A DNA stretch of 64,000 bases from the NCBI GenBank assembly GCA_028753945.1, contig JAPNXP010000010.1, positions 313,042-377,041 of the forward strand. The letters are read 5' to 3'. A model generated the notes under the pieces. That model saw only the letters and a list, made by a program, of their open reading frames with translations. It did not search any database and was not told the DNA's origin. This stretch comes from Hexactinellida sp. DTS-2022 (Eukaryota > Porifera > Hexactinellida). Positions 1 to 64,000 of the stretch are shown here, one piece after another; the stretch's first letter is position 1, and every line of letters starts with the position of its first letter. The position numbers and the translations under genes are program-made.

Positions 1-57
1 TATTTATATTAAAAGGTGTTGGCCAATATATGAGTGAAAGTATTATTAATATTTTAG

Positions 58-529
58 GTGGGTAATCAACCTGAAAGGGATCCAAGGAACAATGTATGAA
101 GGAGAGACATTCAAACTGCAATTTGAGTTCCTAGACACATACCCTAGCGTATCTCCAGTTGTAAGTGTATTACAGAATGGGTTTTAGATAAATTTAATTG
201 TACGTACTTTTCAGGTTAAATTCATACCAGGACATGTCCCTATTCATCCACACATATACAGTAACGGACACATTTGTTTAGAAATATTATACTCAGGGTA
301 TCAACCACAGATGACAGTTGTTTACATATGTTTATGTGTAAACCAGATGCTGAATAATAATAATAATAAATCCTCTCCAAGGGGTAATGAATCCTATAGC
401 CTGTTTTATAAAGATAGAAATCCCAAAGACACTTGGTGGGTATATGAAGGTAAGTTCTATTGTACTAATTCAGTGAAGCAATTGTTAATTAATAATTTAT
501 TTGTTTCTTTGTTTTTAGATGAATACTAA
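58..529 (+). CDS. UBE2W-like ubiquitin-conjugating enzyme (E2), 5' end outside window
   Basis: Three exons are visible: 58-160, 215-449 and 519-529, all with GT-AG borders and compatible phases; the 5' part lies outside the window. The translation holds the second half of a UBC fold: a WVINLKG strand, then HPHIYSNGHICLEIL, where the Cys of HICL is the predicted catalytic residue. HPH in place of the usual HPN, followed by YSNGH, is the signature of UBE2W, an E2 that in other animals attaches ubiquitin to protein N-termini. The C-terminus ends WWVYEDEY, comparable in position to the short acidic tail of UBE2W. The last intron (450-518) happens to be open in frame. A diverged tandem paralogue follows at 924. 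The family call is firm; the exact orthology is inferred. Confidence 0.82.
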
Positions 530-923
530 CAGCTGAACAAGGTTTTGAGAAACACTATTTTTTTTAATTATTGTTTTACTTTGTATTATTAAATGTAAGG
601 TTGTAAACTAATGAGTTGTAGTAATAATAAGTTTTAATGGTTTTACAAGACCAATTACTTTATCCAATTATTTCTAAAATTAGCCCTGCTACAAACGTAT
701 TAGATAAATATATGCAGTCAGTTTGAATCAAGTTACTGACTAGGTTTCAACATATATAGCCATTAATAAATAGGTATATATAATTGTAATAATTGCAAAA
801 ACTCGGCCTTACTTGCATAATTTCAGATTTAAATGAGAGTTTTCGCGAATTCGCATTTAAGATTGTATTAAAACCTAATTTAATTCGAAATATGAAAGTA
901 TATTGTTGTGTTGAATTAGTGAA
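530..923. other. Spacer between the two E2 genes
   Basis: AT-rich sequence holding the 3' UTR of the first E2 gene and the presumed promoter of the second. I see no repeat family, RNA gene or convincing TATA element here. Confidence 0.5.
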
Positions 924-2233
924 ATGGGTTGCACGGAGTCTAGGAAAGCAGTTCCCAAATCAAAGACAAACAAAGAGACCAGTACCTACGCAAAAGTTAA
1001 AACAGGGACTAATACTGTGCAGGATGATACAAAGGTAAACTCAGCACTATAATACAATTATGGGAGTACTATCCAGAGATCATCGGCTTTAATATTTAAC
1101 AAATTATATTTGTAAATTCATAGATATAAGTGTATAGATAGGAAACATAATAGTAAAACAGATAATTACTGAATAAGTATTCTACTTAAATGTTATAGAA
1201 TTTGCAGCCTGTTAATACCAAAGAAAGTGATATTTCAAAAATATCCGGAAAGAAAAGAATAATACAAGAACTGAAATACTTTAACGAGAATGCACCAACA
1301 AACATGAGAATGGATCCCTCATTCGACGGGTCTGATTTGAAAATGTGAGTCAACTTTTCCTTACTTATTCTATTCCTGCGAATTACACACTTTATTATGT
1401 GCATTCTATAGGTGGACAATAGATATTGACGGAGCAAAGGGTTAGTGAAGTTTATACACAAAATAACTTGATTGTCCCTTAATTAATTGAGCTATTATTT
1501 ATAGATACTATCTATAATGGAGAGAAGTTTAAATTAAAATTGGTGTTTAAAGACGATTACCCAGGAAAAGCACCCACAGTAAGCACTAATATACTAATAT
1601 ATACAGTAGATACCGGATATAAGAACATTATATTGGAAAACGGTTGCCATATACCCTATATAATTTATGCCGGTTATAAGAACATTATATGCAATTCCCG
1701 ACGAGGTTCTTATAACCGGCATCCACTGTAGTTCAATAATAGTTACGTAATTCCATTCAATTTAGATTACTTTCATCCCTGGTCATGTGCCAATGCATCC
1801 TCACATTTACAGCAATGGACATATGTGCCTTGAAATCCTATACGAAGGCTACACGCGGGAAATGACGATTGTCTACATATGTAACTGCATTATGTTAATG
1901 CTAGATTGCAACAAAAAGAAAGAATGGCCATACAACGACAGTATGTATTTACGGATGAATATTACTAACCCTAATCACGGGATGTGGGATTGGGAAGGTT
2001 AGTATATGTTAACTTTAATTAATAATACAAATTAGACTCTATTTTTGTCAAAGTTGTATAATAAGTGAATTATTCCTCACTTACGTATTAATTAAACATC
2101 GAACAACTAAAAGTAAAGCTATTTTATTGCATGATAAGGGGAAAATATACGTATAATCGATATAATATAGATTTTGTTGTTGTTGTTGTTGTTGTTTATT
2201 GACACATCTTTCTTTCTTATAGAAACCTACTGA
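924..2233 (+). CDS. UBE2W-like E2 with MGCxxS N-terminus
   Basis: I assemble six exons: 924-1034, 1208-1344, 1412-1440, 1505-1578, 1766-1997 and 2223-2233. They join in frame to give 197 aa. The UBC fold starts near residue 50 (KKRIIQELKYFNENAP). The active-site region HPHIYSNGHMCLEIL carries the catalytic Cys. It is a paralogue of the upstream partial gene: WTIDIDGAK matches WVINLKGIQ, and both end in an acidic/aromatic tail. The N-terminal 50 residues are extra compared with a minimal E2, and begin MGCTESRK, a typical N-myristoylation plus Cys3 palmitoylation motif. The intron at 1579-1765 carries an inverted-repeat element. The start is chosen because this frame runs open into the donor at 1035 and splices in phase; a longer ORF in another frame does not. 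Confidence 0.8.
1601..1730. repeat. Family A inverted-repeat element (pogo-like MITE) in an E2 intron
   Basis: It starts TACAGTAGATACCGGATA and ends ACCGGCATCCACTGTA; the two ends are imperfect inverted repeats flanked by TA. The same family, including the internal 'ggaaaacggttgccatatac' tract, occurs at about 16065, 18649, 19793, 27963 and 61649. TA-flanked ACAGT...ACTGT ends suggest mobilisation by a Tc1/mariner-superfamily (pogo/Tigger) transposase, an inference since no transposase of that kind lies in the window. Confidence 0.75.
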
Positions 2234-2399
2234 AAACAAGCGGAGTGACAAACCATATTTTATTAGCTGTTTGTATTATATGCATGTGTAAAATTTCATT
2301 ATTAGATACTTAATAAATATCGAAAAATATATTGCATTTTATGAAATAATTAAGAACGTGGTGTGTGCAATGAGCGAGTTTAATAAATTAATAATAAAG

Positions 2400-3914
2400 C
2401 TACGAATCCATGGTGTCTTCTGAGTGCTTTCTCTTTACTCCTTTCCCTGTTGGAAGAAAATAATCACTCAAATAATATTTCGTATCTCCTTTCTGCTTCG
2501 AAATGGTTTGGTTGACTGACTCTATTGGTACATTGGAAAGTGACGTATCTACAGTGAGCTTATGCATACCATCTATCATTGTGCTAGTTGATTTAGATTC
2601 GTTGAGTTCGTCTCTCTTTGTTTCGATCGGATGGTGAGAGCTGTTTACATCAAGCGTGTCGGGTTTAACAAAATATTGTTCTAAAGTAGTTAGTTTCAGT
2701 TTTTTCGTTTCTTTTACAATATCAGAATCCTCTAAATTACTCGTCTTTACATTATTCTTTTCTATCCGATATACTTGTGTCTTATTCCCTCTGTTACTAT
2801 TCATATTCCAGAATGTAATGTCTCCATCAGAACAAGTGACCAGGTTGTCAATGCCAAAGGGCGACCACGCCACGGACAGAACCTCGCTAGAACTCCCGCA
2901 TTCCAATGTGTACAAGTGCGCACCAGGTTTTGCAACGTCCCACATATGCGCTCCCCCACACAGAGACCCGGAAAGCAGCCATTTCCCATTCGGACTCAGA
3001 CAGGTGCGTATATAGAAATTGCACCCCTTATGTCCGTAATAGTTCCCAGCCTCACAGCTTGAGTTGAATCCTAACGAGAATCTCCGTATGTTCCCGTTAA
3101 TTCCACTGGCGTACAAACTGGTGCGCGTCTCGTCCACACTGAGACAGGTGTACCCGCGACTCACAGAGGGGTTGGACTGGGGACAGAAAGTGTGCCAGGG
3201 GAGCGGATCTCGTTTGTAGTTGGTATATGTGCGCCGTGTGTCCCACACCTTTATAATATGTGAAGCGTCAGCAGAGGTCGCGAGCTTCCTTTCATCGATA
3301 AATTTAACCGAAGTGACTTTTACGTGGTGTCTCGTCTCATTCGTTTCCTTCCTGAAAGTATCTATCTTGTTGATAGGATGGTAAGCACAGCATTCTTTCC
3401 TGAGGTACCTAATGTCCCATAACAGGACCTGGCCGTCCCGCCCGCCCGAAGCAAATGTAGTGGGATTATCAATGCACAGATCCACACTACGAACGCTGTT
3501 AGAATGCCCGACAAAACTGACCTCTGCTTGAGCTCTCCAAGCGTCTGAGACTACAATGGTTTTATCAGCGGAACAGCTGATTATCTTAGGGACACATGGT
3601 ACCCATATCAAGTCTAGAATGGCACTTATATGTGCACTCCATCCTATGAGAAGCTTGTTCCGAAGGGTGTCGTAAATATGGACTCCCCCATCTTCATCTC
3701 CCACACATACAAACCCTGTATCATCGTACGAATAGTGCACGGCATTAGGGGATGTCTCGTGGCCAGTTTCGCGATTAGTAAGCGCGTGTGTTTGGTTAGG
3801 AACGGAAGTTACTTTTTCTATGAGACCATTGCTGTCCTCGATTGACGGCCGTGAAGTTGTACCGAAACTGCGACTGTTGATACTTGAAAAGAGTGAATTA
3901 CCTGTAAGATACAT
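2400..3914 (-). CDS. DTL: CDT2/DTL-like WD40 substrate receptor of CRL4
   Basis: A single 504-aa frame. Residues ~55-370 form WD repeats that match the order of CDT2, for example ASGGRDGQVLLWDIR, then HHVKVTSVKF, IKVWDTRRTYTNYKRDPLP, and FYIRTCLSPNGKWLLSGS. CDT2 is the DCAF of CRL4 that destroys PCNA-bound substrates such as CDT1 and p21 homologues during S phase. The C-terminal ~130 residues are low-complexity and polar, and carry two PIP-like boxes, LTTLEQYF (408-415) and KYYLSDYF (479-486), the second followed by the basic GKGVKRKH. Vertebrate CDT2 has one C-terminal PIP box. The protein is shorter than the vertebrate form (~730 aa), mostly in the tail. NUDT5 lies 111 bp upstream on the same strand. 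Confidence 0.85.
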   Translation of the reverse strand: MYLTGNSLFSSINSRSFGTTSRPSIEDSNGLIEKVTSVPNQTHALTNRETGHETSPNAVHYSYDDTGFVCVGDEDGGVHIYDTLRNKLLIGWSAHISAILDLIWVPCVPKIISCSADKTIVVSDAWRAQAEVSFVGHSNSVRSVDLCIDNPTTFASGGRDGQVLLWDIRYLRKECCAYHPINKIDTFRKETNETRHHVKVTSVKFIDERKLATSADASHIIKVWDTRRTYTNYKRDPLPWHTFCPQSNPSVSRGYTCLSVDETRTSLYASGINGNIRRFSLGFNSSCEAGNYYGHKGCNFYIRTCLSPNGKWLLSGSLCGGAHMWDVAKPGAHLYTLECGSSSEVLSVAWSPFGIDNLVTCSDGDITFWNMNSNRGNKTQVYRIEKNNVKTSNLEDSDIVKETKKLKLTTLEQYFVKPDTLDVNSSHHPIETKRDELNESKSTSTMIDGMHKLTVDTSLSNVPIESVNQTISKQKGDTKYYLSDYFLPTGKGVKRKHSEDTMDS

Positions 3915-4025
3915 TCTTAGCAGATCTAATTGTAATCGTTATAAGTTAGCAAAAGCCACACTTAATACTAGTTTAGTACAAAGCTACAAAGCTACAAACC
4001 TACAAATTATGCTATAACGTAGAAT

Positions 4026-4685
4026 CTATAGTAATTTAGCTAACTGAAGCCCGAGTGCGAAAGTGTACAGCTTTGTCTCGACACCAATGTCAAATTTATC
4101 TTGTGCCGTTTCCAAAGTGGAGAGTAGATTCTCCAAAGGGACCTCTAACTTAGATAGGAATTCGTCGTCATCCAATTTCCCGGCTGCCTCAGATTTCTTC
4201 TCACTTTCATTCAAATCCATTGTAAACGAGACAGAGGTCTCTGTACTTTTCCAAGGGTCGGAATATGTTTTCTTGGAAGAAGACATTATTTTCCCGGTTT
4301 CGCCCGTTTCTTCCTTCAGTTCTCTGTGAGCTGCGGCTTCTAGCGTCTCCTCTTTATCCACAAGCCCAGCTGGAAACTCTAGTATCAACTTCCCTACAGG
4401 AGCGCGGTACACTACGACTAATACTATAGTCCTGTGTCCGTCTACAGTTCTGATTCCTATCGCATCTACCCCGTCTACTCCCGCTGTGTGAGATCTGGTC
4501 GTCCGCTCGACCACTTCGTATGTTCGCTCTGTGCCAGAGGTGTCCGAGTAGTGCTGAATGCCCAGCTTAAGCCACTGTCCTGTGAACTTCCATTCGCAAT
4601 GCAGAGATTTAATAGATTTGTATTTAGAAGTTATCTTTTCAAGTTCGTTCAAGACTCCAGTTATGTCTTGACTTCCACTCGCCAT
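4026..4685 (-). CDS. NUDT5: ADP-sugar pyrophosphatase, NUDT5-like Nudix hydrolase
   Basis: 219 aa in one exon. A complete Nudix box (G-x5-E-x7-RE-L-x-EE-x-G) begins at GLVDKEE around residue 108 and ends with RELKEETG. Just before it, APVGKLILEFPAG matches the NUDT5 motif that precedes the box, and the N-terminal RTYEVVERTTRS matches the ADP-ribose pyrophosphatase dimer strand. The C-terminal YTFALGLQLAKLL resembles the closing helix of NUDT5. Predicted activity is Mg-dependent hydrolysis of ADP-ribose and ADP-sugars to AMP and sugar phosphate in cytosol or nucleus. The region after the box (130-190) is longer and more polar than usual. Confidence 0.88.
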   Translation of the reverse strand: MASGSQDITGVLNELEKITSKYKSIKSLHCEWKFTGQWLKLGIQHYSDTSGTERTYEVVERTTRSHTAGVDGVDAIGIRTVDGHRTIVLVVVYRAPVGKLILEFPAGLVDKEETLEAAAHRELKEETGETGKIMSSSKKTYSDPWKSTETSVSFTMDLNESEKKSEAAGKLDDDEFLSKLEVPLENLLSTLETAQDKFDIGVETKLYTFALGLQLAKLL

Positions 4686-4755
4686 TTGCTATAAGATAAT
4701 ACAATCCGTGCATTATAAGATGTATAATATATTAAGAATGAAATTACTTATATAA

Positions 4756-4904
4756 GAGCTGAGCTTTGTAGAGTTCAGTTTTTCACTCTGTGTATTCATG
4801 CACTGAGAAAGGTCAGTTTTTTTCCGGAGTTCGAAATTGACCTTTAGAAAGTAAGCCTGGGCTTTTAGTATGGGATAAAATCTGAACTCTACAAAGCTCA
4901 GCTC
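4756..4904. repeat. MITE with perfect 23-bp terminal inverted repeats
   Basis: 4756-4778 is the exact reverse complement of 4882-4904 (GAGCTGAGCTTTGTAG...). Inside, aaaggtca and tgaccttt form a second inverted pair. The flanks read tataa/tatata. No other copy is seen in the window, so the superfamily is unknown. Open frames across it are not considered genes. Confidence 0.75.
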
Positions 4905-5276
4905 TATATAAGGATTCTCATTAAGAATAAGGAATAACGTACTTAGTCTGGACAAGCTGCTAGACCAATCTGTCCCAATTAAACATATAATTGTAGTCAA
5001 ATATTCTATCATCACACAACTTACAAAGTCTCAATACACTCGAATAAATGCAATAATATTATTCTAACTTGCAACATAAAGCGACACTCAATTATTAATT
5101 ATTGAAGGTTTACCGCTAAATATCCGTAATTTTATAGTTCTTTATGATTATGCAAGTAACAAGCCATTATACACATAATTACAGCCACTAGTGCAAACCA
5201 CTCAGTATATTAGTCTCAATAACTACTACTATGCCAGATTTATATAAGAATTCTTATAAAATTTCTCGTCAAACCA

Positions 5277-6119
5277 ATGTCCATCAGAGAATACAGATCT
5301 ATATCACGACCTCAAATCAAATGCGTTTCTAAAGGAAGAGATGAAGGCAAACTTTTCACCCCGCAATGTTTAACATCAGACCCATACACACATAATATTT
5401 ACATTGTTGATAAAGAGAAAAAGAACACAAGTGTATTCACTCCTAATGGCAAACATTTATTCGAATTTACAAACATCAAAAGTCCCCATTCCCTAATTGG
5501 ACCAAAATGTATATTCGTTTATCACCAACTCGTATTCATCACAGATCCATTTTCTAACGCTATCATTATATTCACGATTGACGGTTACTTAGTTACACAA
5601 ATAAGAAACCGATTTTACCGTTGTCCCATCACTTTGAACGGCCCTACGGGTATAGCTGTAGATGAGGAAGGGAGTATTTATGTCGCTAATTGTATCGGAA
5701 ATCAGGTGTTGGTGTTGACAGAGGAGCGACCTTTCTTCTCAGTCGTTCTAGGTCGTATCCAGACGCATTGGCCCCATGCAATCAAACTACACAAAGACAT
5801 GATTGTTGTGCTAGACAACCTTAGCCCTTGTGTGGGCTTTTTTAGCAAAGACGGAGAGTTCATTAGTAGGTATATTACGCGAGGTCGTTACGGGCAAATA
5901 TGGCGACCGTTTAGCTTTGATATTGACCTGAATGATAACCTATTGATATCAGATGTTGAGAACCATTACGTGAGGGTGTTCAGTCCCAATGGGGAACTGC
6001 TAAAGACATTCGGCTCCAAATACGGATTTCAAGGACGAGTTGTCGGCATTGCACTTGATAGAAAAAACAGAATAATATCAGCACAACAGTCAGATAATAA
6101 TATTCTTATTATTATATAA
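5277..6119 (+). CDS. NHL-repeat beta-propeller protein
   Basis: 280 aa without introns. It consists almost wholly of NHL repeats, e.g. GPTGIAVDEEGSIYVANCIGNQVLVL, then SFDIDLNDNLLISDVENHYVRVFSPNGELLKTFG and GIALDRKNRIISAQQSDNNILII. There are about five or six blades. It has no RING, B-box or coiled coil, so unlike TRIM-NHL proteins it is a free-standing propeller, probably a protein- or RNA-binding scaffold. No signal peptide is seen. A TATA-like tatataag lies at about 5239-5247, some 35 bp before the ATG. The specific partner or pathway cannot be named. Confidence 0.8.
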   Translation: MSIREYRSISRPQIKCVSKGRDEGKLFTPQCLTSDPYTHNIYIVDKEKKNTSVFTPNGKHLFEFTNIKSPHSLIGPKCIFVYHQLVFITDPFSNAIIIFTIDGYLVTQIRNRFYRCPITLNGPTGIAVDEEGSIYVANCIGNQVLVLTEERPFFSVVLGRIQTHWPHAIKLHKDMIVVLDNLSPCVGFFSKDGEFISRYITRGRYGQIWRPFSFDIDLNDNLLISDVENHYVRVFSPNGELLKTFGSKYGFQGRVVGIALDRKNRIISAQQSDNNILIII

Positions 6120-6194
6120 TAATTATAATAATATACTGCATTGTGAATATTTCGTCTTTTGCTGTAATGTTATCTGAATTTGAGGTATTGAAAA

Positions 6195-6395
6195 GTACAT
6201 GACACATGCGCCTTAGGTACACAACACATGTGCCTTAGGTACACAACACATGTGCCTTAGGTACACAACACATGTGCCTTAGGTACACAACACATGTGCC
6301 TTAAAAGTACACAACACATGTGCCTTAAAAGTACACAACACATGTGCCTTGGCCCTTAAGTACACAACACATGTGCCTTAAAAGTACACAACACA
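6195..6395. repeat. Left inverted array of ~22-bp repeats (KDZ element terminus)
   Basis: About nine head-to-tail units built on GTACACAACACATGTGCCTT followed by ag or aaaa. The outer units end in 'ag' and the inner ones in 'aaaa', and the right array mirrors this order. Each full unit contains the palindrome CACATGTG. A lone extra half-unit lies at 7987-8003, just beyond the inserted hAT element. Confidence 0.9.
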
Positions 6396-6483
6396 GCGAT
6401 ATTAGCTATAAACTTGTGTAAAGTACTCTTTAAAGAATCAATTTTTAATAAGTCTTATATTTTAGAGCGTTATTTTGGCATTG

Positions 6484-7811
6484 CAGGGCCGGATTTATAA
6501 TTGTGGGGCCCCGGGGCAATCAATCTGTGGGGGCCCAGAAACGTCGTCATTGTTCGATAGTTTTAATGTATCGGTAGTACTTTTTCTATTAACATTCTCC
6601 TGCAACACTTACTGTACGGTGGAAGGTATGTCTAATTAACCCAAACACATACCTATAAACCTCAGGGATTTTAACCATTTTGCCTGTTCTGTATAGGCGT
6701 ACAGGGATTTCTTGTATTTCTACAGCTTTTTTTAGTTCGGACAATATTACAGATTGTGAGTCTAATATTACCTAAAATGTAGCATTCTGTTTTGTCTAAA
6801 TCAACATTTCCTATTCAAGCGTACAGGGATTCCCTGTAGTCTCTATAATACAAAGTTTTCCCCTTTCCAAAGTGATTAATTTGATTTATGTCAACCCTAA
6901 TAAATATAAATAACATGAAAGTATCTCTTATCATGCATTCTGCATTGACCACATGCACATAATGCAATGTCTTGGTTAGTATAATTCCTCTTTGAATAAG
7001 TGTATAGGGATTTATTAGACGAGCGAGCGTGGCGAGCGAGAAAAAGTTTTGGGTATCCAGGGATTTTGGCCAATATACAGGTTAAAATGTAGCCCCGCAC
7101 AGGGATATGACTCAAATAGGTTGGCAGGTATGCAAACAGTAAACGGAAAAATAGACAAAATAGATATTTTGAATTAAACATTGTAGCCATCTCATTCATA
7201 CAATAACTGTGCGCCCCCTAGCAACTTTGTCGCGAGGTCCCCCTTCCAACCAGGCTTGTCAAAAGGTCCCGAATTGTCAGGCCAGGTCAGGTCAGGTCTT
7301 ATATACAATATTTATGTTCAGGTCAGGTCAGGTCATGGTGGAAAAAAAATCATACAGGTCAGGTCAGGTCAGGTCTTTCACATTCTCAGGTCAATTTCAG
7401 GTCATTTTCAGGTCAATTTCAGCAGGGCTTTCATGAGTCACCGAATCATCTGACTCGTGATAAAATTTAGTGACTCGATGACTCGTGGTGACTCGCGAGT
7501 CATCGAGTCAATCAAATGACTCGTGAAAAGTCCTGAATTTCAGGTCATTTCAGGTAAAAAAAGTTCAGGTCAGGTCAGGTCAAAATCATGCAAGATTAGG
7601 TTCAGGTCAGGTCAGGTCAGGTCAAGGCGTTCAGAAAATAGGTTCAGGTCACTCAAAGGTCAGGTCAGGTCAGGTCATGACCTGACCTTTCGACAAGCCT
7701 GCTTCCAACACCCTATTATTGATTGTTCTTACTCCATAAGTATGTGGGGGCCCTTATGTGTGGGGCCCCCGGGGCAAATGCCTCGTTTGCCCTGCCTTAA
7801 GTCCGGCCCTG
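6484..7811. mobile_element. Non-autonomous hAT element inserted in the KDZ element
   Basis: The termini CAGGGCCGGATTTA (6484) and AAGTCCGGCCCTG (ending 7811) are inverted repeats of the CAGGG...CCCTG type common in hAT elements. The adjoining GC-rich tracts (ggggccccgggg) are also inverted. The flanks are tggcattg and gtgcattg, an imperfect 8-bp duplication at best. No transposase frame is visible; a second hAT element is nested at 7251-7701. Confidence 0.75.
7251..7701. mobile_element. Nested hAT MITE with perfect 8-bp target duplication
   Basis: The left end CAGGCTTGTCAAAAGGTC and right end GACCTTTCGACAAGCCTG are inverted. They are flanked by a perfect 8-bp duplication, CTTCCAAC (7243-7250 and 7702-7709), the hAT hallmark. 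The interior is non-coding and filled with AGGTC pentamers (7280-7380, 7565-7680) and tgactcg repeats (7435-7520). The two short frames running through the pentamers are repeat artefacts. Confidence 0.9.
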
Positions 7812-8098
7812 GTGCATTGTCATGTGATTTTCTAATTACGGAGTAAATATCAATATTTATTGTTAGGCATAGAATAATGTGATTTGCATATGAATGCGAT
7901 AAAAATAAAACTACGTCCACCTTCCGTATTTTCTAAAAAAAATCCGGATGATAACCAATTAATTAATTTAACCTGGTCTTAATTAAAAGTACACAACACA
8001 GAAGCCATAATTGTTTCGATGAGACTGGATTCACTGGAAGGTATAAATAATCGAATCCCGACTTTTTTAGATATGTACATCTAGCATCTTAGTTTAAT

Positions 8099-11000
8099 AT
8101 GGCGGAAAAAATAACACTGACAGAAATAGGAATAGCTACACATTCCAAAAAACGCAGGATTTCTGAAGATACTATTGCTATTTCTACAATTAATATAGAC
8201 ATAGCCAGAGTACAAATATCAGATGATATTTTCACCCAGGAATTATCTGATATACCTCTGATACCACATACACAAGGTAAGAACTATTTAATAATACGTT
8301 TTGTTAATGTGCTATCCTGTTTTGATTAAAATACAGTTTCACATTTTTTAATACCTTATGTAAATTATTATCCTTAAACCCGTTGGAAACACAGTCAACC
8401 AGTGGTATGGGCCCGGGGGGGCCCGGGACGCCCCAAAATTTCCTGTGCCCCACCCTTTTTTAATGGCTTGTCCCGAGAAAACATTGATCTGGTCACTAAC
8501 TACGACACTCTGTGCCCCCCCAGAATGTATTCAAGCACGACGCCACTGCAGTCAACTCCGCTTAATTGAATCAAACTATCCTTGGAATTAAGCGGAGTTG
8601 ACTATTGAAATTTCAACTAGATCATGATGATGATGATGAAGACTGTAACTGTAGAGAAACAGGTTTAACAGAGATCGATTTAACTATTTCACAACTCGAC
8701 CAATATATACGACTATTAATTGAAAAGTCTCAAGTTTGGAAATTACTAGACACGAACTATGTTATCATCACCGATTTTGACATTACACAAGGTATAGTAC
8801 AAATTTATATTACAATAATGAAAGTCAAAATACAAGATTTATATTAAACATGTTTATATATAGGGAAGATTTTCCTGGTGAAGAAGAAAATCGTGATTGA
8901 TGATGCTTTAGGAAGATGCTATTATTGCCTGAATAGCATTTGTCTCCACCTACAAGCATTCCAGCAATGTTCAGATAATAATGCTGTCGATCCATACGAA
9001 GCTTCCAAGTCAAAGGAAATTGTTTACTTTCAACATAACAACAAGTTTATTTTTCTGATCGACAATGATACATTTCATTGCTTCTATTGCAAAAATCGTT
9101 ATTGGATATGCGATACCTGTCCTAAAAACTGCAATATGTTATCAATTGTTAAATCACTTACTCAAAATAGTAATGATGCAAGTGATATACGCCTACATAA
9201 CCCAATTAAATATCCAACTATATCCACTCAGCTAATACCCACTACTCTCGATGATAAACTCACCCGTGTATATACACAGCAACTATCTGAAGGAATCCAA
9301 TTGCCTACACTTCTCCAACCAGAAATTCAATACTGTGCCTTAAGTTATCAATTCAAAACAGTTCTTGAAAGGACTGGTATAATCATCTACACAGAAAACG
9401 AAGTTTTGGAATTCAAGGATCTTAAAGGTAAATACATGACATATAATTTTGTATTTTTCTTCATGAATTGGTATAAACTATATTACCTTTAGTATTCAGT
9501 TCTACTTGTAATGGGCCTTGCCAGTGCAAAGCAGTTGTTGATGGACAAAGTAACCTATTACTAAATATCAACAACAGGTATTTCGTACATTATGGATTGA
9601 TCTACGAATATAGTGAGCTGCTCACTAACTCAAGAACGACATTATATGGATACTTAAGGTAATTAAGATTCACTATAACAACTTATTTTAAAATATTGTT
9701 TCATAATAATAATTTTAATATAGTGCTAAAAATAGCAAGTTTCAAAGAATGGGGAGAAAGTACAAGTTTCATTATCACATATTTAAACATGCATGGAATG
9801 CGTATCTAAGAACGGCGGATATTAATTACCAACTACTTTTCACTTGTCCCATGTGTAAAGACAAACCCGATGTCATTATCCTGGATGGTATAGCCATGGG
9901 TACAACAAAGGCTATACCAGAATTATATTATCACCAAATTGACGACACTCAGCGATATCCGCTAGTACCCTTCTCTGAAAGGACATTTCTATTCAAGCAA
10001 GATATAAAACAAAAACTTAAGAAACTTTGTGAAACTGGATTAGCTGGAGCAGTGTTCAAAAGTGTAATCGAGTCAATCCCCAAAGAGTTCGCAAATTATA
10101 TTGTTTATACTACTGGTATACTTGAAAATAACATGATTCATGTTTGCCCAGATTATCCTGATGCCAGAAGTATGATTCAGCTTCTTTGTCGATCTGAGCC
10201 TTTAACAGGTTTATTTCAATTTTCTCTATTAAGCAATGATGAAAAAAAGGCAATTACTTTGCTATCCGAAGGAAAATCCATACATAAAGATGAATTAGCT
10301 TCAATATTTCTAAGAATGTACAATTTAGAGAAATTAATAAGCTCGATTTCACCTGTGACTGTTGGCAAAAATCATTGTAAGCTACATCCAATGGTTGCCT
10401 CCCTCTTACATTTAATACTGATTCAAATCGACAGCCTCTTTAAACGAACAAGCCGAAAAATTATCGAATACACACCTTCTCTCAGTGACTATTTCAATTA
10501 CTTTCCTTGCTTTTCTAAGCACTATAAGTAAGAAATAACTTTAATGTTGGAATTATCACTTATTGCCTACATCCTCTCTAGATTACCTTTATATGTTTCA
10601 GAATCAGTAGACATTCCTGAGAGATGTTCAAAAACTTACCCTAAACATCCAAATTTCTCACCCGGTATAGTAATAATAGCTTGCAAGCATCGAATTTGTT
10701 ACGGTTTCCAAATACTGCGACAACGAGAATCTACAGTTGGAGTTTTTAACTTACTCCTCTCACTGTTCAAAACACAACCAAGCGTTATAATTTATGACAA
10801 TGCTTGTAACTTGCACAAGACCTGTATGATGAGGTGAGTAATTCTAGGTGAGACAATTCTATTATGTATATATACAATGTATTATATGCCAAATGAGAAC
10901 ATGAAATATCACTATTAATATTTTTACTTAAATAATATGTTTATTAATCATTTACATTTAAATTGACCACTAAAAATCTAGAAAACCCTATGGAGTCTGG

Positions 11001-11335
11001 ACACTCCCAAATTTAATTTTATAAAATTTTAAGGATGGATAATTAGATTTTACACTAATTTTCTATCAAGAGATCCAAAGCTGTTCAAGAATACAACATT
11101 TCTAATTGATAGATTTCACTACAGAAACCACAAATGCAATATTTCATATTCTATGAAGTATATCAAAACACCTGAATTCGACAACATCAACTCACAATCA
11201 TGTGAACAAATATTTTCTTCGTTGAGGAGAATTGAAACACAAATCGCTTACATGCGTATAGAAAATGTATTCTATAACACGAGGTATTTCCTAGCTGACC
11301 TCAACAAAAAATACAGATGCAAACTCGAACACTAA
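8099..11335 (+). CDS. KDZ-superfamily transposase (spliced, 799 aa)
   Basis: I assemble seven exons: 8099-8276, 8621-8791, 8864-9427, 9493-9658, 9724-10527, 10582-10833 and 11071-11335. All have GT-AG introns and matching phases, giving one open frame of 799 codons. Hallmarks in order: Cys-rich zinc clusters (CYYCLNSICLH; CFYCKNRYWICDTC; CNGPCQC), then CPMCKDKPDVIILDG, FPCFSKHYK, then ITIxCxHxICYGF-like IIACKHRICYGF, YDNACNLH, FLIDRFHYRNH and a C-terminal NSQSCEQIFSSLRRIETQIAYM. This order is the KDZ transposase core. The protein is expected to cut and paste the element by acting on the repeat-array termini. The first intron contains a family B element. No stop or frameshift was found, so it may be functional. 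Confidence 0.82.
8548..8604. repeat. Family B inverted-repeat element (short copy)
   Basis: CAGTCAACTCCGCTTAATT at the left and TTAAGCGGAGTTGACTA at the right form a near-perfect hairpin inside the first transposase intron. Longer relatives lie at 19027-19132 and 51412-51516. Confidence 0.65.
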
Positions 11336-11435
11336 TAGGTTTATTTATATATTTCAATTATTGAATACACTATTGCATACGTATATCTTATTTTAGTAAA
11401 GAATATAAAATATAACCTAAGTATGTGGAGAGTAA

Positions 11436-13453
11436 TTATTTTATTTTCGTGCGACAATTTGCGCATTCAAAAGTAGCTACCTTTGCTTGGGTACTTGGTA
11501 ATCCAACACAATCCTTATGGTACCATTTCTTGCACCTAGGACATTCTACCATAAAGGGAAATGAGTAAGCAGGTAGCCTACAGAAACAATATAGCTCGAT
11601 GTTGTATTGAGTGAGTAAATTGGTCCTAATTTTCGATTTAAGCCTCGTGTTGGTAATATTTGGGAATGCTGTTACTATTTCGCTCCTGAAGATTTTACTA
11701 AGGTGTTCCCTCATTTTATTTTGTCTTCACCTCAGCAAAGTGGGATCCTGTCCCATTGCTAAAGCAGTACATACGGCTATTGAAAAAAGCCCACAATCGG
11801 CTCCCCCTCGTTGTTGCTGTATGGTGGCTACATTTATACTAAGATTGCCTCTTTCCCTCCGATATAGTAGAGCTAATTGCGTATCTAACTCTTCGCTTGT
11901 TGACTCCATAAATAAAGAGTCATATAGGGTAACCTTTTGTTCTGCGTCTACTTGTGAACATACCCAGTGGAGTTGTCCATCATGATGGATTTGCAAACTT
12001 TCAAGGGGTGCTTTAATAAACTGCCGTTTCTAAATACGTACATATAACTAGTTGAACACACTTTAGGCATATCCTTGAATTCAATTTTACTTACCTGCGA
12101 AAGAATTGTGTCCTGCAAACCCAGTACATGAGGATATCTGTTCTTGAGAATATCCTAAGTAAAATAAAGTTGAATCTCCATAATAATCATTATCATTATT
12201 TGTAAAATAATTTCTCCAGAATGTTTGAGGAACTGGTACTATGGCATAGAAGTTTAGTTTATTATATCTAGGAGCAAGTTTTAAGATCGAAGCAAAATTA
12301 TCACGCCTCCAAAACCTTGTGATTAAACTTATTTTTATTAAAACGATAATAAACTAGTAAAACAGGAAATATATAATTGAAAACTTACACAAAATGCGTT
12401 GATAGTGACATCTGTAAGGAAAATGTTTGGATCCGCAAGCTCAGCTAAAGAAATTGCTAACACATTCTCCGTTATGATACGGGTAGGTACAATAGCTATT
12501 GGATATAGCGGCTTTGCCCCACATAACTCAGCCAGTGTATTTTTAAGCTGTGGTTTAGTGTCAGTGAAATCAGCTTGCGAATGATTTTTGTTGTGTAGAT
12601 GAAAAAATGATTCACTAGACGTGTCCACATCAGTTTGATCGCATGTTTGGATAATTTCATTGTTAATCTGAACAGGAGAGGATTGCATTGAGTGATAGGA
12701 TTGAATACTCAGATTATCTTCAATTAAATTAGGCAAAGGTGGATCACTGATGTCATAAATTTCAACATTATCTTCAATATCATCATTGTTTTTCTCCATC
12801 ATTGTTGGTAAATTGCCATCAATATTAGTTTGATAGGATTTGTATGATTGTAAGAGTTTTCTTAATACTGTCTTGGTGTATTTCTGTTTATATATATTCT
12901 TGAAAGGGATCTCCTTCAACCACCAATGTGGCTGTAGTTCCGGGTGTCCCCAATAATTTCTCGATTTTCCTGATAATAAAGAGTTAACAATGTAGGTTTA
13001 GAAAGTCAGAGATAGATAAAATATTATGTAGAATATGCTGCAAACATGAACTGACGAACATAGTACAGTGTACGTTATTATGTGTACATTTACGTTCATA
13101 AATGGTACAGATGTAATTACCATGATCTCCTTACCAGTTGATTTTTGAGTCACCCATGATATTAATCTCCTGAGAGTAGGAACATTGTGTTTCATGACAT
13201 CTCCCTCGATCATGTCCATTAGTTCTGAATCATGTGCCGGCTTTGAAATTTCAATCTCACGGGTGAAAGCTAACTTTTTCCAGATTGTTTGCTTATTAGC
13301 AATAACATGGGATTTGTATGACTCTGTTCCTAATACAGACAAATTACCCCTCCAGGTGAAGACTACGCCCACTGATTCTCCTGTAACCTTTCTGAAGTTT
13401 TTAAGAGTGGCTACAAGCATCTGTCTTGCATTTGATTTTGACATCCGAGGCAT
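11436..13453 (-). CDS. Ulp1 (C48) SUMO-type protease with C-terminal PHD finger; one in-frame UGA
   Basis: Exons on the minus strand: 13453-13135, 12969-12389, 12154-12095 and 12029-11436, joined in phase. The N-terminal part includes HPELQPHWWLKEIPF. The protease domain has H341 (HWV), D357 (LYDSL), the QQQ oxyanion stretch (391-393) and nucleophile C399 (GGADCGLFSIA), so the C48 triad is complete. A UGA at 11727-11729 ends the frame after 420 aa. The same frame then continues through KMREHL and a PHD finger (CFCRLP...CPRCKKWYHKDCVGLP...CANC) to 11436, 517 codons if read through. It is convergent with the transposase, ends 100 bp apart, and is a passenger gene of the KDZ element. The UGA may be a disabling mutation. 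Confidence 0.75.
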
Positions 13454-13620
13454 TTCGATTAGTGGAAATTATTTCGGTGATCATTATTTTAATTAATGGA
13501 GAAGTATTTATTCACTTTATCTCTAGGCCTAAACAATGCGAAACAACACCCCAATTTGCATTTTTATCATATCCTTTGATTTTCAGATCTGTTGGTATTT
13601 ATAACTTATAAATAGATTGT

Positions 13621-13805
13621 CACATGTGTTGTGTACTTTTAAGGCACATGTGTTGTGTACTTTTAAGGCACATGTGTTGTGTACTTTTAAGGCACATGTG
13701 TTGTGTACCTAAGGCACATGTGTTGTGTACCTAAGGCACATGTGTTGTGTACCTAAGGCACATGTGTTGTGTACCTAAGGCACATGTGTCATGTACTTTT
13801 CAATA
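13621..13805. repeat. Right inverted array of ~22-bp repeats (KDZ element terminus)
   Basis: Reverse-complement copies of the left array, about eight units of AAGGCACATGTGTTGTGTAC with 'ctttt' or 'cct' joints, ending in CATGTACTTTTCAATA. The outer units carry the 'cctaag' joint, as on the left, so the two arrays are true inverted termini rather than independent satellites. Confidence 0.9.
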
Positions 13806-13939
13806 TATGCTGAATTTGTATCTTTTGTAAATATATTTTAACGTTACTTCACCATTAGTATCCTATTATTTATACGTAGTTAAAATTAATTAATTACTGG
13901 TATATTCATTATATAATTTGCTTTAGCTCTCTTTCAGTA

Positions 13940-14203
13940 ATGTTTGCTGATATTCTAAAGGCAGTGGTTATTGTAGTCCTGGGTTTAGTTATAACTCTGG
14001 CGTTCCTTATTTTGGGTTGGTACATTCTTTGGAAAGTGTTCTTTTCGCGATTTTCTTTCCTCCGAGAGTTGATATTAGGTCAAGAGTTGGATTCTCTCCC
14101 GAGAAAGACATCTGGCAAAGACATTTCTCTCTCAGCGAGAAGTGACATACGAACTGAAAGAATTAGTTTATCTAAAAGGAAAATGCAGAATGTTACCTTC
14201 TAA
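13940..14203 (+). CDS. SMIM13: Small single-pass membrane protein, SMIM13-like
   Basis: 87 aa in one exon. One hydrophobic segment (residues ~7-33, ILKAVVIVVLGLVITLAF) is followed by GWYILWKVFFSRFSFLRELI, which matches the conserved GWYxxWxxFxSxFxFLREL block of SMIM13. The C-terminal half is polar and basic, likely cytosolic. The function of SMIM13 is unknown in any animal. The assignment depends on this short block and on the matching length. It lies just outside the KDZ insertion. Confidence 0.72.
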   Translation: MFADILKAVVIVVLGLVITLAFLILGWYILWKVFFSRFSFLRELILGQELDSLPRKTSGKDISLSARSDIRTERISLSKRKMQNVTF

Positions 14204-14625
14204 ACCATCACTTTGTATGCATCACTTGTGAGATAATTCAGCCATTTTACTGTGAATATCTATTGATAGCTGTCTAATATTACACATTTATTATTTATTT
14301 TGTTTATTACAGAATTTAGTCTGTTTTTCATAAAAACAGCTACGTAGTATGTACATAATTTTCCGTTTTTTTAAAATTCCCTGTTATGCAACAACCACTT
14401 TGATTTAATTAACAGGATTTGGATAATTAAGGTGTTAGTAACTTAGTATCCATTTGAAATTTCACAGATTCGAGTCATGCCGCAATTCAGTTTTATGGCA
14501 TTTCTGGATTGTAAGGTTATAAACATCTAGCACAAATTTCAGAGCCAGATATTCGATATTTTTAATGAGTCACTTTTTGGTAGCTTCAAGTACCTAAGGT
14601 TTCCGTATGATTCCGTGTCCTTGAA

Positions 14626-14813
14626 TACACAGTGGTGTTCGCGTAATAGCAAGTCACATTTTGTGAGATTTTTGCTTACTAATAAGCGAACTTGCTATTA
14701 GAGGAACAGAATTAACATTAAATGCTCGCTTGGGGACTGAAAATAAGTTGATAACTTGCTAATAGAGCAATATTATATATATATATATTGTTATTAGGCG
14801 AACACCACTGTAC
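14626..14813. repeat. Family C inverted-repeat element (pogo-like MITE)
   Basis: Starts ACAGTGGTGTTCGCGTAAT and ends ATTAGGCGAACACCACTGT, inverted and flanked by TA. Other copies are at 26835-27087 and 52343-52510, with a degraded end near 17106. It fills most of the spacer between SMIM13 and VTI1. Confidence 0.78.
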
Positions 14814-14862
14814 TTACCAATTACCAATACGTACTAATTCTATGGGTTAGATATTCAGAGCA

Positions 14863-15522
14863 ATGTCCCTATTCGATAACTATGAGCAGCAGTTCGCTAC
14901 AACCACGACAGATGCCACTATCCGTATAAACAGGATACAGGAGCTGTCTGGGACTGACAAGGCCAGTGTAGTCGCTCAGGTCGAGAGCTGTCTCGGAGAT
15001 GCCAAGGACCTCGTAGACCAAATGGAGATAACTATGCTAGAATGCCCACCCGAACTCAGGCCTGATCTACAAAAGCGAATCTCCACTTACAAGATAGAGC
15101 TGAAGAGACTGCGAAAAGAGTTCGAAAAAGCGCAGAAAGACGAGCGAGAGACTCGTACCACGCAGCGTGCGAGTGGGATAACCACTACCTCGCATGACCA
15201 CAAGAACATAGTAACTGGAAACGAAGACATCCTGGATAAGTCTGCTAAGCACTTAGAGCGGGGTCAGAGGATAGTGGTACAAACAGAAGAGATAGGCCTA
15301 GATGTTATGACGGACCTCAGGGGTCAAAGAGACACCATAGAACGGTCCATAGACAGAATGAGAGGTGTTAAAATAGATCTGAGTCAAAGTTCGCGGATTC
15401 TCTCACGCATGAAGCTACGTATCTACCAGAACCGATTTATTCTTATTATCGGTGTGATTGTGTTGATATGCCTGTTAGTGTTGGTTATATTCGTTATAGT
15501 AAAAAGTAAGATTGGCAAGTAA
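14863..15522 (+). CDS. VTI1A: Qb-SNARE VTI1
   Basis: 219 aa in one exon. The N-terminal three-helix domain (1-100; DNYEQQFATTT, then SCLGDAKDLVDQMEITMLECPPELR and YKIELKRLRKEFEKAQ) is that of VTI1. The SNARE helix (~125-190) contains VQTEEIGLDVMTDLRGQRDTIERS, with the central Q of RGQRD as the zero-layer residue, and SSRILSRM. A C-terminal anchor (193-215) ends in a short basic tail. VTI1 acts in Golgi, endosome and vacuole/lysosome fusion. The sequence does not settle VTI1A against VTI1B; the DLRGQR zero layer and overall length suit either, and one gene may serve both roles. Confidence 0.87.
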   Translation: MSLFDNYEQQFATTTTDATIRINRIQELSGTDKASVVAQVESCLGDAKDLVDQMEITMLECPPELRPDLQKRISTYKIELKRLRKEFEKAQKDERETRTTQRASGITTTSHDHKNIVTGNEDILDKSAKHLERGQRIVVQTEEIGLDVMTDLRGQRDTIERSIDRMRGVKIDLSQSSRILSRMKLRIYQNRFILIIGVIVLICLLVLVIFVIVKSKIGK

Positions 15523-15734
15523 GTGAATGGAGCTTTCCTGTGTATATTGACTAGTTATTAGTTATCAAATGCTAACTTGTATAGAAATATATTTTTATAT
15601 TTTAATTAATAATTATCCTACGGATTACCTGGGGTCAAAGGTATAAATAGAAGAAAACACTTTCACTTTCATTTGAATTTCAATAAACTTCAACATTCCT
15701 GGGATTCCGCGAGTTTTAATTAAGATTAATTTGA

Positions 15735-19586
<3,852 letters not shown>

Positions 19587-19773
19587 AATTATTTAACCGG
19601 CAATTAATATTCAGTTATCAACTCGAACAGTGGACTGTATGTGACTAATTATAGGTTCAGTGGTGATTATATTGTAAATAGATATACCGTATTTTAGCTA
19701 TCCAATTGAGTCTGAATTTTCTTAACTATAACTCAATTATAAATTCCTATTAAATTAAGGGGATTACTAACTA

Positions 19774-20063
19774 TCGGCCAACACTTTTCTAATACAGTGG
19801 ATGCCGGTTATAAGCACATCGTCGGGAACTGCACTTACTGTGCTTATAACCGACATGTTCTTATAACCGACATAAATTATATAGGGTATATGGCAACCGT
19901 TTTCCAACATAGTGTTCTTATATCCGATATGTTCTTATAACCGGTGTGCTTATATCCGACATCTACTGTATACAAAACCAAATTCGCAAAGGTGAATTTT
20001 TGTTGTTGAAACGACCTTGCCAGTGCCTGAAAATTACATTTAAAATGTGTTGGCCGATATAAG
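19774..20063. repeat. Family F inverted-repeat element split by a family A element
   Basis: TATCGGCCAACACTTTT (19774) pairs with AAATGTGTTGGCCGATA (ending about 20061). A family A element occupies 19793-19970 inside it (TACAGTGGATGCCGGTTATA to GACATCTACTGTA). An unsplit family F copy of about 120 bp lies at 35532-35651, and a lone right end at 14-33. Confidence 0.7.
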
Positions 20064-20108
20064 TAATTCCTAAGTTAAATTAGTTGATGTATTAATCAAC
20101 TCTGATAC

Positions 20109-22982
20109 ATGTTTCGCAAGGAGAACACTTTCGTTAAGAAGACCCGTAGAGGCGCTATTGTAAAGGTAGTGAGAGAGCATTACATCAGAGACGACATATG
20201 GTGCGGGGTTGCCGGATGCCGCGAGTGCAAGGGGGACCCTGTTCTCCTCCCACAAGCCGCGGAACCTAACACCTCAGTCCCCTCTCCCTACCTCATCGTG
20301 CTAGACACGAATGTAGTGCTACACCACCCGGACTTCCTAGAGAACAGAGCTATACATGACGTCATAGTGCCTCAGAGCGTGCAGGAGGAAGTCAAACACA
20401 GAAACCAAATGGCGTACACGCGGCTCAGACAGATTATCGACCAGAAATCTGCCAATAAGCGCTTCTACGTATTTCTAAACAAACACCACTTAATGACGTA
20501 CTCGGAGCAATCAAACGAGACGCCTAATAACTACAACGATAGGCTGATCAGACAAGTCTGCACTTTTTACCAGCAACACGTCAACTGCAATATTATCCTA
20601 CTCTCAGATGACCGGGAGAATCGCGAAAAAGCCGTCTCAGAGCACGGAATTGTGTCCCTCAGCACTCGCGAATACATACACGGGCTGGGGGAGACGCACC
20701 ATTCGCTTCTAGACTACCTGTCAAAAACCGCAGAAATGGAAGTAGACACAGGCCCTAAAACAAAGCTCACATACCCAGAGCATATAAAGCCGTCCCAACT
20801 AAAAGCTGGGATAAGAGACAATAAGTTAGTGCAGGGAAGATACGAAGCTAATAGGAATAATTACAGAGAGGGATTCGTTAACTGTATGATGGGTGGACAG
20901 CAGGAAGATATATTTATCTGCGGAATTATAAATATTAACAGGGCTATCCATGGTGATGTTGTGGCGGTTGAAATATTTCCTGAGAGCGAATGGCAATCTC
21001 CCTCAATGGTAGTCATGGAGGACAAGAGCGTGGGACCGGATGTGACCCTAGATGAGGACGCTAAGGGAACTGAGTCAAGTGCTAAGAGTAAGATTACCGG
21101 AAAGGTAGTAGGAATAATACAGGAGAGTAAGAGAGAGTTCTGCGGCGTACTATTGTACTCTGATTATTTCGCTCATAGTCTGCATCACATGTTTGCTCCT
21201 GACAACAGAGCGATACCAAAGGTATGCGTTGAGACCCGGCAATCTAAGGAGCTTAAGGGTCAGAGGATAATAGTTAGGATAGACACATGGCCACGCAACA
21301 GTAGATACCCCCACGGACATCTTATGAAGATGATTGGTGCAGTAGGAGATAAAGACGTTGAAAATGAGGTCATCATGCGTGAACACGATATCCTATTCGA
21401 TCCGTTTTCAGCCGCTGTGCTCTTGGAGCTGCCTAAGCTCCCTTGGAATGTGTCGCAGGAAGAATTCGCGCGTCGGAAGGACTTGAGAGAGATTCCTGTA
21501 TGTAGCGTAGATCCGCAAGGCTGCACTGACATTGATGACGCGCTGCACTGCACGCCTATACCAGGCACAAACTGTGTGGAGATAGGAGTGCATATAGCAG
21601 ATGTGTCGCATTTCATTCGTCCCAAGTCGTTGCTAGACGCCGAGGCAGCCCGTAGAGGCACTACGGTGTACCTAGCTGACAAACGTATCGATATGGTACC
21701 AGAGCTGCTCTCCAGTAACCTCTGCTCTCTCATACAGGGAGAGGAGAGACTGGCATTCTCTGTCGTATGGAAAATAGACCCTGAAACCGCGGAAATAGTT
21801 GATACCACTTTCGCGAAATCTGTGATTCGGTCGCAAGCAGCTCTCAGCTACGAGACGGCCCAGAGCTGGATTGATGACGTAACGCGAAGCGACCCCATTA
21901 CTCAGGGCTTACGGCAGCTCAATGCAATAGCAAAAAAGCTGAAACGGAAACGGATTGAGAAAGGTGCGCTTATTCTCGCCTCCCCGGAAATACGATTCCT
22001 CGTCGACTCAGAGACGCATGACCCTATAACCCTAGTTAGCAAACAAGAGCTCGATACAAACTCTATGGTAGAAGAGTTCATGCTATTAGCTAACGTGTCT
22101 ACTGCCATACAAACGTACTCCTACTTCCCGAAGTGCGCAATCCTAAGACGACACCCGGCCCCGCCCGAACACAACTTCACACCTCTCCTAAGAGCTACCG
22201 AAAGCCGCGGTATCAACATAGACATCAGTTCTGCTAAGTCTCTAAGTGAGTCCCTACAGTCATGCGCTATACCCGACAACCCGTACTCCAACACACTGCT
22301 TAAGATCCTAACCACCAGGTGCATGCAGCAAGCCAAGTACTTCTGTTCTGGAACTATGAGCAGAGCAGAGTTCTACCACTTCGGCTTAGCCAACGAGATA
22401 TACACGCACTTCACTTCTCCCATTAGGAGGTACCCGGATATTCTGGTGCACAGGCTGCTGGCCGCCTCCATTGGTGCGGATCCCCCCGACAGTAGTCTGA
22501 GCGATGAGAAAACCGCGTTCGATCGTTGCTATAATTGTAATATTAGACACTCCAACGCACAGAGAGTTGGCAGGGCAAGCGTAGAGCTCAATACAGTTAT
22601 TCTCCTGAAGGGTGTCACCTGTCGAGAGGAAGCCTACGTCACGCAGGTCAAACAGAATGCCGTACGCGTGCTAGTGCCAAAGTACGGGTATGAAGGATTT
22701 GTGTTCTTCGATACTAGAGACACAGGGCTGTTGTTGGAGTATGATGACGAGTGGCTAAAGCTAACTATTAACGGTACAGTTAAAATCGCGGTTTTTGACA
22801 GGTTATTAGTTGAAATTAAAGTCGTAGAACCGGATGTCCAACATCAGCGAATTCAGTTGACACTTGTCGAGCCATCCATTCCAGAACTAGTCCCTCCTAC
22901 AGGTAATAAACAAGTAAACAACAACAATAATAATAACGAAGAACCACCTATACCATTACCAAAGAAATTTAAGCAAATTTGA
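20109..22982 (+). CDS. DIS3: Exosome ribonuclease DIS3 (RRP44)
   Basis: 957 aa in one exon, the usual DIS3 length. Order: N-terminal Cys cluster (CGVAGCRECKG, ~36-46), PIN endonuclease domain (LDTNVVLHH ... LSDDRENRE, ~65-190) with acidic residues kept, two cold-shock/OB domains (~220-440), the RNB exonuclease domain starting at VCSVDPQGCTDIDDALHC (~470), where the four clustered Asp residues coordinate Mg, then FTSPIRRYPDILVHRLLA, and a C-terminal S1 domain. The presence of PIN and of the Cys cluster separates it from DIS3L2. It should be the processive 3'-5' and endonucleolytic subunit of the exosome. The C-terminus ends with a poly-Asn run and a basic tail, PLPKKFKQI. Confidence 0.95.
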   Translation: MFRKENTFVKKTRRGAIVKVVREHYIRDDIWCGVAGCRECKGDPVLLPQAAEPNTSVPSPYLIVLDTNVVLHHPDFLENRAIHDVIVPQSVQEEVKHRNQMAYTRLRQIIDQKSANKRFYVFLNKHHLMTYSEQSNETPNNYNDRLIRQVCTFYQQHVNCNIILLSDDRENREKAVSEHGIVSLSTREYIHGLGETHHSLLDYLSKTAEMEVDTGPKTKLTYPEHIKPSQLKAGIRDNKLVQGRYEANRNNYREGFVNCMMGGQQEDIFICGIININRAIHGDVVAVEIFPESEWQSPSMVVMEDKSVGPDVTLDEDAKGTESSAKSKITGKVVGIIQESKREFCGVLLYSDYFAHSLHHMFAPDNRAIPKVCVETRQSKELKGQRIIVRIDTWPRNSRYPHGHLMKMIGAVGDKDVENEVIMREHDILFDPFSAAVLLELPKLPWNVSQEEFARRKDLREIPVCSVDPQGCTDIDDALHCTPIPGTNCVEIGVHIADVSHFIRPKSLLDAEAARRGTTVYLADKRIDMVPELLSSNLCSLIQGEERLAFSVVWKIDPETAEIVDTTFAKSVIRSQAALSYETAQSWIDDVTRSDPITQGLRQLNAIAKKLKRKRIEKGALILASPEIRFLVDSETHDPITLVSKQELDTNSMVEEFMLLANVSTAIQTYSYFPKCAILRRHPAPPEHNFTPLLRATESRGINIDISSAKSLSESLQSCAIPDNPYSNTLLKILTTRCMQQAKYFCSGTMSRAEFYHFGLANEIYTHFTSPIRRYPDILVHRLLAASIGADPPDSSLSDEKTAFDRCYNCNIRHSNAQRVGRASVELNTVILLKGVTCREEAYVTQVKQNAVRVLVPKYGYEGFVFFDTRDTGLLLEYDDEWLKLTINGTVKIAVFDRLLVEIKVVEPDVQHQRIQLTLVEPSIPELVPPTGNKQVNNNNNNNEEPPIPLPKKFKQI

Positions 22983-23029
22983 TATAATTACTTTTAATAC
23001 TGAATAAGATTTATCGGTTTTCTATATAG

Positions 23030-23180
23030 TAGACTCTCGTCAAGGATGGTTAAATTCCCTTAGCCTATTCTAAAAGTGACTCTGACTAATAATACGAACA
23101 TACGAACATACTGCAAATAATTTCGACGGTCCACTATTTCGACAGTTTTCGACAGTTAATATTAACGAGAATCAACTGTA
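23030..23180. repeat. Degraded inverted-repeat element upstream of SH3BP5
   Basis: TAGTAGACTCTCGTCAAGGA at the left and TTAACGAGAATCAACTGTAG at the right are imperfect inverted ends resembling the pogo-like families; a similar left end occurs at 18004. Confidence 0.5.
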
Positions 23181-23259
23181 GTTACATTCCAACATACTAT
23201 TCTCTCTTCTAAGCACGAATATAAATCCTATCCAAACTATTTATAAGACAATTAGTTTA

Positions 23260-24432
23260 ATGGCAGAGTCGTCCCCTCTCCTCTCGGATCTCTCCGAAGA
23301 GTCTGCCCCCCTGCAGGCCCTGGTGTCCTCCCAGGAGCTGCTGGCGGATATGGCCTCCCTCTCGAGTCCCGACTCCAGCCAGAACACGCCTGTGCACCTG
23401 GATAATACGCTGGAGAGTTCTGAGCTCATCGAGTGTTCCCTCCCACTCAATGAGAGTTCTGAGGAACCGCTCGACCCCAGGATAAAGGATGAACTGGACA
23501 CAATGAATGCGTCAGGTGACGACATCAATAACCTAGAGGCACAAGTGCTAAGGTTAAAGAGCGATCTAGGAAAGATAATGAATGAGGGGAATTTCAAACT
23601 GGATGAAATGAAGATGAAGATTGGTGACAAGACGATTGAAAATTCGAAGATATACTACACTACGCTAATTAAGGCTAAGAGAATACACCGTGCCCTCTTA
23701 AAGGCTACCAGAGATTTCGACTCCGCCAATAAACAGAGACAGGGTGCAAAAGATGAGCTGAAAAAAGTAGAAGAAAACTTCCTCTTAACCAAAGAGGACA
23801 TTGATCACAATTCCCCAGATTCAGTTTCAAAGCAACAATCGAGGGCTTTAGAAGGCCTGAACGTAGCTATTACACTAGTGAATGAATTGGATGAAGTTGT
23901 ACTCAAACGGGAAAACATTCATCAACTAAAATCTGCCGATTTCACTCGATTAGTAGCAACTTTACAAGAGTGTAAAAAAAAACATAGGAAGAATATCTTA
24001 AAAGCCAAACCCTACTTTGAAACGAAGTATCATTACGAACATCGTTTGATGGACTTAATGGCCACTAGGAGGTATATATTCGATCAATTAAAACATGCTA
24101 AAGTCAGGTATAATGTAGCGATGCACAATCTGGAGACGATAAGCCTTCAGATACATAATATGCGTGGCGACTTACCTGATCTCGATAATGGGAATCTCAT
24201 CAATCCTCTACTCTTGGATGGCGAAGGAAGTATTGGCGATTCTAGCCTAGGAATATCCGAGATAGATCCTAGTCTTTACCAGAATTCAACCACCACAGGG
24301 TCTACTCGGTCAGTTAATGACTTCTTTGACGAAAGTATTTCTGAGAGTTTGAAGGAATTATCTGTCAGCTCTGAGTTACCAGTTACGATTCAGAAAAAAG
24401 CTTCTAATAAAAGCCGTTTGACATATCTATAA
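23260..24432 (+). CDS. SH3BP5: SH3BP5-family Rab11 guanine nucleotide exchange factor
   Basis: 390 aa in one exon. After an acidic, Ser-rich N-terminal stretch (1-65) comes LDPRIKDELDTMNASGDDINNLE, the conserved opening of the SH3BP5 coiled coil, continuing through ENSKIYYTTLIKAKRIHRALLKATRDF to SKPYFE-like AKPYFETKYHYE and VAMHNLETISLQIH (to ~325). The long antiparallel helices bind and activate Rab11 in other animals. The C-terminal 65 residues are Ser-rich and unstructured. Nothing suggests truncation, and the length lies in the family range. Confidence 0.88.
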   Translation: MAESSPLLSDLSEESAPLQALVSSQELLADMASLSSPDSSQNTPVHLDNTLESSELIECSLPLNESSEEPLDPRIKDELDTMNASGDDINNLEAQVLRLKSDLGKIMNEGNFKLDEMKMKIGDKTIENSKIYYTTLIKAKRIHRALLKATRDFDSANKQRQGAKDELKKVEENFLLTKEDIDHNSPDSVSKQQSRALEGLNVAITLVNELDEVVLKRENIHQLKSADFTRLVATLQECKKKHRKNILKAKPYFETKYHYEHRLMDLMATRRYIFDQLKHAKVRYNVAMHNLETISLQIHNMRGDLPDLDNGNLINPLLLDGEGSIGDSSLGISEIDPSLYQNSTTTGSTRSVNDFFDESISESLKELSVSSELPVTIQKKASNKSRLTYL

Positions 24433-24762
24433 CGTATTTGGTAAGTTATAATTTTACAACAAAAACATGATGTTAAATAATTTATGCATTATTTTAAATT
24501 GTCGGTATTTTATGTTTGTTGTTTGTTTGTTTGTATGTAGCATTTGTTTACTCTGTTGTTTACATACCAAACTCCCTCTATTGTTTTTAATATACGATGC
24601 TCTATAAAGCATAATTGAATATTTGAGACATGCTGTACTAAATGGTTTCATTTTAGGCATATGTTCATTAATAAATACGATTAAACAGTTTCTAATTAGT
24701 TATATATTTGTGGTACCTGTGCTTGACTGAGGTTACCTACTCTCTCTTCTCTCTCTCACTGA

Positions 24763-25314
24763 ATGAGCATACAAGGAACGAACAACTCGCCTTATACGAA
24801 CGCATATTCAACCGACCCCCACAACATGAAGGCAATCAGTGTAGCAAACCTCCCACATCTACCAGCGCTGCCTATGATAGTAGTCATGTTCCATATGTTT
24901 TTCTTTGTCCTATCGCTTATATCTTTTAGCTATTTCTGGACATACGCCGTCATATTCATTAACGTTTCTTTCTTTATACTCGGCATTTGGGCTGCGCACG
25001 ATCAGAACAGCGCCCAGGCTGCATTCTGGATGTTCTGTGTTCACTTGTCCGGCATTCTCATAGACATAATAGTACTGTCGCTATATTTCGGTGCCCTACA
25101 AGATGCGTACGGAAATGGCGGTAGCTCACTAGCTCGCACCTACCAATTCTCTGCAGCAATGATTATAATAAATCTACTTTTCAAGCCGATTACAAGCTTC
25201 GTGCTTGTATACTTATTCTGGTTCAGAGATGGGTTTGGGAAAGTATTAGCCTCCCTTAAATCTTCTCGCAGTGACAATCCTTACTCCAGCATAGATGACC
25301 CTGAGAGAACCTAA
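24763..25314 (+). CDS. AGTRAP: AGTRAP-like multipass membrane protein
   Basis: 183 aa in one exon, with four hydrophobic segments (about 32-56, 58-78, 88-112, 132-155). FFILGIWAAHDQNSAQAAFWMF, then GILIDIIVLSLYF, then FSAAMIIINLLFKPITSF and the tail motif PYSSIDD correspond block by block to AGTRAP, the type-1 angiotensin II receptor-associated protein, whose tail has YQTID. In mammals it binds the receptor tail and promotes its internalisation; in an animal without that hormone system the role is likely receptor or vesicle traffic. Methionine 22 (24826) is an alternative start that would match the shorter vertebrate N-terminus. Confidence 0.78.
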   Translation: MSIQGTNNSPYTNAYSTDPHNMKAISVANLPHLPALPMIVVMFHMFFFVLSLISFSYFWTYAVIFINVSFFILGIWAAHDQNSAQAAFWMFCVHLSGILIDIIVLSLYFGALQDAYGNGGSSLARTYQFSAAMIIINLLFKPITSFVLVYLFWFRDGFGKVLASLKSSRSDNPYSSIDDPERT

Positions 25315-25562
25315 CTATTTAGCTTTTATACTAATTAGTATGGACTACCCCGAATTATACTATATTATTTATATAACGTAGAAGTATGAAAACTATATTT
25401 TTACATTAGTGGTAGGTAGTCTGTAATGTATATAATTGCTGTGTTGTGTTGGTGCTTGAATGAGATTTATAAGATTCATTTGTATTTTAATATTCTACAA
25501 CAACATCCAAGGATACTTAAGATTAGCATTATTTGTTAATAAAAATAAAATAATAATAATAA

Positions 25563-26699
25563 TCACTTTAAGACTGCAAAACTGGTTCCATCTCCACACC
25601 CAATCTTGAGAACTTTCTCTTTAATTTCTAACAAAACTGGTAATTTCACATTTTCTTCATTTCCATTCCCGCACATTCCATGTTCGTTCCAGCCCCAACT
25701 GAATACCCCTCCTGTCTCACTCAGTGCCACACTATGCTGCGCCCCACACTTTATATCGACTATTCTCACGCCAATATCGACCCTCTTGATCTCGCTGGAC
25801 CCCTTGTCCCCATGGGGACAGCCCCCGGGCACCACTTCTCTCCCCAGCTGACCGTAGTCACACCTGCCCCAGCTGAAAACCTCTCCTTTCTCCGTCATTA
25901 GTAGACTGTGTTGCCAACCACATTCTACTTTAACAACAGCTTGCAAACCTATTAGTTTTACAGGTTTTAAAATATAAGGTTTGTCTGGTCCACATTCCAA
26001 CCCACACTGTCCGTAACTATTGTCTCCGCACACAAATACATTCCTATCCAAACTCAGAGCAACGCTATGTCCATTCCCCATACACAGTTCTATAATGCGA
26101 ATTCCCTTCAACCCGTCGCTCCCAAATATCCCGGGCACCTTATTGTTCCCGTCCCTCCCAAGTTGTCCCCTGTTCCCATTGCCCCACGTGTGCCCCCTCC
26201 CATCTACACTCACGCACCCAGAGTGCCGCATTCCACACGCCACGCTCGTAACTACCTCTCCCCCGAACAGACCATTCTCCAGCAGCACAGGCAAACAGCT
26301 GTTCGGCCCCACCTTCTCAGTTCCCAGCTGTCCATATGTGTTTGCCCCCCACGCGAATACGGCTCCCTCTACCGTGCATACCACGGTGTGTGTCCATCCA
26401 CACGCGACCCTCCTCACCCCAGGCAGCCCCAGAACCCGTGTGAGCAGCGTGACGTCACTAGCTAGCTTACAGGCTGTCTGTCCGTCCTTATTCCACCCAC
26501 ACATGTGCACAGCTCCCTCGGATAGCACGTAGGAGTGCGCCCCGCCCCCGCCCATGTCCCCTATGGGCCCTAGCTCTGTGACGTCATTAGCTGGCTTACG
26601 GGGAAGCGACTGGTCCGCCTGAGTGCTTAGGGCCAGTTGGTAGTGGCTGTTGCTACCCCAGGATAGGAATGTGACTCTCATGTAGCTATTAACAGCCAT
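25563..26699 (-). CDS. SERGEF: RCC1-repeat protein, SERGEF-like
   Basis: 378 aa in one exon, a single seven-bladed RCC1 propeller: FLSWGSNSHYQLA, VHMCGWNKDGQ, VFAWGANTYGQLG, GHTWGNGNRGQLG, VFVCGDNSYGQCG, VFSWGRCDYGQLG and VFSWGWNEHGMCGNG. The last blade and the GGGGAHSYVLSEG block match SERGEF (DelGEF), a protein linked to the exocyst and secretion, rather than RCC1 itself, which has other blade signatures and a basic N-tail. No kinase, BTB or HECT domain is attached. Exchange activity has not been shown convincingly for the family. Confidence 0.83.
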   Translation of the reverse strand: MAVNSYMRVTFLSWGSNSHYQLALSTQADQSLPRKPANDVTELGPIGDMGGGGAHSYVLSEGAVHMCGWNKDGQTACKLASDVTLLTRVLGLPGVRRVACGWTHTVVCTVEGAVFAWGANTYGQLGTEKVGPNSCLPVLLENGLFGGEVVTSVACGMRHSGCVSVDGRGHTWGNGNRGQLGRDGNNKVPGIFGSDGLKGIRIIELCMGNGHSVALSLDRNVFVCGDNSYGQCGLECGPDKPYILKPVKLIGLQAVVKVECGWQHSLLMTEKGEVFSWGRCDYGQLGREVVPGGCPHGDKGSSEIKRVDIGVRIVDIKCGAQHSVALSETGGVFSWGWNEHGMCGNGNEENVKLPVLLEIKEKVLKIGCGDGTSFAVLK

Positions 26700-26742
26700 T
26701 AATAAGCTTAAATACTGCTATTGTAAACGGGCTTAAATATTG

Positions 26743-27134
26743 TATAGTTAACTCCCGTTATAACGAAATACAAGGACCCTTCATATACTTCGATATAAGC
26801 GGAGTAAATTCAACTACTTTAACAGTCTGAGGTATACGGTGGTGTTCGCGTAATAGCAAGTAACATTTTGCATGAAATTTGCTTGCTAAAGCCCACCATA
26901 CACGATGCAACATTGTTGCATGCAACACAATTTTCGTGCGACAAGTTGTATGCAATTTTGTTGCATCGTGTATGGTGGGCTTAATATGCGAACTTGCAAT
27001 TAGAGGAACATAATTAATTAACATTAAATGCTCGCTTGGGGACTGAAAATAACTTGCTAATAGAGCAATTAGGCGAACAACACTGTATATGTAATATCGT
27101 TATATCCGACTTGGTTATAAGTGGAGTTTACTGA
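26743..27134. repeat. Three-level nest of inverted-repeat elements
   Basis: The outermost family E element begins TATAGTTAACTCCCGTTA (26743) and ends GTTATAAGTGGAGTTTACTG (~27132). A family C element interrupts it at 26835-27087 (GGTGGTGTTCGCGTAATAG ... AGGCGAACAACACTGTA). That one is itself interrupted at 26891-26980 by a 90-bp element with long inverted ends (AGCCCACCATACACGATGCA ... TGCATCGTGTATGGTGGGCT) flanked by TAA on both sides, as expected for PIF/Harbinger-like MITEs. This fills the SERGEF to 27165 spacer. Confidence 0.82.
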
Positions 27135-27164
27135 GTTAATGCGTGTCTTTGGAGCTAGAATATA

Positions 27165-27806
27165 ATGGGAGCAGCCGGAGAGCAGATACTATGGGAGGTA
27201 CAAGGAGAACTCTACATTCTGGTGTTCTGCTCTTTCCTATTCATTGCTGTCCTCATTGCCACTATTGCAGGCAGCACACTTGTATTCAACACGCGCGTTT
27301 CCAACTACAACACAATGCTTATTATAGGGGCCATACTACAGGTTACTCTGTATCTGTTCGCGTATATTCCATTCCTGTATTACTACGAATTCTACTCGCT
27401 TTCCTTGGGCGGTTGGTTAGTACAGAATCTATGGATCGCCATGGGTTGGACAAGTTACGATTATATTCTGCTACACAAACAGCTGTACTATGATATCTTG
27501 TTGTGTGTTTACATGCATCTCCCTCTCCTATTAATGCTAATTAAGAAGTTAACAAAACGCGACAAAGAGCACTACTTCCTACAAGCGATACTCGGCACCT
27601 CTCAGTTAAGAGGACATTTAATTGGCTGCTTAGTTGGCCTCCATCTTAAAGACTGGAGGAGATTCCTATTCACACTATTACCGAGACTTCCTATGATACT
27701 AATTGACTTAGGGTTCGTGTTCGGTTCGTATTATTACTTTAAGTATGGCGAGCAGACATATGTAGCTGATGTGGATGAGGATGAGCTTAGACAGAAACAA
27801 GATTAG
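27165..27806 (+). CDS. Unrecognised multipass membrane protein
   Basis: 213 aa in one exon. I do not recognise the family. Hydrophobic segments lie at about 17-40, 48-70, 78-96, 107-124 and 175-196, giving five or six membrane spans. Loop features are CVYMHLPLLLMLIKKLTKRDKEHYF and GTSQLRGHLIGCLVGLHLKDWRRF; the tail is acidic (DVDEDELRQKQD). There is no signal peptide and no catalytic motif. Its GC content and gene style match neighbouring housekeeping genes, so it is likely a real conserved gene. Flanked by inverted-repeat elements on both sides. Confidence 0.6.
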   Translation: MGAAGEQILWEVQGELYILVFCSFLFIAVLIATIAGSTLVFNTRVSNYNTMLIIGAILQVTLYLFAYIPFLYYYEFYSLSLGGWLVQNLWIAMGWTSYDYILLHKQLYYDILLCVYMHLPLLLMLIKKLTKRDKEHYFLQAILGTSQLRGHLIGCLVGLHLKDWRRFLFTLLPRLPMILIDLGFVFGSYYYFKYGEQTYVADVDEDELRQKQD

Positions 27807-27962
27807 AATTATTATTTTATAACTCTAGTCTAGTGTATAATACTTTGCTGTGCTGTTATTGTTAGTTGAAAAAAATTCTGCAAACATTAGGGTACACTCT
27901 GTTTTCTCTAATAGTCCACCAGAAGGAAAATGGCATAAAATGGACTATTATAGATATAGAAA

Positions 27963-28124
27963 TACAGTGTATGCCGGATATAAACACATCGACGGGAACT
28001 GCACTTAATGTGCTTATAACTAGTTATAAGTATAACTGGCATGTTCTTATAACCGACATAAATTATATAGGGTATATGGCAACCGTTTTCCAACATAGTG
28101 TTCTTATATCCGACATCTACTATA
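27963..28124. repeat. Family A element between the membrane-protein gene and FARSA
   Basis: TACAGTGTATGCCGGATATA at the left and ATATCCGACATCTACTATAG at the right, with the family's 'catcgacgggaactgcactt' and 'ggcaaccgttttcc' tracts. Confidence 0.72.
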
Positions 28125-28250
28125 GTTGATTTGATTTGGTCAAAATAAAGTGACTATTAGAGAAGTGGACAGTAAGAGAGAACAGAATGTAATTTTATAT
28201 TCTATGAGTAAATAAGTTTCAAACAAAAAAGTATCATTCACTTTAGCAAA

Positions 28251-29762
28251 ATGGCTGTTAAAAGCAAGCCCAAGATGAGTCCGCAGGAGGGCGGCTTACT
28301 GGCGGCCATTAACGAGCAAGACACCGGGTCTCTACAGCTGGCCGCTCGGCTCGAGGTTAACCACCAAGAAGTTGTCGGCATTATAAAGAGCCTGCAGTCC
28401 CTGGGTGACGTCATACGAGCGGAACAAATGGAAGAGAAGATGTGGACCCTGACCCAGGAGGGCAATGAGGTAGTGGCCACTGGGAGTCACGAGGCTCGCG
28501 TGTATAACGCGGTTAATGCGGAGAAAGGAACCCCGCAAGCTGAGCTTATGAAGACAGTGCCTAATGCCAAGATTGGGTTTAGTAAGGCGATGTCAGCTGG
28601 CTGGATTCGGATAGAGAAGGTTGATGGCGTTGCTATGGTGCAAAGGAATGTTGAGAGCATAACCGATAGGGTACAGGAAGTGCTGCAAATGCTGTCAGTT
28701 GGAAACTTGTTAGGAATCGAAGGAGATTTGTTAAAGAACTTGAAAGGAAGGAAACTTATCGTAGAAGGATTAATAAAAAGTTATATGCTAAGTAAGGGCG
28801 AGGAATTCATGCTAGATATTTCCCCGCTCAGATTACCAGCTGAGATAACAGCTGCGATGCTAGCTAACAACGCTTGGAAGGAAATGGAATTCAAACCTCT
28901 AAATCTGAGAGCGAAGGGCAACCTACCTCAAGGAGGGCATCTACACCCTCTCCTCAAGGGAAGGGCACAAATGAGGCAAATATTCATAGAAATGGGGTTC
29001 AGCGAAATGCCGACTAATAATTTCGTGGAGTGTTCTTTCTGGAATTTCGACGCTCTATTCCAGCCGCAGCAGCACCCAGCCAGAGACGCACACGACACAT
29101 TCTTCCTCTCTGACCCCCTCTTGACAACCGATCTGCCACAAGGGTATGTGGAGAGAGTCAAGAAGGTACACGAGTCAGGCGGCTACGGGTCCATCGGGTA
29201 CAACTACGATTGGAAGTTGGGCGAGGCTCAGAAGAATATTCTGCGGACGCACACCACCGCGGTTAGCGCAAGAATGCTATACAAACTAGCGCAGGAAGGA
29301 TTCAAGCCTGCAAAGTACTTCTCAATTGACAGAGTTTTCAGGAATGAAACCATGGATTCAACGCATCTGGTTGAGTTCCATCAGGTGGAGGGAGTAGTGG
29401 CAGACTACAATCTAACGCTTGGACACCTCATCGGGATATTCGCGGAATTCTTCAAAAAGCTCGGCATTGACAAACTGCGCTTCAAGCCAGCTTACAATCC
29501 GTATACTGAACCCAGTCTAGAGATATTCGGTTTCCACGAGGTCAACAAGACTTGGATCGAGGTGGGAAATTCCGGTATTTTCAGGCCTGAAATGCTTCAG
29601 CCAATGGGTCTACCCAAAGACGTGGTGGTGCTTGCATGGGGCCTGTCTCTGGAAAGACCCATAATGATTAAATACGGATACGACAACATACGGAAGCTAG
29701 TCGGACACAAACAAGACTTAGAGATGATATATAGCAACCCCATTTGTAGACTGGACTTCTGA
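28251..29762 (+). CDS. FARSA: Phenylalanyl-tRNA synthetase alpha subunit
   Basis: 503 aa in one exon, the usual length of cytosolic PheRS alpha. The N-terminal winged-helix region (1-100) is followed by the class II catalytic core: motif 2 region [26 protein letters not shown], then [16 protein letters not shown] [36 protein letters not shown] and motif 3 [15 protein letters not shown], closing with NPICRLDF. The protein pairs with FARSB as an alpha2beta2 enzyme that charges tRNA-Phe in the cytosol. The beta subunit is not in the window. No mitochondrial presequence is present. Confidence 0.95.
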
Positions 29763-29833
29763 ACATTAGTGTATATTCAATAGAATTAGTTTATTAGACA
29801 GAATATATAATTAGACAAATGCAATCTTAGTTA

Positions 29834-30244
29834 TCAACATGACGTCATATACTTCAAATCAGTGGATTTAAATCCCTCCAAAAAGAACCCGGACACATCT
29901 CCCCCTCCTTCCATTTGGTGCAGCTTAGCTACTTTCGGTTTCAGATTGTCCTGAACAGTTCTAATCTCCCTCTCGATCTCCTCCTGGTCTTCTGATAGCA
30001 TTTTGCTAACCGAGTGAGTTGGCATTTGTATGAACATGCTCCCAAAGCATAGCCATTCCTTGTCTGGTTCCGCGGAAGGTTTAAGTTTGAGTTTTCGCAA
30101 AGCTTCTCTGTTCGCGTTTCTCTTCCGATCCAATTCTACCAGCTGGTGTTTGTCAGAGAGAACGTCTTCTCCTAGCAACTCTAAGTCCGTTAGGAATGTA
30201 ATAGCGCTCTTAAGTTGTGGGTTGTCTTCTATCATCAGAGACAT
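29834..30244 (-). CDS. PDRG1: PDRG1-like prefoldin-type subunit
   Basis: 136 aa in one exon, close to the 133 aa of human PDRG1. Shared blocks are DLELLGEDVLSDKHQLVELDRKRNANREALRKL, then WLCFGSMFIQMP, and DQEEIEREIRTVQDNLKPKVAKL, i.e. two helices either side of a beta hairpin as in beta-class prefoldins. PDRG1 belongs to the R2TP/prefoldin-like complex that assembles RNA polymerases and PIKK kinases. It is convergent with FARSA, with stops about 70 bp apart. Confidence 0.85.
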   Translation of the reverse strand: MSLMIEDNPQLKSAITFLTDLELLGEDVLSDKHQLVELDRKRNANREALRKLKLKPSAEPDKEWLCFGSMFIQMPTHSVSKMLSEDQEEIEREIRTVQDNLKPKVAKLHQMEGGGDVSGFFLEGFKSTDLKYMTSC

Positions 30245-30316
30245 TATAAATATCTCTCTTTAGGTACAATCGTAATTACACTCAGTAATCGTATTCATGC
30301 AGTGTACTGTATTAGC

Positions 30317-30668
30317 GGCTGTTCAAACGTTACGTAACGCTTTCATTGGGGGTCAACCAATGTGTGACAGATAAGGATTTTTTAGGAGGGCGAGACGCTC
30401 CTTTTGGAGCATGATCTTTGGAAAATTTGAATTTAGGAGCACGAAAATTTGGAACCTCTCCTATACTGTAACATTAATTTGTGATTTAGGCGTATTAAAA
30501 TTGGATCAGACCAGGATTAGGAGCGTATTTACAAATGACTGTATAATACACTACACTGTCAGACCATCCTTTTTATCATATTACAAACAGGTTAAATAAA
30601 CGTGACATAGGGAGGGGGTGTCTAATTTTCTGGAATTTTGCGTTACGTAACGACGTTTTAACGGCCCT
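30317..30668. repeat. Inverted-repeat element with TTACGTAA-rich ends
   Basis: GGCTGTTCAAACGTTACGTA at the left pairs with TACGTAACGACGTTTTAACG at the right (ending GGCCCTGA). The interior is AT-rich and non-coding. No second copy is in the window, and the flanks show no clear target duplication. It occupies most of the PDRG1-RRP1 spacer. Confidence 0.6.
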
Positions 30669-30960
30669 GACTATAATAATGTTTATCCCACTCATGTAAA
30701 CCCATAATTAAATAATATCAAAACTAATGTAATTAATACTGCAAAACATATCCACTTAACAGGAATAGAATAGACATCCTACACAGGGTAAGTTCGTTAC
30801 TAACCAAAATACAAGTGAGAATAAATTCGCGACAATATAACAAACAAGTACGTAGTAGTATTACAGTTACTGAGAGTTAATGTGAGAATTCAGAATACTT
30901 AGGACGTAAGGGTATCTTATTATGGTATGATAAATAAGAGTATGATAAGTCAGTCAGCTG

Positions 30961-32523
30961 TTAGAATTCCTTGATGTCCATACCGGACTTTAAAATGCTC
31001 TTCGTTGGAGTGAGTGATTTCTCAAACGCGACCAATTCCGGAGACAGCATCGCGGCTGATCCCTTGCGGAATTCGCGAATGTACGGCTTCTCGCCTGAGA
31101 AGGTGACGCGCTTCTTCTTGCAGGGGCTGTATTCGTGCGTTGGAGAGGGCGTGGAGGGGGAGAGGTCGTCCTCGTTGTACCAGGCACCAAGCGCACTGTT
31201 GACGTCATCAGCGGAGCGAGAGAGCTTGTGATCTAGGTTAGTGGGTGGGTTGATAAGAATGTGTAGTTCTTTGTTGTTGTTCTTCTTTCCCTTACGCTTG
31301 CGCTTTTTGTTAGGTTTCGCGTTGGTTGGAAAAGGTATGAAAGTAAAATCGTTGTTGTTGGTTTCCGCTTCAGCTGATCCGTTCTCTAACTCTGGTGTAA
31401 AAATGTCGGGACTCAGACTAAAACTGAGGTCAGAGCTAAACGTAGAATCTTCGCTTTGTTGTTCCCCCAAGAAAGCATCGAGTTCGTTCGCGAAATCTCC
31501 ATCTTCTGGCATCGGTTCGTCGCCATCCAAGTCAATATCCCCTATGTTATGACTGGTGTTATCTACCATTCCATCTGACAACTCCGGTTGCTGGGTTGTC
31601 TCGGGAGAGGTGTCTGCCTTGGTTGGAGCTTCCTCTGCTACCGAGGGATCAACAGCTGGTAGCTCAATTTCTGCGGCTACCATAGGTTCTGGCATGATAA
31701 GGAGTTTGTGCTTAATTGAATAGAATTTGTTCCTACAACTCTCTAGGGTACCTTTATTAGTTGCCATTTTTGTAATATAATTCTCATAGAGAGTCTTATC
31801 AGTGTAGAGATGGTCGCCTTTTCCTTTCTCTATCATTGAACAAATACGATCAAAAATATTCGCAATTGTAACCTGTCGAATAACTTTGCTCGGGCTTTTC
31901 GTTGCTAGCATTCGAAACGGGTCGATCAGAGTGATTACTGTGGACATAGGAATGTTGGGGTAAGCATTGAATAGCTCTTGAATGTAAATATCAATAAAAT
32001 GCAATTTCACGCCATCTGATATATATTCTGAAATTAGCTCGAGCGGATGAGCTTGGAGAGCGACTGCCAAACTCTCCATAGCAATTTCACTCCATCCATA
32101 GTTAGAAAGATATTTAAAAATTTGTTTTAGAAACTCGCGTATCAAAAGATAGAACTTATCAAGACGGAGTTTATCGATATTAGACCACTGTTGCTGCATT
32201 GTGTGAAAAAACGCACTTACGAATAGCATCGTGTCATCCAACCTTTTGAAAATGTGGATCAGAGAGGCGAGATTTTTCGCGAGTTCTTCCTGTATCAATG
32301 GCTTATCCGCATGCCACATACAGAAATAGATTGCTCTCATTATTTTCAACATGTCAAGTTCAGTAAAAACAGTGTTCATTTCAGCCTCACTACACGAAGC
32401 CCGTAGCAACGACAAGGATGCTTTGGCATCCAACCACTGGCGAAATTTCTTTAACGCCCGTCCGCGTGCCATTTTATCTACATCCACGAGTCTTCGGGCA
32501 AGTGCCAAGTCTCTTTCTTCCAT
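30961..32523 (-). CDS. RRP1: Ribosomal RNA processing protein RRP1 (NOP52)
   Basis: 520 aa in one exon. The NOP52 domain covers ~8-230: LARRLVDVDKMARGRALKKFRQWL, AIYFCMWHADKPLIQEELAKNLASLI, and DKFYLLIREFLKQIFKYL. The rest is acidic and Ser-rich with an NLS-like KPNKKRKRKGKKNNNK near 410. The C-terminal part has KKKRVTFSG, an RVxF protein phosphatase 1 docking motif (RVTF at 472-475), comparable to the KVTF motif known in vertebrate RRP1B. RRP1 acts in nucleolar maturation of the large ribosomal subunit. A single gene presumably covers the RRP1 and RRP1B roles. Confidence 0.9.
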   Translation of the reverse strand: MEERDLALARRLVDVDKMARGRALKKFRQWLDAKASLSLLRASCSEAEMNTVFTELDMLKIMRAIYFCMWHADKPLIQEELAKNLASLIHIFKRLDDTMLFVSAFFHTMQQQWSNIDKLRLDKFYLLIREFLKQIFKYLSNYGWSEIAMESLAVALQAHPLELISEYISDGVKLHFIDIYIQELFNAYPNIPMSTVITLIDPFRMLATKSPSKVIRQVTIANIFDRICSMIEKGKGDHLYTDKTLYENYITKMATNKGTLESCRNKFYSIKHKLLIMPEPMVAAEIELPAVDPSVAEEAPTKADTSPETTQQPELSDGMVDNTSHNIGDIDLDGDEPMPEDGDFANELDAFLGEQQSEDSTFSSDLSFSLSPDIFTPELENGSAEAETNNNDFTFIPFPTNAKPNKKRKRKGKKNNNKELHILINPPTNLDHKLSRSADDVNSALGAWYNEDDLSPSTPSPTHEYSPCKKKRVTFSGEKPYIREFRKGSAAMLSPELVAFEKSLTPTKSILKSGMDIKEF

Positions 32524-32767
32524 AGCTAAACAAATGTAGATTTATTATTATTACCCCAGAATACTTACATATATATATGGAGTATGAAATGTAATAGGCA
32601 AGTCAATTCCATTGCTACTCATCCGTAGTTATGATGTGTAGATCTACAAATAATAAATATACACCGAATATTAGACAGCTTAACATAGAACCATAAAACA
32701 TAATTTTAAATGGTAGATATTACAAACCAAAATGGAATTCTTATTCTGTCAAAATAAAATTCGGTCC

Positions 32768-34522
32768 TTATAAGCCGTCATCATCCTCAGTCGCTTTATT
32801 CTCCTCTTTAACAGCTACAACTTCATTCGGACTAGGGATACGTTTGGAAACGATAGATTTAAGACTAGCTTCGGTTTTCTTCTTCCTTTCCTGGATTATT
32901 TCTTGGTTAATTTCCGGATTATCGATGGGACTATTTTGTTGCAACTCTTCTTTCGCTCTACAGAAACACTCCTCCATATAAATATAATACTTTGAGTTCA
33001 ACTGTACCCATTTAGGGTTCTTGTCCGGTCTCAGTATTTGGAAATGGAAGCTCGTATCTTCTGGGTCCGTATAATAATCCCCTACTTTATCCCACTCTAG
33101 CAATATGCCCTCTGTCCCCTTCTCTTCAAACCCATTAGCGTCACACGCTACCATCGCCACGCAATCTAGCCCCACACACAACTCCATCTGTCCATCTCTT
33201 CTCGCCTCGCTCAGGGCCGGCGGGAATGTGATACTAGCGTAGCGCTTGGCGGCTCGGACTATGGACATGTACTCTGTCTTCTTTCCGCTCTGCTGCAGCA
33301 GCTGTAGCAGCTTTATATCCGCGTCGGGTCTCACGCGGCCTTTGTTAACATCCTCCTTCGCCTGGGCGTAGACCAGGTTGAAAACCTTGTCGTCGTTGTC
33401 GAATAGAATTTCGCGGGAAATGGATATCATCCATTTTCGAAATGCGATACAGGTTTCGCCAATAGTGCTGTAGGCCTGAATGTAGAGCTGGTGTGGGAAT
33501 TCGCTCTCGTGGAGTTTGCGCATAAAATCGTGTTCCATGATCTCGAAAATCGCGAAATATTTCTCAGCCGCAGGTGTTAGATTCAGTTTCGCGATAACAG
33601 CTGTGAGCACCCTCGCGGCAGTCCACCCCCTCTGGATTGTCACATTTATATACTGCTTCTCCGGGAGGAGAATCTTGAGAATTACGTCAGTCTTTCCGGG
33701 GAGAGATTTCGCGAAAAAGTCCTCTTTCGTGCCCTCTAGCCCCAGGAAGGCTTTGACTAGTTTGTTGTTGAAAACAGGGGGCGCTGAGCAAATGTTGATC
33801 AGGTAGTTTTCCAGGTTATTCCGTCTGTCCTCTATTTGTGAGTCCGCTAGACTCAATGGCCACTTCTTGGGCAGCTTTGGGAACTTGTATTGGTTGAAGA
33901 TAAGTTTCAGAGAAGAGTTGAGACTGAAGAACTCACTGTAACGTCTCGATACGATAAACATTCCGGAAATGTAAATATTGTAGGAAATATAATGTTCCCC
34001 GTTTGAGTATATCTTGCGCCACTCAGGAATATTAAGATTTACGTGTTTCCTCTCCGACACGTCCGTCTGTGTGGGCGGATGAATAAAGTCCGCATCCAAC
34101 TTGCTAGCCTCCTCCTTGCTGACTGATATCAGAACTAAGCGCACTTTATTCGGGTTCCTTTGTATCATATCTACTACCTTCAGGTGTGTTATGCCCTGCG
34201 CGCTCTCCCCATTCACCTCTAGGATCCTGTCCCCCTCTTTAACCCCCGCCAGGGCCGCAGGGCCCGTCTCCAGCACGTAGCTGATGTGCTGCATCGGACC
34301 GTACAGCTCGCCTCCTATGGAGCGCAGCTGTCCCCCCTCTGCCACCTGCCCCCTCAGGTTGAAGCCGAACCCGCGGGAAGTCTTGTCTATTGTAACTGTC
34401 CGTACGGTGTGGACCGTTTCTGGCGATTCAACCTCTTGCGCCCTCGCGGGAGAAGAGTCGAGACTCTCTACAAGGTTGTTCCTATCGCTGTCAGTCATTC
34501 GTGATGTACAATCTATAGACAC
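32768..34522 (-). CDS. SNX27: Sorting nexin 27
   Basis: 584 aa in one exon. PDZ domain (~40-135: TSRGFGFNLRGQVAEGGQLRSIGGELYGPMQHI, with GFGFNL as carboxylate loop and the SNX27-specific GELYxPMQHI insert that contacts retromer VPS26), PX domain (~160-265: YSNGEHYISYNIYI, RRYSEF, FPKLPKKWPLS), and a FERM-like module (~275-530, including YFAIFEIMEHDFMRKLHESEFPHQLYI). This order is unique to SNX27, which recycles PDZ-ligand receptors from endosomes with retromer and WASH. The C-terminal 50 residues are charged and unstructured. Confidence 0.94.
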   Translation of the reverse strand: MSIDCTSRMTDSDRNNLVESLDSSPARAQEVESPETVHTVRTVTIDKTSRGFGFNLRGQVAEGGQLRSIGGELYGPMQHISYVLETGPAALAGVKEGDRILEVNGESAQGITHLKVVDMIQRNPNKVRLVLISVSKEEASKLDADFIHPPTQTDVSERKHVNLNIPEWRKIYSNGEHYISYNIYISGMFIVSRRYSEFFSLNSSLKLIFNQYKFPKLPKKWPLSLADSQIEDRRNNLENYLINICSAPPVFNNKLVKAFLGLEGTKEDFFAKSLPGKTDVILKILLPEKQYINVTIQRGWTAARVLTAVIAKLNLTPAAEKYFAIFEIMEHDFMRKLHESEFPHQLYIQAYSTIGETCIAFRKWMISISREILFDNDDKVFNLVYAQAKEDVNKGRVRPDADIKLLQLLQQSGKKTEYMSIVRAAKRYASITFPPALSEARRDGQMELCVGLDCVAMVACDANGFEEKGTEGILLEWDKVGDYYTDPEDTSFHFQILRPDKNPKWVQLNSKYYIYMEECFCRAKEELQQNSPIDNPEINQEIIQERKKKTEASLKSIVSKRIPSPNEVVAVKEENKATEDDDGL

Positions 34523-34860
34523 TATTCAGTAGATGGTTCAGATAATTATGTAGCGAATTAGATTTATATTACACTTGTAATACTTACATTATTATTCTGA
34601 ATAGAAATATACTACTAGTGCTCAACCTCTTGATTAGCTCACTCAAGCAGTGAATCCTGAGATTCAAATACACGAATGCTTAACTTATGTGGTAATTAAT
34701 TACATGCATGATGCATACCATTACCCAATCTAGGGAAGGGTACAGAAAACCTAATTTATGGAACTGAACGAGAAAAATTAATGTATTTGGGATGGTTTAC
34801 CTTTCAGTAATTTAGGCATTCCTATTATAGTGAATGAATCTTATTCTAAGTAAACTTTAT

Positions 34861-35041
34861 ATAGTAAAGTCAACTCTCGTTATAGCGAAGTGCTTGGGAC
34901 CTGTAAATTCCTTCATTATATCCGGATATTCGTTATAATTAAGTGGATAATTATTATTACATTTAGAGCTCTGGGGAATATATCCATCTCCTTATAAGCG
35001 CGTATTTCGTTACATCCGACTTCGTTATAAGTTCACTGTAC
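34861..35041. repeat. Family E inverted-repeat element upstream of CCDC47
   Basis: TATAGTAAAGTCAACTCTCG at the left and CTTCGTTATAAGTTCACTGT at the right are inverted ends of family E. Part of the right end is repeated at 35117-35137. The rest of the SNX27-CCDC47 spacer is AT-rich with no gene seen. Confidence 0.65.
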
Positions 35042-35193
35042 AGTATGCAGTATTTCATTTTGCACCGTACTACGTAGAACGGTAGAAGACAATATAATAT
35101 AGATGCTGCTTGTTATATGTTATAAGTTCACTGTACAGTAATTAATTTGCACCCTACTATACATATGTACATATAGAATACAATACAATATAG

Positions 35194-37105
35194 ATGCAGC
35201 TTGTCCGCATGCTATCTCCCAGCTGTTTGCTGCTGCTCTGCGTGTGTCTGCTCTCCGTCCCACAGACGGGGTCGGACGGCCCGAGGAGGGGCGCCCAGAG
35301 GAGAGCTATCGATAACTTCGATCAGGACCTCGATATAGAGGAATCCCCTTATCAGTCCGAACAGGAGTTCGACCCCACTCGAGACAATAGCGAGTTTGTA
35401 GAGGACAACCTAGATACCGCTGAGGGCGTATGGAATGAAGGAGACGAAGAGGATAGAGAGTACAAGCCGGAGTCAGATGACGAAGGTGAGTACACGGAAT
35501 ATAATTACGGATAATTTTACAGGGCTTACAAATATATATCGACCGAAAAACTTTCCAATCAAAAACCTGGCTTCGCAAAGGTGTTTTTTGTAAAGAAAAG
35601 ACCATGTCAGTGCCCGAAAAATAAATTAGAAAAGGTGTTGGTCGATATAAGACAGTATAACCTGTCTATAACGGCCACTTAGAATAGGTTTCAAATGAAA
35701 TCCCTTATTTTTAATCAACCTGTATAAAACGGCCATTTTTGGTCAGTCCCTTTGTCCCACTAATTCCATAATATTCACCCTTTGATTGCCACTTGTGATT
35801 TACATGCCCATGTATGGTAATTAATAATAAGTTACGCATAATTGCATCAACCACCTCGATTAATTATATTGGCTATAGTCGCTATACCGAGGGATAACAT
35901 AGTAATTATTAATTAAATAATAACAACGCTGCACGATAGAGTTTGACACCGCAGAGGATGACGGCTTTGAGGATGACGAGGTTGAAATCGAGGATGTGGA
36001 AGAGTCAGGTTCCAAGTTCTACGCAGACCCAGACGCCCAGATTAACGAGGCCATTGTCCCTAATAGAAGTACGCTGGATGCCTACCTAGGGGAAATGCTG
36101 ATGGCGATCGGAATATGCGTTTATCTGCTTTGCTTCCTAATCGGGCGGGCGCGTGGCGAGCGCATGATCACAGCGTGGTTTGAATCTAACTCTGAGCTCC
36201 TATACGAGAACTTCACTCTGGTGGGGGTCAAGGATAGCGAGCACAAATTCCTTAAAGAGCGAGAGGATATATTCCGACTCTGGTGTTCCGGTAGAGTTGG
36301 GTGTGACGGATTGATGGTTGAAATAAATTTGGACAAAAGACATGATTTGCTTAGTAGACTCGCGACTGTTATCAAGTCTGTTCCGGATAAGATTTGTATT
36401 ACAGCCATGCTACCTAGGGAAGATACCGAACATATTGTGTTCGCGCTGGCTAGCAAAAAACAGCTGTCTCGAATGCTGAAGGAGTATGAAGATTTGATAT
36501 TTTTCGCGGGTTCTAAAGTACCGTGTGATAAATTCGGTTTTTCGCAAGGAACATTGGTGAGTGCTTGTGAACAACAAGAAGCTATTTCGAGTATAATTTC
36601 GCCACAAATCGCGAAACTTATCGAGTCCCACATGCACTGTTTCGAGTCTCTCCACATATCTGACCAGTACATCGGTACCAAAGCTGACAACGACCCCGAG
36701 ACGGTCACGGACCCCCCCGCCCCCTCTGTTCGGATTATCCTGAGACTGACTGTCCCCAACAGACGGAGATCTCTAGGCGCCACCGCGAGCGACATGGCCA
36801 GCATGCTGCCCATGACCCAGCTAGCCATTCTGCTCGTGGACAGAGTCAGGAAAGTTAAGCTGAGCAAAGAGACCCGCGTAAAGACGCAGAAAAACCGCGG
36901 AAAGTTCCAGGAGGGACTTGACAAGAAAAAGAATTCGCAGAGAATGGAAGCCGCGCAGAAGAAGAAAGAGGAAAAAGCAAAAGCCGCACACGACGCGCTT
37001 ATGCAGGAAACCGACCCGAGCAAGGCAAAGAAAATGGAAGAGAAAGACAGGAAGAAACAAATGAAGAAATCAGGAGTTCAGGCTAAGATTGTCAAAGTAA
37101 AGTAG
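35194..37105 (+). CDS. CCDC47: CCDC47 (calumin), PAT-complex ER membrane protein
   Basis: Two exons, 35194-35485 and 35940-37105, join in phase (GAA split G|AG) to give 485 aa. A signal peptide (LLLLCVCLLSVPQTG, ~9-25) is followed by a long acidic luminal segment (~30-150), one membrane helix (MLMAIGICVYLLCFLIG), then the cytosolic domain: AWFESNSELLYENFTLVG, LWCSGRVGCDGLMVEI and a C-terminal highly charged coiled coil rich in KKxEE. This matches CCDC47, which works with Asterix/WDR83OS as a chaperone for nascent membrane proteins at the ER translocon. The acidic luminal part binds Ca2+ in vertebrates. The intron carries a family F element. Confidence 0.92.
35532..35651. repeat. Family F inverted-repeat element in the CCDC47 intron
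   Basis: ATATCGACCGAAAAACTTT at the left pairs with AAAAGGTGTTGGTCGATAT at the right. The interior 'cttcgcaaaggtg' and 'agtgcccgaaaa' tracts match the copy at 19974-20063. Just downstream (35655-35760) are two imperfect copies of 'cctgt(a)taaaacggcca'. Confidence 0.65.
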
Positions 37106-37479
37106 TCATGCAAGAGTCTAATTGTAAATGTTAGCTACCAATATTACAGTATGCATTATAGTTTGTTAATGTATTAACTCTCCTGTTATTGTTTGCTACC
37201 CGGCTATCAAAATAGAAATACAGTCAGGTTTTTTAATAATACAAACCCTAAGTAAGTTGTTAAATTGGGACCATAGGGCTTGTTCATAATATAAAGATCT
37301 ACATTTTAACTTTTAATTAACCAGTTAATAATTTTTTCACACAAAAATTGTCAAAAAACATATTCGAGGTAGTATTTCAAACTTTTGGGACTTGTTTATT
37401 TTATTTCGAACATTCCTATACCAAATCAATATAGGATGAACAATTATTTGTTATTTATTTTTGAAATTAATTAGACTAA
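37106..37479. other. Spacer with a dispersed repeat
   Basis: TAAGTTGTTAAATTGGGACC (from about 37251) and the following 'ataggrcttgttcrtaatataa' tract recur at about 50000-50043. Both copies follow an ACAGTCAGGTT motif (37222 and 49886). Otherwise AT-rich; no gene seen. Confidence 0.45.
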
Positions 37480-37926
37480 ATGGAGGATTTATTTCCCAAT
37501 TTTTTTAACTTCTCTGCCTGGCTGCCCCCTTCTGAAGAGGACGACACAAATGTAATTCTTGAGATATTCAAGAGAACTGACTGGACACAACCATGGTTAA
37601 TAGCTATTATTCTATTCCATATCGCCTGTTTCCTACTCAGCATTTATCTACGGAAATCTCTCCTATACCAATGCATATCCATGGTTGTATTAACGTTATT
37701 AGCCCTCGCTTCCGAATTGCTAAATGAATACGCGAGTATTAATTGGGAAAGATTCGCAAATGACGCTTATTTCGACTCAGCAGGCTTATTCATAACGTTC
37801 ATATTCAACATGCCTCTGCTATTCAATATATTCGTTACAGTGCTGCTCGCCATCTCCAATGCAGCAGAAGATCTAATCAAACTCAAAAGAATGGAAATTT
37901 CGCAAAAAATAAAAAAGACTAAATAA
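37480..37926 (+). CDS. TMEM18: TMEM18
   Basis: 148 aa in one exon, near the 140 aa of human TMEM18. Conserved blocks: FKRTDWTQPWLIAIILFHIACFL, ASELLNEYASINWERFANDAYFDSAGLFITFIFNMPLLFN, and a basic C-terminal helix (LKRMEISQKIKKTK). It has three or four hydrophobic spans (~44-62, 68-88, 107-130). TMEM18 is an inner nuclear envelope protein reported to associate with nuclear pore components, and is linked to body weight in vertebrates. The N-terminal ~25 residues are longer than usual. Confidence 0.9.
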   Translation: MEDLFPNFFNFSAWLPPSEEDDTNVILEIFKRTDWTQPWLIAIILFHIACFLLSIYLRKSLLYQCISMVVLTLLALASELLNEYASINWERFANDAYFDSAGLFITFIFNMPLLFNIFVTVLLAISNAAEDLIKLKRMEISQKIKKTK

Positions 37927-38385
37927 TTGCAATAATTTCTCAATATTTATATTTGACTGGTTACATTTTAGTAGAAGTTTCCTGCCATAAGTATTACCAT
38001 AAGGGGTATACAACAAAATTAAGTTATTTAATTTATTTTCGTTAGTATGAACACAGGGGACAGTATAAATATGTTGAATTTCGTATTTTAACTCTACTAA
38101 CTGAAAGTATATTGTATTCTTTTGGCAAAGGCTATAATATATTCATAGTTCATAATACAGCCATAAGTGTAACTTGCTAATAAACCATAACCGTGACGCC
38201 ATAACATATCTAATGTTTCTGAACACATTATTAGTCTTATAAGATTACACTTGTATTGCTATTACTAATGTCCTATTATTCCAATAAATAGCAATTTTAA
38301 TTAATTAGGCTGTATTATTATTAATTTAATTGTAATATTCTAGTTAGAAACCTTACTTCCCACTAACGTCAAAACGTATAAGTCT
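37927..38385. other. Spacer between TMEM18 and SRSF1
   Basis: AT-rich sequence with no repeat family or gene that I can support; it should hold the TMEM18 3' UTR and the SRSF1 promoter and 5' UTR. Confidence 0.45.
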
Positions 38386-39207
38386 ATGCACCCTGGTAAC
38401 AACAACGATTGCCGCGTGTACGTCGGCAATCTCCCTGACGATGTCAGGAACAAAGACATCGAGGACATCTTCTATAAGTTCGGGAAGATACGGGACATAG
38501 ACCTGCATATCCGCGGGAGGAGAATGCCGGCTTTCGCGTTTCTGGAGTTCGACGATGGGATGGATGCGCGCGACGCGGTCCGCAGTCGCGATGGATACGA
38601 GTTCGACGGGTGTCGCCTGAGAGTGGAGGTCCCGAAGGGAGGGGGGCCAGGGGGCAGAGGGGAAGGCGGATTTGGGGGCAGGGGCGAAGGCGGCGGCGGC
38701 TACGGGGGCGGAGGGGGAGGGGGAGGAGGAGGGGGGTTCGGAGGAGGAGGGTTCAGCTCGAGAGGAGGGTCCTCTTTCAGAGGGAGACCTCCCAAGCGCA
38801 CTGAGTTCAGAGTAATGGTGACAGGCATGCCGCCTAGCGGGAGCTGGCAGGACCTGAAAGACCACTTCAGACCGGCGGGAGAGATATGCTTCGCAGACGC
38901 CTATAGAGACGGGACTGGCGTGTTGGAATTCGCGAGTCGCAGAGCAATGGACTACGCGATTGACGAGCTGAACGAAACCAGATTCCGGTCGCACGAGGGA
39001 GAATCTTCTACGATTCGCGTGCGCGCCGAGAGCGGCGGAGGCGGGGGCGGCGGCGGAGGCGGAGGCGGGGGCGGGGGGGGCAGCAGCAGCCGCAAGGGCC
39101 GGCGGTCTCGCTCCAAAAGCTGGACGCGATCTCGCTCTCGATCCCGCGACCGGGACCGCAGCCCGCGACGCTCTAAGTACCGATCTTCTTCCCGAGAAAG
39201 TTCCTAG
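38386..39207 (+). CDS. SRSF1: SR splicing factor, SRSF1/SRSF9 type
   Basis: 273 aa in one exon. RRM1 (~5-85: [25 protein letters not shown], then [10 protein letters not shown]) is followed by a very Gly-rich linker (~88-130), a pseudo-RRM (~140-215) with the diagnostic [10 protein letters not shown] motif, [10 protein letters not shown] and [12 protein letters not shown], then a second poly-Gly run (~220-236) and a short RS tail ([20 protein letters not shown]). The SWQDLKD motif defines the SRSF1 group. It acts in constitutive and alternative splicing. The poly-Gly tracts are longer than in vertebrate SRSF1 and give the locally high GC. The antisense frame across them is a shadow. Confidence 0.93.
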
Positions 39208-41050
39208 CGGGTATCCAGTAATTAGCTCCCTCTTCCCTACTTCATTATTAATACATTAGTTAGTAGACACAGAATTTTGAGCTAGCCTAGCACTAGTTAG
39301 TGGTAACTTGATCAACTAACTATTTCTTGCTATTTCTCATTTAGGTGCTTTGTATGCATTCAATCAATCAATCTATAACATAAGGGATAGGACATGGACA
39401 CTGAAATGAATTTCGTTCAGAAAAGGATCAGAAATCAGTTGGATCCTGTCAGTCAGATTTGCAATGCAATCAGAAACATTTGACAGTTAAGCTGAGGTTA
39501 ACTAATAGGAAGCTATACTGCTTAGTTACAGCTTTGCTCTTTGGAATGCTAATTTCTCTAAGGGTTTCTCAAAAATTGAATGGGCCTTTTTATTACACAA
39601 CTGATCCATGAAATACTAATTTTATTGAACGCACCTAGAGTTTATTTTATAATACACAGCTGATCCAAATTAACAAAACCCTGCGTTCCTAGCTGTATTG
39701 TTAGTTGCCTCAGCTTAACACATTCTGTGGATACATGGAATTGAGTGCCAGACTTCTGACTCAGCCTTAGAGCCTTAGGACGTCACTGGACACCAGTGGA
39801 CCAAGGCAGTCAGGACTAATGGCTAAGTTGAGGGCGGGAATTAAATACAAGGAAATATTTTAATATTTCCTACTAAATAGATTTAAAAATTAGTTGAGTT
39901 AATTAACTCAGACCCAATATGCCAAATTAGATCCTTTATTTCCTACCTAAATATAGGGAACATATACCAACATACAATAAGGCACGTAATGCAATGGGTA
40001 CTACTGTATATCCTTGAATAAGCGCCGGGTCAATACAAATTTATTCTTGTGATAAAAATAAATAACGCAAGTGTAATTACATTGATTTAGGCAATTATTA
40101 TCTGTGTTTTTCATGAAAATAAGAGGGTAAATTTGGCTCATGGAAACTTAAGTCTGGGCGCTTATTCGGAGAAGGGTAGTTGGTATAAAGAATTAAAATT
40201 CATTATACACTACTAGTAATACTACACACTCCAATATGACATCTTACTTATTTTGAGTTTTAACGATCTTTAAATTTATGGAAATTTACAATGTGTTGTT
40301 CTAATATTTATCCGTGTTTTTGAGTTAAACACGTCTGAATTTGTACAAATAAAATAGACGTTTCTATTGAAATCGTTTCCTATTTTCACTCGCCTATATC
40401 TGGCCGTTGGAAACAGTCAGGTTGGCAGATTTTAATCTTCCAACTTTGGTATGATTAGTACTGTAAGTATGGTTCAACCTAACCTAACCAACTTTATATA
40501 GTTAATACAGTTAATACGGTTTCGACCTGACTAATTTAAATTTGACTACTACGGCTCTATAAATGCAAAATAATATGGATTTCCGGACGTTTGAATGACT
40601 TCGTTATAAGCAGGTACTTCGTTATATCCGACTTGGTTATAACTGGAGTTGACTGTAATATCAATTATGTCCATCTGACATACTTTTTACGACTTGTAAA
40701 ATCCCTGGGTATTCTTTCCTTAGAAACTTTGCTATAAAATAATTAAAAATAAACTTAATAGTTGATGCCATTGTAAAATCACTAGGATTATTCATGACTA
40801 AAGAAGGATAATTAAAAATCCAAAAATGTTAATAAATAACAATACATGATGTATTACGAATATGCAAGTAATTGTTCTAATTCAAAGGTATCTATGTTAT
40901 CATTCTATTTAATTAACCTTTAAAATGTTTCCCTGTAAGATTAAACTTTTGAAATATCATATTTATTACAAAGTTATTACTTCTAGTAGAATAATATTCT
41001 CTATTTTGCGAGTATAAATATAAGAAAGTCCTTATCTCATTAGTTTAACA
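39208..41050. other. 1.8-kb non-coding spacer with repeat fragments
   Basis: Contains an imperfect inverted repeat (GTTAAGCTGAGGTTAACTA at 39486 pairing with TAGTTGCCTCAGCTTAAC ending 39719), and the right end of a family E element at 40577-40657 (TTCCGGACGTTTGAATGACT ... GGAGTTGACTGTA) that recurs at 44297-44376. A TATA-like 'gtataaatataag' lies about 30 bp before the first 7TM gene. No coding signal. Confidence 0.5.
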
Positions 41051-42148
41051 ATGATAAAAGTTTTCCATACTATAATAAACTGCTTAACCGGCATATTGTT
41101 TGTTCCTAATGTACTTGTTTTAGTGATATCTCTGTTTTATGTTGTCAAGCTATTCCGTAACAACCTCAAGTACTACAGGTATTACAAGTATGTGGCTATA
41201 GTCGACACTCGTTTGTTAAGAAAAATACTCTTTAATTTAAAGACTGAGCTTTACAAGTATTTCCTGCTTGGGATAATATTGCTATTCGAGTTATCCATTG
41301 CAATATTTTTGGGAATTATTATTGTTGTCCATTCCACTTATTTCTATTATAATCGCATCCAGGTGGATAAAGAAATAAATAGCACATACTTTAACTGTAC
41401 TAAGGGTTTGTTTCATATTGAGCAGCCAATAAGACTCGTCATCCTTCATCCAGGAGTAATAATAGTACCGATTCTAGTCAACCTTCTGTTCATTGTTCTT
41501 TTTCAGCTGTTTTCTTTCCTGTGCACTTATTTAAAGAGAAGATACAACGGGCATTCCCTTGACAACCGTGTGGTTACCAGATATGTAGTCTGGTGGTGTA
41601 TTCAAGCTGTGCTGCTCTTTCTCTGTGCTATTCCCTACACTCAGATCCTATTAGCCGTTATATGTCCAATCCTGTTGTTTGTAAACTGGGCTATTCTTGT
41701 TACGGAGAGTAGGAGACTGTCTCGAGCTATTCGTTCTGTGCTGTATGAGATTCTACACTTCGAGTGTGATGACGTAATAAGATACAAAGCTGCCTATGCT
41801 AGCTATAAGACTTATAGAATGTTCTTTTCCATACAGCTGTTGGCTTTATTGTTTGTTATAATTATACTAACAATATTCGCCTGCAATTGCATAATCCATT
41901 ATTTAATTTTAATCAACTGTAAGCGGGATAGGTTTATAACTTTCGAGATAAATACACATTTATTGAGAGTTGCATCTCGTATTTCAGCATTTCTTAATAA
42001 TTATTTCGCCTATTTGTCTATTTTGTTATACGAACTGTGTAACATAGCTCCTGTGGTTCTTCTGGCCTTCATATCTTCGTCAAGACACCTTTCCAAGAAG
42101 ATAAAGTTGCTCAAGTTCGACAGACATCTAGCTCAAGCCTTTTTGTAA
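41051..42148 (+). CDS. Seven-transmembrane protein, family member 1
   Basis: 365 aa in one exon. I do not recognise the family. Seven hydrophobic segments lie at about 14-34, 70-93, 133-158, 177-195, 197-217, 258-285 and 317-341. Charge distribution puts the N-terminus outside and basic loops 1, 2 and 3 inside (KLFRNNLKYYRYYKYV; YLKRRYNGHSLDNRVVTRY; ESRRLSRAIRSVLYEILHF), the topology of a G-protein-coupled receptor. Loop 1 outside has an N-glycosylation site and Cys (NSTYFNCTK), and the third outer loop has another Cys. No DRY or NPxxY motif is seen. Residues ~152-258 are almost identical to those of members 2 and 3 at DNA level. Paralogues lie at 43099, 44786 and 47129. Confidence 0.75.
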   Translation: MIKVFHTIINCLTGILFVPNVLVLVISLFYVVKLFRNNLKYYRYYKYVAIVDTRLLRKILFNLKTELYKYFLLGIILLFELSIAIFLGIIIVVHSTYFYYNRIQVDKEINSTYFNCTKGLFHIEQPIRLVILHPGVIIVPILVNLLFIVLFQLFSFLCTYLKRRYNGHSLDNRVVTRYVVWWCIQAVLLFLCAIPYTQILLAVICPILLFVNWAILVTESRRLSRAIRSVLYEILHFECDDVIRYKAAYASYKTYRMFFSIQLLALLFVIIILTIFACNCIIHYLILINCKRDRFITFEINTHLLRVASRISAFLNNYFAYLSILLYELCNIAPVVLLAFISSSRHLSKKIKLLKFDRHLAQAFL

Positions 42149-42505
42149 ACCTTTTCCTGTTAATGTTTTTATTTTATTAATTGCTTTGTATATTATGATA
42201 CACTTAGATTAACTGTTTTAAAATAACAAGTCCATACAATGCAGCAAAAAAGTACTCGTTTTTAAGAAAAAAATTCCTTTTTTAGGGCTGAAACGAATAT
42301 TCGAATTGTAACGAACTAAACCTTTTTCTAAACGAACGAATATTCCAATATTCGTTAGTTTTATGACTAAGCATTAAATCAAATTCAAGACTCAAAATAC
42401 AGTGGAAAATAGTTTCTATTAATGTTACAATCATTTAATCATAGTTACAAAGTTTGTTTAGATACAAGTTAGCTTTCCTAATCAGCTAGTTCAATTTAGA
42501 GCATC

Positions 42506-42674
42506 CTTATATGTAGACCGTCTAGAAATAGACGGTCTATAAAAGCCCATACAAATAAGCCAAAAATTTGTAGACCGTCTATAAATTCTGTAGACCACTT
42601 GCTCTGCTTTTTATGGGTAATACTAATGCATAGGGAATAAAACCTGGTCTATTTCTAGACGGTCTACATATAAG
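42506..42674. repeat. Palindromic MITE with 28-bp inverted ends
   Basis: CTTATATGTAGACCGTCTAG at the left, continuing aaatagac, is repeated inverted at the right end (gtctatttctagacggtctacatataag). The motif TAGACCGTCTA is itself palindromic and occurs again internally near 42571. Only one copy is seen here; the superfamily is undecided. Confidence 0.7.
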
Positions 42675-42757
42675 ATATCTCTTCAATTTAGGTAGGAATT
42701 TATATTTACGATCTCTCTATTATACAAAAATAATGTGTCCAAAAGAATTAAACGAAT

Positions 42758-42949
42758 ATGCCATTTCCAATATATTGTAAATGGTTCCATTCTACAGAAT
42801 ACGTACCTAACCGAAGACTGAATTACACTGTAATGTTAAGTTTACTTGGAATTCCTTATTGTATTTTCGTTACCACAATTTTATATGGTATTATTGGTAT
42901 ACTACATACGATTCGTTATAGTATGCAATTAAGAAAAGATAACTTTTAA
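42758..42949 (+). CDS. Short orphan reading frame with one hydrophobic segment
   Basis: 63 aa. One likely membrane span (VMLSLLGIPYCIFVTTILYGIIGIL, ~25-49) is followed by a basic end (HTIRYSMQLRKDNF). It lies between 7TM members 1 and 2 and resembles the TM1 plus basic loop of that family only in general character. It could be a relic of a further family member or a chance frame in AT-rich DNA. I cannot support a function. Confidence 0.25.
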   Translation: MPFPIYCKWFHSTEYVPNRRLNYTVMLSLLGIPYCIFVTTILYGIIGILHTIRYSMQLRKDNF

Positions 42950-43098
42950 ATTGAAATGCTTACACGATTCACAGGTGGGTCACAAGTGAATATATATCCC
43001 TTTTGCTAATACACGTTGCTAACTTTAAGTAAGTATTATATTCAAATCATTAGCTATAAATTAAAAATTACATTGTAATAATTACCAATTAGTTCAGA

Positions 43099-44199
43099 AT
43101 GAATTATAGTTTCCATGTAATGTTCGTATGGTCTCTCAGACTCTTGATCCCCTTGAACTTATCTGTTCTTCTATTCTCTCTCTTCTATGTTGCGAAACTA
43201 TTCCGTAGCAAACTCAAGTACTACAGGTATTACAAGTATGTGGCTATAGTCGACACTCGTTTGCTATTTAAAATACTCTTTAATATAAAAACGGAGTTAT
43301 ACAAGTATTTCTTGCTTGGGATCATATTGCTAACCGAGCTTAGTTTTACTGTTTTTATAGCATTAATTGTGATAATTGGGACGACAATTAAAAATGGTAA
43401 TCATTATTGGAGGGTACAGTTTAACGATACATACTATAACTGTACTAAGAATGTATTTAAACCTCGCTATTCGAATTATATTCTGTTAAGCAATCCAGTG
43501 CTAATGTACGTGCTGGTTACTTTCGTGCTTTTACTAATATTATTTTTTGAGCTGTTTTCTTTCCTGTGCACTTATTTAAAGAGAAGATACAACGGGCATT
43601 CCCTTGACAACCGTGTGGTTACCAGATATGTAGTCTGGTGGTGTATTCAAGCTGTGCTGCTCTTTCTCTGTGCTATTCCCTACACTCAGATCCTATTAGC
43701 CGTTATATGTCCAATCCTGTTGTTTGTAAACTGGGCTATTCTTGTTACGGAGAGTAGGGGACTGTCTCGAGCTATTCGTTCTGTGCTGTATGAGATTCTA
43801 CACTTCGAGTGTGATGACGTAATAAGATACAAAGCCTCCTCTGCTAGCTATAAGACTTATAGGATGTTCATTCGTTTCCAGCTCATAGCTCTACTGGTTA
43901 TCGTACTTTGTTCTCTATTTGCAGCTTGCATTTGCATTATTGATTATTTTGTTGTTTACAACTGCAAGAGCTACCGTATCAACATCAATTACATCGATTT
44001 ATCTAAGAACGCCCTCCAGACATTACATTTCATTTCACACATACTTTCTAGCTATCTTTTGGACACTTCAATATTGTTGTACCAATTCTTTATATTGGCC
44101 CCTTTGGTTTTTCAAGCCATCATTTATTTCTCAAGATATATCAATAAGGAATTGAAATTACTAAAGTATGATAGAAATCTATCTCAACATCTTATCTGA
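43099..44199 (+). CDS. Seven-transmembrane protein, family member 2
   Basis: 366 aa in one exon. Same seven-segment plan and charge bias as member 1, with outer loop motif NDTYYNCTK and a third outer loop Cys (VVYNCKSY). The block around loop 1 (KYYRYYKYVAIVDTRLL) is also identical to member 1 at DNA level (about 43217-43262). From 43550 to about 43867 the DNA is nearly identical to members 1 and 3, while the outer loops, TM6 and TM7 have diverged strongly. The fragment 44297-44376 downstream is a truncated family E element. Family unknown; receptor role inferred only from topology. Confidence 0.75.
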   Translation: MNYSFHVMFVWSLRLLIPLNLSVLLFSLFYVAKLFRSKLKYYRYYKYVAIVDTRLLFKILFNIKTELYKYFLLGIILLTELSFTVFIALIVIIGTTIKNGNHYWRVQFNDTYYNCTKNVFKPRYSNYILLSNPVLMYVLVTFVLLLILFFELFSFLCTYLKRRYNGHSLDNRVVTRYVVWWCIQAVLLFLCAIPYTQILLAVICPILLFVNWAILVTESRGLSRAIRSVLYEILHFECDDVIRYKASSASYKTYRMFIRFQLIALLVIVLCSLFAACICIIDYFVVYNCKSYRININYIDLSKNALQTLHFISHILSSYLLDTSILLYQFFILAPLVFQAIIYFSRYINKELKLLKYDRNLSQHLI

Positions 44200-44296
44200 A
44201 TTGCTTGCTTTTGTGTTTAATTAATTAATTATGATTTTGTTTGTAATTATTTATGGCTAAAATAAGTTACTACTTAATAATGTAATAAGATAGAAG

Positions 44297-44376
44297 GATT
44301 TCCGGACCATTGAATGACTTCGTTATAAGCAGGTACTTCGTTATATCCGACTTGGTTATAACGGGAGTTAACTGTA
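44297..44376. repeat. Truncated family E element
   Basis: TTCCGGACCATTGAATGACT leads into ATATCCGACTTGGTTATAAC and GGGAGTTAACTGTA. Only the right end is present, as at 40577-40657, so the two share the same truncation. The rest of the spacer 44200-44785 is AT-rich with no gene seen. Confidence 0.6.
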
Positions 44377-44785
44377 CGTATTATTATTCTGCGTGATTCA
44401 TATTATCTTTTAAAATCTATTTATAGTAATTTGATGTTGTATTATATAACATCAGCTAACACAATTAAATTGTAATATTTTGTAAGCTTACTTGTAATAT
44501 TAATTTTCTGAAATAAATAATTCGGGAAATGTCTGATTAATAATTATTGACATGACAAGGATATTTAGTCAAGTTTATATTTCCTTAAATTTATTCTATG
44601 CATCTTTGAGATTCGACATATATATCGACATTATTCTGGAAATTATTTTACCTAAATTATCCGGAGTTTTAGAATATTAGATAAGAAATATACAAATTTA
44701 ATTCCATAATTGTGTAACAAAATTAACTATACAAGACTCCATCTAAACAGATTATATTAAAGAAGATATTATATTAAGAGGATAG

Positions 44786-45904
44786 CTAGCTAGCTACCAG
44801 TAGTGGTTGGAACTGAGTATAGTTGAAACGTATTGGATAGTTTTTAATCGAAAACCTTTTGTTTAGCACGTGTAGGAGCCAGGGGATTATCAGAATGAAA
44901 GAGGGCGTTATTAGAACAAATGCGTACAGGATCTCTAATATGAGGCTACAGCATGCGAACACTAAATTCCAAATATTCGCTATTTCAATTTTGACATTAT
45001 GTGACAGATAGTCAATGTTAATATCGTAGACATCTTTGAAATAGCAAGGAACTAGTAGCAACGTAATTATGTGATTTATATAAATGCTTGAAAATATTAT
45101 AATAATTACCATGAACCCGAACAGCTGTATAGAGATAAATACTCTATAAGTATTATAGCTAGCAGAGGAGGCTTTGTATCTTACGTCATCGCACTCGAAG
45201 TGTAGAATCTCATACAGCACAGAACGAATAGCTCGAGACAGTCTCCTACTCTCCGTAACAAGAATAGCCCAGTTTACAAACAACAGGATTGGACATATAA
45301 CGGCTAATAGGATCTGAGTGTAGGGAATAGCACAGAGAAACAGCAGCACAGCTTGAATACACCACCAGACTACATATCTGGTAACCACACGGTTGTCAAG
45401 GGAATGCCCGTTGTATCTTCTCTTTAAATAAGTGCACAGGAAAGAAAACAAGAGAATGAATGATATGAAAACAAGCGATACCAATATCGGAACTAAAGTG
45501 GCTGCTGGGTATTCATTATAGAAGATTACTACCCAATCCACGGTAACGTTGAGATGGTTGCATGTTTCAAATGGGGAAATAAGACTGGTTTTATCTCTAT
45601 ATACATTTTTAATTACACCTGCGATTCCTGCAAGTATGTGGAGCAAGCATTCCAACAACAGGATTAAAATCAGTAATATAATCTTATAAATAACAGTTTT
45701 ATAGTTGGATAGTGCTTTTGCGCGAACACCACTGTCTATAATGGAATATTTGCAAGTCTTGTAATCACGACAAGTGCGTTTCAGCTGTTTACACAAATAA
45801 AATAGCCAAAAAAAGAACATAAACAGAAAACAGCTTGCTATAATCGCGATACACACGTCTTCAATATTATATAAATAATGCGGAATAGATGCCATCCGAA
45901 ACAA
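44786..45904 (-). CDS. Seven-transmembrane protein, family member 3
   Basis: 372 aa in one exon, on the opposite strand to members 1 and 2. Seven hydrophobic segments, with loop 1 inside basic (QLKRTCRDYKTCKYSI) and outer loop motif FETCNHLNVT. The segment FSFLCTYLKRRYNGHSL through HFECDD (about 45142-45451 on the plus strand) is nearly identical at DNA level to members 1 and 2, except for the loss of one codon (DDVRYK against DDVIRYK). N- and C-terminal thirds are much more diverged. The C-terminal tail is basic (RFSIKNYPIRFNYTQFQPLL), a feature shared with member 4. Confidence 0.75.
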   Translation of the reverse strand: MFRMASIPHYLYNIEDVCIAIIASCFLFMFFFWLFYLCKQLKRTCRDYKTCKYSIIDSGVRAKALSNYKTVIYKIILLILILLLECLLHILAGIAGVIKNVYRDKTSLISPFETCNHLNVTVDWVVIFYNEYPAATLVPILVSLVFISFILLFSFLCTYLKRRYNGHSLDNRVVTRYVVWWCIQAVLLFLCAIPYTQILLAVICPILLFVNWAILVTESRRLSRAIRSVLYEILHFECDDVRYKASSASYNTYRVFISIQLFGFMVIIIIFSSIYINHIITLLLVPCYFKDVYDINIDYLSHNVKIEIANIWNLVFACCSLILEILYAFVLITPSFILIIPWLLHVLNKRFSIKNYPIRFNYTQFQPLLVAS

Positions 45905-47128
45905 TTTGGATTTTGTTGAGATCTCCTTTATTTATATCTAATTTATGTGCTAATATCCTAATGCCATTTATATATTACATATTATGATAATGTAATGGTA
46001 ATATGTTAACATGCATTATATAATAGATTGCACAATAATATATACTAGTCAATTGCCCGTCGCTTTGCTGACGTAATATGGAAATATTTTCATGATACAT
46101 TTGATATGGATATTATATAGCGGGAATATACACTAATAGGTGGCTATGTACAGATACTGATAATTTATATATATATCAGTCATTATAGCAAGCCCACCTA
46201 CAAAACCTCTTTGTATACTACATTTCGGGTGTATTTTACATTAGTGCTCCCTATCTGAGACATTTTCAGCTGCGCGAACTTCAGGATTAAGGCGTCTCTT
46301 TTTCTGATTATTTCTATTGGAGGAATTATCAGCTCGCGAACTTCGGGATAAGGCGTGTTTTTCTTTTCAACATTTTATTGCCCCATAAACGCTTTATGGC
46401 ACACATTTCCTTAGGTCTATGTGGTATTTTCGATGAGTTGCCCGGGTTTGTAAAAACTTCCATTAAATATTTAACAAAATGATTTTGTTTCCATATGTGG
46501 TATTTATTCAAAAAATGAATGTCAACAATGCATATTAAGAGATATATATTAGTGGTTGAATTGGGCCAATCAAAATGCGATCAGCAGTATCAAAAATGAA
46601 TGTCAACAATCCATATTAGCAGTCATATGAGATAAATATTAGTGGTTGAATTGGGCCAATCAAAATGCGATTTGAGATCGGTTGCGGACACACACACACA
46701 CACACAGACACTGCTCTATTAATAGTATAGATTCGTATTACTTACACTTTACAACCCTAGGCTTTTTCCCAAGATCTTGCGGGTTTTCATAAAATATTTC
46801 CATAATAGCTTTTTCCAAAAAAAATTTAAATTCGTCTGGTAATTAATAAAGGCATCGTATTTAATTGTAACAACTTATATTGAAAAATATAAGATAATCT
46901 AGTGTTTTTGTAGAAAATCATGTGTTTTTGGTATAATTGTATTAAATTATAATTACAGTATAATGGGAACAGAATACTGAGCAACTTCTCTCGTTACTAT
47001 ATTTAAATGTGCTTAGAAGTTAGCACACGTATGTGTGCGAAAATCCACTTATAAAAACTTTGTTATCTGGAATACGTATACCGGTATATTTTAATAACTA
47101 GTACAATGCATATACATTAATATTTAGG
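45905..47128. other. Repeat-rich spacer between 7TM members 3 and 4
   Basis: Holds a direct repeat of 'cgcgaacttc(a/g)ggat(t)aaggcgt' (46273-46297 and 46335-46357), a tandem duplication of about 75 bp (46511-46581 and 46592-46671, both with TTGGGCCAATCAAAATGCGA), a (CA)n run (46690-46706) and a 'ctattaatagtatagat' end (46715-46731) that could mark a mobile-element terminus beginning at 'actagtcaattgcccgtcgc' near 46045. No intact gene; the element class is not identified. Confidence 0.5.
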
Positions 47129-48229
47129 TTAATTATGTTCTAACAGGGGTTGTATCATAGCATAATTGAATCTATAAGCCCCCCTACCACCTCGGGACAT
47201 AAAATGTAACCAATAAAATAGAGATATGCACAAGTAGGGCACTACCAACAGGAATCCATAGACCAAATCTATTAAGAAAATAGCGTATCTGTCGATATAC
47301 ACAGTAACTGATTCTTCTAAATCTACTCTCGCGTTGCTATCCAATGTAATTCCTAGATCGATGTTGTAGGTTTGGTTTAGGTAGCATTCGTTTAGAATTA
47401 TACCTTTGACTAACGCAGTTATTATGGTAAGACACACCAACATAATTGTGCTTAGAATAGAGAGGAGATGGACTGTAATGAACACATTGTAAGTTATATA
47501 TTTAACTCTATGTATTTTATAGCGTAGGGGATCATTCTCGAAATGTAACACCTCGAAAAGCTTAGACTTAATTGTTCGAGATAATTTCCGACTTGACTTT
47601 AGCAAAAGAATCCAATCGACTGTCTGTAATACAGGCAGTGTAAAAAACAATAATTGCAGGTAGGGAATAAGAGCGGTAAATAGGAAGAGTATTTGAGTTA
47701 CCCACCAAATGATTAAATGTGAAAGCAAACGTGTTTCCAAAGAATATCCATAGTATCTCCTAGCCAGATAAGTGCTTAGTATAGTTAGAAACATCATTGA
47801 AGAGATCGACAGAACCCCATAACTGATTGGTATTAATTGAATGGCTGGGTCAATGAGAAGTAGATCCAAATATATAAAATTACATTTAGTTTGCCTTTCA
47901 ATAGCATGTATATATTGCTTGTGTGAATGCTCATATACATATAGAATAATAGTAGGAACTCCTATGTAAAAAGGGAGAATAATTTCTATAACGGCTATAC
48001 AAACAAGGAGTGCGTCTTTAATAAGTACAGTTCTGTAATTAAAGAGAATCTTAACTCTCACTTGGTAATCGATATGGATTGAGTTCTTGTATTTTTTAAA
48101 TTCTCTCCAAGTCTTCCTTGCGCTCCTTATAATATAAATAAGCCAGAAATTAGTTAGAATTATGTGCAGAAATATCCCTATGCAGAAAAAGGAAGCCTGT
48201 AAAACTCCAAAGTAACTAGGATTAAACAT
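47129..48229 (-). CDS. Seven-transmembrane protein, family member 4 (divergent)
   Basis: 366 aa in one exon. Aligns along its length with the other three members: loop 1 inside TWREFKKYKNSIHIDYQVRVKILFNYRTVLIKD; core STYLARRYYGYSLETRLLSHLIIWW; loop 3 inside SSRKLSRTIKSKLFEVLHFENDPLRYKIHRVKYITY; tail RGAYRFNYAMIQPLLEHN. Outer loop 1 has a Cys (QTKCNFIYL) and loop 3 a Cys with an N-glycosylation site (NECYLNQTYN). Its core differs at many positions from the near-identical core of members 1-3, so it shows the normal divergence of the family. Positions conserved across all four (RRYxGxSL, SRxLSRxI, LHFE) are candidates for function. Confidence 0.75.
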   Translation of the reverse strand: MFNPSYFGVLQASFFCIGIFLHIILTNFWLIYIIRSARKTWREFKKYKNSIHIDYQVRVKILFNYRTVLIKDALLVCIAVIEIILPFYIGVPTIILYVYEHSHKQYIHAIERQTKCNFIYLDLLLIDPAIQLIPISYGVLSISSMMFLTILSTYLARRYYGYSLETRLLSHLIIWWVTQILFLFTALIPYLQLLFFTLPVLQTVDWILLLKSSRKLSRTIKSKLFEVLHFENDPLRYKIHRVKYITYNVFITVHLLSILSTIMLVCLTIITALVKGIILNECYLNQTYNIDLGITLDSNARVDLEESVTVYIDRYAIFLIDLVYGFLLVVPYLCISLFYWLHFMSRGGRGAYRFNYAMIQPLLEHN

Positions 48230-48830
48230 TTTCTCTTACAAAACCTATCTTAACATCTATTTATTTAAGTAAATAAATAGGAAATGTCTCGTTGTCTAAT
48301 TAATTTATTAATTAACCCCCGGGTAAATTCTAAGGTATTAGGTTAGAATAGTTGTTTCAATAAGAGTTACATAATCTCTAAATGGATGCCAGCATATTTA
48401 GAATTTAAATAGCATTAGCAGTATAAAGAAAATATACCTAATTGTAATAAGAGAATTGGAATTTCAATTTGTATAAACCCTGTAGATAAAGTTACAATGA
48501 GGATATCTTAACTAATATGTTTTACCAAGTATAGAATGCTATGGTTTTACATATGTATTCATCTGCACAAAGCAACTATTATATGAATATTATTAATATT
48601 TATGCTTAGAATAGAATATATTATTGCTGTTACGTATTCCTTTAGATATGAGACAATATTTGTAACTACGTATTTCTAAACAAAAAAGATTGTCAAGCAA
48701 TATTGTTAGCAGAATTAATTATTTTTGGATAACAAATTACAAAATTAATGGAATAATTTTTTTTAAGCTTGAAATATTATAGTAGATTGTATAAGTGAAT
48801 TTATTAATTATATAATTCGGAAGTGATTAG
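48230..48830. other. AT-rich spacer between 7TM member 4 and CHMP4
   Basis: No repeat family, RNA gene or coding exon that I can support. Confidence 0.4.
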
Positions 48831-49466
48831 TTAGTTGGCCCACGATTCTAAGCTAGCTAGCTCCTTGTCCTGTTTCACTTTTTCTTTCCCCCCTTTCGCG
48901 ACAGGTAACGGTTGATCCGGTACAGCTGGCAATCCGTCTAAAACAAGTTTGTAGTCCACATCACTTGTCAGCTCATCGAGCTCAGCTAACAATTCATCGT
49001 CATCAATGTCTTGATAGTTCCCGAAACCTGTCGCAAGTGTCTCGCTTATATCAGACGCAATCTGCTGCTGATCTTGAATGTCACATATCAAATCCTGCAC
49101 ATCGTCGACATCTAACTTCTTGTGTGCCGCTTTGAGAGTTTTCGCGGCTGTACTCATATTTTTAAGCACTTCCGTATTGATGGAAACACTCTCAAGATTT
49201 TCGCGTTGAAACTCAACAGTAGATAGAGTCCCGTCGACTTGTTGTAGCTGTTTTTCTAACCTCTTTTTACGCTTCAATGCTTCGATGGCAACCTTTTTGT
49301 TTGAACTACCATTCTTCCTTGCTATTTCTAACTGTTTAGCTATCTGTGTCTCTAGAAATGCACTTTTCTTCTCCAGCATTAACTGGGTATCTCTCATCTT
49401 AGTAACTGCTACCTCGGGAGAGAGCTCTTCTTTTGACTTCTTTTTAAATATTTTTAATTTTGACAT
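48831..49466 (-). CDS. CHMP4B: ESCRT-III subunit CHMP4 (SNF7)
   Basis: 211 aa in one exon. The SNF7 core (~1-150: LSPEVAVTKMRDTQLMLEKKSAFLETQIAKQLEIARK, ALKRKKRLEKQLQQVDGTLSTVEFQRENLE) is basic, followed by an acidic regulatory half (DIDDDELLAELDEL) and a C-terminal helix ELASLESWAN, which matches the CHMP4 motif that binds ALIX Bro1 domains. The polymer it forms cuts membrane necks in endosomal sorting, cytokinesis and envelope repair. Paralogue letter not resolved. It is the gene just downstream of P5CR on the same strand. Confidence 0.92.
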   Translation of the reverse strand: MSKLKIFKKKSKEELSPEVAVTKMRDTQLMLEKKSAFLETQIAKQLEIARKNGSSNKKVAIEALKRKKRLEKQLQQVDGTLSTVEFQRENLESVSINTEVLKNMSTAAKTLKAAHKKLDVDDVQDLICDIQDQQQIASDISETLATGFGNYQDIDDDELLAELDELTSDVDYKLVLDGLPAVPDQPLPVAKGGKEKVKQDKELASLESWAN

Positions 49467-49864
49467 GACGAATATAATATTTCTAATGATTTAGAAATTA
49501 TTAAATCATTTAGAAAGTATATTCGCTAAACATAATGTCTGGAAGGAAATTTGTATTAAATTTAACCTCAACCTTGCGTATACTGATTTCCCAAGCAAAC
49601 AATTTCAACATAAATCTATGAAAAGTTATTATTATCAGTACTAATTCATGATGCAGCTAATAAGAATTAAGAGATCACTAGATTGTTCTATAATGAATGC
49701 AAAAAATGTTATTTCTCCACGTTGTTAACAGAGTTCGCTAGTTCAATTGATTTCTTGCTTGAAACTTCGACTGCGTCCATCAGTATACCTCTTAGCCCGG
49801 CTCTCTCCAGTGTATGCATAGCGCTAATGCTAATTCCGCCCGGAGAACAAACGTCGTCTTTCAG

Positions 49865-50468
49865 CTAAATATAATAAGGTATTACAGTCAGGTTATTTTA
49901 ACATAAACATTCAACTTCAAGGGACCAAATAATTTGTTAATAATAGAGATACTTCATATTCATAATAAGCGTTCTAAACCTTATACAACTGTATCTATGT
50001 AAGTTGTTAAATTGGAACCATAGGACTTGTTCGTAATATAATTTGTTTCATATTAATTTAAGCAGAAGGAAAATTGTTCACAAAAAGCATATTTAATACT
50101 ATACTCTCGTAATTATTTAGAAAAGTTACCAAAGGCGAATTCAATCTGTTAATATATTCAATATATGCCTAGATTTATTGTATGTTAGATAGAGAAGCCA
50201 GTATATTGTGCCTTATTGAAACTTATTTCTATTTAATTAACGTTACTAGGCTGTTCTAGACTATTCTATTCGATAAAATTATCTATCTATAAAATAATCC
50301 AATTACGTAGTGACCTATTACCTAGTATAACAATCATTGTCGTCAGTAATACTAATTTTAGTAGTTAGAATATTCCAGATTACCCTTGACTATCTATATA
50401 AACATTTACATTTGCTACAAACTAACTAGAATAAACATTTGCGTGCTACAAACTAACTAGAAAAAGAG
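49865..50468. other. P5CR last-intron segment upstream of nested ZFAND2
   Basis: Includes a dispersed repeat shared with 37222-37340 (ACAGTCAGGTT, then GTAAGTTGTTAAATTGG at about 50000) and the ZFAND2 promoter region described separately. No further gene seen. Confidence 0.45.
50368..50401 (+). promoter_or_regulatory. Heat-shock-element-like site and TATA box of ZFAND2
   Basis: GAATATTCCAGAT (50368-50380) has three alternating 5-bp units of the HSF type (GAA-ta-TTC-ca-GAt), the third with one mismatch. A TATA box, CTATATAAA, follows at 50394-50402. The ATG is at 50469. Mammalian ZFAND2A (AIRAP) is induced by arsenite and heat through HSF1, so the arrangement fits the gene, but this site has been read by eye only. 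Confidence 0.5.
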
Positions 50469-51239
50469 ATGGAGCTACCTCACATGGGAACACACTGTTC
50501 AGAACAGAGCTGCCATCAGCTGGACTTCCTACCATTCACGTGCGACCTTTGTCACCACACTTTCTGCGGCGAGCATCGCTCGTACAAAGAGCACAAATGT
50601 ACAGAGGCTTACAGGAAAGATAAGCTAGTACCGACCTGTCCTTTGTGTGGACAGGCATTGCCGGTGAGTAAGGGAATGGACGCCGATCTGAGAGTTAACA
50701 AACACATCGAGATGGAGTGTAAGAGCGAGAATAAAGTCAGGGCTAAAAGTAATGCTTTGTGTAACTTCAGTTCTTGTAAAGTTAGAGAACTCATTCCTGT
50801 AATTTGCGAAGACTGTCACCTTCACTTCTGTCTGAACCACAGATTCCCAGACCAACACAACTGTCAACAAGCGCAGATAAAAGACCGCGGAATGAAGCGG
50901 TTTAACTCCCCATTTGGTGCCGGACCCACTTTGGTAGATCCGACGCCTGCTACGGATCCGCGCTGCCGAATTCTCGCAGCGCCGACACAATCTCTGAAAC
51001 CGAAAAACAAAACCGAAGAGGAGAGACTGCTATCAGACGCAATCGCCGCTTCTCTGAGAGAGCCACAGAGGTCGGGAGCTAGTTCTAGTTCCATTAAACC
51101 TAACACCTCTAAACCCAGCTCAGGTGTGAGAAAAACCGCGAAAGAAATGAAAGAACAAGAAGATTTAGATTTCGCAATCGCACTCTCACTCTCAGAAGCG
51201 GATAATGATAAGAAGAGGAAGACAATCTCTGTTAAATAA
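50469..51239 (+). CDS. ZFAND2B: AN1 zinc-finger protein ZFAND2 (AIRAP/AIRAPL type)
   Basis: 256 aa in one exon. Two AN1 zinc fingers: HCSEQSCHQLDFLPFTCDLCHHTFCGEHRSYKEHKC (~9-44) and CNFSSCKVRELIPVICEDCHLHFCLNHRFPDQHNC (~98-132). Two ubiquitin-interacting motifs follow: EERLLSDAIAASLRE (~184-198) and EDLDFAIALSLSEAD (~232-246). Two AN1 domains plus UIMs is the ZFAND2B (AIRAPL) architecture; a C-terminal prenylation box is absent (end TISVK). These proteins bind the proteasome and p97 during proteotoxic and arsenite stress. The gene lies wholly within the last intron of P5CR, on the opposite strand. Confidence 0.92.
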   Translation: MELPHMGTHCSEQSCHQLDFLPFTCDLCHHTFCGEHRSYKEHKCTEAYRKDKLVPTCPLCGQALPVSKGMDADLRVNKHIEMECKSENKVRAKSNALCNFSSCKVRELIPVICEDCHLHFCLNHRFPDQHNCQQAQIKDRGMKRFNSPFGAGPTLVDPTPATDPRCRILAAPTQSLKPKNKTEEERLLSDAIAASLREPQRSGASSSSIKPNTSKPSSGVRKTAKEMKEQEDLDFAIALSLSEADNDKKRKTISVK

Positions 51240-51411
51240 ATATTTATTTATTCTTACAAGTTTGAGACTTCCTTTACTGTACGTACTTTTACTTTACTAC
51301 TTCATTAATTAAACTCCCCTTATAATACGAGTATATGTACATACCTGAGAAATATGTTTATCTGATGATAACATCATTTTAGAAGCTCCCTACAATAATA
51401 ACAATAATAAA

Positions 51412-51516
51412 TACAGTCGACTCCGCTTAATAGAGCCACCGGTTAATAGATTTTCTGCTTAATCGAGTCAAAATATCCTGGTCCCGAGGTGACTCTAATA
51501 AGCGGAGTCGACTGTA
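51412..51516. repeat. Family B element in a P5CR intron
   Basis: ACAGTCGACTCCGCTTAATA at the left and TAAGCGGAGTCGACTGTA at the right; near-perfect inverted ends flanked by TA. Confidence 0.78.
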
Positions 51517-51671
51517 TAAACAATTTATGAATCACTACAATCTAATGCCACTTACAAGCATGGTGTGTGCGACTAATTTGAGTGCTAACTCTTTGGGTAA
51601 TCCTGCCTTGACTCCTCCGTCTGCTAGAGCTTCGCACACGAGATACATCTACAAGCGAAATATTATATTAC

Positions 51672-51955
51672 ACAGAAAACTCTCGTTATAACGGAGTGCA
51701 AGGGACCTTTGGTGTACTTCGATATAAGCGGAGTAAAATCTACTATAGTAGAACCTTGTTAGTACGAACACTAGGGGACCGTCATAATGCATTCGCCTTT
51801 TCCGGAATTCGTGTAAACTGGTGTCATTAATATTAAAACGGCTTTGAAGGGGACTGAAATAGTGTTCGTATTAACCGTGTTCCAATAACGAGGTTCTACT
51901 ATACTTTATCCGTCTGGGAAACATAAAAAACTTCATTATAACGGAGTTACTATAC
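51672..51955. repeat. Family E element split by a family D element (P5CR intron)
   Basis: The outer ends are AACTCTCGTTATAACGGAGT (51678) and TTCATTATAACGGAGTTACT (ending 51951). The inner family D copy at 51744-51904 begins TATAGTAGAACCTTGTTAGT and ends AACGAGGTTCTACTATA. The inner element matches the one in Miro intron 2. Confidence 0.7.
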
Positions 51956-52342
51956 ATAACATACAAATCGCTTACGTAAGAAGGGCCACACCCACTGAGG
52001 CCGGTTATAACATCCAAGTACTTCTCGTCTACCCTCTGGCAGTAGCCTACGCTGGAGAAGAGACTCTGTATCGTCTCCAGCTGCTCTGCGCTAACGGCGT
52101 GTCCGGGAGAGAAGAGAGTGGCCCCCGAACAGACCTTGGAGGAGGTGTTGGGCATGCTACGGGCCACACACGTGTCAGATGGGAGGTGCTATAGGGTAAT
52201 GCGTGTGTTATTAGATGGGATAATGTAAATTTATACCAAACAGATAATAACTGGATCAAGTGAAAAAAAATTAATATTCTGCTATGAATTTGTTGTAATA
52301 TTTGGAAGAAGTTATACACTCCAAAATGACATAAAAACCAAT

Positions 52343-52510
52343 TACAGTAGTGTTCGCGTAATAGAAGTCGCATTTTTCACGAATCTTTTTGCTAATAGGC
52401 GAACTTGCTCTTAGAGGAACAAAATTAAACATGCAATGATCCCTTGGGGACTGAAAATAACTTGTTAATAGAACAATAATATTGCTACGTATTAGGCGAA
52501 CACCACTGTA
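52343..52510. repeat. Family C element in a P5CR intron
   Basis: TACAGTAGTGTTCGCGTAAT at the left and ATTAGGCGAACACCACTGTA at the right, inverted, TA-flanked. Confidence 0.76.
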
Positions 52511-52830
52511 GTAAAATCTAAAGAATTTTGAAGGCTCTATTATTGGTCAAATATTTACTAATACGTAATAATAATTAAAAATAAACAATCTCACTTGTTT
52601 TATTGTTGATAGTTTGACACCTGCCGCCACTGATATGACGAGGTGTCTGTGTGTCTCAATTCGCGAGTATAGCTCATCCAGCACGGTCGGTACCCTATCT
52701 GGCTTAACGGCTATTATAATAGCGTCACATTTCGCAGGAATAAGTGCGTTTTCAGGAAAAGCTTGTACTTGCAGTTCTTTCTATAATAAAATGAATAAAT
52801 TAAGAGTACTACAGTAAACTCCCGTTATAT

Positions 52831-53490
52831 CTGTTATGGACATGTCTGTTATGGACATGTCTGTTATAGACATGTCTGTTATGGACATGTCTGTCATAGA
52901 CATGTCTGTTATAGACATGTCTGTTATAGACATGTCTGTTATGGACATGTCTGTTATAGACATGTCTGTTATAGACATGTCTGTTATGGACATGTCTGTT
53001 ATAGACATGTCTGTTATAGACATGTCTGTTATAGACATGTCTGTTATAGACATGTCTGTTATGGACATGTCTGTTATGGACATGTCTGTTATGGACATGT
53101 CTGTTATAGACATGTCTGTTATGGACATGTCTGTTATGGACATGTCTGTTATAGACATGTCTGTTATAGACATGTCTGTTATGGACATGTCTGTTATAGA
53201 CATGTCTGTTATAGACATGTCTGTTATAGACATGTCTGTTATAGACATGTCTGTTATGGACATGTCTGTTATAGACATGTCTGTTATAGACATGTCTGTT
53301 ATAGACATGTCTGTTATAGACATGTCTGTTATGGACATGTCTGTTATAGACATGTCTGTTATGGACATGTCTGTTATAGACATGTCTGTTATAGACATGT
53401 CTGTTATGGACATGTCTGTTATGGACATGTCTGTTATGGACATGTCTGTTATGGACATGTCTGTTATAGACATGTCTGTTATAGACATGT
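52831..53490. repeat. 44-unit 15-bp minisatellite in a P5CR intron
   Basis: Exactly 44 head-to-tail copies of CTGTTATRGACATGT (660 bp). Only one position varies regularly: R is A in 26 units and G in 18. One unit has an extra change (gtcata). Each junction reads RGACATGTCT, which fits the p53-family half-site RRRCWWGYYY, with 5-bp spacers. The unit length is a multiple of three and stop-free, so long frames run through it on both strands; these are not genes. It arose inside a pogo-like element: ACAGTAAACTCCCGTTATAT stands at its left edge and CAGTTATTACGAGAGT at its right. Confidence 0.97.
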
Positions 53491-53507
53491 TCAGTTATTA
53501 CGAGAGT

Positions 53508-53735
53508 CAGGGGCGTAAACTTGGGTTGTGCGGCAGGTGTCTGGTACCTTGGCATTTCCAAACCGAAACAACCCCAAATATAATTTAGCAGATGCCGAGC
53601 TAAATATAACTTTTTCATAATAAAAAACTAAGACACAAAAACACAAAATGAAATATTCATTCAGAAAAATAAATAACTAGGGGACGAAGAAAGTGTCTTC
53701 GCACCTTGGGAATTTTAACGAAGTTTACGCCCATG
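53508..53735. repeat. hAT-like MITE next to the minisatellite
   Basis: CAGGGGCGTAAACTTGGG at the left pairs with CGAAGTTTACGCCCATG at the right. The interior is AT-rich and non-coding. It sits in the right arm of the same pogo-like element that carries the minisatellite (outer limits about 52811-53742). No clear 8-bp duplication. Confidence 0.65.
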
Positions 53736-54062
53736 ACTGTATATTAAAAATTAGGAATTTCTGATGTTATTTACTCTACTAGCAAGGTGATTTTTGAATA
53801 TCAAAAATTTACCATTGCAATCTGGGTATTTATACTAACGCATTGGCCAATATATAAGTATAATTACAATTTAAATAACTATTTCGTACCTGAATTTGTT
53901 CTCTCGCCAGGGGACACGGCTCCGAAACAAATAAGTTTTCTGGCTTGAAATTACCTACATTTGTATAACAATACTAAATATATGCTTGTAAATTAGAGTA
54001 TACTACAATTACCTGATCGAATAAAGCCGGCAATAAGTGCTGTAGATATCTTCCCGCATGCA

Positions 54063-54216
54063 GGTCAAAACGGCCACAAACCAAAATGGCCACAACCAAA
54101 ACGGCCACAACCAAAACGGCCACAACCAAAACGGCCACAAACCATAAGGGCCACAAGCAAAAACGGCCACAAACCATAACGGCCACAAACCATAACGGCC
54201 ACAAACCATAACGACC
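54063..54216. repeat. Left inverted array of the MULE (17-18-bp units)
   Basis: GGCCACAACCAAAACGGCCA and close variants, head to tail. The first ~49 bases match the reverse complement of the right end exactly; deeper units differ in order (gccacaaaccataac types), as expected if unit number changes by slippage. Confidence 0.88.
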
Positions 54217-54458
54217 AAACAATAAGTGACTAAGTGACATGATGTAATTCTAAGTCTTTTTGTAATATATGCAAAGTGATTTGTCATAACATGGATAATG
54301 TTTGCGAACATACCCAAACAAATATCTATTGAAACAATAAGTGACTAAGTGACACGATGTAACTGTAGGTCTTTATGTAATTTGTGCAAAGTGATTTGTC
54401 ATAACATGTATAGTATTTAATGAAGAAATATTCAAATTATGTATTCTTCAATTACGTA

Positions 54459-56303
54459 ATGGCAGATAATACACAAAATGGAGCAGTCGTTGATCCTTGC
54501 CTTGAATGTGGTCAAACGGTTAGGCCGAGGCAGGAGGCTATTCAATGTGAGGAATGTTCATTCTGGCAGCATCGGACATGTAAAACAGGCATTACACGTC
54601 TCTGTTATCAGAGAGCTGTACGAGGGGAAGAAGAAATAGTCTGGAAATGTGCATCTTGTTTAGAAATTAACTATGAATTACATTCTGAAGATTTCAGCAT
54701 TATCAGTTCACCCAGTGATTTTCCAAACACGTCCTTCGCACATTCTACTAATGAATCCCCTCAAGATGTAAGTAATGATCAGTTATTCGATTATTCAGAC
54801 GAAATCGAGATCCATAATATAACGACCGAAAATACAAACTTTCCAGATTTTATTATTCCAGAAGCTTTACACGAATCCTCACTAGATGGATCGATTTTGG
54901 AGTCTGGTAACACTCAAACTGATGACAACCCAACATTCCGTGTGATTGCTAACTCCTCACAGAAGGGAAAAGATTTGTTGATAGAAAAGGTTGGGTATTC
55001 GTATATAATAAAACTTCGCAGGAACGCAGTGAACTATTGGCGTTGTAGCGTACGTAATAAGTTTTCCATTTGTCCAGCAACGATTATTCAACGCGGGAAT
55101 TTGTTTACTCATGGGGCCAATGATCACAACCATTCTGCAAACCCAGAAGTAAATTTTAAGCCAGAGGTAAAGCTATCTGTATTCAATAGAGCCAAACGTG
55201 AAATATTTACTCCTGCTGCTGAGATTGTTGAAGATGCTCTCATTCCTTATTCAAATAATTTACATCCTGGGCTTCCAAGTCTTTCTAATCTTGCAAGAGC
55301 TGCAAACCGCGCCAGACAGGCTATTCGACCTCAAGATCCCGTTGATTTAGATTTCGAAATTAATATGGACTATATTCCTGGAGGATTCTTACGTGGAGAC
55401 ATCAAGGTTGATGGAAGAAGACACCTCATATTTGCTACAGACCAAATGCTGAATATTTTATGCAGGGCTAAGAGGTGGTATTTGGATGGGACATTTAAAA
55501 TCGTTAAGGAGCCATTTACCCAGCTATTTTCAATCCATGCTTTTGTAAAATCTGAAAGCTCAATTAAGCAACTACCATTAGTGTTTGTTCTAATGTCGGG
55601 TAAACGCAAAAAGGACTACAGAAAAGTACTCAAGAGGGTATTAGAATGTCTTCCCGGTGCACCAGCTGTTAAAAGTGCTGTGATGGATTTTGAATCTTCT
55701 TTATGGAAAGTCTTCCCAATAGTGTATCCAGGAGTGGAACTTCAAGGTTGTTCCTTTCACTGGACACAGGCAGTATGGAGGAAGATCCAACTCTTGGGTT
55801 TGCAGCCACTATATTTGAGTAACAATTCAACTCATGATTTTTGCCGAAGATTAATGGCTCTACCACTTTTGCCATGTGAGCATATAGAACCTGCTTTCAG
55901 AATTCTAGAAGGACGCGTCAGTAATGATATTGAACATCAACTAACAACTTATATAGATAATACATGGATAACTGGACAGTGGAAACCTAAAGATTGGTCC
56001 GTATTTAATCAAACTGTACGTACCAATAACGACGTCGAAGGATGGCATTTAAGAATTAATACTAGAGCTCGAAGAGGAAAGTTGCAATTTTATGTTCTGA
56101 TCGAACTTTTACATAAAGAATCTCAGATAATCACTCTACAATTACATCTAGTATCTCAAAATAAATTGAAAAGATACCAAAGACTAACTTACACGAGAAT
56201 GCAAGCTGCAATTTTCACTCTATGGGATAAATATTCACAAGGAAGAGTAACTGTGAGTCAAATGTTGCGCGCTTGCTCAAGGCTTAATGGTCCTCAAATA
56301 TAA
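54459..56303 (+). CDS. MULE transposase with PHD-type and FLYWCH zinc fingers
   Basis: 614 aa without introns from the ATG at 54459 (MADNTQNG); an in-frame ATG at 54420 would add 13 residues. Order: PHD-like finger (CLECGQ...CEECSFWQHRTC...WKCASC, ~11-65), acidic linker, FLYWCH domain (~160-225: NYWRCSVRNKFSICPATI ... HGANDHNH), and a MULE DDE core with WYLDGTFKI (D343), VMDFESSLWKVFP (D410), GCSFHWTQAVWRKI and NNDVEGWHLRIN (E527). All three acidic residues are present and no stop or frameshift breaks the frame, so it could be active. It reads antisense to P5CR. Confidence 0.88.
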   Translation: MADNTQNGAVVDPCLECGQTVRPRQEAIQCEECSFWQHRTCKTGITRLCYQRAVRGEEEIVWKCASCLEINYELHSEDFSIISSPSDFPNTSFAHSTNESPQDVSNDQLFDYSDEIEIHNITTENTNFPDFIIPEALHESSLDGSILESGNTQTDDNPTFRVIANSSQKGKDLLIEKVGYSYIIKLRRNAVNYWRCSVRNKFSICPATIIQRGNLFTHGANDHNHSANPEVNFKPEVKLSVFNRAKREIFTPAAEIVEDALIPYSNNLHPGLPSLSNLARAANRARQAIRPQDPVDLDFEINMDYIPGGFLRGDIKVDGRRHLIFATDQMLNILCRAKRWYLDGTFKIVKEPFTQLFSIHAFVKSESSIKQLPLVFVLMSGKRKKDYRKVLKRVLECLPGAPAVKSAVMDFESSLWKVFPIVYPGVELQGCSFHWTQAVWRKIQLLGLQPLYLSNNSTHDFCRRLMALPLLPCEHIEPAFRILEGRVSNDIEHQLTTYIDNTWITGQWKPKDWSVFNQTVRTNNDVEGWHLRINTRARRGKLQFYVLIELLHKESQIITLQLHLVSQNKLKRYQRLTYTRMQAAIFTLWDKYSQGRVTVSQMLRACSRLNGPQI

Positions 56304-56445
56304 AGAATATTAGATGTTGACCCTTCTATTTACGTATTATTTTATAGTAATCAATATAATAAGTCTGCTATTGAGTGTCATTTTTGTAATTTCCTTATTT
56401 AATAAATAATAATTGCTATCACTTCTAATGATTTAAGTAAGGCGT

Positions 56446-56593
56446 CTTCGTTTGTGGCCGTTTTGGTTTGTGGCCGTTTTTGCTTGTGGCCCTTATGGTT
56501 TGTGGCCGTTTTGGTTTGTGGCCGTTATGGTTTGTGGCCGTTTTGGTTGTGGCCGTTTTGGTTGTGGCCATTTTGGTTTGTGGCCGTTTTGAC
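56446..56593. repeat. Right inverted array of the MULE
   Basis: TTTGTGGCCGTTTTGG units in reverse orientation to the left array, ending GGCCGTTTTGAC. It contains the same rare 'gcttgtggcccttatgg' variant as the left array, at the corresponding place. Confidence 0.88.
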
Positions 56594-56639
56594 TAGAAAT
56601 CATCTTCCCACCTCCTACGAAACCTAGCCTGGATAGCAT

Positions 56640-57285
56640 ATCGAAATAAATCAGAATTATTTGAGAATTGAGCCTACAATTCAGTTTATATACCTTTGAG
56701 TCCTAGGCTTACAAATCGTTGTTTACTCAGCACAGATGCCATAGAATAGTTATTGTAATTATTAATAATTGTCGAAGGTGAACACTCAAAACTTAGTTGA
56801 CTATAAATTTAAGAAAAGCGTAGGAAAGCTGTAGGAATTATATTACAACAGAAATGAGGTGAAATACGACAACAATTGAGACTGAATTACAAGACAAATT
56901 AATTGATGTGAAATTAGTTGAATAAATATATTCCAAAGAAAACTTTGAGGTGCTAATTAAATTAAGCAAGTTGATCCTCTTTTTATGGAGGCAAATTAAG
57001 TTAAGTCTCTAGTTTTTCAATTAATTCGAACAAACAAACAAAATCCCTTGAGTATATTATTTAGGATTATATACTTGATATTTGTGTAAATATGTAATTA
57101 ATGAGCCAATTAACAATATGACTTAGTACCAGTGAAAATAAATATTACATGTGGGAATTATGTAATGCAAAATCCGCTAAAACAACGCAATTAATAACTA
57201 GAATAGTCATCTGAAAGTGATTAAAACCTAACACACTAATTGTAAGTAGAAATAGTATAAAGAAAGACAGTTGTTTGTTGACAAT
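56640..57285. other. Spacer between P5CR and NUP160
   Basis: AT-rich. It should contain the P5CR promoter and 5' UTR and the NUP160 3' UTR. No repeat or further exon seen. Confidence 0.4.
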
Positions 57286-60200
57286 TTAAATATTTTCCAT
57301 TTGCTGAGCGAGTACGTATTGCTGACTACTTTTTTTCTTCAAAAAAATTAGATATTCACTCGCTTGCTCCAATTCTGTAAAATAATCTTGTAACTGTAAT
57401 TCAAGCGCTTCGTATAATCCATGTAAATGTGAATCCTCTGGCATTTTTCTCAGCTCGCTTAGCAACAAATCTATATAAGTATACGGTAGTTTCACAGCAT
57501 TATAAGTGCCTGTGTCAGGGTCTATTGATTTCAGCGTGTACTTTAGACCGAATTTCTCCTGCGCTATTTTAAGATCACATTCCTTTCTGTCTCCAAGGAC
57601 CGCGCGGATGTACGCTAGCGCGAGATTCCCCGCCTGTTCCAGCTGCGAATATTTGAGGTACATGGCTAGGAGCTTTTCAGGTGCCAAACGCGAAATATCG
57701 TCCTTCAGCCACTGCGGAAGTGCGAAACTCATCGACAGCAGCCTTCCCACCACCCAGAGCAGCGCCTCTATTCTATCAAACCCTTGTATCGACTCCAAAT
57801 ATCGCTGTAGGAGACTCCAGGCCTGCCCATCTGGAGGCAGTCCGTCAGTGCAACACTCTATGCCCGTGTCGTTATAGCTGAGCCACTGTATGTAAGCCAG
57901 GCCATCCTCGTCTGATAGCAGATCCGAACCAAGGATGGACATCTTAACACAGCGAGTAGCCAGAGTCTCGAACAGGTGCTGTCTGCACAGATTCAGTTTA
58001 TGCGAGATGGTCATAGCCATGTCGAACAGGCCGTATTGCACCAATAGAATCATGATTTCCTCGTGAGTACAAGTGGACGTTGTGAGCGGAGTCGCCGTCT
58101 CTTCGATCTGAGCCAACTTTAGCTGCGCTAGTACGATCAGATATTCGTTCTCCAGGTCTTTAAGAGACAGGACTTCTATGTGAGGTGTGAGAGAGGCATC
58201 TTCTTCTGAGGGGACAGGGGACATGTTTTCGCGCTTTTTCTTGCTCTCAGGGGGTTCATCTGTTACCTTATTCGCGACCTGTACCCTGGGTCTAGGCTTT
58301 ATCACGAAAGCTGACTTCTCATCCACCAGGTATAGGGCGTTAATAGCCGCGAGGTAGCACTTGGCTTGCTTCTGTAGAATCGGTATAGTGGCCATCTCAC
58401 AGCCTAGCCGCATTACACACTCGTACATCGCCACGGCTGCCTTTCTATAGTTACCGCGGTTTGAGTAGAAGGAATGCAGAAGTGAGTAATAGTTCCCCGT
58501 CGTGACGTCAACAGATCTCGCGCGCGACTCGAGAACATCCTCGATATCCTTCTCGACTCCCGAGTAAGAAAAGGTGCACAGGAGTTTAAACTTCTTCTGA
58601 TTGCACAGTTCTATAACGAATCTCTTCATACAGTCCTTCCGCCTAGACTGTTCGGGGTTGCTTAGCATGGCCACATACGCCTCTTCGTAGAGAGAGAGGT
58701 CCAGGGAGTTCTTGAACTGTATGGACCACAGGTTGCTGATCAGCTGATCACCAGCTGGGGCCACTTCCAACGCATGTTTCGCAATCTTTATTATCATATC
58801 GGAGGCCTGTTCTTGCTCGAAGAGGTCTATTAAATAGAGACAGTATAGGACGGTGTGGTCTGATTTAGTGTCTTCTACTTTCTCTGCTACAATCGCGTAG
58901 AGAAATGAGTCGGGATTTGTGGACAGTAAGCCTGATAGTGTGGAGAGAAACAGCTGAGCGGATTTATTAACCTTCCCAACCTTGAGATAGTACTGTGCCT
59001 TATAGTGCCTAATTGGGTATTCTAGCACTGGGCTGTATAGTGACTCGAGTATGTGTAGAGTGTATTGTAGCTCTGTCAGATAGCGGTTCTCGAATAGGAA
59101 TGTTAGAAACTGTATTACAGGTATCCCTGGTGCGAGTAGCTCGCAAACTGCATTGTTGTATTCGCATAGAACGTAGTGCAGAGGAGCTATGGGGAGAGAT
59201 TGATCTCCTGAAGGCACAACATTTCTAGTGTGCAGTTTCAATTGAATATCCTGTAGACACTTGTTGTTAATGAATTGTAGAGGTATTATCCTAGATACCG
59301 TGTTGGTAATAGGAATGTTTGTGATATCTAAACATGTGTTGCTGTATATTGTTGTGTTTGTGTCCAGAGTTTTTGAAGTGAATTCAGATACATTTTGTAG
59401 CAAGTGGAATGTTATTAGTGAATTCGTTAACTCGGGAAGAATAAACGATTTTATTGTATTAAATGCGTCGCTTTCCTGTGAATGAGCGTTCGTGTCTTTC
59501 TCTCGCAAAATAAAACATGTCAACAACAACATACTCCAACAGATCTCCTTCTTTCGCGAGACAGAATCGCGAAAATTCGCGTTTAGTATCGATATCCCGA
59601 ATTCGCTGTTAAACAGACGCGAAACAGTGTTAAAACAAGAGTCCATCTCCTCTACATTAATAACATTAGACTGAACGTAGAAAGGCTCCGAGAGAGGAAG
59701 CTTCAATAAATCTGAAATACTCTGTATGGCTGGTATCAGCTGTCCCACCTTCCCAATGCTAGCTCTAATCTGCGAGTGCTTAACCGGACTCTCGGCCCTA
59801 CACACCTCTCTATCTGCTATCAACATGCAGTCCAGGAGGTACCCCACAAACCCTATTAAATCCACGTCGTTGTCCAACAGATCTCGCAGATACATGTCTA
59901 GTCCCACGAAACAGCTGGCGACCTTACTGGCCAGGCTCATAACGCGCTTCATCCTATCGATCAGCTGTGCAGACAGAATCCTAACCGCCTGTAAGCTAGG
60001 GCTAACACTCGGCTGCGTATACAGCTGTTCCAGGAGCTGAATTGGGGCGTAGAATATGAGCGAGTGTTTCGCGATTATAAAATGCATTCCTTTCTCCACC
60101 ATTACTCCCAGAGGATAGCAGGCTATGGATTGGTACTGAAGACAGGCTTGGTAGAACTTAGACCACACTTGTGTTTGGAGGTCTCTTCGCAGCTGATTTT

Positions 60201-61620
60201 GCAGCTGGGGGAGAGTAACCAGGTGGTGGATCTCCTTCTCTACCGCTTGGATAATCGCGGTTTTTAACGAGGCGTGAGTTAGCACCTGGGGGGGCGGATG
60301 CTCGAATAGTTGGAGTGCTTTCAGTATGCACTGGACCCGTATGTACTTTGTGTTGCAAATGTAACTCAAATAGGTTTCCTGAATATCCTTAATTGCTGGC
60401 ACATCCAACTCGTTTGGGAGGTGTGAAGTTTCGTTGAAAGTTAGCCATCCAGCCGTGAGTGGGCCTTTAATACCGATGTTTAGAGTTTGTAGGAGAGTAG
60501 ACTCGTTTTGTTCTGAGAGCCACAGAGTGTATATTGTGTCGGCGGAAAACGCGAAATGTAACAGCTTGGAGTTAGTGGGTAGAGTGGAGAAGTTAGTCGC
60601 TAGGTGTTGGAGGACTGGGATGGTTATATTGAGGTGCAAATCGTAGGTGAGAAAAACCGCGAGTGTGTCCGTAGCGATTAGAATGGCTATCTTATGTATT
60701 CCATCAGCGTTCGACTCGCTCAGTTCAATCGTAGGTTCAATGGGGCCGGAACAAATCTGGTTACGGAGATGAGAAGAGAGATCTGCGGTTATAACACATT
60801 CCTTTCTCTCGGTGCTTAGCAACTTGAGTCTACAGTCCCTGAACAGCTGTAGCACGAATGGCACGTTTCTGTAGCTAAGCAATCGCATTGATACTAGCGT
60901 GTTCTCTTGGGAAGCGTCTGGCTTCCTAATGGAACTGAATCCACTCAGAAATCTGGACATAATACCGGCCTGTTTCAGCTCGAATGCTGTGAATGTCTGG
61001 TCTCGAGGTGTCGGAAACCGCACTCCGTAGACGCTGCCATCTGAGCTGCCCATAGCACACACCAACACGTTATTGATAACGGATGTGGTTATAGCAACCA
61101 GAGTGCAAGATAGGAATGCCTGCGGGAGCGAATACGAAGCAGAGGCGTCCGCTAGGATGTGCGAAGTTACATTTTGGAAAATGGAAGAAGCCAAGTTTTG
61201 CTTTTCAGAGTGCACACTCGGCAGAGCCGTCGGGTGGGACAGCAGCAAGCGGAGAATGCGAGTTGAAGTCGGAATCGCTATCTGAATGGAGGCATCCTCC
61301 GTCTCGTAAATAGAGACACGTCCGATTAGCTCTGAGTTTATAAACTCTAGTTTGAGAGCGTTTCCTTCCAAATCAAGATCAGTTGAATACTCAATCAGCT
61401 CCAAACACTTTTCGTCATACCGCCAGATAATAAAACGACCTCTGAGGGTGATATCGCGGAAGTTATCACCTCCCGTGTACGAGAATCCCCCTGCACAGGA
61501 GGGCAGCTGTAAAGTCTTGCGTACGGCCTCTTCGGGGAAGCTTACCTCTAAGTGTTTGAATGTAGGCTCGGGCAGGTCATTGAGAGGGAGGGAGGAATAA
61601 GTAACTGGAAAATTCGCCAT
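57286..61620 (-). CDS. NUP160: Nucleoporin NUP160
   Basis: 1444 aa in one exon, comparable to vertebrate NUP160 (~1436 aa). The N-terminal half is a beta-propeller; recognisable blocks are IIWRYDEKCLELIEYSTDLDLEGNALKLEFIN, then TSTRILRLLLSHP and FAFSADTIYTLWLSEQNE, and the start of the helical half GWLTFNETSHLPNELDVPAIKDIQETYLSYIC. The C-terminal half is alpha-solenoid (e.g. AAVAMYECVMRLG, KQAKCYLAAINALYLVDEKSAFV). It contains one basic insertion, PPESKKKRENMSP, near 1100. NUP160 is a scaffold subunit of the Y-complex (NUP107-160) of the nuclear pore, and also acts at kinetochores in animals. NUP188 lies directly upstream on the same strand. Confidence 0.9.
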   Translation of the reverse strand: MANFPVTYSSLPLNDLPEPTFKHLEVSFPEEAVRKTLQLPSCAGGFSYTGGDNFRDITLRGRFIIWRYDEKCLELIEYSTDLDLEGNALKLEFINSELIGRVSIYETEDASIQIAIPTSTRILRLLLSHPTALPSVHSEKQNLASSIFQNVTSHILADASASYSLPQAFLSCTLVAITTSVINNVLVCAMGSSDGSVYGVRFPTPRDQTFTAFELKQAGIMSRFLSGFSSIRKPDASQENTLVSMRLLSYRNVPFVLQLFRDCRLKLLSTERKECVITADLSSHLRNQICSGPIEPTIELSESNADGIHKIAILIATDTLAVFLTYDLHLNITIPVLQHLATNFSTLPTNSKLLHFAFSADTIYTLWLSEQNESTLLQTLNIGIKGPLTAGWLTFNETSHLPNELDVPAIKDIQETYLSYICNTKYIRVQCILKALQLFEHPPPQVLTHASLKTAIIQAVEKEIHHLVTLPQLQNQLRRDLQTQVWSKFYQACLQYQSIACYPLGVMVEKGMHFIIAKHSLIFYAPIQLLEQLYTQPSVSPSLQAVRILSAQLIDRMKRVMSLASKVASCFVGLDMYLRDLLDNDVDLIGFVGYLLDCMLIADREVCRAESPVKHSQIRASIGKVGQLIPAIQSISDLLKLPLSEPFYVQSNVINVEEMDSCFNTVSRLFNSEFGISILNANFRDSVSRKKEICWSMLLLTCFILREKDTNAHSQESDAFNTIKSFILPELTNSLITFHLLQNVSEFTSKTLDTNTTIYSNTCLDITNIPITNTVSRIIPLQFINNKCLQDIQLKLHTRNVVPSGDQSLPIAPLHYVLCEYNNAVCELLAPGIPVIQFLTFLFENRYLTELQYTLHILESLYSPVLEYPIRHYKAQYYLKVGKVNKSAQLFLSTLSGLLSTNPDSFLYAIVAEKVEDTKSDHTVLYCLYLIDLFEQEQASDMIIKIAKHALEVAPAGDQLISNLWSIQFKNSLDLSLYEEAYVAMLSNPEQSRRKDCMKRFVIELCNQKKFKLLCTFSYSGVEKDIEDVLESRARSVDVTTGNYYSLLHSFYSNRGNYRKAAVAMYECVMRLGCEMATIPILQKQAKCYLAAINALYLVDEKSAFVIKPRPRVQVANKVTDEPPESKKKRENMSPVPSEEDASLTPHIEVLSLKDLENEYLIVLAQLKLAQIEETATPLTTSTCTHEEIMILLVQYGLFDMAMTISHKLNLCRQHLFETLATRCVKMSILGSDLLSDEDGLAYIQWLSYNDTGIECCTDGLPPDGQAWSLLQRYLESIQGFDRIEALLWVVGRLLSMSFALPQWLKDDISRLAPEKLLAMYLKYSQLEQAGNLALAYIRAVLGDRKECDLKIAQEKFGLKYTLKSIDPDTGTYNAVKLPYTYIDLLLSELRKMPEDSHLHGLYEALELQLQDYFTELEQASEYLIFLKKKSSQQYVLAQQMENI

Positions 61621-61648
61621 TATAGAAGCAGCTAACTATTGTAAGTAA

Positions 61649-61768
61649 TACAGTGGATGCCGGTTATAAGCATATCGTCAGGAACTGCACTTAATGTGCT
61701 TATAACCGGCATAAATATATAGTATATGGCAACCGTTTTCCAGTGTGCTATATCCGACATCTACTGTA
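61649..61768. repeat. Family A element between NUP160 and NUP188
   Basis: TACAGTGGATGCCGGTTATA at the left and ATATCCGACATCTACTGTA at the right. It is shorter than the other copies and placed about 28 bp upstream of the NUP160 ATG. Confidence 0.75.
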
Positions 61769-61940
61769 CATCTTAATTATTTGCTAATTATGTATATTTG
61801 AGAATTTTAACGATTTAAATTAATAGTTGAGAGTTTACATTGCAATTTGAAAAGAATCATTAATAATGACGTCATATAAGCTATACTAACTAAAGCAAAG
61901 CATTTCATTTCTACTCAAGTGACGCTATGTTAAAATCGAA

Positions 61941-63977
61941 CTAGAATATATGTTTTCGGAGGTTGTCTACTGTCATGAAGAATATCTGATCAGGATTGTC
62001 CCCAAACCCCAAACTGCTGCTCTTGATTGACAAACTATCGCCTGTTGAGGGAACAGAGAGAGAACAAGTTAGTCTGGACCGGCGTTTGCTCGGCGTGGTT
62101 TGTATATTCTTACGGTTAAGAACACGTAATAGACTTAGTAGGAAACTTTCAATTTCACCGCTGACGTGTATTTTGAACAGCTGTTTATTCGCTTGTGGGA
62201 TTGAAGATAGGATCACCATGCATGATTGTGAGAGAATTAGAGATAGGGTAATCTCTATAAAGTTCCTAACCCAGCTGAATGAAGAAATTTGATTTCGCTT
62301 CTTCACGAATTCATTTGTAGTCGTTGAGTTTTGGTTCGGACTTTTTGCCGGTATTTTATTTAGCAGATCTAAAGAGACGGTTAGACAGGAACACAAAGCA
62401 GACACTGGTTGTATAAGCCGGTTGTAAGCGTGCTGTGGTTGTTGGAAGTTGTATATGAAACAGTAGACCATATAATCTGAAGTGGGGTAGGACAGAATCT
62501 GCTCTACTGAAGGAGTTAATATATGCAGTGAGGTAAGGGAAACTCGTAGTGTCTTTATAAGCCAAAGCTTAGCTTTATCTACCAGTGTGTTTCTATCAGA
62601 AAATACATCCGAAATCTCTTCACTGATAAGTTTAGCTTTTGATTCCGATTGTAACGCATTTTCAGTGTTGATGCAGATTTGTGTTAGCTTTTCTGAGTGC
62701 AATAGGAGCTCTATACAAACCTCAATAATGCGAATTAGCGAGAGAGCTAACTGGTCAAACGGTACATTTATTTGGTAATTCTGTACCTTCGATAAATGCA
62801 GTAATAGCATAGCTAAATGGTAGTTTTCCTTTAATACCAAGAGGTTATTGCATTGTGATATATTCGTGTTTATTTCGTTGATGAACCTTACTCCATCGAG
62901 ATAGAATTTAGCTTCATTCAAGAAATTGTGTTTTCCAGAAATGAGACAAGTTGAGAGGAGATCTAGCAAGGTACACCAAATCTCGTGGTATGTCTGCTTA
63001 ACTTTCATTTCCTCAGTGGAACAACTGTATAGGAGGTCGGATACCACTTGGAAGTAAAGCGACAGGTCTTGCGATTTTGCGAAAACTTCATATTTAGAGA
63101 AAGATATAAGAAGAAGTAAGTAGGAGTTTGTTAGATTTAGTTTATTTTGGATGGCAGAGCGCTTTAAACATTCTATAATAAGGAAATACAACGGCGTGGT
63201 TTCCACAGAATCGAATAGAATTGAGTTAGAATCTTGATGCATTATCTCGGAGAGATTTAGGATAACCAACTCATGCAGTGAATCCTCAATACTCGAATAG
63301 TTACGCATTATATCCGAGAAAACAGTAATAATGTTAGTGAACAAACAGCTCATAGGCAGAGAATGACTGTCTTTCGATTTCCTAGTCAAGTTGGTGTGTC
63401 TCGACAGGGCATACTGTAATAACAACAGTGATCCTGTTAGGTAGTACTTGAAAGGCAAACTTGTTACATTCCCAACAGAGACAAGCCAAGTTGACACGGA
63501 CACATACGAATTGAAAAGTTCATAAAAACCATCAATACAGTCAGCCCAGTTTTTAAGCAAACTAACCATAACAAGCATTAATTCTGAGAACAAATTCTCT
63601 ACCTGGTAGAGATGGTGATTCTTAACCATTAGGTCCAACTGATCGAAACTAATTTCTATAACAAATCTCTTTCTCTTCTTCATAAAATATGAGTCTATAA
63701 AATCTATCTTATGAGCTTTAACTGCTAGAATACTAACGAACTGTCTTAGAGCCACTGCGAATCGAACTTGCATCAGAGAATAATTTGGAGTTTGTTCTTG
63801 TTGTGAAGTGAAGGCGAGGTTGAAATAATTTTCCATAAAAGTATCGTTTAAAAAGCATTTAATAGATGCTTGAAAGTTTGGGTCGATTTTCTCGATAAAC
63901 AATGAATTATAGAACTCTATCATCATTACAGTTGCGATGCCCTGTGAAAGCTCTAATATATGTTCTGTATATTCCAT
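61941..63977 (-). CDS. NUP188: Nucleoporin NUP188, C-terminal part (extends beyond window)
   Basis: 678 aa open to the C-terminus, all alpha-helical. The end of the protein matches the order of NUP188: SLHILTPSVEQILSYPTSDYMVYCFIYNFQQP (vertebrate ALRTFTPDVCQIL...), then SALCSCLTVSLDLLNKI, a variable loop, FIEITLSLILSQSCMVILS and a final Ser-rich segment before a short helix. NUP188 is an inner-ring scaffold nucleoporin paired with NUP93. The first Met shown here is probably not the true start: 'ttctatag' at 63984-63991 (minus strand) looks like a splice acceptor, and full NUP188 is about 1700 aa. NUP205 is the alternative, judged less likely. Confidence 0.65.
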   Translation of the reverse strand: MEYTEHILELSQGIATVMMIEFYNSLFIEKIDPNFQASIKCFLNDTFMENYFNLAFTSQQEQTPNYSLMQVRFAVALRQFVSILAVKAHKIDFIDSYFMKKRKRFVIEISFDQLDLMVKNHHLYQVENLFSELMLVMVSLLKNWADCIDGFYELFNSYVSVSTWLVSVGNVTSLPFKYYLTGSLLLLQYALSRHTNLTRKSKDSHSLPMSCLFTNIITVFSDIMRNYSSIEDSLHELVILNLSEIMHQDSNSILFDSVETTPLYFLIIECLKRSAIQNKLNLTNSYLLLLISFSKYEVFAKSQDLSLYFQVVSDLLYSCSTEEMKVKQTYHEIWCTLLDLLSTCLISGKHNFLNEAKFYLDGVRFINEINTNISQCNNLLVLKENYHLAMLLLHLSKVQNYQINVPFDQLALSLIRIIEVCIELLLHSEKLTQICINTENALQSESKAKLISEEISDVFSDRNTLVDKAKLWLIKTLRVSLTSLHILTPSVEQILSYPTSDYMVYCFIYNFQQPQHAYNRLIQPVSALCSCLTVSLDLLNKIPAKSPNQNSTTTNEFVKKRNQISSFSWVRNFIEITLSLILSQSCMVILSSIPQANKQLFKIHVSGEIESFLLSLLRVLNRKNIQTTPSKRRSRLTCSLSVPSTGDSLSIKSSSLGFGDNPDQIFFMTVDNLRKHIF

Positions 63978-64000
63978 ATTCTTTCTATAGAACAGTGGCA

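Follow-up and report, generated by a model that had tools for sequence, protein, structure and literature searches.

As seen in Table 1, the first exon of a gene for the proline-making enzyme pyrroline-5-carboxylate reductase (P5CR) in the glass sponge Hexactinellida sp. DTS-2022 is split by a Mutator-like (MULE) DNA transposon. The window, that is, the whole stretch of 64,000 nucleotides that was analysed, is contig 2:313042-377041 of a 112-Mb assembly of 18 contigs. The P5CR gene runs on the minus strand from 56639 down to 49709. Read in this direction, exon 1 begins with MLSRLGFVGGGK, which extends to the right copy of a short duplication; past the left copy it goes on with GKISTALIAGFIRS, followed by a GT donor. 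The two halves had been read in the same way in a preliminary description of the locus, which also joined them into an exon of 73 nt, ending in phase 1 and in frame with exon 2; with one duplication copy counted, both points were confirmed. The same description gave five further exons, open to the stop. Their openness was borne out but the count was too low, as six exons follow, including a microexon of 45 nt. The microexon was found by scanning for an open AG...GT segment resembling P5CR (best score 43, next 11). A stop directly after exon 5 (IRL*) was discarded as intron read-through, since exons 6 and 7 follow. Methionine as the ancestral residue of codon 13 was likewise discarded: with the terminal C counted as part of the element, this codon reads ATA.

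Table 1. Positions of the P5CR gene and of the inserted element in the window.
Feature	Position	Strand	Details
P5CR exon 1, 5' part	56602..56639	-	ATG into codon 13; contains one duplication copy
P5CR exon 1, 3' part	54013..54047	-	joined with 5' part, 73 nt, phase 1
P5CR exon 2	53890..53954	-	65 nt
P5CR exon 3	52595..52780	-	186 nt
P5CR exon 4	51976..52188	-	213 nt
P5CR exon 5	51556..51648	-	93 nt
P5CR exon 6, microexon GASKMMLSSDKHISQ	51345..51389	-	45 nt; ...GASRMMLTSDKHISQ towards the end of the Oopsacas protein
P5CR exon 7 with stop	49709..49864	-	156 nt
Left target-site duplication copy ATCTTCCC	54048..54055	.	8 bp
MULE DNA transposon	54056..56601	+	2,546 bp, ends G...C; antisense to P5CR gene; ends common to family copies
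Left TIR	54064..54206	+	92% identity to right TIR; overlaps array of 16-bp units, 54066-54217
Transposase ORF, uninterrupted	54420..56303	+	627 aa; MULE domain, FLYWCH finger and a PHD-like finger under the Pfam cut-off; D356, D423 and E540 as putative DDE residues
Right TIR	56450..56593	-	16-bp array 56450-56591
Weak cryptic GT donor in element end (CTA/GTCAAA)	56592..56593	-	if spliced to AG before 54039, would give a length-preserving frame
Right target-site duplication copy ATCTTCCC	56602..56609	.	8 bp

With one duplication copy, the seven exons give a coding sequence of 831 nt (276 aa) that carries no stop or frameshift, and GT-AG borders are present at 6/6 introns. Searched exon by exon, both the N-terminal Rossmann domain (PF03807) and the P5CR dimerisation domain (PF14748) score over their cut-offs. 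The protein retains 36 of 40 near-invariant positions (start Met counted), where near-invariant means at least 90% conservation in 231 relatives, a set drawn from searches with both sponge genes and including many bacteria. G9 and G11 of the loop are invariant in all 226 rows with a letter there (231 aligned). Among the matches listed (best 120 of 2,800), the closest is a protein of Oopsacas minuta, with 76% identity over 82% of the query. It is uninterrupted across the insertion point (MLSRLGFVGGGKITSALVAG) and ends three residues past the counterpart of the microexon. Residues 5-107 also match the structures of human PYCR1/2 (e.g. 2ger) with an E of 7e-13, for a query that had M for I at position 13; compared with the human enzymes, the sponge exon 1 is interrupted. 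Intron 2 holds a 15-bp minisatellite of 44 copies (window 52830-53490), and similar arrays occur on many contigs, many of them at 94-98%. By eye, a frame of the plus strand, opposite to the gene, terminates within P5CR intron 6, at window positions of about 51000-51239.

The limits of the element were set by comparison of related copies. The window reads TATCTTCCC at 54047-54055 and CATCTTCCC at 56601-56609, letters that the preliminary description had given correctly, one base apart, and had taken for a 9-bp duplication with one mismatch. The ends of the family copies rule this out. They are G(CATGCAG)GTCAAAACGG on the left and CCGTTTTGAC(TAGAAAT)C on the right; in the subfamily of the window copy, the left end is GCATGCAG followed by GTCAAAACGG and the right end CCGTTTTGAC followed by TAGAAATC, and a second subfamily differs in its outer octamers but has the same initial G and final C. 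By these shared ends, the element occupies 54056-56601 and is flanked by an exact 8-bp duplication, ATCTTCCC; the mismatch in the 9-bp repeat was only apparent, the odd base being the C with which the element ends. An exact 8-bp duplication is present in 13 of the 14 two-ended loci, and 6/8 bases match in the remaining one, while the two possible 9-bp readings (one for each side) fit just 4/14 and 5/14. By our own arithmetic, the naive chance of an exact 8-mer at the predicted ends is 4^-8.

For this count, 25 loci were inspected, some of them overlapping one copy, and 14 had an end motif on each side, oppositely oriented. The other 11 were left out as the motif pair was absent: ten had one end or none (L048, L049, L050, L016, L021, L055, L056, L057, L059, L061), and L063 had two ends in the same orientation. 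The searches for family copies scored the best 70 of 1,512 and the best 40 of 52 candidates, and all family counts are thus lower bounds. The 18-base left end has 11 exact matches in the genome. Additionally, two of the 14, on contigs 11 and 1 (L046 and L047), have identical duplications and flanks, and because of this they probably represent one insertion that was itself duplicated, in a segmental duplication carrying the element.

The element has terminal inverted repeats, as do Mutator-like elements; they are about 144 bp long (144 aligned columns, 92% identity), and both are composed of 16-bp tandem units. The MULE domain of the transposase (PF10551) reaches 41.7 bits against a cut-off of 27.6, which is the MULE/DDE transposase of a Mutator-like element; FLYWCH also scores over its cut-off, and the PHD-like N-terminal finger reaches 15.2 bits against a cut-off of 24. 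Among the best 120 of 295 relatives, D356 is conserved in 120/120, D423 in 117/120 and E540 in 116/116 rows with a letter. By the pattern known for MULE transposases, these three residues are the putative catalytic triad. The element is probably autonomous.

Mutator-like elements are described with target-site duplications of 8-11 bp (PMC6446971), a range that includes the 8 bp found here. In the same source, the Phantom group of invertebrate Mutator-like elements has duplications of 8-10 bp and TIRs of 18-613 bp or none, and is listed with no finger, FLYWCH or SWIM. Compared by described features, the window element resembles Phantom in its DDE transposase with MULE and FLYWCH, its long TIRs and its 8-bp duplication; it differs in its sponge host, its PHD-like N-terminal finger and the 16-bp units of its TIRs. 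The main text of PMC6446971 contains neither 'Sponge' nor 'Porifera'. Rehavkus, as given there, has a PHD finger, 9-bp duplications, TIRs of 26-400 bp and a minisatellite before the 3' TIR. The window element resembles Rehavkus in its TIRs and minisatellite, and perhaps in its sub-threshold PHD-like finger; its 8-bp duplication, FLYWCH and tandem units inside both TIRs set it apart, and its family does not share the 9-bp duplication of Rehavkus.

A near-identical sister of the window copy, L040, is located at contig 2:5366714-5369276, with an exact 8-bp duplication of its own. Over the 2,546 bp, the two differ by 3 substitutions and one 17-bp indel. Two of the substitutions adjoin the indel in the tandem units, and the third is H231R in the ORF. 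L040 sits in sense orientation at about residue 233 of a 440-codon frame of the sulfotransferase family (E 4.2e-26). With two near-identical copies, each breaking an open frame, the family looks recently active. The likeness of the sister sets no age limit for the window insertion, as the window copy could be the donor. A preference of the family for coding frames was considered and dropped: the joined insertion site lies in a frame of at least 100 codons at 8 of 14 loci, and random window positions reach 67% (of 3,000), so that no enrichment is claimed.

At a probability of roughly 0.9, an autonomous, recently mobile MULE was cut and pasted into exon 1 of the seven-exon P5CR gene, leaving an 8-bp duplication and a probable null allele. 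An insertion in the cofactor-binding loop, into a gene intact until this single and probably recent event, had been proposed in the preliminary description, and it is now supported by the exact duplication, the transposase, the near-identical sister and the 831 nt that hold no other lesion. These sequence features suggest that the gene was intact until the insertion. The insertion is probably recent, because the duplication is exact, the transposase uninterrupted, the sister near-identical and the coding sequence free of other lesions. A Mutator-like transposon, probably autonomous and recently mobile, was inserted at codon 13 in exon 1 of the canonical gene, presumably by cut and paste, and 8 bp of the target were duplicated. 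The insertion cuts off the start codon, together with the GxG that forms part of the NADPH-binding loop, from the remainder of the enzyme. The ORF of exon 1 continues into the element for 48 aa altogether; since an unspliced message would enter the element and stop after these 48 residues, the interrupted allele is probably null. The reduction of P5C would then be carried by a paralogue on contig 10 or by an uninterrupted allele.

The insertion is known from a single assembly and from sequence alone. The present case convinces as a new example of exon insertion by a MULE, a known type of event with an ordinary mechanism. Among the literature matches listed for sponge P5CR, splicing exon insertions and P5CS loss, no title concerned this locus, and the word MULE is absent from the main text of two glass-sponge genome papers (PMC10282587, PMC10280926). 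The locus shows cleanly how a core metabolic gene of a glass sponge read before and after its disruption by a transposon.

Whether the animal has lost the enzyme is a separate matter. At slightly under even odds, one haplotype alone carries the insertion, the empty allele makes a normal enzyme and the filled one was retained in the assembly. This is compatible with the insertion of an autonomous MULE as the best explanation, as it concerns the animal and not the allele. The exact duplication, the want of further lesions and the near-identical sister would all fit a segregating insertion, and the assembly shows a single copy of the locus. An empty-site copy was not found elsewhere in the assembly, because the flank 56602-57300 has one place in it. 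The search with 49700-54046 recovered the locus and, besides repeats, one partial match, on contig 11; as it scored the best 40 of 5,457 candidates, the negative result leans on the P5CR profile searches, in which all 13 and all 5 candidates were scored and the sole further exons were those on contig 10 and in a weak match on contig 11. Two more PF03807 matches, on contigs 7 and 12, are both without a PF14748 match.

The contig-11 sequence (L008, 11:1114223-1114764 and nearby) is a partial duplicate of the P5CR 3' region with 80-85% identity. It matches window positions 51209-51409, 51515-51882 and, nearby, 49001-49469. Exon 5 has a frame break, and exon 7 has no match within the 3,081 bases compared. 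The match to the dimerisation domain reaches 17.6 bits, short of the family cut-off of 25. This match is best read as a decayed duplicate of the 3' part of P5CR.

A second gene had been named in the preliminary description as one way out, with a search for another PYCR gene as the check, and an intact intronless paralogue is indeed present on contig 10 (L001/L005, 10:1458257-1459033). It consists of one open frame of 309 codons (285 aa from the chosen Met), has both P5CR domains over the cut-off and is 40% identical to the window P5CR. In the tree it groups with Oopsacas and six other rows, in a clade that has 100/100 support and a long branch of 1.53; identity to these relatives is 70-93%. 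All 8 clade members share the changes A16 to P, G100 to C and P121 to L at conserved positions, and 6/8 have P177 to V. The deeper place of the clade in the tree was not used, because the clade is flagged together with a bacterial row, which calls for long-branch caution. These comparisons mark the contig 10 gene as an old, maintained paralogue. The paralogue retains 30 of the 40 near-invariant positions, and its activity is uncertain because it differs at the other 10. Redundancy of the two reductases is plausible, and the locus provides a concrete natural test of it in glass sponges.

The presence of an intact paralogue also favours permanent loss, in which the MULE insertion starts the pseudogenisation of P5CR, and the diverged paralogue, or proline from food or microbes, suffices. 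We regard this as possible, the odds being against it. Part of the case lies in the pathway. In whole-genome profile searches, P5CS, the enzyme by which proline is made from glutamate, gave 0 candidates with TIGR01092 and with PF00696, two profiles that found matches in 14/14 control genomes (TIGR01092 below its cut-off there); ornithine aminotransferase and proline dehydrogenase did give matches. TIGR00407 gave two weak matches, of 33 and 20.9 bits against a cut-off of 317. The ornithine aminotransferase profile is covered from end to end by three matches on contig 11 (201, 174 and 147 bits), each below the cut-off of 378, which applies to the whole protein; proline dehydrogenase has matches over the cut-off at two places on contig 10. 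However, a search that goes exon by exon can miss a gene of short exons, and the absence of P5CS is for this reason a lead and not a result. Moreover, the window P5CR shows no decay and keeps 36 of its 40 near-invariant positions, so that any loss would be very recent. The locus points to a possible absence of P5CS. It is improbable that this is a sponge without P5CS that is losing its canonical P5CR through a young MULE, with the paralogue, apparently specific to glass sponges, as sole enzyme, and in which sense insertions of the element, such as that of the sister copy, can be spliced in frame with seven extra codons.

It is hardly credible that splicing removes the element like an intron, the donor CTA/GTCAAA being joined to the acceptor CTACAG/CACTT to give MLSRLGFVGGGKMISTLIAGFIRS, the original length and a working gene. 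Within the 340 nt that start at the ATG and the final 588 nt of the other side, seven in-frame GT-AG pairs lie around the element, and one preserves the length; it would give GGGKMISTLIAGF in place of GGGKISTALIAGF, a product that retains GxG and has at position 13 the commonest residue, M (202/239 rows). However, this product has isoleucine at position 14, found in 0/239 rows (one row gapped there; valine in 7), and its donor is matched or beaten by 34% of the 3,645 minus-strand GT sites in the window, as against less than 1% for each of the six real P5CR donors, from which the score matrix was built and which it hence flatters. Rescue of the allele by splicing is, on these scores, unlikely.

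The ends of the element deserve a further remark. Some introners are DNA elements with TIRs and duplications of 3-9 bp (PMC9860276). The present element likewise has TIRs and a short duplication, and its ends hold GT and AG dinucleotides whose use in sense orientation would leave a length divisible by three; the window copy differs in being antisense, in having its own transposase and in its length of 2.5 kb. In sense orientation, the ends are CAG/GT on the left (54056-54065) and TAG/ on the right (56589-56601), and 8% of GT sites score at least as high as the donor CAG/GTCAAA. This placement of GT and AG may be due to chance. Removal from GT to AG leaves 13 nt, which together with the 8-bp duplication make 21 nt and stay open in the host frame of the sister L040.
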